64,000 nt of DNA from Sycon ciliatum (lineage: Eukaryota > Porifera > Calcarea > Leucosolenida > Sycettidae): contig NC_088655.1 of NCBI RefSeq assembly GCF_964019385.1, positions 15,620,357-15,684,356 on the forward strand, in the 5' to 3' direction. Both the position numbers and the translations under genes were made by a program. Below, piece after piece: positions 1-64,000 of the stretch. Every line of letters starts with the position of its first letter. Within the stretch, counting starts at the first letter, position 1. The notes below the pieces were generated by a model. It saw nothing but the letters and a program-made list of their open reading frames with translations, did not search any database and had not been told where the DNA came from.

Positions 1-1517
1 AAGATTTGTGCCAAAGAAGGCGCCAAGGAGGACGCCATGGCCTTGAGGAAACCAGGCAGAAGGCCATCTGGACCCGGTGCCTTGCACGGTATAAGGGAGC
101 GAAGAGCACGCTCTACCTCTGTAGTGCTGACCCGATCGAAAGAGGTCAATGCATCTTCAAGGACCGGTCCAGACGGCAGGTCGTACGTGCTTGTGGGGTC
201 GTGGACTATAGCATGGAAGTGGTCATTCAGGTTAGGTGCAAGAATGGGAGACGACTTTGGTTTACGCTTTGTCACATAGTTGATTGTAGCCCATAAGCGA
301 CGCGGAGATTTTCTGTATTCGGCACAAATTCTCTGATAGTGCTGGTTCCGCAGACGACGATAGAGATTGTTACATTGGGTGCGAAGGCGCTGAAAGCTGT
401 TGTAAAGCTTGGTGTCTGTGGAACCTCCCTTGCGCCACGTGCGAAAGGCCGCTTTACGCCTCCGAATTAGTGCTTGTAGCTCTGACGTAACAAAGGGGCA
501 CTTTCGACGAGGAGCATGTCGGTAATGCTTAGACGGTTTATATGGCGCTACCAAATCCAGCACTGAGTCAACTTTACTTGTCCATTCGTCAACCATACTA
601 TTCACGCTGGAAGAGAGAGAGAAAGTACAGAGGTTTGCGGACTCTAAGAGGGTCTCCAATTGCTTGATATCGGTGTTGGAAAAGTCCCGACTGGGCAGGC
701 GCTGGTTGCAGTCAGTCGGGAAAGAGTAGGGGTCGGGGGTTGTCAAGGTTGCACATACCAAACAGTGATCGGAGTGCTCAAAGTCATGAACAATACCGCC
801 TGAGACAGCATCTGTATTACTTAGAATGTAGTCAATTGACCATGACGACTTCGGACAAACACGAGTTGGGTCGTGAATACAGTTTAGAAAGTTAAAGGGC
901 AAAAGAAAGTTGGTAAGGAGAGACAAGTAGAGCTGGGATGTAGGTTGGAGAGAATCCACGTTCAGGTCACCCATGAGCACCAATGAGTTACCCTGGAGTT
1001 CTGTCAGTTCCTGCGCCAGGGAAGTCCAAAACGATGCTGGGGAATTCGGGGGTCTGTAGAGGCAACCAAGATGGAAGGGAGCAGCATTGCGTCGCCGGCG
1101 AGATGTAAGCCAGAGCATTTCAAAATTATTTGAGCTTCGTAGCAAGTGCCAGGTAAAGCCAAGTCTAGTGCTGGTGTACACACAGACACCTCCCGCCTTG
1201 CGGCAGGGGACTGAAAGACCACTAAGGCAAGGGCAGCTTCGTGGACACTCTCGGTCGCGTCGGAACAGCGTGTACCCGTCAATAGCTAGTTCTGAGTGAG
1301 CAACTGTATTGTCAAGCCAGGTTTCAGTAATAGCGAGAACATCCAGGGAATGGTCGGAGATGAGGGATTGAATTTCATGGAGTTTATGTCTGAGGCTACG
1401 CACATTTAAATGACCGATATTGATGTTATGATTAGTATGATGACTGGGTAGAGATATTGGTGGTGGAGGATGTGATCTGGGGGTGAACGGTGGTGCGAGT
1501 GGATTTAGAGGAGACAT
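1..1517 (-). CDS. LINE ORF2 (AP endonuclease + start of reverse transcriptase), runs off window edge
   Basis: This is the N-terminal part of a non-LTR retrotransposon ORF2, of Jockey/CR1/L2 type by its motifs. It starts at the ATG at 1517 and stays open for about 505 codons to the window edge. The APE-type endonuclease nicks target DNA to prime reverse transcription. In order I read NIGHLNVRSL (endonuclease motif I), ITETWL (glutamate of motif II), GCLYRPP, LMGDLNVD, and FEHSDHCLV (the SDH motif). The RT approach follows, ending in PCKAPGPDGLLPGFLK. The start lies 45 bases after the ORF1 stop, a usual ORF1-ORF2 spacing. The absence of any stop or frameshift over 1.5 kb suggests a young insertion. 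The rest of the RT lies outside the window. The clade name is inferred and the protein class is clear. Confidence 0.9.
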   Translation of the reverse strand, partial: MSPLNPLAPPFTPRSHPPPPISLPSHHTNHNINIGHLNVRSLRHKLHEIQSLISDHSLDVLAITETWLDNTVAHSELAIDGYTLFRRDRECPRSCPCLSGLSVPCRKAGGVCVYTSTRLGFTWHLLRSSNNFEMLWLTSRRRRNAAPFHLGCLYRPPNSPASFWTSLAQELTELQGNSLVLMGDLNVDSLQPTSQLYLSLLTNFLLPFNFLNCIHDPTRVCPKSSWSIDYILSNTDAVSGGIVHDFEHSDHCLVCATLTTPDPYSFPTDCNQRLPSRDFSNTDIKQLETLLESANLCTFSLSSSVNSMVDEWTSKVDSVLDLVAPYKPSKHYRHAPRRKCPFVTSELQALIRRRKAAFRTWRKGGSTDTKLYNSFQRLRTQCNNLYRRLRNQHYQRICAEYRKSPRRLWATINYVTKRKPKSSPILAPNLNDHFHAIVHDPTSTYDLPSGPVLEDALTSFDRVSTTEVERALRSLIPCKAPGPDGLLPGFLKAMASSLAPSLAQI

Positions 1518-1561
1518 GTTTACTGATTGGTACCGTGGGCGACTCGATCAGTCTCCCAATA

Positions 1562-2449
1562 CTACTTCCGCACAGTGAAATCCTCGGGCCAGAACTCCTT
1601 GTCCAACACTTTCGCCGTGTACGTTTCAGGGACCACCAGATGTGCGTACGAAAGTCCGAAGTACTTTGTTGCGGAAATGGAGCACTTGATAACTTCCACT
1701 TGCTTCTTCTGACACCATTTCGCGATAGCGTCAGCTGAGCAGCTGGGATCAATGTTTCCCACATGGATTGCACTGCATTTCACACGGCGACCTGCAACGA
1801 GACGGTCAGACGTGCCAGAAGGTTGTTTGGGCGGCTTGTGGTAATATGATACCACTCTGGTTTTCTGTGGGACTGGCTGGGCTGGGCTAGGGCTTGTACG
1901 ACGTGGGTGTACACTTGAGCTAGAGGGGGGTCCGGAAGATTGCAGGGTAGCAGCATAGGATTGCGCACCATAGCCCGTGCTTGTCCCCGTTTCATCAAGT
2001 GGCGTATGTGCATGTGTTTGACCTTTTGAGAGGTGCGTGCCTCCCGTAGCATGCAAGGCAGCCTCCCCGCTTTTTAGGACGGCTAGCTCGGTCTGTACGG
2101 CAACAAGATCAACTCTCAACTCCCGTACGTTCTTTTTCAAATCCACGACTTCTCTATTCGTCTCGTGTAATTTGTCCTCCATTCCCTTCATGGCGGTTAT
2201 TTCCGCCTTCAACTCCCTTACTACATCTGTGAGGTCTGACAGGGCTGAGCACAGGCTCGAAACAGCATGATCGCTACCAGAGAGACTTACACCATTGTAG
2301 GTGGCGTCCTGCGATGCCCTCAGTGCAGCAACAAGTTCGGTCCTCGTGGCTTTCCGCGGGACGTCCAGACCACGGTGTCGGATGAGGTCCCTCAGCTCTG
2401 AGTCGATCAGGATCGCAATGTCCACTTTGTCAGTGGACTTGTCAGCCAT
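1562..2449 (-). CDS. LINE ORF1 protein (coiled coil + C-terminal RRM-like domain)
   Basis: ORF1 of the same LINE as the ORF2 just downstream, about 295 residues. I chose the ATG at 2449 (MADKSTDKVD) over an upstream ATG at 2551 because it opens the charged N-terminal domain. The middle (about residues 75-150) is rich in L, E and K heptads and looks like a coiled coil. A low-complexity S/T/P/H stretch follows. The last 70 residues contain HVGNIDPSCSADAIAKWCQK and CSISATKYFGLSYAHLV. These match, residue for residue in many places, the ORF1 tail of the LINE at 51443-52365 (YLGNVDLGHDAASIELWCKK, CSISESRYFGTAYAHLV). ORF1 proteins of this type bind element RNA. The frame has no disruptions. Confidence 0.85.
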   Translation of the reverse strand: MADKSTDKVDIAILIDSELRDLIRHRGLDVPRKATRTELVAALRASQDATYNGVSLSGSDHAVSSLCSALSDLTDVVRELKAEITAMKGMEDKLHETNREVVDLKKNVRELRVDLVAVQTELAVLKSGEAALHATGGTHLSKGQTHAHTPLDETGTSTGYGAQSYAATLQSSGPPSSSSVHPRRTSPSPAQPVPQKTRVVSYYHKPPKQPSGTSDRLVAGRRVKCSAIHVGNIDPSCSADAIAKWCQKKQVEVIKCSISATKYFGLSYAHLVVPETYTAKVLDKEFWPEDFTVRK

Positions 2450-2575
2450 ACTGGATACAAGGCAAAAAGTATTCCGAGGGCCAAAGGCCCAGGGAATCAC
2501 GAAAAAAAGGGGGTACTTTCCGGGAGCTCCAAAAAAGGCTACCGCTCTCAACCGTCTCAGTGCAGACCCAAGATA

Positions 2576-3412
2576 ATAACGTGAAGCAACTTGGAAGAAT
2601 GGGTATGAATGCGAAGTGTATGGGGGAATGCATGTAGGGCGATAGTGCGGGTTCGAATCCCAGGATATGCCTGAAAAAAAATAGGAGAATTGAAAAAATG
2701 TTGTATTTCTCGCCGGCCGAGCGTAGCGAGATAGGCGAGAAATGATTTATCGCGAAATATTTTTCAGTTGCAAATATGGCATCTGGTGTGTTCTTTGTTG
2801 TCGCTTCTTTTCCTGACTTCTTCAGTCAGTTTTGAGTCTCACCAGTGTCCCTGCCCTCCCACCCTTTATTTCTGTGCATATTATCAATGCTTTTTATCAC
2901 TGTTTGCCTACATGATGCCTAATCGCCATTGGGGATATACACCCGGTTTTTTCCCTCACAAATGCGTCCGTCGGCGCGAGGGTTTTTTCCCGGCTGGCTC
3001 GGTCCAGGAAAATTAATCTGACGGTCCCAAGTGGTTCTGCATCATGGCCTATTTCTGCTATCTACTGGCACGACTATTCTTTCTGAGACACTCTGTTCTC
3101 AGTCCTTGCTTGCTTCCATACCTCACTCGTTATCCGGTTCACATCTGGCTGCGGCCAACTACCCAGTCACATCTGGCTGCGGCCAACTACCCTTCACTTT
3201 GTGTGTTGTCGCTATTGCTGTCTATGTCTCTGTGTATGCCAGTATATGTGGAGCGAGAATATAAAATCCTTTGCTTTTTTGCCGTCAGATACGGATAGCG
3301 CCTGGCGTGACACAAACAAAAAACACACAAACAAACACCAAATTAAAGCTGTGTGGACCCTGGCTAGCGCCAGACGTTGCTGAAGTAACGTCTTCGGCAT
3401 AGCTACGGGAAT
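2576..3412. repeat. dispersed repeat, longer copy; inverted shorter copy at 54515-55065
   Basis: Both ends of this block recur in opposite orientation at 54515-55065: the segment with GGGTTCGAATCCCAGG at 2649, and the segment with GTGGACCCTGGCTAGCGCC near 3352. The copy here carries about 570 extra internal bases (2700-3270), including a 28-base direct duplication at 3140-3195 (CACATCTGGCTGCGGCC twice). GGTTCGAATCC resembles a pol III B box, so a tRNA-derived SINE part is possible, but no convincing A box was seen. No ORF of note. Confidence 0.6.
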
Positions 3413-3830
3413 AATAATAATAATACCACAGCACGCGTACAAAGGCCAAAGAACAAGGCATGAAAATATACTGAAATTAAAAGCCAAGTCCGCTTCTGTC
3501 TCCAGTGAACAAAAAGTCATCCATAAACAATGTCTGATCTCCAGTTCGACTTGTCTGCAGCAAATGCTCGTGCTCCTTCTAGGTCGCTGGCATTCTTCAA
3601 AGGGATGTCGTGCGCTGCCAGGTCCTTAATGATGGTGGTAGGGAGAGTAGCTGCGGGACGGCCCCTTCGTCCACGTGAACGAAAATAGCAGGACCTCGCA
3701 AGGCTAGGGGGTGACTGCTCACTCATCCTCAGCACATGGCCAGTGAGGCTAAGGCGTCGCTTGGCAACAAGCTCCGACAGTGTCTGCGAGCCACATCTGG
3801 AATACAGATCATGCCAGGCCCGGAAATTTG
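3413..3830 (-). pseudogene. LINE 3' end, C-terminal RT tail
   Basis: Truncated 3' end of a LINE. Reading on the minus strand gives LYSRCGSQTLSELVAKRRLSLTGHVLRMSEQSP and then RGRRGRPAATLPTTIIKDL (shown in pieces). This is the familiar C-terminal tail of endonuclease-reverse transcriptases, whose signature is GHVLRM followed by GRRGRP. A second copy of the same 3' end is at 34950-35560 on the plus strand. Both share the 3' UTR and end in an ATT trinucleotide run (here 3413-3424, read as AAT). Only the last 130 residues or so and the UTR are present, so this is a dead 5'-truncated copy. Confidence 0.75.
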
Positions 3831-3864
3831 GTGTAATGTTAAATTCAGTGTTATTGAAAAAAAA

Positions 3865-4321
3865 GGGAGTAGCAGCAGGGGAAGCTGAGAAAACTCACAA
3901 TAAATCAGCTGCCACCACCCTTCCTCTATCGTTTTGCCTCGTTCTGGAACTCATTTCTTTAAATCTCCTCTTTTCGGTTTATCAGTTGTCTGGAACAAGC
4001 TTCCTGAGAGCCTACGCAGGGAGCGATCTTCTGCTAAGGCTCGGTTTCTCTTGAAGGACCATTATTTAACGTACAAATTTTCCACCACTGGAATTCCTGA
4101 TTTTCGTATCTACTTCGAAGTAGCTCTCGTCATGTATTCTGTTTCTCCCTGGTGGTTTTACCTGTAGTTTTCCCTGAGCAGTGTTTCTGCTAAGTACTAT
4201 TTTCCCTTCTCCCTTTTCACTTCCCTTTCGTCTCATCCACCCTTCCAGGAAACTCCCCCGATAAGTATCCATTTACCTTTGGAGAATCCTTCAAATAAAG
4301 TCTAAATGTAATGTAATGTAA
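3865..4321 (+). pseudogene. LINE 3' end with (TAATG)n tail
   Basis: The plus strand encodes HFFKSPLFGLSVVWNKLP followed by ESLRRERSSAKARFLL, ending at a stop near 4167. The pattern 'FF.nS...WN.LP..lr....s...Fk' is the extreme C-terminus of CR1/Jockey-type LINE ORF2. After about 150 bases of UTR the copy ends in AATAAAGTCTAAATG followed by TAATG units (4305-4321), a typical short-repeat LINE tail. It is 5'-truncated at about 3865 and abuts a PLE piece in the opposite orientation. Confidence 0.65.
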
Positions 4322-5048
4322 ATCCCATCCGGTGCTTATGTTGACATGGGGTTTAGCATCACGAATCTCAATCGCCTCGCGCAGTTTGCGAAGGGCTCGA
4401 TCAGGCTCTCTCCCCATTACTTCAACTGCAGAGAATGCACTTTGCCCATAGTTGAGCTTGCATCCAGGGCGAGTGGTGCGAAAATGTTGGCCCCATGGCT
4501 TGTCGAGTTCCTGTCGTCTTGCCTCACCATTATGTTCTTCCAGGCCAGTTTCCAGAAAGCGGCCAGTCTCACCAACATATTGTTCCGGACATTCTTTGCA
4601 CTTCAGCGGATATACAACATTCTTCTGCATACATACATCCTGTCCCCCGGATATTCAAGAGATACACGGCCCCTTTGGGCGACCTCTCTTTTTCGGTTGG
4701 AGCGGATTTGCAGCCTTGATACATAGAGGAGGAACGAAGGCGGAGCGACACAATGTGCGCCTCAGGCTACCAGTGTGCTCATATACGACTCTAACCGGAA
4801 TTTCATACTTTCTGATTGCTTTATTCACTGCTTGATGTACTTTATCTGACTTATATGGAAGCTTTAGAAATGCGCAGCATGGGTTGGCACGGCGACGATG
4901 CTTTGGCCTCATGGTAGGCCTTGGCGGATAATGCTCGAAAAGGTGGCAGATTATGCTTTTTTTGCACCGAAATTGGCAGAACCATACAAACCTTATGGCG
5001 GGCAATTCCTCGAGTTCTGCTCCATTTCTTTATCCACATACCAAACAT
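4322..5048 (-). pseudogene. Penelope-like element fragment: RT thumb, AT-hook linker, GIY-YIG endonuclease
   Basis: Penelope-like elements (PLEs) encode an RT joined to a GIY-YIG nuclease. On the minus strand, about 4950-4790 reads CAFLKLPYKSDKVHQAVNKA and VRVVYEHTGSLRRTL, the RT thumb region just before the linker. Next comes LQPKKRGRPKG, an AT-hook-like core, near 4690. The nuclease follows in another frame: VVYPLKCKECPEQYVGETGR and FLETGLEEHNGEARR, with the CxxC and the YVGETG start of the domain. The domain ends ALRKLREAIEIRDAKPHVN, where the Glu of REAIEI is the family's conserved residue. At least one frameshift separates linker and nuclease, and the 5' part is missing. It is truncated against the LINE tail at about 4322. 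Confidence 0.8.
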
Positions 5049-5159
5049 GCATGAAACTTACCAGAAAAAGTACCGAATTCTGCCAATTTTTCTGCCGGCA
5101 TTATCCGCCAAGCCCTACCTCATGGAGGCAGTCCGTGACTCTTCAATGATTCTCTCTGG

Positions 5160-5555
5160 GTAATTGTTCAATCTTTTAAATTTGTTCATGAACCCTCGCC
5201 TCACTTTCTGCACGCATTCTGGTATTCGATGAGAGCCTCTGAGCTCTTAGGAATTGTGAAGAAGCAACCGCCAATTCGATATGGTGGGGAACTGCCGAAG
5301 TATAATCAATGAGTAGACCGCGTGCACATGCCTTTTTTGGCGCTACACTCTGCGTATAATACTGCTCTTGTGTGGCTTTCCCGGTATTCGTTGTTATTAC
5401 CTGACGATGGCCAAGTGCCGAAACGTTGTAAAAATAACGGAACTGGTTCGGATGTGCAGCGCTACGGGAATGGGTGTGTCCACCCGAATTCCTTTCATCT
5501 ATTTTGTGTTTGTTTTATGTAATGCATTGCAAATCCAAGGACAATCATCCCCAAA
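5160..5555 (+). mobile_element. probable PLE-related 3' region
   Basis: No ORF of note. The block carries a hammerhead-like motif at 5393-5438 and sits beside the PLE fragment at 4322-5048 but in the opposite orientation. This matches the inverted-dimer layout seen at 16.8, 29.3 and 30.1 kb. The assignment rests on the ribozyme-like motif and on context only. Confidence 0.4.
5393..5438 (+). ncRNA. hammerhead-ribozyme-like motif (design D)
   Basis: The core CTGACGA is at 5401-5407; position 7 of the hammerhead core may be any base. An extra T and a 3-bp stem II (GGC/GCC around CAAGT) follow, then GAAA at 5420-5423. Stem III is A-C/G-T around GTT, and the cleavage triplet GTA ends at 5430. Stem I can pair GTTATT (5393-5398) with AATAAC (5433-5438), but two bases on each side next to the core do not pair and the extra T is unusual. 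It is probably a decayed or variant copy. Confidence 0.45.
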
Positions 5556-5579
5556 TGGATAACATATAACCAGGATAGG

Positions 5580-6893
5580 TGGAGTAAAGAAAACAGTGAG
5601 TCTGGAGAACTCTCGGGATAGGGAACATCCTAGCATTAGCCATGAAAGTAAACTATCAATAGACGCTTGAATCGGCATGTGGTAGGGCATGACTTTAAGG
5701 ACGAGGGCAAACAATTCCACAACTTAGCAGCAGCAAATGCTGGTCTGTGAGATCCCGAAGTACTGCGGATATTGGGAAGGGGCAGATTGCAGGCATCCTG
5801 ACCTCTGGTGGCACGGGGCAGCGAACTGTATTCCAGGCGGGATTTGAGCAGCGAACTGACTTTGCCGTGAAGAATATGGTGTAGGAGAAGCCGCAACTTG
5901 CAATCCACTCGCTCGAGAGCCGGACAGATGCCGAGTTAGGCATACAGCTGCATTGTGTGGGCACGTGAGGGCTGGGTTGTGATACAGCGGATGCAGCGCG
6001 TATCCAGGCTGATGAGGCTCTGTTTGAGGCTTGCTGAAAGGCTGGCGAAGTAGGCGTTCGAGGCGTAGAGTAGGTCAGGTAGGATAAGAGCTGTGTAGTA
6101 AAGGAGGGACTGCGCACGGGTGATGTCTGCTCTGATGTGGCGCAAGACTCGGAGTTTGTAGGACACCTTCTTCACTACAGCAGCCACTTGACTTGCCCAG
6201 CTCAAGCGCTCGTCCAGACAAATACCAAGGTATTTGGCTGTGCTGGTTTGAGCCAGAGGAATGCCACGACATGTAACTTCAAGCTCTAGTCCATTCCGCC
6301 TTCGGGCGGAGATGCCCAGAAGAACCTGGGTTGTCTGCGCGTTGAGGATTAACCCCTTGTCTGCCAGAAATTTTGCAACTCCGGACACTGCAATGGAGAG
6401 GACACGGTTGATGGTAGCTAATAGCTACATCAGAACTGCTGGTGTAGATCATGATATCGTCAGCAAACATCAGAACCAGCGCTGGTGACGCACACTGCAC
6501 TACGCTCCTTGTGCAAAGGGAGCAGAGTACAGGCCCCAAGACACTGCCGTGTGGAACATCGCACGTGCAGCTAGTCGTATCAGAGACTTCCCCGTCGGCT
6601 GAGGCTACTCTCTGGTGTCTACCACTGAGGTAGTCCACGACCCAATCGAGGGCAACTGAGCCGATACCAATATCATGGAGCTCCTTCACCATCGCTTGGT
6701 GGTTAACCTTGTCAAAGGCCTTGCTCATGTCCACTAAGACAAGGCCACAATGCTGGCTGTGGTTTTTGGCAGTGAGAAGGCTATCGACGGCAACTGCGAT
6801 GGGCCCCTGATGGCGTCCTCCGTCGAGTGATGAGGACGGAAGGCGAACTGGTTGTCGGGAAGTATATTTTCAGCGTGGACAAACTGGCAGAGC
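5580..6893 (-). pseudogene. LINE reverse transcriptase, frame-broken, cut by assembly gap
   Basis: Minus-strand RT of a LINE. From the gap I read LCQFVHAENILPDNQFAFRP with HHSTEDA, then after a one-base frame shift near 6800 LVLVDMSKAFDKVNHQ (RT motif A), YLSGRHQRV, DVPHGSVLGPVL (motif B, H replacing the usual Q) and LMFADDIMIY (motif C, catalytic ADD). A second frame carries AKYLGICLDERLSWASQV, the thumb, and the C-terminus AKLWNCLPSSLKSC. The 5' side is lost in the N run. Several frameshifts make it non-functional. Confidence 0.85.
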
Positions 6894-7093
6894 NNNNNNN
6901 NNNNNNNNNNNNNNNNNNNNNNNNNNNNNNNNNNNNNNNNNNNNNNNNNNNNNNNNNNNNNNNNNNNNNNNNNNNNNNNNNNNNNNNNNNNNNNNNNNNN
7001 NNNNNNNNNNNNNNNNNNNNNNNNNNNNNNNNNNNNNNNNNNNNNNNNNNNNNNNNNNNNNNNNNNNNNNNNNNNNNNNNNNNNNNNNNNNNN
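6894..7093. other. assembly gap (200 N)
   Basis: Exactly 200 N characters, a conventional unknown-size gap. It falls between the LINE RT and a TG microsatellite, so the true missing length is not known. Confidence 0.99.
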
Positions 7094-7124
7094 ATTTCCC
7101 CTCTAGCTGGTAGTCCTGCTGCTG

Positions 7125-7127
<3 letters not shown>

Positions 7128-7180
<53 letters not shown>

Positions 7181-7262
7181 TACATGGTGTGTGTGTGTAT
7201 GTGTGTGTGTGCGTGCACGTTTGTGTGTTTGTGCGTGCATGTGTGAGAAAGAGAGTGTGTGT
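7128..7262. repeat. (TG)n microsatellite
   Basis: A pure TG run at about 7130-7178 is followed by interrupted TG/GTGC to 7262. It adjoins the assembly gap and is the likely cause of the break. The long H/T or V/C reading frames across it are artefacts of the repeat. Confidence 0.9.
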
Positions 7263-7599
7263 GGGTGATTGGATAAGTGCGGATGCAAGTATGTGTGTTG
7301 TGGATATGAGAATGAGCCGATAAGACTTCGCAGCTTCTCGCCTGCCCCTTGACTCGTTCGCTATGATTCCCCTTAGCATTTCTCACTTTGCTCCCCTTAT
7401 GTTCAGGCTGCCCGTTTTTGGAGCCATCAGTTGCCTGATGATCGTAGTAATTCGTGAAACTGAGAGTTGCGACACAGCTTCCAGTCTCTGTCTTGTGTGC
7501 AAGGCTTTGCCCCATATGGGTACTGAACACTCTACGGACAGTGAAGCACACTACTTGATTAAGCTAGTGGAGGAACCTGTACATCTTAACATGTCCCCT

Positions 7600-7875
7600 G
7601 TTGCTGCATGAATGCACTAACTCGCGGCACCCTTTTCGCTTGTGCTTTACCCGTTTGGCCACCCACTGTGTCCCCTCCGTATAGAGCATGATACTGCGCT
7701 TTTCCTTTAAACACAACACATGTATGATTCACTTTGTACACCTTTTCTTATAATGACACAACTCCCGAGAACAGGGACAGATCAATAAAGAACACATTCT
7801 AATCAACAAGAGAAATTCTGAGCTTGTGTCCGTAACCAGGGTTGTGCCACGGGGCACTGAGATCTCACCAAAACA
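7600..7875 (+). mobile_element. probable 5' LTR (3' part) of the BEL/Pao element
   Basis: This is the sequence directly before the primer-binding site at 7877. It holds a polyadenylation signal AATAAA (7783-7788) and ends about three bases before the PBS, as LTRs do. The 5' boundary was not found because no second LTR is left to compare with. 7263-7600 shows nothing recognisable. Confidence 0.5.
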
Positions 7876-7876
7876 T

Positions 7877-7893
7877 TGGTCCTTCGAGCCGGA
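7877..7893 (+). promoter_or_regulatory. primer-binding site complementary to tRNA-Tyr
   Basis: TGGTCCTTCGAGCCGGA is the exact reverse complement of the 3' end of eukaryotic tRNA-Tyr (TCCGGCTCGAAGGA plus the CCA tail). Reverse transcription of an LTR element starts here. The 17-base match places the end of the 5' LTR and the start of the internal region. Confidence 0.75.
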
Positions 7894-8043
7894 TTCTCTG
7901 CGGAGAAGGTCAGGCATCGCCACACTCGAACTAGCTAGAGACTCGAGTAGAGAGCTGAGGAGCGTCGCGGATCGACGCCACAGCCAACCATCTCTTATTG
8001 GCGATGGTGCCATCGTGAGAATAAAGAATTCAATTCAAAAACC

Positions 8044-9760
8044 TTGACTGAAGTATGTACACCACACGGAAATGGCCGCCTGTCTCCTGCACCGACGCGA
8101 TTTGGAGACGACGACCACACAGCAGCGAGAGCCCAGGACGACGCCGGCAAGTCAGCGCAGATGGCTGACATCGTCAAGACGGAACAAGAGCTAAGTGAGA
8201 TCACTCGAGGTGGAGCTGGAGAAAGCACCGACCAGCTAGGCCCTGGTCTCTACACACCTAATAATAATTATGTCCCTGTTTGTTCTGCTGTTGGTAATAC
8301 TAATGTTAGTAATTCCACGAATGAGTTTGTTCATGAAAGTCATGAAAACAATTTTGAAACATGTAATCCTTCCTCAACAAGTAGGCCGTTTTCATATTCG
8401 CACCTGCACACAAATGCATGCAAACAATGATCCCGTACACTCACCACATGTAGATGTAGATTTACATCACTTAGCACCTCACCAGCCGTACACTGGCCAG
8501 TCCTTTTTAGGTTCCGATTTGCATGACACTCACACATGCTCTGTGTCCCCGGCTGTTCCTTTTTTTTGCCTCATGCACACAAAAAGCGCGTCCAGTAAAC
8601 AAACGACGCGCAGATCGGCGAAAATGCAGGCCTTGCTGCAGCTGCAGCCAGCGCAGGGTACGGAAACAGGAGCAGGTCGATGAGCGCTCGTTCGCTCACC
8701 ACGTCATCAGCAACGTCTTGCAGCAGCCAGCGCTCGCTCCGTTCGATCGATGAGCTCGATGCCGAAGCAGAACGTATCGCCGAGGAGGAGCTCGCAGAAG
8801 TAGAGAGAAAGCTGATCCGCAAGAAGCTTGAACTCCAGAAGAAGTTGAACAGAAACCGGTCAAGCAGCAGCAGTCCGGTCCAGTTCGTCCCGTCCATCAC
8901 GGGAGACCCGCAACGGATCGGAGCTGACATGCGCGGATCGCATTAGCCTAGCTGAGTGCACCCAGTGCGCCGAGCGCACACAGCGCGCTGAGTGCACACA
9001 GCGCACCGAGCGCACGGAGACTCGGAGACGTTGGAGCAGCACTGGAAGAAGCCAACGGACAAATCTAGGATCTGTTACTGGACCACCAACTCCAAGGTGG
9101 GCGGGCTCCAGGGAATGAACTCAATGGCACACGTCCTACCCCTGCAAGGCAGTCACACCCCATGAATCTCACCACGCACCATGTCATGGCAAGGCAGTCC
9201 ACTGCCAAGGACTTGCCTCAGTTCTGTGGACATGCCAACGAGTGGCCAGCATTTATCTTTGCACTGGGGCACACCACCAGAGAGTGCTGCTTCTCGAACA
9301 GTGAGACATTGGACGACTATAGAAAGCGCTGCGCGGAAAAGCCAAGGAAGCCATGCAGTGGATGATGACTCTCCCCGACAATGCAGGGGAGGTTATCTCC
9401 ATCTTGAGGATGAGGTTCGGCCACCCGGACCAGATTGTCCAGAACCTCATTTTGAAGACGAAGTCATAGAGAGGTATGGAGTCGGAGGAGACCATCGAGG
9501 TACTGATTGAGCTCAGCGCCCTGTGCCGCAACCTTGTTGCCACTATGCGCAGCACAAAGTGAACCGGCCACCTCTATAACCCGCAGTTGGTCAAGGAGCT
9601 AGTTGGCAAGCTGTCTGGGCGGGGGGGGGGGGGGGGGGCTTCTGTTTCAGTGGGGAGAGCACGTGCAGAAAACCGACATAGACCCGCACCTGGACACCTT
9701 CTCTGCCTGGCTTGAACAGAGGGCTTAGACTGCATGCCTAGTCGCTCAGCCGATCCCATG
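8044..9760 (+). pseudogene. BEL/Pao gag, degraded
   Basis: The gag region follows the PBS. 8680-8946 encodes a Ser-rich start and a charged helix (LDAEAERIAEEELAEVERKL), a coiled coil as in BEL/Pao gags. A short Glu-Arg-Thr-Gln repeat (8950-9025) comes next. At 9190-9260 KDLPQFCGHANEWPAFIFAL matches the start of the DUF1759 gag domain (typically 'lP.FsGd..eWp.F'). It continues in other frames as AMQWMMTLPDNAGEVISILRMRFGHPDQIVQNLI and LVKELVGKLSG (in pieces). A G tract of about 21 bases at 9618-9638 breaks the frame, and several stops and shifts are present. Gag would form the particle; this copy cannot. Confidence 0.75.
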
Positions 9761-10059
9761 TGACACCACTCATGCCACTCCATGCATAGGCCAAACACTC
9801 GTGGTCGTGGAGGCCACCGCTGGCTGGTAAGCCATACTGCCTCCTCTGCAGCAAAGAGGGGCACACCATAAGTAGCTCCCACCAGCTAGCCGCGGAACCA
9901 CTCAACGCCCCCGGCAGTTCGTTAGTGACAGACGGCTGTGCTTCCGCTGCCTTGGCGAAGGCAATCTGGCGAGGGTATGCGAGGAGAAAGTCTGCTCGTG
10001 TGGCAAACCCCACCACTGTCTACTACACCGCGATGGCCGCGAAAGTGTAGCACCGCTAG

Positions 10060-12450
10060 AACGCACATCAGATATGACATACACCTCGGCAACCCATGTG
10101 TCGGAACACAGTGGAAGGGTGCTGGTGAGTGTGATCCCGAGTACGGTACGAAACGGAGACACAGCGGCTGATACGTACGCACTCCTGGACGAAGGCTCAA
10201 CCGTGTCCTTGAGGACCAACTCGGCCCCTGAGGCTGTCATGTACAGATGGAAAGCAGCACCAAGGAATCCAGCTCCAAGGTAATAACGTTCAGCGTAGGT
10301 GGCAGGCAGAGACAGGACAGCTTCACCTTAAAGGGGAAGTATACCCTAAAATCAAATTTTGACCAGTTGTAGTCTTCGGGGTGCTGAATCGAATGGTCTT
10401 GGTCCGAGGAAGCTGAGACGCTCCCTTCCTCCTTTGTTCCCAATCGAACTCGCGCACTTCCACCGAAACTGGGTGACTGCGCCCTACTAGATAGGGATTT
10501 GTATGGAAAAAGTCACTAAAAACGCCGTTTCGTTCTTATAAAAGCACGGATGACCGTGATTGGTCCATATGTTGTAGTCTTGTGGCCGCTGAGTCGACTG
10601 GTTTTGGTCTGAAACGGCTGTGATGCAGCGTTTGGCCATTATTCCCAATCGAACACGGTTGAGTGAGCGGTCACATGCTCATCCGTACACCAGTCGCCTG
10701 GTCACCATGCCTGCAGAGTACAATTTTCACATCAAGATTCAACTCAAAGGTTCAAAGCAGGGAGTCGTAAGAGGCTTTTACGACTCCCTGGTTCAAAGGT
10801 TCAACTCGAGTGACATGAATGGGCCCAAACAGGCTGTAAATGAGCACGTGACCACTTACTCAACCGTGTTCGATTGGGAATAAGGGCCGAATGCTGCATC
10901 GCAGCCTTTTCGGACCAAAACCAGTCGACTCAGCGGCCAAAAAACTACAACATATGGACCAATCGCGGTCATCCGCGCTTTTATAAGAACGAAACGGCGT
11001 TTTTAGTGACTTTTTCCATACAAATCCCCATCTAGTAGGGCGCAGTCACCCAGTTTCGGTGGAAATGCGTGAGTTCGATTGGGAATAAAGGAGGAAGGGA
11101 GTGTCTCAGCTTCCTCGGACCAAGACCATTCGACTCAGCACCCCGAAGACTACAACTGGTGAAAATTTGATTTTAGGGTATACTTCCCCTTTAGCAAACA
11201 TCCACACTGATGCCAAGTTCAACCTGCCAGCAAAATCAATCAACCCTCAACAGCTGAAAAATTGCCCCCACCTGGAGGGACTTGATCTACCAACGTTGTC
11301 CTGCGCCAAGCCCAGACTCCTAATCAGACAAGACAATTACAGCTTGATCGCACCATGGGCAATCGTGGAGGGCCCACCAAGCGCGCCCGTAGCTATACAT
11401 ACCAAGCTAGGGTGGGTAGTTCATGGCGGAATGAGTGCCCAGCGCCACACCATCGACGAAGGCATGGTTCTGTCCACCTGGGGTCCCGACAGTGACCCCC
11501 ATGACCTAGTTAAGCATCGTGCACCCTCGACTCCCTCGGAGTCAAGCCCGCAGAAATCCAAAGCAAGGCTGATGACCGTGCACCCCAGCTGCTAGACACT
11601 CTCACCACGCGCACCAGATGCCGGTGGCAAAAGGGGCTACTCTGGCGGGAGGACAACATCACCCTTCCACGGAGCAAGGAAACGGCTGCCCAGCATCTTG
11701 AGCAGCTGGAAAAGCGCCTGCGGAAGGATGACACACTTACACAAAGCTACCAGAGGAAGATCGACAGCTATTTGGAACAGGGTATGCCCAGAAGCTGCCA
11801 CCTGAGGAGGCCACCCAAAAGCCAGAGCGGACATGGTACCTGCCACACTTTGCTGTGTACAGCAAAGAGAAAGTAAAGATGCGGCTGGTGTTTGACGCCG
11901 TGGCAAAGTCGCATGGAAAGTCTCTATACGACTTCCTCATCACCGGCCCGACCTCCTGAAGCCGATCACACAAGTTCTGTACAACTTCCGACTGTATGAG
12001 GTTGCCCTTGGTGAAGACATCAAGGAAATGTTCCACCAGGTGAACATGCGTCCTGAAGACCGTCATGCACAACGCTTCCTCTGGCGCGACATGGATGCAA
12101 GCAGACCAGCTGATGTGTACCAGATCGACGTCATGACGTTTGGTGCCGTCTGCTTACCAACCGCCGCCCAGTGTGCGAAGAACACCAACGCACACGACTT
12201 GGCTTCTTGAGATGCTCGAACCGTGATAGTCATAGAGGAGTGCCACTATGTCGACGACTATTTCGACAGCACCCCAACAACCGAGGAAGCCGTAGCACTA
12301 ACCCGGAAGGTGATGGACGTCCACGAGGGGAGGGTTTGTGATCCGTAACTGGGTGAGGAATTCTCCGGTGGTCCTCGAGAGCCTTCGAACAGATCTGAGG
12401 TCACCAAGAATCGTGAACGTCCACAGCCACGACCTCACCATCGAGAAGAC
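10060..12450 (+). pseudogene. BEL/Pao pol: protease and reverse transcriptase, split by a MITE
   Basis: At 10170-10215 TYALLDEGSTVSLRTNSAPE matches the BEL aspartic protease start (usual LLDsGS, here LLDEGS). The MITE at 10332-11190 interrupts it. After the MITE, PRLLIRQDNYSLIAPWAIVE and AIHTKLGWVVHGG are the end of the protease/linker domain. RT follows in broken frames: VYSKEKVKMRLVFDAVAKS (11857-11915), EDIKEMFHQVNMRPEDRHAQ with RFLWRD (12016-12090), and YVDD at 12247-12258, the catalytic box. The copy ends near 12450 where a dispersed repeat begins. RNase H and integrase are gone. Confidence 0.85.
10332..11190. mobile_element. foldback MITE with TTAA target duplication (copy 1)
   Basis: The element begins AGGGGAAGTATACCCTAAAA and ends with its reverse complement, flanked by TTAA (10328-10331) and TTAG (11191-11194, one change from TTAA). 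Nearly the whole 859 bp is one palindrome, with arms of about 400 bp. The centre (10757-10795) is itself a small palindrome (GGGAGTCGTAA / TTACGACTCCC). TTAA duplication is the mark of piggyBac-type insertion. No transposase is present, so it is non-autonomous. A second family member is at 53667-55180. It interrupts the BEL pol. Confidence 0.85.
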
Positions 12451-12451
12451 C

Positions 12452-12672
12452 CTCCTTATATTATTTCTATAACTTAGAAACTTCCAAGTTGGAAGGCTGT
12501 TGGAATGCGCACCCAAGATGTGCTAGAGTTGTTAGCCAGTTAGTTGTAGAACGTCAGTGCGGTCGGTCAGTGTCGTGCAGTGTTATCGCATGAGCTGATT
12601 GTTTAGTAACTGGTGGTGTTAGTGGACATTATAGCGTAGTTTGTAGTTCTTTGGTCCTTTCTCTTTTGTATA
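12452..12672 (+). repeat. dispersed repeat R1, copy 1
   Basis: Shares AACTTAGAA..TTCCAAGTTGGAAGGCTGTTGGA, then TTAGCCAGTTAGTTGTAGAAC, and then GAGCTGATTGTTTAGTAACT (in pieces) with copies at 21935-22300 (minus), 22565-22925 (inverted pieces) and 27780-28085 (plus). It ends GTTCTTTGGTCC..CTCTTTTGTATA. No ORF. The class is unknown; it may be a terminal part of a retroelement. Confidence 0.7.
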
Positions 12673-12930
12673 AGGTAATGACAAACTGTCCACCAGTCGC
12701 ACTTGCTGACTGTATATGATCTGGTTACGCTGGTGGACAGTTAGTCATAACTCGTACCATGTTGTTCTTTCTTTTTATCTTTTACATTGTACCGACTGCA
12801 CATTTTTTCCATTCATTGCCATTTTACGCTTACTGAATCTTCGAAGGTTGATTTTTTATAAATTTATGTATTTTTTTACTTACTTCGAACTAAGGTAAAC
12901 TGATGTGGAACAAATTCCTTGAATTCCTAT
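12673..12930 (+). repeat. R2-like repeat end followed by PLE-type 3' end
   Basis: 12673-12760 holds GTCCACCAG and TGGTTACGCTGGTGGACAGT around TTAGTCATAACTCG, related to R2 at 29210-29335, 39190-39280 and 46870-47040. 12812-12850 encodes FIAILRLLNLRRL, matching the PLE 3' micro-ORF seen in better copies. No hammerhead motif was found here. Confidence 0.45.
12812..12850 (+). pseudogene. degraded PLE 3' micro-ORF
   Basis: In one frame the codons read FIAILRLLNLRRL, against FIAILRLLSPRRLF in the copy at 63003-63074. SP has become NL and flanking frames are shifted. It is recognisable only by comparison with the intact copies at 29969 and 58114. Confidence 0.45.
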
Positions 12931-12966
12931 AGTAGTACAAATATACTCGCACACATCTCCGATATC

Positions 12967-15909
12967 AGTACAGTCTCCTATAGGAGTACCGTCTCCTATA
13001 GGAGTACCGTCTCCTATACTAGTACAGTCTCCTATACTAGTACAGTCTCCTATACTAGTACAGTCTCCTATAGTAGTACAGTCTCCTATAGTAGTACAGT
13101 CTCCTATAGTAGTACAGTCTCCTATAGTAGTACAGTCTCCTATAGTAGTACAGTCTCCTATAGTAGTACAGTCTCCTATAGTAGTACAGTCTCCTATAGT
13201 AGTACAGTCTCCTATAGTAGTACAGTCTCCTATACTAGTACAGTCTCCTATAGTAGTACAGTCTCCTATAGTAGTACAGTCTCCTATAGTAGTACAGTCT
13301 CCTAAAGTAGTACAGTCTCCTATACTAGTACAGTCTCCTATAGTAGTACAGTCTCCTATAGAAGTACAGTCTCCTATAGTAGTACAGTCTCCTATAGTAG
13401 TTCAGTCTCCTATAGTAGTTCAGTCTCCTATAGTAGTACAGTCTCCTATAGTAGTACAGTCTCCTATAGTAGTACAGTCTCCTATAGTAGTACAGTCTCC
13501 TATAGTAGTACAGTCTCCTATAGTAGTACAGTCTCCTATAGTAGTACAGTCTCCTATAGTAGTACAGTCTCCTATAGTAGTACAGTCTCCTATAGTAGTA
13601 CAGTCTCCTATACTAGTACAGTCTCCTATACTAGTACAGTCTCCTATACTAGTACAGTCTCCTATAGTAGTACAGTCTCCTATAGTAGTACAGTCTCCTA
13701 CACTAGTACAGTCTCCTATACTAGTACAGTCTCCTATACTAGTACAGTCTCCTATAGTAGTACAGTCTCCTATAGTAGTACAGTCTCCTATAGTAGTACA
13801 GTCTCCTATAGTAGTACAGTCTCCTATAGTAGTACAGTCTCCTATACTAGTACAGTCTCCTATAGTAGTACAGTCTCCTATAGTAGTACAGTCTCCTATA
13901 CTAGTACAGTCTCCTATACTAGTACAGTCTCCTATAGTAGTACAGTCTCCTATACTAGTACAGTCTCCTATACTAGTACAGTCTCCTATAGTAGTACAGT
14001 CTCCTATAGTAGTACAGTCTCCTATAGTAGTACAGTCTCCTATAGTAGTACAGTCTCCTATAGTAGTACAGTCTCCTATAGTAGTACAGTCTCCTATAGT
14101 AGTACAGTCTCCTATAGTAGTACAGTCTCCTATAGTAGTACAGTCTCCTATTGTAGTACAGTCTCCTATAGTAGTACAGTCTCCTATAGTAGTACAGTCT
14201 CCTATAGTAGTACAGTCTCCTATAGTAGTACAGTCTCCTATAGTAGTACAGTCTCCTATAGTAGTACAGTCTCCTATAGTAGTACAGTCTCCTATACTAG
14301 TACAGTCTCCTATACTAGTACAGTCTTCTATAGTAGTACAGTCTCCTATAGTAGTACAGTCTCCTATAGTAGTACAGTCTCCTATAGTAGTACAGTCTCC
14401 TATAGTAGTACAGTCTCCTATAGTAGTACAGTCTCCTATAGTAGTACAGTCTCCTATAGTAGTACAGTCTCCTATAGTAGTACAGTCTCCTATACTAGTG
14501 CAGTCTCCTATAGTAGTACAGTCTCCTATAGTAGTACAGTCTCCTATAGTAGTACAGTCTCCTATAGTAGTACAGTCTCCTATTGTAGTACAGTCTCCTA
14601 TAGTAGTACAGTCTCCTATAGTAGTACAGTCTCCTATAGTAGTACAGTCTCCTATAGTAGTACAGTCTCCTATAGTAGTACAGTCTCCTATAGTAGTACA
14701 GTCTCCTATACTAGTACAGTCTCCTATACTAGTACAGTCTTCTATACTAGTACAGTCTCCTATAGTAGTACAGTCTCCTATAGTAGTACAGTCTCCTATA
14801 GTAGTACAGTCTCCTATAGTAGTACAGTCTCCTATAGTAGTACAGTCTCCTATAGTAGTACAGTCTCCTATAGTAGTACAGTCTCCTATAGTAGTACAGT
14901 CTCCTATACTAGTACAGTCTCCTATAGTAGTACAGTCTCCTATACTAGTACAGTCTCCTATAGTAGTACAGTCTCCTATAGTAGTACAGTCTCCTATAGT
15001 AGTACAGTCTCCTATAGTAGTACAGTCTCCTATAGTATTACAGTCTCCTATAGTAGTACAGTCTCCTATAGTAGTACAGTCTCCTATAGTAGTACAGTCT
15101 CCTATAGTAGTACAGTCTCCTATAGTAGTACAGTCTCCTATAGTAGTACAGTCTCCTATAGTAGTACAGTCTCCTATAGTAGTACAGTCTCCTATAGTAG
15201 TACAGTCTCCTATAGTAGTACAGTCTCCTATAGTAGTACAGTCTCCTATAGTAGTACAGTCTCCTATAGTAGTACAGTCTCCTATAGTAGTACAGTCTCC
15301 TATAGTAGTACAGTCTCCTATAGTAGTACAGTATCCTATAGTAGTACAGTCTCCTATACTAGTACAGTCTCCTATAGTAGTACAGTCTCCTATAGTAGCA
15401 CAGTCTCCTATAGTAGTTCAGTCTCCTATAGTAGTACAGTATCCTATAGTAGTATAGTCTCCTATAGTAGTACAGTCTCCTATAGTAGTACAGTCTCCTA
15501 TAGTAGTACAGTCTCCTATAGTAGTACAGTCTCATATAGTAGTACAGTCTCCTATAGTAGTACAGTCTCCTATAGTAGTACAGTCTCCTATAGTAGTACA
15601 GTCTCCTATAGTAGTACAGTCTCCTATAGTAGTACAGTCTCCTATACTAGTACAGTCTCCTATACTAGTACAGTCTCCTATAGTAGTACAGTCTCCTATA
15701 CTAGTACAGTCTCCTATAATAGTACAGTCTCCTATACTAGTACAGTCTCCTATACTAGTACAGTCTCCTATAGTAGTACAGTCTCCTATACTAGGACAGT
15801 CTCCTATAGTAGTACAGTCTCCTATAGTAGTACAGTCTCCTATACCCAGTACAGTCTCCTATAGTAGTACAGTCTCCTATAGTCGTACAGTCTCCTATAG
15901 TAGTACAGT
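12967..15909. repeat. 18-bp minisatellite, about 163 copies
   Basis: Unit CAGTCTCCTATAGTAGTA repeated head to tail over about 2.94 kb. The main variant changes TAGTAGTAC to TACTAGTAC; rarer ones change single bases, such as TTCAGT or GTATCC. As 18 is a multiple of 3, two frames stay open for long stretches (SYSSTV and QSPIVV repeats) and the third is full of stops, so the long ORFs here are not genes. The first units (12967-13010) carry TAGGAGTACCG, so the edges are more divergent than the core. Confidence 0.97.
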
Positions 15910-15989
15910 TCTAACCACCTTTGAAAAATACAAGTACTGTACAATTATTGGTGAAAATACGGTATCCAAAATACGGTATCCAAACTTCC

Positions 15990-16738
15990 GTCAACACTAT
16001 CTTGATATCAGTCGCAAATGCAAGCAAAGAGTAAGCCTACTTTGTCACATGGCACATCGTCTTACACCGCAGGCCATGATGCTCCTCTACAAGTGCTATG
16101 TTAGACCTGTGATTGAGTATAGCGTCGTAGTGTGGTCCTTCCGTCTTCGTTCAAGCGACTTGACTGAGCTGGATAGAGTCCAGGCCAGGTTTGCAAGATC
16201 CTACCTTAGGAAACGCAAAATCCGAATCGATTTTAATACACCCAAGCAGGATCTTAATAAAAAAGCTAACATTGAATCCCTTCTTTACCGCAGGCAGTTT
16301 TTAAGCTTAGTTACAATGCACAAATTTATTTTCAAGTATCGACGTTGCCTAGCTTCATTCCATTTCAATATCACGCAGAGTGCGAGACGCCCTAACAAAA
16401 TTATTCTACCTAAAGCAAAGACCACATCAAAATCGTTGTTTCTCTTCCAAACCTCCCTCTTATGGAACTGCCTCCCACCAAGACTAACTGCAGAACCATC
16501 CATTATTGTTTTCAAGAATGAGCTTCGCAAACTCACTTGCAAACATATTGCTTTGCTCTCCGGTATGCCTACGCCATGTACATAACCCCCCCCCCTGTGT
16601 GCTCCCCAACGCATTCACGCTGCACAACTTTTCACTACTTTCATACATGTCCATGTACATGTACATCCTTCAAAGCGGTGAACCCCTTGATAGGCGACAA
16701 GCCTCTGGGTCATCCTAATAAAGATATTATTATTATTA
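15990..16738 (+). pseudogene. LINE ORF2 C-terminus and 3' end with ATT tail
   Basis: An open frame at 16049-16585 encodes the thumb and C-terminal region of a LINE RT: HMAHRLTPQAMMLLYKCYVR, PVIEYSVVVWS, then LLWNCLPPRLTAEPSIIVFK. This pattern (YkcyvrPviEY..vvWs, WN.LP) is typical of CR1/Jockey-like elements. After the stop at 16583 a 120-base UTR leads to AATAAAGATATTATT and an ATT run (16722-16740). It is 5'-truncated and directly follows the minisatellite. Confidence 0.8.
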
Positions 16739-16739
16739 T

Positions 16740-16792
16740 TACGAAGTAGTGGTTGCGACTTCGGCGATGATTTGTAAGAAAGGTTTGCTTAT
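16740..16792 (-). repeat. fragment of hammerhead element A (outer end)
   Basis: The outer-end sequence GTAGTGGTTGCGACTTCGGC of element A (full units at 18318-18860 and 35.6-37.2 kb) lies between two ATT runs. Confidence 0.7.
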
Positions 16793-16891
16793 TATTATTA
16801 TTATTATTCAACGCAATAAATAGAGTAAGCTGCGCACTCAGTACAAACACCATAAGCAAAACTTGTTTTCATGTATAATAAATAAGCTTGT

Positions 16892-16925
16892 TCCTAAACG
16901 TTTTCGTCGCCATCTCATCAGAGGA
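16892..16925 (-). ncRNA. hammerhead-like motif, design B (left arm)
   Basis: Reverse complement of the motif at 18146-18179: TCCT, CTGATGA, a 9-base stem II (GATGGCGAC), GAAA, the short stem III AA-CG-TT, then AGGA closing stem I. Stem II pairs poorly, so activity is doubtful. Confidence 0.4.
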
Positions 16926-17155
16926 TTACTGGCAAATCAACAAAAGCTCTTAACTCAATATATATACGCACAATGCAAGTAATAATTTAGACCCTAACTA
17001 GTGCGATAAAATGAGAGCTGAAAGAAACATTACACCATTCAACGATATCAGGTGACAACAAATGCGATAAATTCACCACTAGAAAATTACCAAGCAACCA
17101 CAAACGAGAACTACTGATCTAAATTCACAAACAATTTCAACGTAAACAAATTCTG

Positions 17156-17908
17156 ATGCCTGTTGAGGCACGGTCGTCAAGGCCTAGACGAGGTCGTCCC
17201 CCAAAGATTGGTACTGCGACTGGAGGTGCACCCTCGCTGGGGACGGAACCAACTGGGGTGTCGTTGTCTTCTTCGTCGGCATCGGCTTGTTCGTCATTGC
17301 CTTCGTCTTTACCGTCTCTTCCTTCTATCCCGTCATCATCGTTGGTATCTGCGGTTTCGTCTTCTTTGACTTCCTCTGTACCATCATCCGGTGTGTCCAC
17401 CTCCGGTGGCAAAAAGCGTGGCCGGCCACCGAAGAAACCACCGGATGGTGTGTCTGCGGGACCAGTGACTCGCTCTAGGGCGAGGTTAGCAGAGTCTTTA
17501 TCGTCTCCGTCGTTGTCGTCATCGTCGTCGTCAGCGTCTTCCTCATCTCCCTCCTCCTCTTCATCAACATCAACAGCCATTGGAACGTCAAAGGGAGCAT
17601 CATCGCAGCAGGCAGTGCCAGCAACGGACGTGCCTTTGGTACGGACATCTACATCGGCCTCGTCTGGATTGGCAGTAGCGGCAAGGAATGTCAGGTCGGT
17701 TTCATTGTCACGTAATTCCAAAGTATGTACTGGTTCTAGTAGCGTTGTTAGGGTGTATGAATCTTCTATCGCCAACCATCTTGTTCAGAATAGTGATTGT
17801 CGTTCTAGTTATGCTGATGATTGCTTTTCTGTTTGGTCTCGTTCACGTAGTCAAAGGTATTTGCGTGTATTGGAGTCTATTTACATTTTTACCACCGATT
17901 TTGTGTAG
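17156..17908 (+). pseudogene. PLE C-terminal region: AT-hooks, Ser-rich linker, GIY-YIG tail
   Basis: Open frame of 250 codons in the centre of the inverted dimer. Residues 6-17 (SSRPRRGRPPKIG) and about 82-93 (GGKKRGRPPKKPPDG) are AT-hook motifs with the RGRP core. A long Ser run lies between and after them. The end reads SIANHLVQNSDCRSSYADDCFSV and LRVLESIYIFT. This matches the C-terminal part of PLE GIY-YIG domains as in 57640-57833 (SAVFCHLLSRPDCVSVYDDSHFSV, LKVLEAVCIRV). The family's end 'P.LC.QKK....LKLF' appears in the next frame (ILCRQKKNLFTLKLF, to 17948), so a frameshift cuts the protein. RT and the GIY-YIG start are missing. Confidence 0.75.
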
Positions 17909-18145
17909 GCAGAAAAAGAATTTGTTTACGTTGAAATTGTTTGTGAATTTAGATCAGTAGTTCTCGTTTGTGGTTGCTTGGTAACTTTCTAGTGGTGAAT
18001 TTATCGCATTTGTTGTCACCTGATATCGTTGAATGGTGTAATGTTTCTTTCAGCTCTCATTTTATCGCGCTAGTTAGGGTCTAAATTATTACTTGCATTG
18101 TGCGTATATATATTGAGTTAAGAGCTTTTGTTGATTTGCCAGTAA

Positions 18146-18179
18146 TCCTCTGATGAGATGGCGACGAAAACGTTTAGGA
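18146..18179 (+). ncRNA. hammerhead-like motif, design B (right arm)
   Basis: Stem I TCCT (18146-18149) pairs with AGGA (18176-18179). The core CTGATGA is at 18150-18156, stem II spans 18157-18165 (GATGGCGAC, poorly paired), GAAA is at 18166-18169, stem III is AA-CG-TT and the cleavage-site base is T18175. It lies about 240 bases after the PLE coding end, the same place as in better copies. Stem II has lost pairing, so it is probably weak or dead. Confidence 0.5.
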
Positions 18180-18217
18180 ACAAGCTTATTTATTATACAT
18201 GAAAACAAGTTTTGCTT

Positions 18218-18295
18218 ATGGTGTTTGTACTGAGTGCGCAGCTTACTCTATTTATTGCGTTGATTACATTTTTATCTCCACGGAAGCTTTTTAAT
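18218..18295 (+). CDS. PLE 3' micro-ORF (tail replaced by ATT run)
   Basis: ATG at 18218 opens MVFVLSAQLTLFIALITF and LSPRKLFN, after which the frame runs into TAT codons of the ATT tail. The hydrophobic stretch followed by SPRKLF matches the intact micro-ORFs at 29969-30037 and 58114-58182. A truncated mirror copy is on the minus strand at 16810-16853. Function is unknown; it looks like a short membrane-spanning peptide with a basic end. Confidence 0.5.
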
Positions 18296-18586
18296 TATTA
18301 TTATTATTATTATTATTTGTAAGAAGGGTTTGCTCCCCACACCGGAGCTCGCGCTATTCCGCCGACTTTACTTGACACTTGACTGACTCACGACTGCCAT
18401 CCAGAGCACACGAGAAGTCCATCGAACCTTCAACTCGGCAAACCTGCAAGAAAGCACCACTCCCTCACCGTCCAGGAGCGACACTGACCCACACTGGTTT
18501 CTGGTGTTCATGAGGTGTTTGTCGCGCTGGAAGCGGAGCGTCTCTGTAAGTTTGTATCCCTGGTGATGTTTGTGCCTGGAGAGCAC

Positions 18587-18594
18587 TATATAAG
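18587..18594 (+). promoter_or_regulatory. TATA box of element A
   Basis: TATATAAG lies 31 bases before the first base of the hammerhead stem I. The same spacing is present in the units at 36951-36958 and (minus) 35774-35781. This would start transcription near the ribozyme 5' end. Confidence 0.55.
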
Positions 18595-18624
18595 TGGTGC
18601 TCTTCAGGCACAATCTTCCTCAGC

Positions 18625-18687
18625 CTACTCAAGCTCAACTGATGAGGGGTGAATTCACCGAAACACTGTGTATTGAGCAGGGAGTGG
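18625..18687 (+). ncRNA. type I hammerhead ribozyme, design A
   Basis: Outer stem CTACTC/GAGTGG (18625-18630 with 18682-18687, one G-U). Internal loop AA/AGG. Inner stem I is GCTCAA/TTGAGC (18633-18638 with 18673-18678). The core CTGATGA is at 18639-18645. Stem II spans 18646-18659 with one mismatch here, since GGGG faces CACC. GAAA is at 18660-18663. Stem III is ACA/TGT around CTG, and cleavage is expected after GTA at 18672. Hammerheads of this layout are known from PLEs. Fold paired by hand. Confidence 0.8.
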
Positions 18688-18879
18688 TGCCTTCTTGCAG
18701 GTTTGCCGAGTCGAAGGTTCGATGGACTTCTCGTGTGCTCTGGATGGCAGTCGTGAGTCACACAAGTGTCAAGTAAAGTCGGCGGAATAGCGCGAGCTCC
18801 GGTGTGGGGAGCAAACCTTTCTTACAAATCATCGCCGAAGTCGCAACCACTACTTCGTATTATTATTATTATTAGTATT

Positions 18880-19090
18880 ATTATTTAGAAAGGAAAGAGA
18901 CATTATGGATACGAGTTAAGAGTAACTCTCCATCACTGTAACATGATACTTTATACAGTCAGAAAGTGCAATAACTAGGCACAAAACTGACAGAGTACTG
19001 AGACATTCGACGTCCTGACACCTAGCTTCAACACATCTCCGTAGCGCTAACCGACAGCCTTCCAACTTGGAAGGTTCAAGGTTATGGAAT
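18880..19090. repeat. R1/R2 repeat fragment
   Basis: Contains ACAGTCAGAAAGTGCAATAA, related to 46930-46960, and AGCCTTCCAACTTGGAAGGT, shared with R1 (inverted). It is degraded. Confidence 0.5.
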
Positions 19091-19559
19091 TTATTATTAA
19101 TATTATTATACCTATCAGTCTATCTTCATCAGTCTGAGGGAGTTAATTGTCCATGTATTTTTGGTAAATTTTTGGTAAAATCTTACTTGCCACCAGGCTT
19201 TGGGCACTTGTTAATGTGGGCTTTGATAAATGTGCCGGGTTTCACACATTCCACTGTTCGTTTATTTTCACCAACATTTCTGGCACAAAACAGGCGCTCG
19301 GCTATCCGTTTCTGAACGACGACAAAAACCAGCTCTACCGTTGTCCTCTGGGCCGTACCAAACATGCCCGGGTTGTTCTGATCAGGGATCAACCTGCAAT
19401 GATAGAATGGAGAAAATATAACATATTGTATCGCCTCATTAGTATTTTGACCCCACTAATTTCAATGATACCTAAGCGGTCAAATATATCGCGTATTTGA
19501 CTGCTTAGTCAAATACACAATATACTTGACTATTTTATACTGTATAAAATATAATTAAC

Positions 19560-20480
19560 TCTTTCCCTCAAACCAGTTAATAAAATATAATTATTTGACT
19601 ATTTTATACTGTATAAATATATTTTAATTTTGACTCCTTAGAACCTCTTGGACTTAGAAATTTTCTCTCTGACTCAGAAAAAGAAATTTTTGAAGAATGC
19701 AGAAATACACAAGAGGGGGGATTCAAGCCCACGACCATGTGAATCTCAGTCACTCTTCCTGTGTTTCAAGGGATGAGAAGGCTTGAAAGCAAACTTGTGA
19801 AACCAAAAACTTTCATGATGTTCGTTAAGAGCCTGAAGTGTGTCCTTTTTATGAGTATAATCGCATTTTTTGTCTCAGAGGAAACTGTTTATGTAGCTAT
19901 TTTGGTATTAAATATTGGAATGTATGATTCTGCTCTTAGTAATCATTTGGTGGGGAATAGTGCATGTCGTTCAAGTTACTCTGATGATTCGTTTTCAGTC
20001 TTGTAACGTGCACATAGTCCAATTGGAGTCAATTTACATTTTCACTGCTAAGCCGGACATTGGAACGCAAAGAAAAAGTTGTTCATTTTGAAATTGTGAG
20101 TTTGGATCGGTAGTTCTCAGTACGTGGATTGCACTTCTTCGTTGTTGATTTATCGCTCTGCTTGTGATAGATCTTTGTGCTTTGACTACCACCATTCTTT
20201 CGCTCTCATTGCCTTTTACTAACGTTGGCATTTCCTTTCACGTCACTGCATTTTTAGTACAAGTTTGTTTCTTCTCCTCCCCTTCTCCCTTCCTTGCTAT
20301 GGTTGGCTAACACCCTCTCTCTTTGTATTGGCCGGTGTTCTCACTGTGCTATGAGATGCTGTAATAAATAAATAGATAAATAAGTAATTATTAATTTTTG
20401 CGTTACGTGTTTCATGTGTCTTTGTTAGTACAATCCTTCTGATGAGATGGCGGCGAAAATGTAAAAAAAAGGGTTCTAAC
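19560..20480 (+). pseudogene. PLE 3' fragment with GIY-YIG tail remnants
   Basis: 19920-20005 encodes SALSNHLVGNSACRSSYSDD followed by SFSVL. It clearly matches SIANHLVQNSDCRSSYADD/CFSV at 17770-17830. The frame then breaks (stop at 20004), and remnants of the following LESIYIF...QRKS segment appear in another frame. About 330 bases later (20432-20470) CTGATGAGATGGCGGCGAAA is a further decayed copy of the design-B hammerhead. It is an old copy of the PLE family that forms inverted dimer 1. Confidence 0.6.
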
Positions 20481-20492
20481 CCATAGCCAATC

Positions 20493-20539
<47 letters not shown>

Positions 20540-20543
20540 TGTC
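20493..20543. repeat. (TG)n microsatellite
   Basis: TG/GTGTGC run with a short CGCG interruption. Confidence 0.85.
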
Positions 20544-20612
20544 CCATATGGTGCAGTGGTATGTGCAGTCGATTTCCAATCGCGAGGTTGCGGGTTCAAT
20601 TCCCGACGATTA
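20540..20612 (+). repeat. tRNA-like SINE head
   Basis: GTGCAGTGGTATGTGCAG resembles an A box region and GCGGGTTCAATTCCCG a B box / T arm. It has no clean cloverleaf, and AT-rich sequence follows. Similar pol III box pairs are at 21219, 37600 and 39105. Confidence 0.4.
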
Positions 20613-21162
20613 TGGTCGCACACGTCTTTCTTCTCTTTCTCGGACTCTTCCTAACCTTTCTTTTATTCTCCTGGGTGGTTACCAACAGCCAGTGTATGCC
20701 GGAGCATGTGGTGTGGTGTGTGTGTAGAAAAAAAAGAAAAAAAAGAAAGAAAAATGAAAAATAGGGATTCACTGGCCAGAAAAAGTCACTTCAATCAGCT
20801 GTGTGGTGGATACCAGGCTAAAAATAGTGGCGGTCAATTCATCAGCCTTGCAAGCTGTTGAATGGTGTAATCCCAGCACAAGTTGCTATGTCTAACATAG
20901 CTGTTTGCTATCATCGCTTCCGCGATGGGCAGGTCTGAGGTGAGGTGAGGTGTGTGTGTGTGCGTGCGCGCGTGTTGAATGCACAACTCACCCTTCTTAT
21001 CACGTTCAAATCCGTGTTGATCTCCTCAAAAACCTGAATCAAAGAGTTGTGCCCGTGGCTCAAAGAGCCTGCATTGGATCTCTAATCGAGCAGTGTCCGA
21101 ACCATGTTAGCACCAGAAAATCACTATGTGGCAGGGCGCTGGAGTTCCAGAGGCATATATAT

Positions 21163-21350
21163 GGAAGTGTGAGTTACGAAGTCTGAAGAAAATGTTGAAC
21201 GGCCTCTGCTGGGATGACGACTACACCATAGCTCAGTGGTTAGAGCATCGCTGGCTACAAGCGAGGGTCCCTGGTTCGAGTCCTGGTGGTGACAGTCAAT
21301 TTTTTCTTCAGACTTTTCCCGTTTGTCTCTTTCCCTCAAACCAGTTAATA
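21163..21350 (+). repeat. tRNA-derived SINE-like repeat, copy 1
   Basis: Nearly identical over about 188 bases to 21444-21632. Within it 21219-21293 looks like a tRNA: TAGCTCAGTGGTTAGAGCA (A box) and GGTTCGAGTCC (B box), with a 5-bp anticodon arm TCGCT/AGCGA around GGCTACA (would-be anticodon CTA). The acceptor and T stems carry mismatches, so it is not a working tRNA gene. The tRNA part is enclosed by an inverted repeat: AAGTCTGAAGAAAA before it and TTTTTCTTCAGACTT after it. Confidence 0.7.
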
Positions 21351-21443
21351 TTTTATGACTTGGGGCTCCCCGCGTGCTAGTTTGTACGTGAAGTGTGTGG
21401 GTTACAGTGAGGGCTGCGTCCCACCCGCCTGTGTGGATTCACA

Positions 21444-21632
21444 GGAAGTGTGAGTTACGAAGTCTGAAGAAAATGTTGAACGGCCTCTGCTGGGATGACG
21501 ACTACACCATAGCTCAGTGGTTAGAGCATCGCTGGCTACAAGCGAGGGTCCCTGGTTCGAGTCCTGGTGGTGACAGTCAATCTTTTCTTCAGACTTTTCC
21601 CGTTTGTCTCTTTCCCTCAAACCAGTTAATAT
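21444..21632 (+). repeat. tRNA-derived SINE-like repeat, copy 2
   Basis: Direct near-identical copy of 21163-21350, separated from it by about 95 unrelated bases. The end CCCTCAAACCAGTTAATA also occurs at 19563-19582 and, inverted, at 58200-58220, so the 3' part is more widely dispersed. Confidence 0.7.
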
Positions 21633-21798
21633 ATTATAGTGTAGACATCCAAACCGAATTTACAGGAAATGTCTCAATATCACCATGCTGTGGTACTTAC
21701 GGGTTATCTTGTCTCCTAATGGCGGTTGTTATATGCACCACCTCTGTATTAATCACCTCTTCAAACTGCACGTCCGTAACAAAATTCAAGTCACAGCC

Positions 21799-21890
21799 AC
21801 GATAGCCACAGCCACGATAGCCACAGCCACGATAGCCACATCCAAGATAGCCACATCAGCGATAGCCACATCCGCGATAGCCACATCCAC
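21799..21890. repeat. 15-bp minisatellite, about six copies
   Basis: GATAGCCACAGCCAC and variants (GATAGCCACATCCAC) in tandem. Confidence 0.85.
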
Positions 21891-21934
21891 GTGAAACCAC
21901 AAAAAGGAGACACAGAAGAAAGTCAAATAATTAC

Positions 21935-22300
21935 AAAACACGTTTATAAAAAAGGGCCAAGAAACTACAAGTTATGCTATTTTGTCCACTAACACCAAAA
22001 GTTACTAAACAATCAGCTCATGCGATAACATTGCGCGACACTGACCGACGGTACTGACGTTCTACAACTAACTGGCGAACAGCTCTAGCACATCTGGGAT
22101 GCGCGCTCCAACAGCCTTTCAACTTGGAAGGTTCTAAGTTATAGAAATAACATAAGGAGGGGAAGGTGAGCGCAAGCAAGAAAAGCACGAGCTGAAAGTC
22201 TCAGCTGTGAAGGACGTTGGTGGATGTTCATGCATGTCGATGATGATACTGGCAAGACTACTGGACAATACGGTCAAACCACGATTCAAGGACGCAAAGC
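21935..22300 (-). repeat. dispersed repeat R1, copy 2 (minus)
   Basis: Reverse complement of 27780-28085 over its whole length, including the CATGAACATCCGCC and CTCACCTT sections at its start. Confidence 0.8.
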
Positions 22301-22564
22301 AACATTCCACTCAACTTGTGTAGCTCAAAGATGCGAAGATCAATAGAAGGGTAAGCTATGCGAACAGGAATCATGCAAAACCGAATGCCTCAGTAATACA
22401 GCACTGTACTATGACCATTCAGATGGACAATAAGCAGCGGCAACAAGCAGCAGTTTCACACGACGATCATTCCGCCGTAAAGATAAGGACGGCTCATCAG
22501 GTGTTCAACAATGGACTCGGATAGAGAGGCAAGGATACATTTAAAGTAAAGAAAAAAGGACCAA

Positions 22565-22925
22565 GAAACTACAAGTTACGCTATAGTGTATATTATCCAC
22601 TGACCATGTTGTTCAGAACAACGAAACGTCTGGAGAAGCATCGTAAAATTTCTATCGTTATTAAATGTTATCAAATATACCACTCTTTGGTCTACAAAGA
22701 ATACCTTTTGATAGTATAGTGTATATTGTCCACTAACACCACCAGTTACTAAACAATCAGCTCACGCGATAACATTGCACCACACTGACCGACGGTACTG
22801 ACGTTCTACAACTAACTGGTTCTTGTCATCGCATGAGCTGATTGTTTAGTAACTGGTGGTGTTAGTGGACATTATAGCGTAACTTGTAGTTTCTTGGTCT
22901 TTTTTTCTTTACTATAAAGTTATCC
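22565..22925. repeat. R1 foldback pair with decayed hammerhead-like motif
   Basis: The 3' part of R1 occurs twice here in opposite orientations (about 22720-22805 and 22815-22915), forming a hairpin. At 22600-22640 CTGACCAT, GTTG/CAAC stem II and GAAACGTC resemble design D at 5393 with a changed core base, so it would be inactive. Confidence 0.55.
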
Positions 22926-22969
22926 TTGGCTCTCCATCCGAGTCCGGTCTTAAAAACACATTTAAATTT

Positions 22970-23110
22970 TATTCAAAGAGACCATGTCTGAGAATACCAA
23001 AGTATGTGTGCAAGTGGATCTCTCCGATTTCGCTCAAAATTGGCAGGTAAGTTGCCTTTGGGGTGTAGCTCGACTGTACAAAGCCCTTGAAAAAGTTTCT
23101 GAAGTGGAGC
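22970..23110 (-). repeat. dispersed repeat R5, copy 1
   Basis: Matches 38090-38215 in inverse orientation, sharing GCTACACCCCAAAGG and GAAATCGGAGAGATCCACT. The copy contains an ATG ORF (22984) and a GTAAGT, but the repeat nature argues against a host exon. 23110-24290 otherwise shows nothing recognisable. Confidence 0.6.
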
Positions 23111-24294
23111 TTGAAACTTGCACACCCCTCAAAAATGGCCGACAAATCACATTATTAATGGGGCTAAAAACGAGTCGCTCCACAGCGTACACGAACAAGC
23201 TACGAACAAAATTCCATCAAGCCAACATTGCTTCATCTTAGATGAGTTCCTGGAGCAGTACTGCTTAGCAGCGCCAGCATCCCAGAAGACGAGGGCCAGC
23301 ACCCCCTTGCGCCACAAATGATCGTCTTGAAAATCGCCAATTTACAAGCGCTGATAAAACAGCCAGCTACGTCCTCGATTAGCAAGAACTATACACTGGC
23401 AGATAGTAGAACACTTCTTCTAGCACTGAGGACATGTCCCCCACCTTCTTTTTGGGGGTTCCTTGAAATTAACCTTTTTTGAATTTTGCAACTCGACCAG
23501 CTGAATTACGGCCAAACTCATACATGCGCAGAAAAGCTCGTCCCTCCGCTACGTCTCCTCTACAAATTCTACTCCGCAAATTCTACTCGAACACTACTCC
23601 CAACGCCGCAGAACAAATTGTATTGTCGACTCTGACAAGGAAAAGCAGCGGTGATCACTTGTCGCTCCAAACGACAAGCTTCTCCTTGCGCCACCAACAA
23701 TATTTGGTGCGACTGTGGATGCAAGTCCTGAGTGGAGTTTTAGAATTTTATGGAGGTGGACGGTTCAGATTATTTTCAAATGGCCGAGTTAGTCGCTACT
23801 TCTAAGATTTCATGTTCTTCATTTATCCCTATCTAAACATGAAGTTACGACTGCTTCAGGCAATTGCATATTCCGTCGACAGTTACGGCTTCGAGGCATT
23901 GGTACTGACAAGGAGAGGTAGATAAAGCCTGCAATGTTTTGGTCAAACGTTTTAGAATGCGATGTAATCAGCTTTTAACTTACTGAGAGTGAATGAATTG
24001 AAAAATCAAGTGGTGGACAGAGACAAGCACAGAATGGTGTGACATTGTAGCCACAGCATAGTTGCTGTGTGAATGGACATATTGGCGCCTGCGTGCATTG
24101 AGGGGGAGTCACGAAGGATCTTTCTTGGTTTCTCTCCCAGACAACTATAATCATATACGAATCGTCCTTTCCCTTTCCTAAGTTCTAAGTGGTGGCAATC
24201 TGCAATAGCAACAGTATCGCACAAAGTCTATTGACCTTTTCCGGAGCGGCTGGTCACTTGCAAAAGGCAAAATGGAAAATAACAAAATTCTTAC

Positions 24295-24377
24295 TTCAGG
24301 ATCGCCAACACCATCACGGTAGATGATAATTCTCTCAGGCATTGCCTTCCTTCTATTGATGTATCGTCTGATCATGA
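24295..24377 (-). CDS. Argonaute/Piwi-family gene, exon with second catalytic Asp (YRDGVGD)
   Basis: Exon of 83 bases between a good acceptor (TTGGTATTTGCAG before 24377) and donor (GAA|GTAAGA at 24295/24294). With one base carried over from the exon at 37278-37351 it reads V-MIRRYINRRKA-MPERIIIYRDGVGDPE. Segment P.IIIYRDGVGD is the hallmark of PIWI domains; its Asp is the second residue of the DEDH slicer site. The family normally has GDGQ, here GDPE. Piwi/Argonaute proteins bind small RNAs and silence matching transcripts, often transposons. The next exon must start in phase 0 and was not found with confidence. Confidence 0.85.
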
Positions 24378-25098
24378 CTGCAAATACCAACATTCATGCA
24401 CCACACAGTCAGAAGCACACACAGGACACAATGATCACAAGACAGAGGTGGCAAAAATAGATCAACACAAATGTCCCAGATTCTGCTTGCCATGGAGATA
24501 GAAAACATTTGTTTCCATGTCTCTTTTTTTATTTGATGCATTCAATAATTGAACTCAAGTTCAAATCCTGCTGGGAAGCAAAATAATATTCTAGTTTACC
24601 GGTATTTATTGCCTAAATTGGCAATTGTGAGTGTGCTCTGTTTAGCCTCTCCCCTGAGTGAAACCGGCCGGTAAAACCTGATAAACCTGTGTCTCCGTTC
24701 ACTAGATATACATGTATGTAATAATTATTAGTAGATATCCTACGGAACAAAGTACAACCGTTTGTAGCCAGGTTTCAAACAAAATATTTGGACCGGACGG
24801 GTGGGAGCAACCCTAGAAAAAGTACACTACAGTTACATGACAAAGTTGTTGATATTCCCCTATTTATTCCCCTATTTAGTAAGGAGGCAAGCAAAATGCA
24901 TCTCAAATAGCACAAAAGAACATGATTCTAAAGGATATTCTCTGAGCTGGAGTGTATGAGGAAAATATACACCAATTCAGCCCGAGGCCGAAGGCCGAGG
25001 TGTGTATGATGGTGAATACTTTCCATATACACTGCAGAGAAAGGTATATCCGACTTGTAGCTGCCTCATTCTGAATCATAAAAAAAGGAGTACTGCAT

Positions 25099-26744
25099 AT
25101 ATGAGCCAGGGACTATAGAAACTGCCCTACGACGTTTGATATCAAAATCAAGTTATGACGTTTCAAAGTCACGTGACTCAAAGTTACGCGAAGCGCAGAA
25201 CTCGTCACTTTTGTTTTGACAAGACTCAAGAGCTGTCCTCTTGTTATGTTGATTAGGTGTTCGGTGAAGACAATAGGATTCCGAGCGATTGTCGAGTAAC
25301 TCAAGAGGCTCCACTTACTGTGATTGATTATGGCAACAACATCTAGTAGACGACGCAGCTCGATTCTGTGTGGAGTCTCTGATGCTATAGCGAAGGCGCT
25401 TGAATCGGACGACGAGAAATTTTACGGATTCAGCGCTGGCACCCACGAGTCGTCCGCGAGCGATTCCTACACCGATGCCGACAGCGACGGCGATGATATG
25501 CCACCTAAGAAGAAGACGTATGGAGCCACAGCAAGCTCGAGTGCTGCTAGTGTTGTGTCGAAAACGCCAAGCCCCGACAGCTCGGAAATTTCAAACGCGG
25601 AGAGTGACACCGACTACTCGGAATGGGATGACGAACCAGATGCCCCCGCACCTGAGCCACCGACGACTGAGCAGGTGAAGCGTGGTCTCCTGTCTTCAGA
25701 CATACGCGATGGGATTGAGAGAGGCTGTGGATGCAAGTCGAAGAATCATTGGAAAGTCATCCCAGAGCAGCAGCTCGAGGACTACATGTTTGAAGTCTCT
25801 AAACTGCGAGAATTGAAAAATCGCTTCAAGCAGTTTGTTCTGGGCGCACTGACTGGGAGCATGCGAAAGTCGATGACTGGTGGCGGTGATCGACCTCTTT
25901 ATTTCCGCTATCATGTACGTGGTTACGAGTTGTGCAAAGACGGGTTAATGCTGTTGGAAGTCATGTAATGAAGCACCTTCAAAAAAAGGCAAACAAAGGA
26001 GTCGTTCAACTGGGACACCATGGCTTGACTGGGAGAACACCAGAGCACTTATCCATTTCAGCAGACATAGAGCAGGATGTAGTGCATTTTATTTATTCAT
26101 ATGCGAACATGTACGGTCTACCTCAACCTGCAGCGGAGCGAGGTCGTGCTGAGGACCCTCCAGTATACTTACCAGCATCCAAGAACAAGAAGTCTGCATA
26201 CAACATTTATACCAAGACCGTCACACAGTATTCACCTGTTCATTATAGGTCATTTTGCCGCATTTAGAGGAGACAGGCAGAACACATCAAAGTGATGAAG
26301 CCAAGGACACATGTATGCGCACTGTGTGACAAGCTGGGGGACAAAATTCGTGTTGCCCATACAGAGGAAGAGACGGAATGTAGTGTCCAGGCCCTGCGTT
26401 CGCACATATCACTAGCACAAGGGGAGTGGCAATACTACTGAGATTTAGTGGACGGCGCGCAGGCGTCACTGGATGAAGCTGAGGGCATAGTTCACTACAC
26501 ATTTGAACTGCCTAACTAGCAAGAATGAAGATATACAAAGAACATTACAAACTGTGTACATAAATTTGCAGTATATCTTTCAATTGACATGCCATTATTA
26601 AATAGGTGGTTAGGCACATTTTACCATCGTAGATCAACTTGAAATTTAGTTTGAGCACATTACCATGCCATACCAACATTTTGAGAGAAACAAATTTTCG
26701 CCAAAAAGTCCCATAGGGTGGTTTCTGTAGTCCCTGGCTCATAT
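25099..26744 (+). mobile_element. DNA transposon with ATATGAGCC terminal inverted repeats
   Basis: Left end ATATGAGCCAGGGACTATAG (25099) and right end, reverse complement, ATATGAGCCAGGGACTACAG (26744). Similarity goes on through about 31 bases. A broken transposase-like ORF lies inside. The same ATATGAGCC terminus and a shared subterminal GTTTGATATCAA occur in the element at 59085, so this is a family. Target duplication is not clear. Confidence 0.75.
25324..26440 (+). pseudogene. transposase-like protein, one frameshift and one nonsense
   Basis: Frame 1 (25324-25968) starts MIMATTSSRRRSSILCGVSD, has an acidic/Ser-rich region, a nuclear-signal-like PPKKKTY, and then GIERGCGCKSKNHWKVIP, a possible metal-binding CxC..H. 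A frameshift near 25945 leads to the second part (25932-26435): LGHHGLTGRTPEHLS, FIYSYANMYGLPQPAAERGR, PPVYLPASKNKKSAYNIYTK, then EHIKVMKPRTHVCALCDKLG. A TAG at 26265 stands where related proteins have Trp (TTTGG to TTTAG). I recall this arrangement (PxxYLPss..K..vy..Y, P.id.C..C) from unnamed transposon proteins of invertebrates and fish. I cannot name the superfamily. Confidence 0.65.
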
Positions 26745-26746
26745 GT

Positions 26747-26868
26747 TTATAATAAATGTGAAGCTGAAGGATTTATTGCAATTACACACCAGTATAAAAC
26801 GGAGGTCCCCGAGGTTTTATAACTGGTATGTAATTGCAATAAATCCTTCAGCTTCACATTTATTATAC
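26747..26868. repeat. 122-bp near-perfect palindrome
   Basis: TATAATAAATGTGAAGCTGA is mirrored at the right end. The centre also pairs (CCAGTATAAAACG / TTTTATAACTGG). It begins directly after the transposon's right end. No ORF; a foldback MITE or a recombination-derived hairpin. 26935-27060 has several short GC palindromes (CCGCTTTTGCGGAGGCGAAAAGCGG in pieces) and GCGGTCACAC twice, probably another MITE. Confidence 0.75.
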
Positions 26869-27361
26869 ATACTATGTTGACCTTCACTTTCCCTAAAAAG
26901 GAGTTCTTTATAAACAGTATTAAATTTTATTGGCCTTAGGCCGCGGTCACACATGAAACCCCTGCACCGCTTTTGCGGAGGCGAAAAGCGGTAGCTACCG
27001 CAGCCGCTTTGGCGGAACACACGATGCAGCGGTCACACATACATGTAGACTACTGTGTTCCTCAGCGCTCCGCTTTGGCGGAGGGAATGCAAATGCAGCA
27101 CGTCCTATGCAATTTTAGATGTTATTATTGTCCGAGTTGAAGCGCTAGCGACCTTCGCTTGTACAAGTAGAGCTATCGTGGATCGCTGACAGGCTGCTGA
27201 ATGTCTCCTGTCAAGTACACTCGTGGATTTGGGGCACATTCACTGGCGGCCCAGTACGGGTGTATTTGAATATTAGTTTAGTTTACATCAATATCAAATT
27301 CAAATAGTTGTGTAGCATGGGTGTCGTTGCCTCCTCCATGATCCATCATCGACCCCAGCGA

Positions 27362-27535
27362 CTGTGTGGATGCCTGCAGTTGCAGTTGCAGTGAGGGTGT
27401 GGATGTCTGCAGTTGCAGTTGCAGTGAGGGTGTGGATGCCTGCAGTTGCAGTTGCAGTGAGGGTGTGGATGCCTGCAGTTGCAGTTGCAGTGAGGGTGTG
27501 GATGCTTGCAGTTGCAGTTGCAGTGAGGGTGTGGC
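27362..27535. repeat. 33-bp minisatellite, about five copies
   Basis: GTGTGGATGCCTGCAGTTGC plus AGTTGCAGTGAGG repeated in tandem. Open frames across it are repeat artefacts. Confidence 0.9.
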
Positions 27536-27779
27536 AGAGTAATCTACTAGTAGCACTATTCCCTGGTTGCAGTCCTAGTGTTGCATATTCGTGGACGCAT
27601 TGCTTGGAGAGAGAAGGAGAGAGTTGGAAATCGTCCGCGATCGGGGCCAATGAGTTGGGAGAGGGATTCCCTCACCAACTATCCACTCATAAGGATGCAG
27701 TATCGTTTACGAGATCTCCAGAACGTACAGTTCATTGGCAAAGAAGAACGGTATGAAAACTGAATTGCCAGTATCGTCA

Positions 27780-28085
27780 TCGACATGCATGAACATCCGC
27801 CAACGTCCTTCACAGCTGAGACTTTCAGCTCGTGCTTGTCTTGGTTGCGCTCACCTTTCCCTCCTTATGTTATTTCTATAACTTAGAACCTTCGAAGTTG
27901 GAAGGCTGTTGGAGTGCGCATCCAAGATGTGCGAGAGCTGTTAGCCAGTTAGTTGTAGAACGTCAGTACCGTCGGTCAGTGACGTGCAATGTTATCGCAT
28001 GAGCTGATTGTTTAGTAACTGGTGGTGTTAGTGGACAGTATAGCGTAACTTGCAGTTCCTTGGTCTTTCTCTTTTGTATAAATTA
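27780..28085 (+). repeat. dispersed repeat R1, most complete copy
   Basis: Reference copy for the family; see 12452, 21935 and 22565. It contains CGTCCTTCACAGCTGAGACT at the start and ends TTGGTCTTTCTCTTTTGTATA. 28085-28555 shows nothing recognisable except two copies of GTGCAAGGGATA..AACCTTGC (28208 and 28350). Confidence 0.75.
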
Positions 28086-28557
28086 AACCTTGGAACTCCA
28101 TCTGAATAATTAAACTTGGAAATAATAATTGTTTTCGGGTACAAACTGGTTTATTATGTGCTATTATGAGATGAAATAAAACAGGAAAGGGCACAGGCCC
28201 TGATACGTGCAAGGGATAGCAATCAACCTTGCACATGAATTGAGCATGTGTTCTAAATACATGTAAATGTAAATGCAAAACAATAAAAACAAAAACACAA
28301 ACAATGAGCAATAACTTCAGGACTGGGCACAAGTCCTAAACCAGTAAAAGGTGCAAGGGATAATGATAAACCTTGCGAGTTTGAGTCAAAGCATGCGGAA
28401 TCACAACAAAATGGCATCAACGTGAGCAAAGAGGAAGAAGAGAAAGGAAACAGCAAAACAAAAAGCAAAGACGGAGGATGAACGGCAACATAACCAAAAC
28501 TGGCAAACAAACCTGTGACATCATCATGCACAGACACCAAAGACAAATTGAACCGAG

Positions 28558-29160
28558 TCAAACTGGCATGAGCGACTCATGCTGCAGGACATCGCTGAGG
28601 TGATGGCTGAAATTCACCTTCCTCCGACTACCACGCAACAGCATGATGGAGTCACGGACTAGTGTGAAGCCAAGCTCACAGCGGATCCGTCCCATGAGGA
28701 CGCTGTACGAGTCTCCGGTTGCCGCTGCCAGGCGAATGGCGAGACGTTTCAACACATACCGGGCCTCACCGCCAGCTCCCCCGACAGAGGAGAACACCAA
28801 TGGAGAGAAGCTGCCCCTCTCCACCCGCCGCATCCGCTCACCATAAGCCGCTTTCTTCTGCTCCTCATGCCATCTGTAGGTCGCAGAGAGGGACTTAGTC
28901 ATGTAAGAGGACGTGCAGGGATAGAAAACCCTTATGTCAATAATGCATCCTCTTGCATGGACCAGAGGCCCCTACCCTTGACGTCCAGTCTGGCCAGAGG
29001 GTCAGTGTTGGCGGCCCTTGGAAGAACTTGACCAGCAAGGGGTTGAAGAACAGGCTCCGTCTCCACGGCATTGCACACTCTGCCAAGAAGGCCGGCAATG
29101 TAGTCCCGGACATGGTTGTGGTGGATGATAGGGAAGCCGCCACGTCTGCATATCATGGGA
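28558..29160 (-). pseudogene. retroelement C-terminal fragment, nuclease-like
   Basis: On the minus strand the first part (29156-28935) reads GGFPIIHHNHVRDYIAGLLG, ETEPVLQPLAGQ, ANTDPLARLDVKGRGLW. After stops near 28930 the second part (28902-28558) reads RWHEEQKKAAYGERMRRVER, GSFSPLVFSSVGGAGGEA, ELGFTLVRDSIMLLRGSRR. I recognise this combined pattern (EP.L..l......ARLDv...gfW, VE.GsF.PLVFs..GG, R.s..LLRGsR) from the C-terminal ends of invertebrate retroelement polyproteins. The D...W spacing suggests a restriction-like nuclease, which is inference. Stops make it dead. Confidence 0.5.
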
Positions 29161-29209
29161 AAAAATAATAATTGTGCAAAGTGTAACTCGGATGGTGAGC
29201 CAATTAAAT

Positions 29210-29335
29210 AATTGTGAAAAGAAGAAGGACAAAATGTTACGAGTTATGACTAACTGTCCACCAACGTAACCAGATCTTATAACTCATAATTTAGTCATAA
29301 CTCGTAACATTTTGTCCTTCTTCTTTTCACAATAA
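29210..29335. repeat. R2 repeat in palindromic form
   Basis: ACAAAATGTTACGAGTTATG at the left is mirrored at the right (CATAACTCGTAACATTTTGT). R2 pieces at 12673, 39190 and 46870 share GTTATGACTAACTGTCCACC. R1 and R2 ends look distantly alike (GTGGACA followed by TTA..CGTAAC..TTTTG). Confidence 0.65.
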
Positions 29336-29471
29336 TAATAATAATAATTTGATAACCGCAATCAGTAATACAAGCTGGGTCGACATTTGTGTACATTTTA
29401 TTCATGTAATGTAAAACTGTGGAGACAATGTGTAATAAAACGATGAAAATGTGAAGAAATGGTGTAGAGAA

Positions 29472-29521
29472 AATGAGGATTCAAACAGGTTTTCGTACAA
29501 CACTCATCAGGAATCTTCGTT
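29472..29521 (-). ncRNA. type I hammerhead ribozyme, design B (left arm)
   Basis: On the minus strand: stem I GATTC (29515-29511) pairs with GAATC (29482-29478), extended after an A/C mismatch by AACGA/TCATT with one mismatch. Core CTGATGA is at 29510-29504. Stem II is GTG-TTG-TAC. GAAA follows (29494-29491), stem III is AAC-CT-GTT, and T29483 is the cleavage-site base. Confidence 0.7.
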
Positions 29522-29833
29522 GTACTAAAGGACAATGAAAACAAAATTGAACTACTATAGAAAATCTAACGAAGTAGTGGTTGCGACTTCGGCGATGGGT
29601 GTGGGGAGCAAACCATTTCATAGAAAATCTAAGTTAGAGAAATAACACTAAGAACAACAGCAGTGAAATTTACAAGTGTGAATTTCATCAATGAAAGCGA
29701 GTCTCGCTAAGCGCGTCTCGCTTTCATTGATAAAATTCACACTTGTAAATTTCACTGCTGTTGTTCTTAGTGTTATTTCTCTAACTTAGATTTTCTATAA
29801 TAGTTCAATTTTGTTTTCATTGTCCTTTAGTAC

Positions 29834-29883
29834 AATGAAGATTCCTGATGAGTGTTGTACGAAAACTTGTTTGAATCCTCATT
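29834..29883 (+). ncRNA. type I hammerhead ribozyme, design B (right arm)
   Basis: Stem I has two helices: AATGA/TCATT (29834-29838 with 29879-29883) and GATTC/GAATC (29840-29844 with 29873-29877), separated by a single A/C mismatch. Core CTGATGA is at 29845-29851. Stem II is only GTG-TTG-TAC (29852-29860). GAAA is at 29861-29864, stem III is AAC-TT-GTT, and cleavage is expected after T29872. It has all conserved core bases with unusually small stems II and III. Confidence 0.75.
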
Positions 29884-29968
29884 TTCTCTAACCCATTTCT
29901 TCACATTTTCATCGTTTTATTACACATTGTCTCCACAGTTTTACATTACATGAATAAAGTGTACACAA

Positions 29969-30037
29969 ATGTCGATCCAGCTTGTATTACTGATTGCGGT
30001 TATCAAATTGTTGTCTCCTCGCCGTTTGTTCAAATAA
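29969..30037 (+). CDS. PLE 3' micro-ORF, intact copy 1 (22 residues)
   Basis: ATG 29969 to TAA 30035-30037 encodes MSIQLVLLIA then VIKLLSPRRLFK. It lies about 85 bases after the hammerhead and directly before the AAT-repeat tail. Compared with the copy at 58114-58182, the last 16 codons differ at nine synonymous sites and only one amino acid (V/L), a pattern expected if the peptide is selected. It is hydrophobic for about 14 residues, then S-P-R-R-L-F-K, which could be a small membrane peptide. No known function; the ORF could also mark an RNA feature. Confidence 0.6.
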   Translation: MSIQLVLLIAVIKLLSPRRLFK

Positions 30038-30425
30038 TAATAATAAAATTTTTTAAAGAGGGCGCAGGCGGATAATACTTAAAAAATAACAAAGGTAAGT
30101 TTTGGGTCGCAAGTATCCACGCAAACACACATCCAGTCACAATAAGGCATTAATTTGTCAAAAGTATTCGAACGTTTTCGGTCCCTTCTCAAGGAATATA
30201 CAGGGAATGGCTCAAGTTGGAAAGACTAAAACTTATATAGCGTAAAGATAATGAGATAAAATCGGTTGTAGCGACAAACGCGATTAGGCCGGCTGCAGGG
30301 TCGCCGTAATGTCGCACTCGCCCCAGCACCATTCAAACAATTCCCTTTGGCAGTTCACGGCACGAACTTCAACAAAGCCCCGTGAATGCGTACCAGGGGA
30401 AGGCTAGACAGCATGTCTCTAGACA

Positions 30426-30641
30426 TCAATAGGCATCGTATGAAAAGCCAGTCAATAGCACTAAAGAGCGAAAGCCTTTGTCACGGTTCGGTTTCACTCG
30501 CGCACCGGGCCCGAGACAAACGCCTCGACGAGGAGTAACAACAAACAGTTGTAGCGACAACACATTTTCTTTCTGTACGCAAAGTTCAGGATCTAACTTA
30601 CGGATATACAAAGCGTCTAACACAGCTTCTAACAATGTAAC
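30426..30641 (-). pseudogene. PLE GIY-YIG C-terminal end
   Basis: The minus strand encodes LEAVLDALYIRKLDPELCVQ then KENVLSLQLF, the closing segment of PLE GIY-YIG domains (compare LEAVCIRVHNPVLCKQKKHV at 57733-57800). The coding region is cut at 30646 by the TTAA MITE, and nothing of the upstream domain is recognisable beyond it. Confidence 0.7.
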
Positions 30642-30645
30642 TTAA

Positions 30646-31142
30646 CCCATTCAGCGCTACTGGGCCTTGCCTATGGTACTCTGCATATAAAATGCTAAAA
30701 ACAAGGCAAATACTTGAAATAGAAAGTTCTAAAACTCCAGGGTTCTGGCAACTGGGTCCTCAAATATTTTGGAAATGATTGCCAAGACCATCAACCACAG
30801 GGTGACAGAATCGATACAGTCCCCGAAAAGAATAGCGCTTCACAATAGGGGACGCAAGTTTGCTCAAATTGCGTGAAATACGCTAAATGTGTGCAATTGC
30901 AGCTGAAAGATCGCTGAAAAGAGAAGAAAAAAAGACGCTTAGTGTTACCAAGCGGGATTCGTACCGACGACCTATCGTACAAGAGGCAGGATCATGATCC
31001 AACTGACTAACAGTAACAGTGCTTTCACACACATGATAGTGACGGAAATCACTATAATATATCCCATGACGTCTATAGACGTCATCCCGCGCATGGGGGG
31101 CATTTTCAATGACGTCTATAGACGTCATCAGCGTTCAATGGG
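30646..31142. mobile_element. piggyBac-type MITE with TTAA duplication
   Basis: Flanked by TTAA at 30642-30645 and 31143-31146. Ends CCCATTCAGCGCT and, reverse-complemented, CCCATTGAACGCT. CCC ends plus TTAA are typical of piggyBac-like elements. It contains GACGTCTATAGACGTCAT twice (31069 and 31111). It also contains a tRNA-like stretch on the minus strand (GGTACGAATCCCG near 30955). No transposase. Confidence 0.8.
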
Positions 31143-31449
31143 TTAATTTGCGCACTGTGTTGTTGTCACTATTATTATTTTCCTTCGAGTTTTGTGTCGT
31201 GCTGAACTTGATAATTGTCCACCTTGTCACGAGTGTTGTTATCTCATTATCCTTACGCTATATAAGTTTAAGTCTTTCCAACTTGAGCCATTCCCTGTAT
31301 GTTCCTTGATGGGAAGGGACCGAACACGTTCGGATACTTTTGACAAATGCATTATTGTGACTGGATGTGTGTTTGCGTGGATACTTGCGACCCATAACTT
31401 ACCTTCGTTTTAAAATAATAATAATAATAAAATAGGTCGCGTAATGAAG

Positions 31450-32930
31450 CAGCATAATGATAGATGTGCAAAGTCATGATGCCTGGTCCGCTTCTGTCCC
31501 GAGTTCACTACTCGGTGCATGGCAGCCGCGAGCAAAACCAGCTCAGGCTGAGCGTTCCCTCCATGATTGCTTTTCCAAAGCGCGCATTCTGAGCCCACTC
31601 AGATCGGTCATGGTCTTCAGTGGCATGTCTCTGGCAGCAGCGCTTGCCTTGACTGCCGTGGCCAGGTTCGATTTTGGGCGTCCACGCACACCGGTGACAT
31701 CTCGACGGAAGTAGTTGTCCATTGCCTGCTGTGGTGGGGCGTCTGAGGGCATCCTCAGAACATGGCCCAGCATCCAGAAACGGCAGACAGCAAAGGTGTG
31801 CGAGAGTGGCTGTGTGCGTGCTCTGGAATAGAGGTCTTTGTTGGAGATGATGGTGGGATACCTAATTCCGAACAAGTTCCGTAGTTGACGTCTATGGAAC
31901 GCGTTCAGCTTCTCCAGTGCAGCCTCCGTCAGTCCCCAGGTTTCGCAGTTGTATAACAGTGTTGGTAGGACGATGGCATTGTAGAGACGAAGCCTGGTTT
32001 CCTCGGATTCAAGTTGATGTCATATCCAGAGCAAATACATGCGGCCATATGATGTTGATACTTGGTCCATTCGTCGGCTCAAGTCCTCCTCTTTCCCCAA
32101 GAGAGAGCCAAGTTGCTTGGATCTTCGCCAATCGGTGGTGGAGGCAGAGATGTGAAGCCACTCTGTTTTGCTGCTGTTAACGTTGAGTGACCAGTCACCC
32201 AGGCTGTCACGGGTAGGGAGTTTGCAAGCCATTGTCGCTCAGTCGAATAGATGGAAATGTCATCGGCATATCCTGTTTCATGTGGTATTGCTGCATCAGT
32301 GACTGGCCGTGGTGGTAGTTTGCTTCGAGTCTCCCTCAGTGCTGCTTCCAGGTAGGAAACGAACAGAACTGGGCTCAGCCCATCACCCTCATAATCATCA
32401 TCATCTGCGTTCAGCTTCTCCAGTGCAGCCTCCGTCAGTCCCCAGGTTTCGCAGTTGTATAACAGTGTTGGTAGGACGATGGCATTGTAGAGACGAAGCC
32501 TGGTTTCCTCGGATTCAAGTTGATGTCATATCCAGAGCAAATACATGCGGCCATATGATGTTGATACTTGGTCCATTCGTCGGCTCAAGTCCTCCTCTTT
32601 CCCCAAGAGAGAGCCAAGTTGCTTGGATCTTCGCCAATCGGTGGTGGAGGCAGAGATGTGAAGCCACTCTGTTTTGCTGCTGTTAACGTTGAGTGACCAG
32701 TCACCCAGGCTGTCACGGGTAGGGAGTTTGCAAGCCATTGTCGCTCAGTCGAATAGATGGAAATGTCATCGGCATATCCTGTTTCCTGTGGTATTGCTGC
32801 ATCAGTGACTGGCCGTGGTGGTAGTTTGCTTCGAGTCTCCCTCAGTGCTGCTTCCAGGTAGGAAACGAACAGAACTGGGCTCAGCCCATCACCCTCATAA
32901 TCATCATCATCTGCGTTGCCAAAAAAAATA
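31450..32930 (-). pseudogene. LINE RT C-terminal half with internal 506-bp tandem duplication
   Basis: On the minus strand the duplicated segment reads TGYADDISIYSTERQWLA (RT motif C, catalytic YADD), LGDWSLNVNSSKTEWLHIS, QLGSLLGKEEDLSRRM, then LYNAIVLPTLLYNCETWGLT. It continues at 31875-31543 as YPTIISNKDLYSRARTQPLS and MLGHVLRMPSDAPPQQAM with VRGRPKSNL. This is the same C-terminal class as 34950-35330. 31894-32398 and 32400-32905 are repeated at 506-base spacing with almost no differences, so the duplication is recent. The frame is broken in several places. Confidence 0.8.
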
Positions 32931-33590
32931 ATAGTAAAATTAAAAAAAAAAATTACACGGCATTATGCAGCTGTGTCAGCAGTATATGCACAGTGTGACC
33001 CTCATAATAACCCCCTCTAATTCATGTGAATATATCTCCATGTTGGCAAAACTACTGCTGTTCAACCACCTGACACCTCTTTCTACTGTGTGACTATGTT
33101 ATCATTCATGGCCGTTAGTAGTGATTCCCGTTGTATCCATGCTGCTGGTTGCACTTGTGATCATCATAACTGTATTGCGTGAATGCATGATCCTTCTCGT
33201 GTTTCATTGCGGTGCCACTATGGATCTATGGCCCGATGCTTAGGTTATAGTGCATTGTAGACTTACTTTTCTTTGTGTAGTTTCAGTCCACACCGCGGAC
33301 TGCGTGATCTGCCTGTAGTGCGCAGAAACCTGACGCTGCGCGCGTGGTATTTGTTTCTTTCGCTTCTTGTGCATTCTTACTGTACGGTGTGGATCTACCC
33401 TTGTGCATATATTATCCTGTAGCCCTCTTTAGTCGGGGGCCTTTTTCCTTTGTTCCTTGCTGGCAGAGTGTGCAATTATTTGGTTGTGTGAAAAGAGAAT
33501 CTTCCAATACTCAACTTCAGAACTCGTGGATGTTCTAAACTTGTGAGGTACAGTTGAGCCCTGGGCTCGAATTGTACAAGAAACACTCCA
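32931..33590. other. no recognisable feature
   Basis: Unremarkable AT-balanced sequence. I see no repeat shared with the rest of the window and no coding signal. Confidence 0.5.
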
Positions 33591-33724
33591 TATTCACCAC
33601 TTTAACTTGGGCTATAATAATTTTGCTATATTACCCACTTAGAGGTTGTAACTTTTCAAATTTCAAGGGACTTCGACATTTTCTCTCCAATTGAAAAAGA
33701 ACAAAATAATAATTATAGAAGAGA

Positions 33725-33812
33725 AGAAAGAAATTTCAGCAGGAATCGAACCTGCAACCATAAGATTCCCAAGCACCTATCTTGACCACCCAATCACCAG
33801 GTGATGCTGAAT
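33725..33812 (-). repeat. tRNA-like SINE head (minus)
   Basis: The reverse complement contains GTTGCAGGTTCGATTCCTGC (B box with a good T-arm hairpin) preceded by GGTGGTCAAGATAGGTGCTTG. It has no full cloverleaf. Nearby TTCAGCAGG..TCGAACC suggests a degraded tRNA-derived repeat. Confidence 0.45.
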
Positions 33813-34136
33813 CAGTTTCAAGATTGATCTTAGGTGTGTAACACGCAATGCTGCCCACCCATGATAGGAAGTGTACTTAACCCGGGGTTAGGAACTCTTG
33901 ATAATACTATACTATAGTATACTGGGATACTAAAATAGCTATTTCGGACCAGTATTTCAGGTCAAAAACGAAGCTAGGTATAAATAGAATAAACACCTCT
34001 GTCTTGTGTTTATGCTAATATAAACACTGTCTATAAAAACTATAAACACTTTGGCGCAGCAGTGTTAATATTCCCATGAACACTACGACATCGGTGATTA
34101 TTCTCTACTTATATAGAGGGTGCGGTACATCATATA

Positions 34137-34604
34137 CAGTGGTCCCTCTCTAATCCGGCACTTGTTTATCCAGCACCCTTGCAAACCAGCACACTTTCTG
34201 GCAAAACGGATTTTTTCAGTTTATTTTCTACGCTTTAATCCGGCACTTGAATTCCGCCTCCAGCAGCGATTTTCTGCAACAAATCACTCAAACTGTACAC
34301 AATTCGATTTTCTAATCCAGCAGTTGTACATCGCATACCGTCAGGGAGCATTGTAACATACACAACACATGTAACATACACTTGGGAATATCCTATGCAC
34401 TTGTATTCCCAAGTGTATGTTATAGATATGCATTCCACGAAGTACTTGGATTGACACAGAAAATCCCTACGTTTTGACGTACGACACAAACATGTACGTT
34501 AGTAGGTGGGCCGGGTTGGAGGGCAGGATTTTATAATCCAGCACCCTTGTTTATCCAGCAGAAAATGCCGTTGCAAAAGGTGCCGGATTAGAGAGGGACG
34601 ACTG
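34137..34604. mobile_element. pogo/Tigger-like MITE
   Basis: Inverted ends CAGTGGTCCCTCTCTAATCC and CAGTCGTCCCTCTCTAATCC (TIR of about 25 bp, one mismatch). TA lies on both sides (34135-34136 and 34605-34606), as for Tc1/mariner-pogo elements. It is 468 bp with no transposase. GGCACTTG and CAGCACCCTT motifs repeat inside. Confidence 0.85.
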
Positions 34605-34649
34605 TATGCATGGACTTTATACTGAGTCCAACATACATTGTGGCGAGTA

Positions 34650-34935
34650 ATCAAGTGGTGTGCTTCATTGTCCGAAGAGTGTGCAATACATAAGTGCAGC
34701 AGCTACAGTGGTGTCTTCAACTTCATTCTCCCGAGAGAAGCTCCGTATGAAGACATTTTGTTACGTATGTTCATTTTGAAGAATGAAGATCGTAACAAGA
34801 AACCGGTTCTGAACATTTTTTCCTTTCACTTCTACATATGACATTATTATCTACATATGACATTATTATCTACATATGACATTATTATCTCACACCTGAT
34901 TGTAACTATTGTAGTTATGAATCATCAATAAAAGA
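34650..34935 (+). repeat. fragment related to the design-C hammerhead element
   Basis: 34703-34758 (GTGTCTTCAACTTCATTCTC, then AAGCTCCGTATGAAGACAT) matches the minus strand of 57370-57420. A 21-base unit TCTACATATGACATTATTA is present three times at 34831-34894. The ribozyme itself is not in this copy. Confidence 0.55.
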
Positions 34936-34949
34936 ATCCCAGACGTACG

Positions 34950-35560
34950 ATAGCGGCGCAAGCATGTGTCAGAAAGGTCCAGGCTCAAGCTGTACAGCTC
35001 GCTTGTGCTGCCTGTCCTCCTTTACAACTGTAAGACTTGGGGAGTGCCCCAGGCAGTCTTTCAGCGACTGGACTGTTTTCACCGCCAACAGCTCAGAAAC
35101 CTGTTGGGAGTGCGATATCCAGACAGGATTACAAATGATGATCTATATTCCAGATGTGGCTCGCAGCCACTGTCGGAGCTTGTTGCCAAGCGACGCCATA
35201 GCCTCACTGGCCATGTGCTGAGGATGAGTGAGCAGTCACCCCCTTGCCTTGCGATGTCCTGCCATTTTCAAGCGGGGTCACGTGGACGAAGGGGCCGTCC
35301 CGCGGCTACGCTCCCTACCACCATCATGTAGGACCTGACAGGGCACGACATCCCTTTGAAGAATGCCAGCGACCTAGAAGGAACACGAGCATTTGCTGCA
35401 GACAAGTCGAAATGGAGATCAGATATTTTTATGGATGAGTTTTTGTTGACTGCAGACAGAAGCGGACTCGGCTTTTAATTTCAGAGTATTCTTCTACATG
35501 TACATTGTTCTTTGGCCTTTGTACACGTGCTGTGGTATTACTATTAGTATTATTATTGTT
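34950..35560 (+). pseudogene. LINE 3' end, C-terminal RT tail (copy 2)
   Basis: Open frame 34966-35331 encodes LKLYSSLVLPVLLYNCKTWG, RRQQLRNLLG-type sequence (FHRQQLRNLLGVRYPDRITN), SELVAKRRHSLTGHVLRMSE and GSRGRRGRPAATLPTTIM. This is the C-terminus of an endonuclease-RT, matching 3413-3830. One nonsense change at 35329 separates it from the last 35 residues. The 3' UTR ends in ATTATTATTG at 35560. It is 5'-truncated. Confidence 0.8.
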
Positions 35561-35680
35561 AGAAAGGTTTGCTCCCCACACCGGAGCTCGCTCTATTCCG
35601 CCGACTTTACTTGACACTTGACTGACTCACGACTGCCATCCAGAGCACACGAGAAGTCCATCCAAACCTGCAAGAAAGCA

Positions 35681-35743
35681 CCACTCCCTGCTCAATACAC
35701 AGTGTTTCGGGGAATTCACCCCTCATCAGTTGAGCTTGAGTAG
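35681..35743 (-). ncRNA. type I hammerhead ribozyme, design A, consensus copy
   Basis: All pairings of the 18625 copy are present, and stem II is perfect (GGGG/CCCC around TGAATT). On the minus strand: CTACTC 35743-35738, GCTCAA 35735-35730, CTGATGA 35729-35723, GAAA 35708-35705, and cleavage between 35696 and 35695 after GTA. This copy should be the best test case for activity. Confidence 0.85.
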
Positions 35744-35773
35744 GCTGAGGAAGATTGTGCCTGAAGAGCACCA

Positions 35774-35781
35774 CTTATATA
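35774..35781 (-). promoter_or_regulatory. TATA box of element A, unit 2
   Basis: CTTATATA on the plus strand, TATATAAG on the minus, 30 bases upstream of the ribozyme. Confidence 0.5.
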
Positions 35782-36018
35782 GTGCTCTCCAGGCACAAAC
35801 ATCACCAGGGATACAAACTTACAGAGACGCTCCGCTTCCAGCGCGATAAACACCTCGTGAACACCAGATAGCAGCGTGAGTCAGTGTCGCTCCTGGATGG
35901 TGAGACAGACGTCGAGGACCCTCGGTCATTCGCAACGCTGTCACCTCCAAACCAACTAGTCGCAAGCCCGCGCTGGGCACAACAGTACGAAGTAGTGGTT
36001 GCGACTTCGGCGATGATT

Positions 36019-36275
36019 TTTAAGAAAGGTTTGCTCCCCACACCGGAGCTCGCGCTATTCCGCCGACTTTACTTGACACTTGACTGACTCACGACTGCCA
36101 TCCTTTTGCAGGTTTGCCGAGTCGAAGGTTCGATGGACTTCTCGTGTGCTCTGGATGGCAGTCGTGAGTCAGTCAAGTGTCAAGTGAAGTCGGCGGAATA
36201 GCGCGAGCTCCGGTGTGGGGAGCAAACCTTTCTTACAAATCATCGCCGAAGTCGCAACCACTACTTCGTACTATT
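36019..36275. repeat. element A, internally deleted palindrome (unit 3)
   Basis: The two outer arms of element A are joined without the TATA/ribozyme centre, giving a 250-bp palindrome (GGAGCTCGCGCTATTCCGCC mirrored). The deletion end point is in ATCC|TTTTGCAGG near 36104. Confidence 0.75.
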
Positions 36276-36302
36276 ATTATTGTTATTATTATTATTAGTA
36301 GT

Positions 36303-36590
36303 GAGGTTCTGCCACACGGTGAAACGTGCCAAAGTACGTATGGAAACCTCGCCGCGGTACGGGATCAAGTTTCATATGGATTTTTTTAATACCGTTTTCC
36401 ATGTGTAGCGCGCTTCACACGGACTGGACTCCGTGTGAAAACTGAGTGTACAGAGTACATGTGGCGGGGTGTTCGTGCATGCTACGCGCATGCTACGTAC
36501 AGCAGAACCAGCGCAACGTATGAAAAATTCGTGTCAAACTTCACTGCAGTTGACACGGAGTTTGGTACGTAGTTCCGTGTAGCAGAACCT
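36303..36590. mobile_element. short MITE
   Basis: Ends GAGGTTCTGCCACACGG and, reverse-complemented, GAGGTTCTGCTACACGG. Internal CACACGGACT/AGTCCGTGTG-type palindrome at 36415-36440. Flanked by element A copies; no clear target duplication. Confidence 0.6.
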
Positions 36591-36766
36591 CTCTATTAAG
36601 TAGTGGTTGCGACTTCGGCGATGATTTGTAAGAAAGGGTTTGCTTTCCACACCGGAGCTCTCGCTATTCCGCCGACTTTACTTGACACTTGACTAACTCA
36701 CGACTGCCATCCAGAGCACACGAGAAGTCCATCGAACCTTCGACTCGGCAAACCTGCAAGAAGGCA

Positions 36767-36829
36767 CCACTCCCTGCTCAATACACAGTGTTTCGGGGAA
36801 TTCACCCCTCATCAGTTGAGCTTGAGTAG
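36767..36829 (-). ncRNA. type I hammerhead ribozyme, design A, consensus copy
   Basis: Identical in core and stems to 35681-35743. Its own upstream TATA is mutated (CAGATAAG on the minus strand near 36856). Confidence 0.85.
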
Positions 36830-36950
36830 GCTGAGGAAGATTGTGTCTGAAGAGCACCACTTATCTGGTGTTCACGAGGTGTTTGTCGCGCTGGAAACGG
36901 AGCGTCTCTGTAAGTTTGTATCCCTGGTGATGTTTGTCCCTGGAGAGCTC

Positions 36951-36958
36951 TATATAAG
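36951..36958 (+). promoter_or_regulatory. TATA box of element A, unit 4 right half
   Basis: TATATAAG, 31 bases before the ribozyme at 36989. Confidence 0.5.
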
Positions 36959-36988
36959 TGGTGCTCTTCAGGCACAATCTTCCTCAGC

Positions 36989-37051
36989 CTACTCAAGCTC
37001 AACTGGTGAGGGATGAATTCCCCGAAACACTGTGTATGGAGCAGGGTGTGG
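36989..37051 (+). ncRNA. hammerhead design A, mutated core (likely inactive)
   Basis: The core reads CTGGTGA instead of CTGATGA (conserved A6 changed), stem II has one change, and stem I is TGGAGC instead of TTGAGC. Decayed copy. Confidence 0.7.
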
Positions 37052-37277
37052 TGCCTTCTTGCAGGTTTGCCGAGTCGAAGGTTCGATGGACTTCTCGTGT
37101 GCTCTGGATGGCAGTCGTGAGTCAGTCAAGTGTCAAGTAAAGTCGGCGGAATAGCGCGAGCTCCGGTGTGGGGAGCAAACCCTTTATTATTATTATTAAA
37201 AAAAGAATGGTTGCCACACAGTTTGTTCTCTTGGTTGCGATATATTTTCATACATGGTGTTTATGAAGTTTGCTTAC

Positions 37278-37351
37278 CGCCCATATCATATTGGATGCCA
37301 TATCCACAAATTTCACCGCGAACGGGACGCATAGTCTGAACCAATTCAAAC
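37278..37351 (-). CDS. Argonaute/Piwi-family gene, exon between the two catalytic Asp exons
   Basis: Exon of 74 bases. Acceptor CTATACTTTTTGCAG before 37351; donor GGCG|GTAAGC at 37278/37277. Carrying AG from the exon at 38499-38697, it reads R-FELVQTMRPVRGEICG-YGIQYDMG with one base left for the next exon. In PIWI domains this is the strand-helix region between the first catalytic Asp and the YRDG segment, with the family's Glu after a strand (here RGEI). It is divergent, but both splice phases fit exactly. The intron to the next exon is 12.9 kb and full of transposons. Confidence 0.75.
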
Positions 37352-37599
37352 CTGCAAAAAGTATAGTCAACAGAGATTGGCGGATATTCATGAGCTCCTG
37401 GCTACGTAGGTAACTCCGCTATTTATTGAACTTTCCGTAAGAACTATCCAGCTCCGCTGCAGCGTTATCTTTCCACTTCTTAACACCTCCATTCCCGTAC
37501 TTCGGATGTGCATGGTCTAAGCAGCACAAAGTGAATAAATGAATTGAAGTACTACCAATATTTAGACCACTGGGAATGAATCATCAGGCCCCTCCTCTT

Positions 37600-37680
37600 C
37601 AGATACTTAGAGCATTGATCATGACAAGCAAGGTCCCGGGTTCGAGTCCTCGTGGGTTGGCATAGTTCTCTTTTCAGGCA
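37600..37680 (+). repeat. tRNA-like SINE head
   Basis: GAGCATTGATCATGACAAGC..GGTCCCGGGTTCGAGTCCTC is an A/B box pair followed by TTCTCTTTTCAGGCAG. No full cloverleaf. 37680-38090 shows nothing else recognisable. Confidence 0.4.
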
Positions 37681-38089
37681 GTTCGCTTCCCCCATTGGTC
37701 CTTTGAACTTTGAAATTCTCCCAATCCTTCATCAGCCACCATCCTGTAGCCCCACTCTCCAGCCAACCTCAACACCTTGCCACAGCACGCCACCAGCAAA
37801 GCGACACATTCATGGTGACTGACTTCCTTCATACACCTGTTTTTAGTATAAAACTCTAATGATTAAGCCCGAGAACTACCAAAATGTCAACTGCCCTAGA
37901 ATTACCGGAGGCATCATATGACTCCATCGGACTTAACACATACCTGTTGGTATACACTTTTACTTTGTTTGGTGTTGTTTTTGGCAATATGTGTAGAAAC
38001 GGAAGTCCTAGGGCTCTTTTTTTTCTCTCTACAAAATTCACATATCTACAGGCACTGGGGTGAATAATGGAGTGTAGTGGTGGGGCCCA

Positions 38090-38215
38090 TTAAACCTTTT
38101 CAAGGGCTCTCAGTCTGCACAGTCGAACTACACCCCAAAGGAACTAAAACTGCAAAATTTGAAGGAAATCGGAGAGATCCACTGGCATACATTGTCTGGT
38201 TTTCTCAGACATGCT
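38090..38215 (+). repeat. dispersed repeat R5, copy 2
   Basis: Inverse of 22970-23110; shares GAACTACACCCCAAAGG and GAAATCGGAGAGATCCACT. Confidence 0.6.
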
Positions 38216-38299
38216 CTCTTATAAAACTATTGTTAACTCTACACGTTGCCATACATAGTGCATACAGGTATTGTGTCAAACCTGTTGATACTTCATTGT

Positions 38300-38455
38300 A
38301 AATATGACTGGTCCTCCTCATTGCGATAAGAAAAGTGCTGATATATTGTAAATATGGCTGGTCCTCCTCATTGTGATAAGAAAAGTGCTGATATAATTAT
38401 TTTAAATATGGCTGGTCCTCCTCATTGCGATAAGAAAAATGCTGATACATTTTAA
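38300..38455. repeat. tandem repeat of about 52 bp, three copies
   Basis: AAATATGGCTGGTCCTCCTC plus ATTGCGATAAGAAAAGTGC starts at 38300, 38350 and 38404. Confidence 0.85.
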
Positions 38456-38498
38456 ATATTCATTCTTGACAAATCGTTAGAGCAGTTCTGGATCTCAC

Positions 38499-38697
38499 CT
38501 GTCCTTCTTATTGACGTACATACCAACAAAGCCCCGTATTCCGGCTCCAACGTCATATCCAACAACCAGTGTATTTTTAAATTCATCTGCGTCATTAGGT
38601 CTTTTGGGCATTATTCCTATTTTTGCCAGGATTTGATCCATCAAGATTTCTCTCTGTCTCTCAGAAACTATAGGCCTTGACACAAATTGTGTGCCAT
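38499..38697 (-). CDS. Argonaute/Piwi-family gene, exon with first catalytic Asp (GYDV)
   Basis: Exon of 199 bases. Acceptor with a long pyrimidine tract, CTAAATTGCTTTGCAG before 38697; donor GACAG|GTGAGA at 38499/38498. With one base from the exon at 46317-46395 it reads Y-GTQFVSRPIVSERQREIL, then MDQILAKIGIMPKRPNDADE, then FKNTLVVGYDVGAGIRGFVG with MYVNKKD. This follows the PIWI order: SQ.V near the MID end, a helix ending Qi.aKiG, then M/LvvG.Dv with the first catalytic Asp (GYDV). The usual HD after Dv and the cysteine of cKlGG are absent, so the protein is divergent. Confidence 0.8.
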
Positions 38698-39099
38698 CTG
38701 CAAAGCAATTTAGAGAGAAGGAAGACGCAAAAAGAAGAGGCAAATGCAAGAGATGTTCTCAATAAGAGGATGCCAGAGCTATATTTACAGGTACTTGTAC
38801 ATAAACACCAGTCGGGCTATTAATGTATTATCTTGAACAACTGGGATCCACCCAGGATTTTATTGCCAATTTTATTAACAACAGCAGGCAGGCATAATGG
38901 GATGGTCTAAGACCATCATTGAGAAGCGTAGGGTGCCAGGTTTTTAAGTCCTGCTTGGAAGCGGAATGTTTTTTTCCCCAGCCGTGCTGCAACCCACAGA
39001 TAATTGGGAACTCAAGGCATGTCACGAGAGAAGCATTGAAGCAGTGAATGGGATTTTCGGTCTTTGATCACTTTGTGGTGGGTCTGATCTACTCACCTC

Positions 39100-39285
39100 C
39101 CACCGTTAGGCTGTTGGTTAGCGCTTCGGAGATATGCTAGGGCTAGGTGCCAGGTGTTCGAACGCCTCAGTACTCTCTCAGTCTTGTGCCTAGCTATTTG
39201 CAGTTCCTGACTGTATAATAATAGTGTCAGTGATGGACAGTTACTCTTAACTTGTATACATATGTCCCTTTCCTTTTTAAATTAT
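39100..39285 (+). repeat. tRNA-like head followed by R2 end
   Basis: GTTGGTTAGCGCTTCGGAG (A box like) and GGTGTTCGAACGCC (B box) at 39110-39165. It runs into CTGACTGTATAATAATAG..GGACAGTTACTCTTAACTTG, an R2 end. This suggests R2 may be a tRNA-headed SINE family. Confidence 0.45.
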
Positions 39286-39485
39286 TTAAATTGATATCTC
39301 CACATAGATTATTCATAATTGTAAAAATTGTTTCAAATTTTCCAGTGTTCTGAACAAATCCCCTTTCCTTTTCGTTGTGTGCCCTGCAATCATCGTTTCA
39401 CATTTTGCTCATGCATGTCTACATTATAGGAAATGCGTACAAAGGACCTAGTCCTCCTTATTAGCTGCTGCCTCTGTAACTGACT

Positions 39486-39730
39486 GGGTTCCACTGCGGC
39501 TCCGCAGCTCTGCTGCACCACGGCACTTGGCTGCATGCAGCGGAGCAGCGCGGTCCCACTGATACTCGCCATTTGCGGTACCGCGCAGTTTTTCGTCAAG
39601 AATCGTAGCGAAAGCTCGCGGTGAGCTGCGGCCTTGCTGCTCCAGCTCGAGGCGCGGTCACTATGGTAATGATGATGTTTCAAGCCGCGAAAGACGAGCA
39701 GTGGAGCAGCGGAGCCGCAGTGGAACCCGA
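39486..39730. mobile_element. foldback MITE, GC-rich
   Basis: GGGTTCCACTGCGGCTCCGC at the left and its reverse complement at 39708-39727. Internal GAGCAGCG and CGCGGTC motifs are mirrored. No ORF. 39740-40200 shows nothing recognisable apart from AGTCTTTCAAGACT palindromes near 40110. Confidence 0.7.
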
Positions 39731-40514
39731 CCCTAACTGGCTGGGTGGGTGATGCTCATCTTCATTTTTGCACTAGGGGAACCGCGTTTGGAATTTTCTA
39801 GATGGATACAACACCTTTATCAGCATCACAGACACCGAAAACGTCTTACCACTCGCCATCTCGACTATCCAACCATTTTCAATCTACACCATGTTTCCAT
39901 TTCATAACCAATGTGCGGAAGATGTGAGTTGGGCATTTGATAGTGATGATGCAGGGCATGGGGCTGGGGCCGCGCACTTCCGAATACGTCCTGGAAACCA
40001 TTGACAACTCATTGCACAGCTCCATCACTCCCATTGCCGCTTTTTGTTGCCTATTCTCTACACGCCATTTCTCTTTTGGTATAATATTGTAGTTCGCTTC
40101 TCCTCTTCAAGTCTTTCAAGACTTGAAGGGAAGAAGTGAACTACAAGGTAAACGAGTTTTTAGGTTTAGTTCCTCATCTTTTCAGGTTTATTTCTCAGTT
40201 GCTGTTTTCTATGATGTTGCTACGAAATTAGTAAGCTCTCGAACCACACATGGGTTTGAAAATAATAGGTAGACGGGCAACCCTGAATTTGGGAAAGTAC
40301 TGCATCTAACTGCCATACACTTTTACTCCTGGTGGAATGAGTACTCATTATTTTTACTTTTTCGTTTGTATCGCTAGAATCAATTCTGCCCCTTTCATAC
40401 CAAGACCAGAATTGTAATCGTGCCAAAATTACCCTGCCGCATGGACCAAACAAGTGCACCAGGACCAAAACCCCTTGGAAAGACTTCGGAGTGAACTTGG
40501 ACACTGCCTGAAAT

Positions 40515-40824
40515 TGGAGCGTCTCTGTAAGTTTGTATCCCTGGTGATTTTTGTGCCTGGAGAGCTCTATACACTGTACCGGTAAGTGGTGCTCTTCAGG
40601 CACAATTTTCCTCAGCCTACTCAAGCTCAACTGATGAGGGGTGAATTCCCCGAAACACTGTGTATTGAGAAAGGAGTGGTGCTTTCTTGCAGGCTTGCCG
40701 AGTGGATGGTTCGATGGACTTCTCGTGTGCTCTGGATGGCAGTTGTGAGTCAGTCAAGTGTGAATTCAAGTCGGGAGGAAAGCGCGAGCTCCTATGTAGG
40801 GAGCAACGCACAATTCCCCAAGTA
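40515..40824 (+). mobile_element. hammerhead element A, unit 5 (right half only)
   Basis: Begins GGAGCGTCTCTGTAAGTTTG. It has the ribozyme at 40617-40679 and runs to the outer arm GAGCTCC..GGGAGCAA. The TATA is mutated to CTATACAC with a small insertion. It is more diverged from the other units. Confidence 0.65.
40617..40679 (+). ncRNA. type I hammerhead ribozyme, design A
   Basis: Stem I GCTCAA (40625-40630) with TTGAGA (40665-40670) loses only its outermost pair. CTGATGA is at 40631-40637, the perfect GGGG/CCCC stem II at 40638-40651, GAAA at 40652-40655, stem III ACA-CTG-TGT, and cleavage after GTA at 40664. The outer helix CTACTC/GAGTGG is intact. Confidence 0.8.
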
Positions 40825-41125
40825 CCGTAAAGTACTGCCAGAGCGCCCCACCATCTCGTCCTTTCGTGGCCGCCTTGTGGAGGTGGATTCCTGTCTATAG
40901 GTCATACGACACGGACCTTGTACAAAAATTGCACATTGTGCAGTCAATCCATACCCAGTGTAACTTCAAGCTCCACATAAAAGCATACCAAGTGTGACCT
41001 TAGTACACGAAGGTTCTCAAATCGTACAAACTTAGTAGCATTCTGCCATACGATTTTCTTCCCTTGGCTGTAAAATCAAGGTGGGGCGCTCTCGCGAGAC
41101 GGGGCGCTCTGGAGGTACTTTACGG
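40825..41125. mobile_element. MITE
   Basis: Ends CCGTAAAGTACTGCCAGAGC and, reverse-complemented, CCGTAAAGTACCTCCAGAGC. The 301-bp interior has no ORF. Confidence 0.7.
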
Positions 41126-41194
41126 AATCACCAAAGTCACACCAACCTCTTCCTCTAGCTTTTTGGGGACATTTATCGTATAAGTTGAAGTCTC

Positions 41195-41290
41195 TCTCGT
41201 GTGCTCTGTATGTTAGTCAAGAGAGAATTCAAGTCGGGAGGGAATAGCGCGGGCTCCCACGTAGGGGAGCAACACACAGCTACCTAAGTT
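41195..41290 (+). repeat. element A fragment (outer arm)
   Basis: CTCTCGTGTGCTCTG and GAATTCAAGTCGGGAGGGAA..GAGCAACACACA resemble the right arm of unit 5. No ribozyme. 41290-41700 shows nothing recognisable. Confidence 0.5.
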
Positions 41291-41707
41291 GAAGAAACTG
41301 GAATAATTTAGGAGCACCCCAAAGGGGCAACAATCTTGGTTGCGTGGACTGTAGTACATCCTATATGTGTGCGGATAGGGAATGTTGAACGTCCATGATC
41401 AGAAAACTGCTTTGCGCAGTAGCTCGCATGCAATGCATGGGCCCTGAACACAAGAATCTCCAAGGATCAACCTCCCTTGGAACTCTGAGAAATTAGATTA
41501 AAAGTAAATTATAGGTTTTGTTCCGGAAGGGAACTCATGACGGCCGCTAACACCCAGTAAACCCTAGCAGCAGATGCAGCTCCTAACGGTGGAGGTGAGG
41601 GGATAAAGCTCACAACAACTGGCACAAGTACCGAGAAGCCCCATTAGCCGCCACAAGTTCCCAGTCAACTGTGGGTAGTAGCACGCGGCAAGCAAACTTC
41701 GATACTA

Positions 41708-42143
41708 GGGAAGTTTTGCTCTACGGAATTACGTATGAAAATAACGTAGGAACAGCATGTCATTTTCATACGTAAACATCAGCGCTGTTCGGTTTCGCTC
41801 TACGTGATTTCTCCACGACTGCTAAACATGCCGTGTTGCTTTGGAGACGCATTGGCAGCATGCGCCCACCGCATGCACCAGGAACCGAAACCGCGTTTTC
41901 CATCTTATTTGCACGTGGTGTACGGTGTGTGTACCTTGTGTTTCGCGCGGCTTGAACTTTGCCATGGATAAATCCGAAAAATGCGAAAAATATTTCAAAA
42001 AGTCCTACGGAGGCCCCAACGTAGGAAACAGCTTTCCTACGGAAATTCGTAGAGAGATTTTTAAAAGTATGAAAGTTGCCCTCGCTCCCCGGCGCGTACG
42101 ACATACGGATTTTCATACGTAATTACGTGGAGCGAAATCTCCC
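41708..42143. mobile_element. MITE with TACTA target duplication
   Basis: TACTA on both sides (41703-41707 and 42144-42148). Ends GGGAAGTTTTGCTCTACGGA and, reverse-complemented, GGGAGATTTCGCTCCACGTA, with further matching ATTACGTATGAAAAT. It is 436 bp; the small ORFs inside are not recognisable. Confidence 0.75.
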
Positions 42144-42159
42144 TACTAGTAGCTCCAAA

Positions 42160-42530
42160 ATCAGGCGTGATTTCCGATCACAAACTTGTTATGTTTCTTG
42201 CATTGTTTAGGTGTCATTTCTCACCATCTGTATAGAAAAGCTTCCTGACGAACGTTTTGCCAAACCTAGTTCGAAACATTCTTTATCTCTCTGCATCTTT
42301 CCTTTTATCGTTCTACACATACATTTCCACTTTCATTCCTTCTATGAGCATTACTGGCATCAATATTTTTTTGTGAATTTGAATGAATTTGTGAAAATCA
42401 GTGATTGAGTGTGACCCTGTGATGCTCACAAGCCAAATTTTTACATATAGCATTTGTGGTATATCAATTCAGCTAGTATTGTTGATTGTGATTCTCAAAC
42501 TTTGACTTTTTTTATCTCACACATAATCAT
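42160..42530 (+). mobile_element. decayed PLE 3' end
   Basis: Contains CTGACGAACG..TTCGAAAC at 42243-42281 in the place where a hammerhead would lie, but stems do not pair. A degraded micro-ORF follows at 42461-42505. Related to inverted dimer 2 (shared ATCAATTCAGCTAGTATTG-type segment). Confidence 0.5.
42461..42505 (+). pseudogene. degraded PLE 3' micro-ORF
   Basis: Reads I-SIQLVLLIVILKL-stop. The start codon has become ATA, and a TGA replaces the SPRRLFK end. Nearly the same peptide as MSIQLVLLIAVIKL at 29969, with different synonymous bases. Confidence 0.5.
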
Positions 42531-42609
42531 AGTATGTATGATCCCAGTAGTCCACGCACCAGGTGCAGCCCTGGAAATGGGTGAGGTGTAGATGGCTCAT
42601 ACGATAGAA

Positions 42610-44170
42610 TGTTGTTGTTGACTTTTATTTTACTTCACCAATTGCACAGGCATGATTGCCTTCTTACCGGCCTATAGGTCTGGTTCTCACAGAAAGATGA
42701 AGAAAATTATATGAGGAAATGTATAGAGATAAAGACATGCAAGCGGTATGATTATTATTATAGAAATGTTTGTTATGACATTGTGTGTATGCTGACACTC
42801 AATTTGTGTGAACTTTTTATAATGTGATAACAAATAAAATGTAGTGGAAGCATTTCATGAGAATATATGCGTGAACATTGGCAGACTTTGTTGGATGGGG
42901 ACACTTTTTAGCAGTCCAGGGAACATGAAGTACGGCGAGGGGTGTTGGACTGTTGGCATAGAGTTTACAAGTTAAGTACGTCAATATCAGATAGGGCTCT
43001 CTTGAATTGATCGGCAGCAGTTATCGATCTTACATCAGCCGAGAGGGCGTTCCATGCAATACTGCCGTGAAACATCATACTCGAGCGACCAGCTGGCCCG
43101 CGAAGGAAAGGGACTTGGAGCAAGTTGGAAACTTGGCCCCTAGTGATGCGCTGATCGTTTAGCACGGTGTTTGGAGCAGTCGTTGTAAAGAGTTGCTGTA
43201 GGAGTGGGCTACAGTATCCATTGATACAGCGGTGTACAAAGATTAGAACTTTCTGAGTGTATGTGTGTGCCAGGCTGACTATACTAAGAAGTGCCAGAAG
43301 CGGTGCGGTGGGGGTGAGAAAGCGCTGTTGCAAGGTTGCACGAATGCCGGCTTTGAAACTCTTCTCCAGACGTCCAAGCAACTGGGCAGAAAGCCCAGGA
43401 ACAAAGCTATTCGAACCATAGCATAGCTGAGAGAGGACCATGCTGAGGAACCAAGTGCGTCTGGCGCGCAAACTGAGTCCTTGGCCATGCCTCCAGAGCT
43501 GGCCAATGGTCCTAGCAGTCTTGCGGCTCAGGTGTGCAATGTGGGGCTTCCAGGACAGCTCCTCATCGAGTATTACCCCGAGATACTTAGCCAAAGGTGT
43601 GATAGCAAGTTTGTCAGCATGGCAGAACACCTCAGGCTGTGTGTCATCTGCGCCACGGGGCTTTATGAAGAGAAGCTGAGTTTTTGCTGCATTCAGCAGC
43701 AAACCAATATCTTCTAGCCACGTGGCGAGGCTTGTGATTGCGTGGCTGAGGGTTCGGCATACTTCAGTGGGGTCGGTGTCTGAGCAGTCGAGAGTAATGT
43801 CATCCGCAAATTTTTGGTGGTTTACCGCCGGTGGCAGGATCGTGCTCAATGTGCTAGTGTACAAGACAAATAGCAGGGGACCAAGAACGCTGCCCTGTGG
43901 GACACCACGAGAACAAGAAACGGCAGGAGAGAGATGTCCTTGAACTCTGATCTGCTGGAAGCGGCCTGAGAGGTAATCAGCAAACCAAGTGAGTGGAGTA
44001 CCAGATATGCCAAGAGAGAAGAGTTCAGTCAGAAGACGCTCGTGCTGAACGCCATCAAACGCTTTCGACATATCTACGAACACAACTCCGGTGTACTCTC
44101 GTCGAGATTTGGCTAGAGACCATCTGTTGACTGCGAGGGCAAGTGCATCCTCTGTATGATATTCCACGCA
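42610..44170 (-). pseudogene. LINE RT, long open frame, 5'-truncated
   Basis: An uninterrupted frame ends at 42965. From about 44155 it encodes EYHTEDALALAVNRW, YTGVVFVDMSKAFDGVQ (motif A), CSRGVPQGSVLGPLLF (motif B), HQKFADDITLDC (motif C), LAKYLGVILDEELSWKPHI, thumb, and the C-terminus SIAWNALSADVRSI. This is a CR1/Jockey-like RT palm and thumb with intact catalytic residues. Upstream of 44155 the frame continues to 44359, but the sequence no longer resembles RT, so the copy is truncated at the fingers and the ATG there is fortuitous. It inserted on the minus strand between a PLE end and a DIRS fragment. The 3' UTR runs to about 42610. Confidence 0.8.
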
Positions 44171-44539
44171 CGAAGTGCAGCCCATGAAGTGGCCGGAGTG
44201 CGGATGGCCCATCACGGTTAGTGCGATGACCGCTAGGGGGCAGGAGTGCGGGAGTGTGAGTGTGATGGCGGAAGACCGTGTTAGATGACCAGATGAGAGA
44301 GGATAGCTAGCCCATGGTTGCCTGGCCTTCATGCCAAGTTGTGGCGTATTGAAACTCACATGAATGGTACCTGTTGTTGCTATCAGCGCAGTTTGTCAGC
44401 ACAATCCAAGCAAAGCAAATTGCCATGCTGTTCAGAACACTCGGTGTGGGTACATCGGTGTGAGTTGTGTGCCGGCGTGGCGGGTTTTAAATACCTCATT
44501 GTGTTCTGCGTTGCACCTGTACCTCGGACAGCTTTTGGA

Positions 44540-45731
44540 TCAGCTGTGCCATGTCTGTGTCAGTTGTCCTGATGTAGCGCAGGACACTGTTGCTCCACCA
44601 TCGGCCCATTGCCCTGATTAACCAGTCAGGGGTACTCGCCATGGCTGCAGTTGTGGCGGCACCGATGCGGAACGAACGACCAGCGTAATCGCGCGAATGA
44701 GGTGTTCTTGTGTGTGTAAGAAGCTGTAGGAGCTATTCTGTCAGCGCCTGCCTGATTAGCAGCGGAAGAGTGCGCCATTGACGTCAGATGGATAGGCAGT
44801 CAAATTTGACAGGATGGCGCACCCGGGCAAGGTTGTGGAGTGGCTTAGAGATGTGTCTCGTGCAATGCGGCCATGTAGACATGAACTGTCCGTGGTTGCA
44901 GTGGCTGTAGCCGGCATGGGCGTCCATCTCTGCAACACACAGAATTGCAAATTTCCGATTGCAACTGATGTACGTGCAGCCCGTTATCTGGGTGATTGCC
45001 ATGGTGGCCAGGTTGGCGACCTGCGGCATCAGTCCAAGAGCAGGAGGTGGATTGCAGGGTCCTGGGCTTGCCATGCCGATGGCGCTAGCTGATGGAAAAC
45101 CGGCAGATTGACACTAGACAGAGCATTGGCGCTCGGCCAACCTCCTATTGATATGCCATAAGTGGCTTGTAAATGCTCTGCTGGGTGCAATGGCGCTTGA
45201 TGCAATGGAGGGTTTCCCCAGGGAGTGGTAGAGTTTACGTTGTGTGAGCTGGAGCGTAGCCTGAATGGTAGCACTCGATCAAAGTTATATTGTCCTTGCC
45301 ACTGCATAGCCAGAAGTGACCAGTGGCGCAAGTGCACAGGGATGAGCAAAATGCATTGTGGATGTCCAGCTGTGTCAGCAATGCACCCTGCCGACACGCC
45401 ATGACTGTTTTCACTGCGTCGTTAATCCGGATATAAGACAGGCTAAACGCGGACTGATCAATGCCATCGTTCAAGCTTTTGCCAACGGGAGCTGATAAAT
45501 GGTGGATAATGCGTAGTTTACCTTTCTTCTTGGGCACCACACCAATGCCGGAGCACTGGAATGGTGGAAATGGAGGGATGGAATAAGGGCCGCAGGTCTC
45601 TCCCTGCATGTTGCTATGTACTCAGATATGTACACAGAATGGTCAGTAAATGAGGAAAGATCTGGGTCCGTCACAGTCCGGCTGCGACCCGTGAAGCCTG
45701 TGCAGAATCCAGATTGTAAGCCTCTGCTCAC
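44540..45731 (-). pseudogene. DIRS-like retrotransposon fragment: RT and tyrosine recombinase
   Basis: On the minus strand at 45560-45390: CSGIGVVPKKKGKLRIIHHL, SAPVGKSLNDGI, ALLTQLDIHNAF, the DIRS/Ngaro-type RT with VVPKKKGK.R.IHHLS. After a frameshift LLAMQWQGQYNFDRVLPFRL continues it (to about 45270). At 44685-44545 comes GRSFRIGAATTAAMASTPDW, LIRAMGRWWSN, SVLRYIRT, the catalytic end of a tyrosine recombinase with R, GRW and the nucleophile Tyr of YIRT. The usual HSFR box reads RSFR. DIRS elements integrate through the recombinase rather than an integrase. RNase H and flanks are decayed; direct repeats near 45628 and 45820 (ATGTACACAGAATG..TCAGTAAATGAG) are also present. Confidence 0.75.
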
Positions 45732-46316
45732 GCAGGAAGAGAATGCCTTGTCTGGATGATCAGTGAGAAGTCTAGTAAAGTGTATAACAGCAATGGGCGT
45801 GTGGATACTAGATACCCGGATATGTACACAGAATGTTCAGTAAATGAGGGAAGATTTGGGTCCGTCACAATCTGACGGCAATCCATGAATCAAAACGGTG
45901 GCAACTGAAATCCGACGCCCTGGGCCGTGCGATCACTTTCTAGCGGCCTCTATTTCCTAGTGTTACAATCCCATGCCGAGTCTTTGCAATGTGAGCGCAT
46001 CGCTCAGGGGGCCCGATTTCAGTTGCCAGCACTGTTTGTCGACACTATCTCAAGACTGTGAGGCATCAATTGTCATGTCCAGGGACGCATTTCGCACAAG
46101 AATCACATCCCCTTGATCATCTTCAACCAAAATGAGATGTGGCTCTGGCTGCCTATTCAAGCGCCACGAAGGGCAAGATATGCTGCTGAGCTCCATCTTT
46201 CTCAGATTTTCAGATTTAGAATCAATTTCTTTAGCTGGCCACAAAACATCCCTTCTGCCTTTGGCCTTGCAGTATGGAGTGCCCAGCCTGAGCCACCTAT
46301 CTCCCTCTGAACTTAC

Positions 46317-46395
46317 ATTGGACAGAAGTATCCCGTTTATGGCTCTCATATAAACTCGCATTGTCAGGATCAGTTTTGGAACTATGTATGATGTC
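46317..46395 (-). CDS. Argonaute/Piwi-family gene, probable MID-domain exon
   Basis: Exon of 79 bases with a strong acceptor (CTCTTTGTGTTCTTTTCCTAG before 46395, one pyrimidine tract) and donor CAAT|GTAAGT at 46317/46316. In phase 0 it reads DIIHSSKTDPDNASLYESHK then RDTSVQ plus one base, joining exactly in phase to the exon at 38499-38697 (Y-GTQFV). Order Y-E-x-x-K-R then T/S-Q-x-V matches the end of the Piwi MID domain, where Y..iKk precedes SQ.V. Another frame is also open across this exon, but its end phase would not fit. The intron downstream is 7.6 kb with MITEs, a LINE and a DIRS fragment. Confidence 0.6.
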
Positions 46396-46869
46396 CTAGG
46401 AAAAGAACACAAAGAGAAATCATGCAGTAGGTCAGGCCTGAGACTATGAGCTCATTGCATTGAAACTTATGTCAGTGTTTTCTGTTTTATGCAGTAAGAT
46501 TATGTTTCCTTGTTCTGTTGAAGGAAGTTGTGTTCTCTCTCCTACTCCTCTACTTCGGATTTGCACAATTCCGAATGAGTAGGACAAGGCGAATGACTAT
46601 GGGACATGAAATGTCCCGTATATTACCCAATACAAGTAGCAGACTGCCAGCTGCAGTGCGTGTGTCACTTGAAGTAGTATCTTCCACCGCTGCTGTCATT
46701 CACACCTTTCAAAGTCATGCCACAATGCAATCTTTCACAACTGCTGTCATTTACACTTTTTTGCTTTGTGGGCATCTAAACCAGTATCCACAGTGACTCA
46801 TCACTGTTTTCTGATGGTCGCTCAGGGCGTAAAACTCTGAGTTAATTAAAAAAATAATACTCTTATTGC

Positions 46870-47110
46870 AAAAGAAGAAGAAGGCAAAATGCCACGAGTT
46901 ATGACTAACTGTCCACCAACGAACCAGATCTTATACAGTCAGCGAGTGCGACAAAATGGCACAAAACTGACTAGGAGTACTGAGACAGTTAGCCATAACT
47001 CATAACATTTTGTCCTTCTCCTTTTTCCCCATATCTTAATTGGCTCACCGTCCGAGTTGAACATCCTCTTGCTTTCGTTTGTAGTACTAAAACACATAAC
47101 GTGGTGAGTA
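46870..47110. repeat. R2 repeat copy
   Basis: GAGTTATGACTAACTGTCCACC at the left and TAGCCATAACTCATAACATT mirrored on the right, then AATTGGCTCACCGTCCGAGT, also found inverted at 29190 and in weaker form at 22935. A minus frame at 46939-47253 (DYIRCLKVQSHNNEPVVKRE) preceded by an acceptor-like CCTCTGCCAAAAG could be an exon, but no donor was seen. Confidence 0.5.
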
Positions 47111-47639
47111 AATTTGACCAGAAGCAGCTTCTCCTTCACAGTCGTAGCTTTGGCGGATGTGCCCTCTCGTTTAACCACAGGCTCATTGTTGTGCGATTGC
47201 ACCTTCAGACACCGTATGTAATCTTTTGGCAGAGGAAGAAAAGTGATCCTCATTTGCCTAAGTTCAACAGTTCGATATGCTGAGAAATTTGCCAGTGAGC
47301 TAGTTCCTGATCGGGATCAAGGAAATATGGGCCCGCAGGAAATATCCCAGAGGCTCATGGAAGGGGCCAGGAGTGCAGCAGGATAATTATATCCATGGCA
47401 CATTCAATTTTAAGCAGAAACTCATCACAAAACACACATGCGCCCTCGGTTGGACTATAATCATGCGCCCTCGTCCGGGATATGATCACGCGCCCTCGGT
47501 TGAGCCGTATGCTTTAACCCTCCATGGGTAAGTTGTTGGCCTATATGTCAATTGGTTGTGAGTGTGCACGTAAGTACTTCATTGTACGTGCAGACGGGCG
47601 TGGGAGTGTCTGCAATTATGTTTGTGCACATGGATGTGT

Positions 47640-47642
47640 GTA

Positions 47643-47685
<43 letters not shown>

Positions 47686-47695
47686 GCGTGCCCAT
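47640..47695. repeat. (TG)n microsatellite
   Basis: TG run with GTGCGTGC extension. 47250-47640 and 47700-47840 show nothing else recognisable. Confidence 0.85.
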
Positions 47696-47839
47696 GCACC
47701 TGCGCATGTGCGTATGCGGAGGTGTGCCCGAAGACCAGGGTGTGTACCCGCGGACTGGGGCTGAAGTTTCATTATGAGCCTTTTTGCATCGACACTGCCA
47801 AACAAGCTTGGGAATAACATAATGCAGTGGCGATTATTT

Positions 47840-48000
47840 CATTGACGTACTCAAGCTCAACTGCTGAGGGATGAATTCGATGAAACACATTGTACTGAGC
47901 AGGAAGTTGTTATTACGTGCAGGTCCTCCCACATTCTTCAGATTGCAGACGTGAGGCAGTCAGCCATCAGGAAGTGCGAGCTCCATATCACCCCAGACGA
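47840..48000 (+). repeat. element A fragment with decayed hammerhead
   Basis: 47847-47909 aligns with design A, but the core is CTGCTGA and stem II no longer pairs; GAAACACATTGTACTGAGC remains. Old copy. Confidence 0.55.
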
Positions 48001-48145
48001 AACAAAAGCACTCCCAAAGGAATTGTTTCAGGAATGCACATGCCAATTGTGAACACAGTTTTAGACATTGGATGACACAAAGGTCAACCTAGCTAAAATT
48101 AGGCTGCATCATGACCCGGGGTCATTGGCGTGTCCTGATTTTGGG

Positions 48146-48181
48146 GGGGGGGGAGTTGGGCGGGGGGGGGGGGGGGGGGGG
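48146..48181. repeat. poly-G tract
   Basis: Two G runs (10 and about 20) separated by AGTTGGGC. Could form a quadruplex; also a likely assembly weak point. 48190-48760 shows nothing recognisable. Confidence 0.85.
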
Positions 48182-48761
48182 TGCGCGCCAGGCCATCGCG
48201 CCTTAAAACGACTCTCCAAGACACGTATTTCACCTATAAGGTCGTTTTGTTAGGGTATTTATGTGTACGTGTTGTGATTCTACAACCGGGCGATACTACT
48301 GCCTTCTGTCTGCTATTGTATAGACACCCGTCCTAGTGTTGTTTGACTAATAGGCGTTGCTCTTCCTTGAAGCCACCACTAAGCCTTAGTGCAGCGAATG
48401 TTTCTTCTTCACTCAGATTCACATCTTTTGACCTTGGCATTTAAAATTAGAGTTTTTGTTTTGTGTTTGCATGACGGCAAGAGTACTTAACTCGAAAAGG
48501 AGCTTTTGATGACAGAACTGCTTCCTGATTGTGTGTTTATGATTTCTGAATACGATTGCACTATGGTTCACACTCTCAGCACATCATTTGTGTCTGGGTA
48601 TCTATGTTTATGCAACTCGCTCGACTGCCCCTCCCTGACTCGCACGAGTACCGAGCTTGCTACTGCAGGATGTTAGAACTATCCGGAACTGTGCTTGGTA
48701 TAGGCTGTGCAGTGCTATGACTGTACTGCGGAACTCACATTTTGCTACTTGGTTTTGTCTA

Positions 48762-48900
48762 AAATAGTGGTTGCGACTTCGGCGATGACTTGAAAGAAAG
48801 GGTTTGCTCCCCACTTCTCGTATGCTCCGGATGGCAGTCGTGAGTCAGTCAAGTGTCAAGTCAAAAGTCGGCGGAATAGCGCAAGCTCCAGTGCGGTTTA
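48762..48900 (+). repeat. element A fragment, centre deleted
   Basis: GTGGTTGCGACTTCGGCGAT, GGTTTGCTCCCCAC, then GGATGGCAGTCGTGAGTC and GGCGGAATAGCGCAAGCTCC. The two outer arms are fused as in 36019-36275. Confidence 0.65.
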
Positions 48901-49443
48901 GTCTCTATACCTCTTTTGATTGCACTTAGCTTTCTTGATTGCTCGCTGACTTGCTAGAACGCTTCTCCAACCAGGCCTAAGCTGGCTTGGAAATTCCAGA
49001 GGCAGTGCTTGGAATTCCTAGATTGTGTTCCTTGCAGCTCTCCAATGTTTGGGTCAAAGCAAAAAAGCGATCGGCCCTGACTCTCTTGTGCTTTCCTTCT
49101 GAACATTTTTTGTCAGGTATAGGGGGAACTTGGACAATTCATGGCCCTCGGGGAGTGGGACAAATTATGTAGTATCCGATGCATTATTTTTGCAAAGCTT
49201 ACTTCTGCGGCCCCCCCCCCCCAATACAACCCACATGCAGTATGTTAAAATGATCGAAATTATTTCTGGAATTCAGAAATGTACTGATACATGGTCAGCG
49301 CCACCAAACTAAGTTTCCTGCACTGCAAACAGCCTCTTCCCCAATGTCGACATACGAAAGTACCTGCCAAGCAAACATGTCATGTGCACAAGTGTAAGAA
49401 AGTGACCCCAAAGCAGTACACTGGGACGTCTCTTATCCGGGCA

Positions 49444-49796
49444 CCTTATGAAACCACAAGTTGTCAAGTGTGAAAGGCCTTCGCGATTGTGACAATGTGT
49501 TCGGTTCAATGCAGTTGCATCTCGACTCCGCCGCACCACTGATGTTTACGGCGTGGTATACGCTACATGCACTATGTGCGATTTGCTGTGTGCGCTGTAG
49601 TTGGGTGTTGGATGTGTATGCTTTTCTGATATACACTGTCATTTTCACGCTATAACTAGCTGGTGATCTTAGAGTTCCTTCGAAGTAGTTTTTATATTCG
49701 ATTGGAGTGAAATATACCGTTAGGATTCAATAGTTGTGCTCGTGCTGTGTGGTCATTCGATCCTGACAATTTAGAGAATCACAAGGGTTCACAACA
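49444..49796 (+). mobile_element. LTR (5') of LTR retrotransposon
   Basis: About 353 bp, nearly the same sequence as 58556-58912 (GAAACCACAAGTT..GTGAAAGGCCTTCGCG through GATTCAATAGTTGT to GGGTTCACAACA). Followed by TTTGGGGACC and a gag ORF. It ends in ACA as LTRs do; the first TG is mutated or lost. Confidence 0.8.
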
Positions 49797-49826
49797 TTTG
49801 GGGACCACGCCAGGTAAAAAGTGAGC

Positions 49827-50925
49827 ATGGCAGAGGAACTACATAATTTGGAAGCCAGCTTTATCGTCAATGGAATTCGGTAAGGATTGGAAGGCGAGAA
49901 ATTGGTGAAACATGTGGAGCAAAGGCTCCGACAGTACGAGGAGCGTGAGGAGCGCAATGCCAGGCGGTAAGAAAAGGCGGCCGAGTTTCACAAAAAGCTC
50001 AAGGAGATTAACGAGCACATCGCCAATGCGTATGATGGTCTTGATGTAGCCACCAGTGAGAGTGCAATGGGAGGTACAGCGGAAGCTCCCAGTCACAGCA
50101 GTGGGCGCAAACCGTTGATGAAAATCCCCTCATATGATGGAACGCAGCCACTGGAGCGTTATATCGACCTGTTCGAGAACATCTGTTCAAAGAACGAGTT
50201 CGAAGAAAGAGAATGGCTGCTGCGATTGCGTATCGCGCTAGCGGGTAGCACAGCAAAGAGGATCTGCATTGCCTGCAATAACTACGAGGAAGCAAAGCGA
50301 GAGTTGCTTGCCTCGCTTGGAAAGATGCCAGACAAAGCGTGGAAGACGTTGCTTACAGGCAAGCAGCGGTCAGAGGAGTCCTTTCACCAATACGTTGTCC
50401 GTGTTTGCTGAGAGGTAGAGGTGTGGGCCACATTCGCTACAACGGAAGATAGTGAGGTGGACACCAAGTATAGCGCCGATATAGGTAATATGGCCCCTGT
50501 GCTGCAAGCAATTGCAAAGCAGTTGATCTTGGATCAATGCGGACCTGAGATGAAGATGTACCTGATCGAACGGCAGTGCTACGGGTTATCTCTGCGTCAG
50601 GTTCTGGATAACGGCGCGTCTTACCAGGTCACGCACGGACGACAGGGTGATACTGCCAAGAAGCCAGTGGAACAATCAGTTCCAAGGCCCACGGCGTCGG
50701 CGCAGTGCATGACAATATCGGTCGCAGACGCATAGAAGCAGTTGAAGTCGCTGCCAAAGGAAGGGAGAAAGGTTTTTCTGCAGCGAGAGAGACTCTGCTG
50801 GAACTGCCTCAAGTATGGCCATATGGCAAGGGAATGTCAGTCAGGATCGAAGTGCATGAAGTGCCAGAGGAAGCACCATCTGCTAATACATGATGTGTTG
50901 GATGGAGCAGGTTACAGCCGATAGA
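49827..50925 (+). pseudogene. LTR-element gag with zinc knuckle
   Basis: Reading from ATG 49827: MAEELHNLEASFIVNGIR, stop, coiled coil KLVKHVEQRLRQYEEREERN, then MKIPSYDGTQPLERYIDLFE (50118-50178) and ICSKNEFEEREWLLRLRIAL, a retroviral-type gag core. In another frame RLCWNCLKYGHMARECQSGS (50784-50843) is a CCHC zinc knuckle, followed by CMKCQRKHHLLIH. The C-C-HH-LLH pair after the knuckle is typical of BEL/Pao gags. At least three stops (49881, 49969, 50409) and two frame changes occur. It would package element RNA if intact. Confidence 0.75.
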
Positions 50926-50984
50926 AACCGACTGAGATAGTAACGGAGAGGAAGGCTGGATCATGCTGTCTACACTCAGCAAGT

Positions 50985-51430
50985 GTGCGGCTGATGACCG
51001 GAGTAGCACGAGTTGAGGGAAGAATTCGAACGGCGAAGGTTCGCGTATTCCTGGACTCAGGTGCTGAGGCGTCATTTGTAACTGCAGCGTTGGTGTCAGC
51101 AATCGATGCAGAACACGTTGGTGTTGAAAATGTAGAGGTGAAGCCGTTCGGCGCGGAATCAACTCAACAGCGCATGGATAAGTACGCCATCACAATCCAG
51201 GTTAGCCCCGCTAGCATTCCGGTCCGCACGTTCGTGAAACCAACGCTAGAGGTAGATCTGAAGTGCGCAAGTCTGAAGACCATTGCTCAGTGGCACAGTT
51301 GGGGAGTAGAGCTGAGTGACAAGCCTCGGCAAGGGACATCAGATGAAATACACATGCTGATTGGTGCAGACTATGTCAATGCACATTATCTAGAGTGCGG
51401 ATGCAAGTTTTTGCGCTCCGTAGTGTTGAT
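50985..51430 (+). pseudogene. BEL/Pao protease domain
   Basis: Open frame encoding TAKVRVFLDSGAEASFVTAA (aspartic protease DSG), then VKPTLEVDL and EIHMLIGADYVNAHYLECGC. LIGADY is a conserved segment of BEL/Pao polyproteins just before RT. The frame runs into the 5' end of the LINE at about 51440, which replaces the RT and most of the integrase. Confidence 0.75.
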
Positions 51431-51442
51431 TTATGACTCAAT

Positions 51443-52365
51443 ATGGCGACTAACGAAGATGTGGACTTAGCTCTGCTAACATACGAGGAGCTGCTCACAG
51501 TTGCCCCAGCTACAGGACTGACCAACCCGGAGACAATGGGCCAACAAGACTTGGCTGTTGCCCTTCGCAAGGAAGAACTAGGAATACGGAAGTCACCAGA
51601 CCAATTGGTAAGCGACCTGCTCTCCACTTTCCAGCTGCTTAACGAGACTATCGAAGGTATGGCTTCAGAAATAGAATGTCTTCAAACGAGCAAGACAGAC
51701 GCCATTGTCTCCTTGCAAGTAGAAGTTGCTCAACTGAAGGGAGTAGTAGAGAGAATGCAGTCCACAAATCCCGTACCCGTAGCGTCCCCAGCTTGCACTG
51801 ACCAAGAGAAATTGTACAGTAGCACTGCAAGGAAAGCTGCCTCGCCAACAGGCACACACACCAGCACGGACGTTAGTACACATATTACTACAAGAAGTAG
51901 TACCCCAACGGCCAGACCTGACCTGCCCGCCAAACCTCAAACGCAAGATACAAGCACAAGCGACAATGGGTGGCAAAACCCACACCGCCGCCGCACTGCA
52001 TAAGCCGACACCAACACTACCAGTAGTCCGCTGAAACGCACTATCACAAGCCAGTTCACAAAAGAGCCAGCCCGTACAAAACACAGTGACCTTCAGGTCG
52101 TGGAGCGAGTGAAGCGCGCGGCTTTCTACCTTGGCAATGTAGACCTTGGACACGATGCTGCCTCAATTGAACTGTGGTGTAAAAAGAAAGATGTCGAAGT
52201 TTTTCACTGCTCAATCTCAGAATCACGGTACTTTGGTACAGCTTATGCCCACCTGGTTGTGGGAGAGAACTGTGTAGACAAGATCCAAGCGCCTGGTTTC
52301 TGATCTGACAAAATTAGTATCCGGAAATGGAGGTTCCACACTGACCAGGCTGAATCTGAACAATG
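51443..52365 (+). pseudogene. LINE ORF1, two in-frame stops
   Basis: MATNEDVDLALLTYEELLTV starts the frame. A predicted coiled coil (EIECLQTSKTDAIVSLQVEV) follows near residues 70-95, then a Thr/Ser/Pro-rich linker. A TAA at 52001 interrupts it, but the same frame continues with VKRAAFYLGNVDLGHDAASI, ELWCKKKDVEVFHCSISESR and YFGTAYAHLVVG, the RRM-like tail shared with the first LINE. A TGA at 52302 stands where Trp is expected (GFW). The true end is near 52365. Without these two changes it would be a 300-residue ORF1. Confidence 0.8.
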
Positions 52366-52416
52366 AGTAAACCAACACCTCAACTTGACCCTAACGCAAC
52401 ACCCTTCTATCCTTAA

Positions 52417-53662
52417 ATGTCCCTAGCCTCCTTTCCCGTAGCCTGTATCAATGCAAGTTCCCTTAGAAACAAATCAGCTGAGCTATCCGACCTTCTCACG
52501 ACCAGCTGTCTCCTTATTGTTTGCATAACTGAAACCTGGTTGTGTCCACAAGTTTCCCTCTCCTTCCCAGGCTATGAATGTTTCGAAGGGATCGACCCAC
52601 CTCCGAGAATAAAATTAACACCAACGACTTCCTGGCCTATGGCGGTGTTGCTATCCTAGTAAAATCAAGTGCATTTGGTCCTATTACCCACCGTACAGAC
52701 CTACATCTTCCGCAATTCGAAGCTACCTGGGTAGAGATATCGCCATCCACTGGAACCTCTGCTTGCCCCACACGCCAGCAGCCCATCCAAATTGCGGCTG
52801 TCTACCGCCCATCGCCTACCGACCTCTCGGTGATAGATAACTTTTACGCCTCATTTCAAAGCTGCTTGACTAAAATACGGACCCCTGGTTCGCCAGCCCT
52901 AATCATGGGAGATTTCAATGCTAAATGTTCCACCTGCTATGGAACAACAACAGACACTGCAGGCCACCACCTTTCATGTCTTCTTGACATGTTTTCCTTG
53001 CAGCAACACGTCACATTCTCGACCCACCGCTCCCACAAAGGCAATAAAGCTGCCCTGGACCTGATGATCACTGACACAGCGGCCAGCATCTGCGATCCGC
53101 GCCCCTCAGCCCCTCTCGGTCAGTCGTACCACTCAATTGTTCTCGGCCGTTTGTGCATCCCGACATGTACTGCATCACCACCTGCACTCAACACTACACT
53201 GCCCTCCCATTCCTTCCAGATACCTGACTTCAGTCAGTTTGACATCTCCTCCAATCTTCCCACTCACCTAGTTGCTCTAAATGAATCCATTGCTAATGTC
53301 AACTGGCATGTTGCTGTCTATTTGAAGCTTGGAGATCCAAACCGTACTGCTCCAGCATTTTATGACATCCTTCATGGTCTATGCTTCGCTTTCCTACCCA
53401 CCCCGTCGCGCTCTTCAGCCCCAAGACGGCATACACCAAGTCCTCCATGGCTGACATATGCTGTTAAAGCTCAGTTAAAAAGGAAGCGAGACGCCTACAG
53501 CTTGTATAGAAAGTATCCTACTCCTAGCAATCATGAGCACTACAAGTGCGAACGTAACAGAGCACGAATCCTATCTAGAGAGGCTCACCACGAGTATGTA
53601 TCCTCCATTAGCACTAACCCCATTATCCATTATTGCATCCACCCCTAGTCTGTTGAAGTTCG
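52417..53662 (+). pseudogene. LINE ORF2, endonuclease part
   Basis: Starts MSLASFPVACINASSLRNKS, then LIVCITETWLCPQVS (APE motif II). A frameshift near 52600 leads to YGGVAILVKS, AAVYRPSPTDLSV, ALIMGDFNAKCSTCYG (DFN), LDLMITDTAAS and PLGQSYHSIVLGRL (the SDH position reads QSYHS, so the catalytic Asp-His pair is altered). The C-terminal linker ARILSREAHHEYVSSIST follows. The frame is cut by the MITE at 53667. Confidence 0.8.
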
Positions 53663-53666
53663 TTAA

Positions 53667-55180
53667 AGGGGGAAGTTAAGGAAAAAATCAAAATTTCACC
53701 AGTTGTAGTCTCCGGGGGGCTGAGTCGAATGGTCGTGGTCCGAGGAAGCTGAGACGCTCCCTTCCTACTTTAATCCCAATCGAACTCGCGCACTTCCACC
53801 GAAACTGGGTGACTGCGCCCTACTAGATGGGGATTTGTATGCAAAATGTCACTAAAAACGCCATTTCGTTCTTATAAAAGCACGGATGACCGCGATTGGC
53901 CCATATGTTGTAGTCTTTTGGACGCTGAGTCGATTGGTTTTGGTCCAAAAGGGCTGCGATGCAGCATTCCTCCTTTATTCCCAATCGAACATGGTTGAGC
54001 AAGCGGTCACGTGCTCCTGCGTACACCAGTCACCTGGTCACCGTGCCTGCAGGGTACAACTTACTAGCCTGTTTGACCTTTTTTGGGTGCAGTCCTGTTA
54101 CTCGAGTTGAACTCGAGTTGAACCTTGGTGTGAAAGTTGTTGCCTGCTGGTGTGGTGACCAGGTGATTTGGGCACCCAGGAGCACGTGACTGCTTGTTGA
54201 ACCATGTTCGATTGGGAATAAAGGAGGAACGCTGCATCGCAGCCTTTTCGGACCAAAACCAATTGACTCAGCATCCAAAAGAGTACAACATATGGGCCCA
54301 TCGCGGTCATCCGTGCTTTTATAAGAACGAAACGGCGCTTTTAGTGACATTTTGCATACAAATCCCCATCTAGTAGGGCGCAGTCACCCAGTTTCGGTGG
54401 CAGTGCGCGAGTTCGATTGGGATTCAAGTAGGAAGGGAGCGTCTCAGCTTTCTCGGACCAAGACCATTCGACTCAGCACCCCCAAGACTGCAACTGGTGA
54501 AATTTTAATTCCCGTAGCTATGCAGAAGACGTTACTTCAGTAACGTCTGGCGCTAGCCAGGGTCCACACAGCTTTAATTTGGTATTTGTTTGTTTGTTTG
54601 TGTGTTTGTTTGTTTGTTTGTTTGTGTCACGCCTGGCGCTATCCGTATCTGACGGCAAAAAAGGCATAGGATGTTATAAATTTTTCAATTCTCCTATTTT
54701 TTTTCCAGGCATATCCTGGGATTCGAACCCGCACTATCGCCCTACATACATTCCCCCATACACTTCGCATTCATACCCATTCTTCCAAGTTGCTTCACGT
54801 TATTATCTTGCGTTTGAAAGCCCTATTTGAATATTGCGGGCAGCTAGACGGTGTCGGATTACCCTCGATCGTACCTGTCCCGTACCTATCCCCTACCATA
54901 CCGTGCCATCAAAGACGGCTGGCCACAATGCATATTCAAATAGGGCTTTCAAATGCAAGATCACAATGTGAAACAACTTGGAAGAATTAGTATGTATGCG
55001 AAGTGTATCGGGGGCTGCATGCAGGGCACGCGATAGTGCGGGTTCGAATACCAGGTTAAAAAAAAGGATTTTTTAAAGAAAACATCCCTATGCTTCTTTT
55101 TGTTTAGGTCATCAAGGCAAAAAAGCATAGCGTAGGGCCCTGAGCTTCCAAGCTCTCTCGTTTTTGCCTTAACTTCCCCT
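53667..55180. mobile_element. foldback TTAA MITE (copy 2), carrying a further insertion
   Basis: TTAA at 53663-53666 and 55181-55184. Ends AGGGGGAAGTTAAGG and, reverse-complemented, AGGGGAAGTTAAGG. The arms match copy 1 (10332-11190), for example GAAACTGGGTGACTGCGCCC at 53800 and mirrored near 54385. The right arm is interrupted by the repeat at 54515-55065. It interrupts the LINE ORF2 between endonuclease and RT. Confidence 0.85.
54515..55065. repeat. dispersed repeat, inverted shorter copy of 2576-3412
   Basis: GTAGCTATGCAGAAGACGTT at 54514 and the segment with GGGATTCGAACCCGCAC near 54719 match 2576-3412 in reverse. It also contains a (TTTG)n run at 54588-54630 and an inverted duplication of CTTGGAAGAAT/GGGTTCGAA near 54975-55045. 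Confidence 0.6.
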
Positions 55181-55184
55181 TTAA

Positions 55185-56882
55185 GCAGCTTCGTGCGCCA
55201 TCTTCTGTCGGAAACCCTGTCATCACTGAACTCCACGAAAATAGCCTAGTTCACAACGACCCTACCGAGATTGCCAATGCTCTGAATCGCCAATTCATCA
55301 GCTTTGGAACACCGGATAATCGTGCATGGTCTCTTCCTTGTATCGCATCTCACAAATTCCCAGCACTCCCCTCTTTTCACACTACTCCTACCGCCATTGC
55401 CCAACACATCCGTCGCCTAAAGCCAAAGAAGGCCACAGGTGCAGATGGCATCTCCCATGAACTCCTAAAAGCCCTGTCTCCTAGTATAGCTATCCCCCTC
55501 AGCCTAGTTTTCAACCAGTCCTTCACCACCGGAATCTTCCCTGATGTCTGGAAGGCGGCCGTGGTGGTGCCTATTTACAAGAACAAAGGCAGTAAATTGT
55601 CTGCGTCCAATTACCGGCCGATTTCACTCCTATCCACCATTTCAAAGCTCTGTGAACGGGTGGCATTCGGCCACTTACACCAACATGTGAACCCGGTCCT
55701 TGACCCGTCACAGTCTGGATTTCGGCGAGGCGATTCGACCACCTGGCAGTTGCTGAGGCTTGTGCAGAAGCTATATGAATGCAAGGATCAAAAAAAATTT
55801 AGCCTCCTATTTTTTTCGACCTTAGCAAAGCATTCGACACTCTGGACAAGGGACCTCCTCCATAAGCTAGCAACGTTTGGCGTAACCGGGGTAAGTCTCC
55901 AGTGGCTCACCAGCTATCTCACTGAACATCGACAGAGTGTCCGAATTGGACATGCCCTGTCTGCCCCTCTAACAGTGGGGTGCGACAGGGCTCTATCTTG
56001 GGGCCTCTGTTGTTAAATGTATGCGTAAATGATCTGGCATCTTTGGACCATACATCTCTCTACGCGGACGACACGGCGCTCCATATAACCGAGCCAGGCT
56101 TATTAAAAGCCTGTGACTCGCTACAGTATCACATTAACCAAGTTGTGCGCTGGATGTCGGAGTGGAAACTCCGCCCCAACGTGTCGAAAATGGAAATCCT
56201 TTGTATCCCCCCACGACCCTCCAGTGACCTCACCCTCCTCACGACTCGACTTTTTACTTTCCCTGACGATCCCATTGCTATCAACATAGTTAAAAATCAC
56301 AAACACCTTGGTATAATTCTTGATGAACACTTATCCTGGGATTCGCACGTAACATATATTGAAAAGCGAGATTGATCCGCTATAGGCTGCATTTCTTCTC
56401 ACATTTCCCATCTGCGCCATGGTTGTTGCATGCAAATTTATCACTCCTATATTCTTCCTTTGTTTGATTACTGCTCTCTCGTTTGGTCCTCTGGTCTATC
56501 CTCTGCTCTTACGGATCGGTTAGAAGTCACGCACCGTAAGTTGCTTCGATTAATATTTCCTATGCCCCCTCTAACCTCCTCTCAGACGCTATACATTTTG
56601 GCTTCCTCTTCCCCTCTTTCAGAACGCTTTCCCCACTCGGCATGTAAATTCATTCACCGTATTAAGCTTAAACTTGCTCCTCCGCATGCACTTGCGCATT
56701 TAAGCTGGTTCAATAATAGCTCGCCTAATAGATGCTGTCTCCAGTTCCCACTTGCCAGTTCATCGATCCTTTTAAAATCCCCTCTATTCAAATCTTATTC
56801 TCATTGGTCTTGGCTTTCGCAGGAGGTAAAATCCCGTGACACCTATGCTGCATTTTGTTCCATTCTGCACGCGCTTACCTAA
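55185..56882 (+). pseudogene. LINE ORF2, reverse transcriptase part
   Basis: Continues ORF2 after the MITE: IRRLKPKKATGADGISHELL (fingers), AAVVVPIYKNKGSKLSASNY, RPISLLSTISKLCE, DPSQSGFRRGDSTT, then LAKHSTLWT with a shift near motif A. GCDRALSWGL marks the GvrQGSiLGP motif B, split by a frameshift at about 55980. SLYADDTALH (56057-56086) is motif C with catalytic ADD, followed by HKHLGIILDEHLSWDSHV and the C-terminal tail FDYCSLVWSSGL to the stop at 56880. Stops and shifts are few, so decay is recent to moderate. Confidence 0.85.
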
Positions 56883-57045
56883 GTTGGATTGATGACGGTA
56901 GTTAGTACTCCTTTTGTTTTGGTTTCATTGTTCTTTTTCCTCCTTCTTTTTCTCAGTTTCCCCACCATGGCTGGTTAAAATTGCTCGCATCACATGTTTA
57001 TTGGCACTATGTTATCGTGATTGTGGAATAATAATGATATTAATA

Positions 57046-57415
57046 AAGAAGTTGAAGACACCACTGCAGCTGTACTTATGGTTGATAAATATGGTGGTAA
57101 AGACACACCTGGCAATATGGCGGTAAACACACGCCTGCCCACACACGCTCTCTAGGCTGCAAAGTTCTGGCACAGAGCTCTCCTTCTCACCAACACCACC
57201 ATCAGTTCGCGCCTGGCGCCTGGTCGATGCATGGCTGGCAGTATCCGGCATAGCAGGCTGGTACATCAAGTAGCGCATGGCACATAGATGATGACGCAGC
57301 AACGACATAGCTCGATTGCGACGTTCGTTTCGTCCCCGCTGGACTCATCAGGCAATCTTCTTCTTGGATGTCTTCATACGGAGCTTGACTCGGGAGAATG
57401 AAGTTGAAGACACAG
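57046..57415 (-). mobile_element. hammerhead element C (period 352 bp, retrozyme-like)
   Basis: GAAGTTGAAGACAC occurs at 57048 and again at 57400, so one unit of 352 bp plus the start of a second is present, as in tandem retrozyme or PLE long-repeat units. On the minus strand the unit contains a textbook hammerhead (57314-57357). A related piece is at 34703-34758. No RT coding of its own. Confidence 0.6.
57314..57357 (-). ncRNA. type I hammerhead ribozyme, design C, textbook pairing
   Basis: On the minus strand: stem I GATTGC (57357-57352) pairs with GCAATC (57319-57314), six perfect pairs. CTGATGA is at 57351-57345. Stem II is GTCC-AGCGG-GGAC, four perfect pairs. GAAA follows, stem III is ACG-AA-CGT, three perfect pairs, and the cleavage triplet is GTC with C at 57320. 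All conserved core bases are present. Best ribozyme candidate in the window by sequence. Confidence 0.85.
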
Positions 57416-57455
57416 CAGTCAAACGACTTGTGATGCTGGTGGAGATGATGGAGCC

Positions 57456-57833
57456 ATGTTGGAGGCTGATAAGGAGTGCAGTGAGACTGAGCATCAAACG
57501 GATGATGAGGAAGTGACTGATGATGATGATGGTGGTGATGAGGACGATGATGATGAAGATGAGACGGAGGACGAGGATAAGGCGGGGGAGGTTGAAGGAA
57601 AGGAGCGGGATGAGACGGAAGAGAGCAACGTGAGCAAAAAGTCAGCTGTATTTTGTCACTTGTTATCACGTCCAGATTGTGTTAGTGTGTACGATGATTC
57701 TCACTTTTCTGTTTTGTGCCGTGCAAGTTATGTTAAGCAGTTGAAGGTTCTGGAAGCTGTATGTATTCGTGTGCATAATCCTGTTCTTTGTAAACAAAAG
57801 AAGCATGTAGTCGCGCTAAAGTTGTTCTCGTAG
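57456..57833 (+). pseudogene. PLE C-terminal region: acidic linker + GIY-YIG tail
   Basis: Open frame with a strongly acidic run (residues about 12-60, mainly D and E, from EHQTDDEEVTDDDDGGDEDD onward). The PLE nuclease tail follows: SAVFCHLLSRPDCVSVYDDS, HFSVLCRASYVKQLKVLEAV, CIRVHNPVLCKQKKHVVALK, LFS-stop. The end is intact and matches 17770-17948 and 30426-30500. The GIY-YIG start and RT are absent, so the ATG is probably fortuitous. A hammerhead and micro-ORF follow at 58032 and 58114, giving the full 3' architecture of this family in one copy. Confidence 0.75.
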
Positions 57834-58031
57834 CTGGTTATCAGATGTAAATGTTGTGTCATGTTGCACTGTATCACCTCATGCTTTGTGCCTGCACTCA
57901 GTTATATATGTTATCACTATGTTTGACACCTATTATGTAATGCTGTAGCACTTCCCTTTTTTGTTCACACTTTTAATTATGCTGTTATAAAATGTTCTAT
58001 TTTTTGTACACAGTACCCTCAGTTCCGATAC

Positions 58032-58071
58032 TATTCACTGATGAGCGGAACACGAAAATCGATTTTGAATA
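58032..58071 (+). ncRNA. type I hammerhead ribozyme, design B
   Basis: Stem I TATTCA (58032-58037) pairs with TGAATA (58066-58071), six perfect pairs. CTGATGA is at 58038-58044. Stem II is GCG-GAA-CAC with one mismatch (GTG would be perfect). GAAA is at 58054-58057, stem III is AAT-CG-ATT, and the cleavage-site base is T58065. It sits 200 bases after the PLE stop codon. Confidence 0.75.
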
Positions 58072-58113
58072 ACATAAAAATCCTTAAAAATTTCATGAAC
58101 TCGTTGTCTGGCC

Positions 58114-58182
58114 ATGTCTGCATCTATTATACTCCTAATTGCACTAATAAAATTGCTTTCTCCACGCCGACTCTTTAAATAA
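58114..58182 (+). CDS. PLE 3' micro-ORF, intact copy 2 (22 residues)
   Basis: ATG 58114 to TAA 58182 encodes MSASIILLIA then LIKLLSPRRLFK, directly followed by the AAT-repeat tail. It lies 43 bases after the hammerhead of the same copy. Against the copy at 29969-30037 the C-terminal 16 residues are identical except V/L, with nine synonymous differences (for example TTA/CTC, GCG/GCA, CCT/CCA, CGT/CGA, TTG/CTC). Hydrophobic then basic. Function unknown. This is the only copy directly linked to recognisable PLE coding, hammerhead and tail. Confidence 0.6.
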   Translation: MSASIILLIALIKLLSPRRLFK

Positions 58183-58224
58183 TAATAATAATAATAATAT
58201 TAACTGGTTTTGAGGGAAAGAGAC

Positions 58225-58555
58225 AATAATAATACAAGTAATAATAATAATGCGATACTGCACAGCAAGAAAGAGGTCAACGGCGAGACTGTGTGGAATA
58301 CTGAGATCGGATGTGTGTTATCTGGTTCAGCGCCCGCCCCGGGTTGAAGCAGTGGATTAGTGACTGTGTCGTGTGTCAAAGCCGGGAAGCCCACATCGAC
58401 AAGCTTCGTGAGTTGGCTGAAGTGGTGATCACTGATATTCCACCATGGCCACCCCCGCAGCAGAAGATGACGAATTCTGGACGGTAGTCAGAGCCCCGAA
58501 TCGCCTTGACTTGTGAGTTTTTGTACGACGGTGAGAAGCCATTTGGCGGGGAGAA
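58225..58555 (+). pseudogene. LTR-element 3' internal remnant
   Basis: Between the PLE tail and the 3' LTR. One frame reads LKQWISDCVVCQSREAHIDK, which could be the CxxC part of an integrase zinc finger (usually 'C..C'). It then jumps to the pre-LTR end (GGCGGGGAGAA before TGTTA). Most of pol is deleted. Confidence 0.35.
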
Positions 58556-58912
58556 TGTTACGAAACCACAAGTTCTCAAGTGTGAAAGGCCTTCGCGCTT
58601 GTGACATTGTGTTCGGTTCAATGCAGTTGTATCTCGACTCCACGGTACCGCTGATGTTTACAGCGTGGTATACGCTACGTGCGCTATGTGTGATTTGCTG
58701 TGTGCGCTGTAGTTGGATGTTGGATGTGTATGCTTTTCTGATATACGCTGTCATTTTCACGTTATAACTAGCTGGTGATCTTAGAGTTACTTTGAAGTAG
58801 TTATTATTATTATTCAATCGGAGTAAAATATACCGTTAGGATTCAATAGTTGTCCTCGTGCCATGTGGTCGTTCTATCCTGACAATTTAAAGAATCACAA
58901 GGGTTCACAACA
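58556..58912 (+). mobile_element. LTR (3') of LTR retrotransposon
   Basis: 357 bp starting TGTTACGAAACC and ending TTCACAACA, same orientation as the LTR at 49444-49796. An ATT run (58801-58814) was gained in this copy. The sequence after it (CCTTGGGACC) resembles that after the 5' LTR (TTTGGGGACC), so it could instead be the 5' LTR of another copy. Confidence 0.75.
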
Positions 58913-59084
58913 CCTTGGGACCGGGCACTGCCCGTATCTCAGATTTGCCCGTATCTCACGTAAACTCATCTACCATGTATCATGTCGTTTTTTGAAGAAA
59001 AAGAGAGACGTGCCCGCATCTGAGGCGTCCGGATAAGAGACGTTTGAACCACGGGAACTATTTATTTTTGCTCAGATTTGCTAA

Positions 59085-60440
59085 ATATGAGCCCGGATCA
59101 GCGAAAACCATCACTTGTGTTTGATATCAAGTTGATCAAAAAGTGACGTTGAAGTCGAGCGAAAGAAAAGTCGCGGACCTAACAACTACCCATCACCTTT
59201 CTGTCTTTCTTGTCACTTGTCTTTCTTTCCGCCTGACAAGCCCGTGTTTGTTTGTTTGTCAGTGACTAGCTAGCTAGGCGAGCCCCAGGCAAGTGAGGAG
59301 ACACGGCTGGGAAACCCCACGTACCTGAGCTTAGCTGGCGAATAGGTACGATCGCGGGGCGCGAGCATCGCACACGCATCGATCGTCGTTGACGCCGATC
59401 ACGACACGACATTTTTTGGTGATGACTGGAATGACGATTGCTTATCAAGGGAGTCAGGTGAAAGCCGCGGAGCTCCAGAGAACCACTCTCTCCTGCCACA
59501 AAGCGACTTGGCGAGGCTGCAGACTTCGTGTAGAAGAAAGCAGCGCTGATGAGAATGACGACGACTCGAGTGGATATTGTTGAGCGATGAACGACTCCTT
59601 CACTAGTAAGTTTGTCGGATATCAACAGTGACGATGCAGAGAAAAGGCGCCTCGATTCACGACTGGAAGAACAACGAGAGCTAGCGCCAGACAAGATCTG
59701 CTTTGTTGACTTGGACGCTGAGCAGCTTGAAACATTTATTTGGTGCATGCAGCAGCTCCCAAAAAATTCAAAAAATATGTTCCTGTAGGGTCAGGTAACC
59801 GTTGAATGTATCTGCACCTAGTACGTACCTCATGCTCATGAGCCTGTGCGCTGATCAGCCACAGCTACTGTGATTGCACTCCGTGTGTGCAGATATGTTT
59901 TCATGGAAGTGAAGGGCTTGGAGAGCATCAGTACAGAGCCTGGTGTGGATGCAATATCAGCCCCTGGAACTTAGTCATATGCCATCAGCTGCGCAATAGT
60001 CAGTGAAGCCAATGATTTACTTGGACAAGCCAGTGTCTGAGTACACCCCAAGGACTATAAAATTCATCCTTGTTAGCCGGCTGAGTGATGGCAATGCCTA
60101 ACATGATCAGACACATACCAACGCTCATACTTGCATAAAATAAAAAAATAAATTCGACGGGGTTCGCGTACCGGGCAGGTCAAGAACAAGGAGTCGTACA
60201 ACTCCCTGGTCAAGAACCACCTTTCCGCTTCCTTGCATCCTACACAGAAATGCCACTTCCAACATTTGCCATACAGCGATGTGGTGTACCGCATTTTTTG
60301 GTCACTTACAGTGCTGCGATCGATCTAAAATTTCCTGAGACTGGTTATCAGTGGTTGTGGATCAATTTGGAGCACAAAAATATTTTTTGAAAATTGTACA
60401 CATGTGATGGTTTTTGCTGATCCAGGCTCATATGTTTATA
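59085..60440 (+). mobile_element. DNA transposon related to 25099-26744, coding mostly lost
   Basis: Left end ATATGAGCCCGGATCAGCGA, then AAACCATCACTTGTG. The reverse complement of the first satellite unit's TGATGGTTTTTGCTGATCC and GGCTCATAT (60400-60434) matches it, giving terminal inverted repeats of about 35 bp. Subterminal GTTTGATATCAAGTTGAT resembles 25130. Coding remnants: GDDWNDDCLS near 59412, and DDAEKRRLDSRLEEQREL, APDKICFVDLDAEQLETFIW at 59620-59745. These are not recognisable as a named domain. Confidence 0.6.
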
Positions 60441-61274
60441 GGCACTAAAGACGTTGTTGTGATCGAATAAGTCACGTCGTTCTGAGCTCCAATGCCCATT
60501 AGGTGTGGTTGTGGATCAATTTGGAGCACAAAAATATTTTTTGAAAATTTTACACATGTGATGGTTTTTGCTGATCCAGGCTCATATGTTTATAGGCACT
60601 AAAGACGTTGTTGTGATCGAATAAGTCACGTCGTTCTGAGCTCCAATGCACATTAGGTGTGGTTGTGGATCAATTTGGAGCACAAAAATATTTTTTGAAA
60701 ATTTTACACATGTGATGGTTTTTGCTGATCCAGGCTCATATGTTTATAGGCACTAAAGACGTTGTTGTGATCGAATAAGTCACGTCGTTCTGAGCTCCAA
60801 TGCCCATTAGGTGTGGTTGTGGATCAATTTGGGGCACAAAAATATTTTTTGAAAATTTTACACATGTGATGGTTTTTGCTGATCCAGGCTCATATGTTTA
60901 TAGGCACTAAAGACGTTGTTGTGATCGAATAAGTCACGTCGTTCTGAGCTCCAATGCACATTAGGTGTGGTTGTGGATCAATTTGGAGCACAAAAATATT
61001 TTTTGAAAATTTTACACATGTGATGGTTTTTGCTGATCCAGGCTCATATGTTTATAGGCACTAAAGACGTTGTTGTGATCGAATAAGTCACGTCGTTCTG
61101 AGCTCCAATGCACATTAGGTGTGGTTGTGGATCAATTTGGAGCACAAAAATATTTTTTGAAAATTTTACACATGTGATGGTTTTTGCTGATCCAGGCTCA
61201 TATGTTTATAGGCACTAAAGACGTTGTTGTGATCGAATAAGTCACTCGTTCTGAGCTCCAATGCACATTAGGTG
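60351..61274. repeat. 154-bp satellite, six copies, built on the transposon right end
   Basis: Units start (GTGGTTGTGGATCAATTTGG) at 60351, 60505, 60659, 60813, 60967 and 61121. Spacing is exactly 154; the last unit is 2 bases short. Differences are a handful of single bases (AATGCCCATT or AATGCACATT; GTACAC or TTACAC). Each unit contains the transposon right end GGCTCATATGTTTATA, which also occurs at 26735-26750. 61275-61585 shows nothing recognisable. Confidence 0.9.
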
Positions 61275-61589
61275 CTTTTAAAAAAAACCCAAGCACCTGC
61301 ACCAGTTCGAACATCTGGTGTAGTGCTACTTACCAGCGTTGCTTGTGGAAGGCTTGGGTTTTGCTGCTCGAAGTACTTTGAGCAACGAGGCGGATGTAAG
61401 TTTTGATCCACGCCTAGTACATCGTTATTGTCCTCAACCTAGCAAAAAAAGGTGATGCGGAAACATGAACGAAGGCATGGTGAACAAGTTGGTTTCAGAG
61501 TTTCAAACCCAAAAACAATCACATGGAGAGTTTTGGCACAAAGTGCTGCAACCGGCAATTTTGAGAGATTGAGATATTTTCAAAACTCA

Positions 61590-62985
61590 GTATTTTTGTA
61601 TTTGTATTTATATCATTATCTCATGGCACATCATGATGACGGCCAATAAAACTGAGACAAGGGTGAAAGCCAACCACAGCAGTAAAACAGATAAAAGAAT
61701 ACAAATAAGAGGCAAAGAAGGCAGAGGAGGAGACAAACCAGCAGGATATACATGAAACCTATAATTGAGCAGAGATTTTAGCGACAAAATTATCCATCGA
61801 CGTGCTGGTCTTGGCCTGCGTTGGTAATGTTGCCCAAAACACATAGCCAGCAAAGATCGGGGATCTAGTGAATAGGGTGGAGGCAGCGCGTGGGAGACTG
61901 AGTGAGTTCCGGGTATTCCGTGTTTTGGAGAACCAATTATAAGCCTGCATATGCAAGGGTATTTTACTTAGTAATATTTTATGTATGAGAACACAGAGGT
62001 GGTACTTATGTCGAGTGGAAAGGGGACTGATTTTGGCAATTTCGTAAAGACTAGCGGAGGGAAAGCGACGATCTTTGCTAAATAAGATTTTAAGGAGCAT
62101 GCGGTTATGGGTTTCTAGCTTGTTCAATACAGTAGTAGTTATGCCAGACCAAGCAGTATCACAGTAGTCAAGTAAGGGCAATATATAGCAACGATAAAAC
62201 AAGCGTTTGCAAGAAAGAGGAAGATGTCTACAGTGGGCTTGAAGAGCCCCAAGGATGGAGCTTGTGCGCTTGCAGACATACTGCACATGGGGTGACCACG
62301 ACAATTTAGAGTCAATAATAACGCCAAGATGCTTATGCTCTTCAACAATACGAATAGCAACACTTGAAGAAGGAAAACAAAGTGGCAGGGAAGGGGGAGA
62401 AGGGGAAATGTACATAGCTGCCGTTTTATCAACGTTTGGCTGCAACTTCCAATCATGCATCCAGGTTATAACTTTCCCAATGCTATCTTGCATGGCTTCG
62501 TGCAGGCGTATAGGGCAAGCATTGGAGCAAAGCAGAGCTGTGTCGTCAGCGAAAAGGCTGACACCAGGGGCAATATCGGGGAGGTCATTAATATACAGGA
62601 GAAATAGCAGTGGCCCAAGGATTGAACCCTGGGGGACTCCAGAAGTAACGGGTAAAGGCTCCGATAACACAGTTGAGAGGCGTACAAGCTGATGTCGGTT
62701 AGAGAGATACGATGAGAGCCAGCCGATAGCCTTGCCATCAATGCGATATACTGTTCGCAGCTTAGCTAAGAGACCCCTGTGCCAAACAGTGTCGAAGGCC
62801 TTTGCGAGATTGAAGAAAACTAAACCAACATGGTTATGGGCGTTCCGGGCGGTGTGGATGTCTTGCACGAGGCGGGTAACCTGGTACCTGGTGGAGTCAC
62901 CCCGACAAAAGCCCGACTGTGCTGGCGAAAGTGAAATGCGAACATGATCATAAATGATGTCATATACAACACGTTCGCAGTATAA
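61590..62985 (-). pseudogene. LINE RT, long open frame, 5'-truncated
   Basis: An open frame to the stop at 61759 encodes LSPAQSGFCRGDSTRYQVTR, then NHVGLVFFNLAKAFDTVWHR (motif A, N for the usual D in FFDL), VTSGVPQGSILGPLLFLLYI (motif B), VSLFADDTALLC (motif C), HKHLGVIIDSKLSWSPHV, thumb and C-terminal YVFWATLPTQAK. It is similar to the LINE at 51440-57050. The first catalytic Asp is replaced by Asn, so it is probably inactive. The 5' end is lost at about 62985, where a PLE 3' end begins. The 3' tail is ATAAATACAAATAC near 61590. Confidence 0.8.
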
Positions 62986-63002
62986 TAATCAACTTTGAAG
63001 TA

Positions 63003-63074
63003 TTTAAATAACCGACGAGGAGACAACAGTCGTAAAATAGCGATGAAAAATATCAATTGTGCACTCATAACCAT
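63003..63074 (-). CDS. PLE 3' micro-ORF, stop lost
   Basis: ATG at 63074 (second ATG at 63068) encodes MVMSAQLIFFIAILR then LLSPRRLFK. The next codon is TAC where intact copies have TAA, so the frame reads on. Peptide is conserved, codons differ from the other copies. Confidence 0.5.
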
Positions 63075-63100
63075 GTATAAACAATTTAAAAAATGAAACA

Positions 63101-63138
63101 ATTCCAGAACGTTTTCGTGTGACTATCATCAGTGGAAC
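63101..63138 (-). ncRNA. hammerhead ribozyme, design B, stem II decayed
   Basis: On the minus strand: stem I GTTCCA (63138-63133) pairs with TGGAAT (63106-63101), with one G-U. CTGATGA is at 63132-63126. Stem II TAG-TCA-CAC has lost two pairs of a presumed GTG-TCA-CAC. GAAA is at 63116-63113, stem III is AA-CG-TT, and C63107 is the cleavage-site base. Confidence 0.65.
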
Positions 63139-63240
63139 ATCGTCACATAATAAAAATCACTAAACAACCAGTTATAAATTTAAAATAATATATTTTTAAT
63201 TATTTTAATTTTTATTATTGCCAGTGCAGGCTGTCGTAAT

Positions 63241-64000
63241 AAAACGACTCATCTGTGGTCCATTCCCGTGCATGGTACATGCATGGTGCGACGGCACAAT
63301 GACAGCTGTCGCAAATCACACTGAGTATTACACGTGTTTTTTGGGGATTCCTGGTTAGCTGCTAGCTTTTCCCTACTCGAAGATGTTGCCGCCGCGAAAT
63401 CTGGGGGTTTGTGTTCGTCCTGGCGAAAACCGTGTTTTGATCCGTTGAGGGAGACGAGAGATACAGTGCGAAGACGTACGATCTGTCCGAGAATCGGCGA
63501 AGAAGAAAGCTTCGCAGACGACCCGTAGTGGTTGGGAACAGAATGGAACATATACCAGTCGATGTCTGTCATGGTAGGGATGACTGCTACGAAGTTTCAG
63601 CCCCATGCTCCCCAGCGCTTTTTAGCGCCCGGCGATAATTACCAAATTTCATCGATTTTCCATGTGGATCAAAGCATAGTCTCCTCAATCTTCTCCAGTC
63701 GAGCTGAGTCTGGACGCTACAATGTCGAGACGCGAAAAGAGAACATGCATGAACACACAGGAGCATCACATGCAGCTGCATTCTGCCTTGACGAAGAGAA
63801 CAACACCAGCACCACGCATTTGGAAGACATTTCGAAGAAGACGAAGAACTGCATACCTGCGTTCAAAAAAAGCCTCTGTACTGTGCAGTATGCATGCGTG
63901 CATGCGCGAAGCACGGGGTCCGCGGTTACTTCGTTCAAAAATCATTGTGCCACACGGGTTGTATGATTTGTGTGCGATCATGGTCTTTCTTCTTGACAAA
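63241..64000. other. no recognisable element; one unassigned ORF
   Basis: Longest frame is 63532-63966 (144 codons, MGTEWNIYQSMSVMVGMTAT..). It has no motif I recognise and no homologue elsewhere in the window; probably chance, possibly a host exon. Confidence 0.4.

Follow-up and report, generated by a model that had tools for sequence, protein, structure and literature searches.

A 22-residue segment at the ends of hammerhead-bearing PLEs in Sycon ciliatum corresponds to the start of the elements' own long ORF

Described PLEs and the hammerhead-bearing elements of the window

Hammerheads in PLEs have reportedly been the subject of an earlier study. The end structure that concerns us here has a close counterpart in Pen2a_Av, a Penelope of Adineta vaga: its pseudo-LTR (pLTR) holds 12 codons from the start of the ORF, or 22 when an optional 31-bp tail is present, the pLTR is inverted, the tail can occur on one of the inverted pLTRs, and the target duplication is 9 bp (PMC3846280). 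In vitro, reverse transcription of the Anolis carolinensis Poseidon PLE (PAc) begins in the start of the ORF at two adjacent sites, genomic PAc copies end on those sites, and the RNA that is required lies within the ORF's first 172 nt (PMC11167929). Metazoan type I hammerhead retrozymes share hammerheads, tandem copies and co-existence with PLEs with the elements studied here, yet according to PMC7229834 they are non-autonomous, whereas two of our four families, A and D, have members that encode a reverse transcriptase (RT).

The window, by which we mean the whole 64-kb stretch of Sycon DNA that was analysed, carries elements that compare with these systems in different ways. Like Pen2a_Av, family A has about 12 codons without the tail and 22 with it, but the host and the sequence are different, and the word hammerhead is absent from the text of PMC3846280. 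The pLTR-ORF-pLTR layout with a hammerhead at the pLTR is shared with PAc. However, PAc start sites lie 111–118 nt into the ORF while the ends here fall at 25–79, and the PAc ORF begins within the hammerhead. In the elements studied here, the ATG comes 76–80 nt (family A) or 61–64 nt (family D) downstream of the base with which the hammerhead core opens. The anatomy that explains the segment is already known (PMC3846280, PMC11167929). A search for a short PLE ORF or a PLE micropeptide in print found none in the collection of papers searched.

That the host elements are hammerhead-bearing PLEs, as the original prediction had it, appears to be right. The core pattern has 11 matches in the window against 0.05 expected, and matches to the core motif are found in the family A pLTR (a minimal core at 58038..58057, plus strand), in the right and left arms of family B (29845..29864, plus; 29491..29510, minus) and in the right and left arms of family C (18150..18169, plus; 16902..16921, minus). 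The family D core, CTGATGATAGTCACACGAAA at 63113..63132 on the minus strand, is not matched by this pattern, which is the stricter one. No Rfam hammerhead reaches the gathering score in the 64-kb window, and the Rfam model overlaps 58012-58070 and 29820-29877 far below threshold; the hammerheads are accordingly called putative here, on the strength of their core motif.

We base the PLE label on domain order, pLTR, hammerhead core and tail. In the six loci with the longest informative frames (L061, L062, L063, L074, L075 and L076), extra ORF-start segments stand beside the ORF-bearing unit as pLTRs, in tandem or inverted. These pLTRs include the ORF start and an optional tail of about 30 bp, as seen from ends at ORF nt 25–44 and 66–79; there is a single ORF with a reverse transcriptase domain, scoring above the Pfam cut-off in family A; and short target site duplications are present. 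A second core type, CTGATGAGGGGTGAATTC[AC]CCGAAA, occurs at 18639-18663 (plus), 35705-35729 (minus), 36791-36815 (minus) and 40631-40655 (plus), without the peptide after it, and also in locus L065 at 202 and 679. Its source may be a different PLE or retrozyme family.

The segment and the long ORF

Six places had been listed as encoding the peptide. Four are clear copies, at 58114, 29969, 18230 and, on the minus strand, 63068; the other two, at 42461 and 12812, are only decayed relics, and two shortened copies had been missed. Positions 58114-58182 translate to MSASIILLIALIKLLSPRRLFK and a stop (family A, peptide A), and 29969-30037 to MSIQLVLLIAVIKLLSPRRLFK and a stop (family B, peptide B). 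Codons 1-22 occupy 58114..58179 (plus) at the tailed end of a 5'-truncated family A copy and 29969..30034 (plus) at the tailed right end of a family B copy with inverted pLTRs. In family C they occupy 18230..18295 (plus), again a tailed right end, and read LSAQLTLFIALITFLSPRKLFN, without an ATG at the position of the peptide's M. The family D copy, 63003..63068 on the minus strand, reads MSAQLIFFIAILRLLSPRRLFK from 63068 to 63003 and has no stop after the K. We considered the stretch after this K as host DNA and rejected this, as it consists of three further PLE ORF codons: 62994..63002 (minus) is codons 23-25 (YFK) with one mismatch in nine nt against the family D ORF, so that this copy reaches about 9 nt deeper into the ORF than codon 22.

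Peptides A and B, searched against the window, gave E values among the matches listed of 7e-8 for the A locus (query B), 5e-5 for 18230 and 5e-7 to 3e-7 for 63068. Scores of 98–104 for the four main copies are self-matches to their own queries; the null, taken as the top score over 20 locally shuffled windows, is 42. Against this maximum the relic at 42461..42502 (plus), like the family B N-terminus, scores 48, and that at 12812..12850 (plus; register start 12791), like the family D N-terminus, scores 47. The two shortened copies are inverted left ends without a tail: the first 44 nt of the family B ORF at 29343..29386 (minus, read from 29386 to 29343; score 58) and the first 37 nt of the family C ORF at 16805..16841 (minus, read from 16841 to 16805; score 48). 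They belong to the same insertions as the tailed ends at 29969 and 18230. Positions 16805-18298 and 29343-30037 are two head-to-head inverted-pLTR copies in which a short end is paired with a tailed one, and the second copy is hardly more than its two arms. At 39252-39317 (plus), LYTYVPFLFKLFKLISPHRLFI scores 44 against the peptides and is perhaps a further decayed PLE end.

We searched the genome from which the window comes, 538 Mb in 313 contigs, for peptides A and D. With peptide D, 150 of 5151 candidates were scored and all 150 matches were identical to the query; three lie in frames of 1006 codons, one in a frame of 807, and 145 in frames of 25–218, while one 1730-codon frame crosses masked N and is uninformative. 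Counted from the peptide's ATG, the 1006-codon frames (L061–L063) have 988 codons. These frames read MSAQLIFFIAILRLLSPRRLFKYFKRRYTRDQ..., and the long-ORF start in these three loci, with peptide D first, reads ...LSPRRLFKYFKRRYTRDQTECLNN..., identical to the 63068 copy over codons 1-22. With peptide A, for which 150 of 4938 candidates were scored, there were two frames of 1084 codons, one of 1085 and one of 722. From peptide A's ATG the frames of L074, L075 and L076 encode 1078–1079 residues, MSASIILLIALIKLLSPRRLFKYLKRRYNSEQ..., the first 22 of which are those of the 58114 copy. Beyond codon 22 the long frames do not stop but run on, with LSPRRLFK followed directly by Y[LF]KRRY. In families A and D, the 22-residue peptide is the first 22 residues of the PLE's own RT-encoding ORF. 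For families B and C, homology with A and D suggests that the same segment is the N-terminus.

The family A and family D proteins are about 63% identical over residues 1-788. Family A matches RVT_1 with 30.5 bits, above the Pfam cut-off of 29.6, and family D with 26.8 bits (E=5e-6), below it. C-terminal to the RT there is a GIY-YIG match in both (family A, 18.1 bits, E=0.0034; family D, 17.6 bits, E=0.0049), whose placement and order after the RT fit a canonical EN+ PLE; both scores are below the Pfam cut-off of 22.6. In L061, at 4280-4780, the family D protein past the GIY-YIG-like region has an AT-hook-like RGRPRK stretch and a long acidic stretch; by eye, the acidic stretch of family A and the RGRP stretches of family C look similar.

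Just upstream of the 58114 segment, 57408..57833 (plus) encodes the C-terminal 141 residues of the family A PLE protein, and its translation matches residues 938-1078 of the full-length ORF with 95.7% identity in L074 and L076 and with 88.7% identity in L075. The 58114 copy is thus a 5'-truncated PLE: the end of the ORF is followed by the 3' untranslated part, then by the hammerhead core, and last by codons 1-22 of the unit that comes next. Most of the open stretch at 17123..17908 (plus) encodes the linker of the family C protein together with its C-terminal part; compared by eye, its letters are nearly those at the end of homologue P0027.

Could the segment instead be an independent short interspersed element outside the PLE? 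Long frames are indeed rare among the matches listed (5 of 150 for peptide D, 4 of 150 for peptide A), but full-length copies carry the same pLTR at their ends and ahead of the ORF, and in the window copy the PLE C-terminus lies directly upstream. The loci L061–L063 and L074–L076 refute an independent element for families A and D, and we regard the chance of it overall as next to negligible.

Conservation of the segment

Over the 22 codons, the four families differ with dS from 1.7 to saturated and dN of 0.25–0.46 (pS 0.67–0.89, pN 0.22–0.34). The original prediction had placed conservation at the level of the peptide, and its count for A against B over codons 7-22, nine codons with synonymous differences and one amino acid, is reproduced from the letters. 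The four-family values agree with it, and conservation appears to act on the peptide. This would also be expected of a separate functional 22-residue micropeptide expressed from PLE ends, but identical codons open the long ORF, whose frame continues in full-length copies. Moreover, the segment does not stand out from the rest of that ORF. Between families A and D, the first 22 codons show 68% protein identity with pS 0.68 and pN 0.28, and codons 23-788 show 64% with pS 0.82 and pN 0.24; 46% of the 22-codon windows within codons 23-788 are as conserved as the N-terminal 22 or more so. Judged from these comparisons, the segment is constrained as part of the enzyme, and no more than the ORF at large.

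Young copies also speak against a micropeptide: among 30 of family A, the substitution rate is equal in the peptide (16 in 1980 cells) and upstream (28 in 117 columns × 30 copies). Only 4 of the 16 peptide substitutions are nonsynonymous and 10 fall at one shared site; with so few substitutions, and with copies selected by similarity, this set is unsuited to testing selection after insertion.

Protein relatives extend the pattern beyond the window. Queried with the family D ORF, public protein sequences yielded 549 relatives, 120 of which were listed, and 74 of the 120 cover this N-terminus in an alignment, filling at least 18 of its first 25 columns. By eye, the closest homologues come near ..LF.AIL.FLSP...LFKY[LF]KRRYS, and others fit more loosely (LFKY[LF]..RY); a strict motif search finds 16 of the 120, against the 74 found by occupancy of alignment columns. 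These data bear on the reading that conservation tracks an RNA fold or a primer-binding element instead of protein. Some nearby RNA signal is likely, given that the end sites cluster in the segment (see below), and the required Anolis RNA lies inside the ORF's first 172 nt (PMC11167929). But synonymous sites are near saturation between families while the amino acids are kept, and many homologues keep the amino-acid pattern. We therefore consider it improbable that RNA structure or priming, and not the protein, accounts for the conservation.

Where insertions end and where the stop comes from

We mapped ends in ORF coordinates on 117 usable arms; the window copy (L001), arms truncated at the edge of a locus, and matches that fell below 85% identity or were shorter than about 50 bases had been set aside. 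Forty-one arms end at nt 20–45, 70 at nt 60–85, 4 continue into the ORF and 2 end elsewhere; since the loci were picked by similarity to the tailed end, the ratio of short to tailed ends is no estimate of prevalence. The actual end positions form two clusters, at ORF nt 25–44 and 66–79, and are joined to other DNA. Outside the clusters there are five ends between nt -48 and 7, of which those in L017, L031 and L059 coincide with a locus edge and those in L046 and L051 are real. L043 has an end at nt 242, in a match of 75% identity, and the arms in L061–L064 carry the ORF. Because the family A query extends no further than nt 69, it does not separate tailed ends from ORF-bearing arms, of which L018 is one.

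What follows the ends is variable. Codon 22 is immediately followed by a stop in just 3 of the 31 terminal copies examined in family D, and in 27 of 30 family A copies, mostly because these adjoin TAA repeats; other family A copies, such as L016 and L020, have different DNA there. At 12 of 25 family D loci the element is flanked on either side by direct repeats of 6–9 bp, for instance GCTTCA in the full-length L061, where they set the element boundaries at ORF nt 66 and 35, and L032 has a 17-bp direct repeat of TAA/TTA type; target duplications are unreadable wherever TAA repeats form both flanks. Given the different DNA beyond the ends, the 3 stops in 31 family D copies and the direct repeats that mark the boundaries, the apparent stop codon is target DNA, often a TAA repeat, outside the element. 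At 58180..58200 (no strand assigned), a TAA repeat adjoins the family A element end; we take it to be target DNA and the source of the apparent stop. The description of the copies at 58114 and 29969 as intact from ATG to TAA was misleading, since their TAA lies outside the element.

Many ends carry only about 8–14 codons. Two of the three family A copies examined at full length, L074 and L076, are of this kind: their 3' end has 11–12 codons, MSASIILLIALI, followed by isoleucine codons of a repeat, with 22 codons on the inverted arm; the 3' end of L075 has 22 codons and then CSSLRIY.... The 27 of 30 family A copies with an ATG-to-TAA frame are what a micropeptide would need, but its stop is not part of the element, as the family D copies show, and at many ends 8–14 codons are all there is. 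Together with the continuing long frame, this makes a micropeptide very improbable. The separate micro-ORF, put forward as a new PLE product, is the N-terminus of the long ORF copied into element ends, with a stop from the adjoining DNA. This disposes of what had looked like a new transposon micropeptide; the false candidate arose where elements end inside the ORF start beside TAA repeats that supply a stop, and the same trap may arise in other PLE-bearing genomes.

At a probability of about 0.97, we favor the reading that the segment is the PLE ORF start left at insertion ends, that the stop-like TAA comes from the target, and that the conservation reflects selection on the N-terminus of the enzyme. 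PLE units lie in a tandem or inverted array, each with a single long ORF encoding the RT and then the GIY-YIG-like region, and the pLTR spans the 3' end of a unit, the putative hammerhead and the first ORF codons of the next unit. Reverse transcription would begin inside the ORF start, where the enzyme would use either of two sites separated by about 30–40 nt; from published PLE biochemistry (PMC11167929), we infer that the observed ends are probably these start sites. New insertions would then end with about 8–14 codons (no tail) or 22–26 codons (tail), joined directly to target DNA. In a TAA-repeat target an in-frame stop could result, so that the fragment would mimic a finished micro-ORF, while peptide-level conservation would stem from selection on the enzyme N-terminus in full-length copies.

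Where a left minus arm and a right plus arm could be read in one locus, 41 of 48 pairs combine a short with a tailed end. The initial list had 51 pairs, 44 of them short/tailed, from which three spurious cross-family pairings in the window (B-A, C-A and C-B, all short/tailed) were removed by hand. The seven remaining rows are L018, L061, L062 and L063 (ORF-bearing arm), L046 (two rows, one tailed/tailed) and L051. Loci had been selected for a tailed end, so it is the unselected partner arm that carries the evidence; because of this, the near-exclusive pairing looks like a rule and may reveal how the target strands are primed. It is tempting to speculate that each insertion uses both end types once, in an obligate asymmetry in which the two target strands are primed at two different RNA sites, and we give this an even chance. 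Pairing inside one locus is no proof of a single insertion: L022 and L023 have identical flanks and may be one duplicated event, and the left arm of L002, about 1 kb from its right arm, adjoins another PLE end and may be a separate insertion. The optional tail on one inverted pLTR is already published (PMC3846280); the near-exclusive pairing as a mechanistic rule, if true, would be the new part, and paired short and tailed ends could serve as a simple genome-wide readout of PLE priming.

Other features of the window deserve brief mention. Pfam matches on five smaller window ORFs were all below cut-off, and the only one that looked meaningful is a weak GIY-YIG match at 4217-4654 on the minus strand (E=0.0092, below cut-off), perhaps a fragment of another PLE type. 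Two tRNA matches of 37.9 bits each, at 21224-21291 and 21505-21572, lie 281 bp apart and could be a local duplication or tRNA-derived repeats. A long array at 12923-15864 has a period of six residues (18 bp), with several frames open and SPIVVQ repeats on the plus strand.
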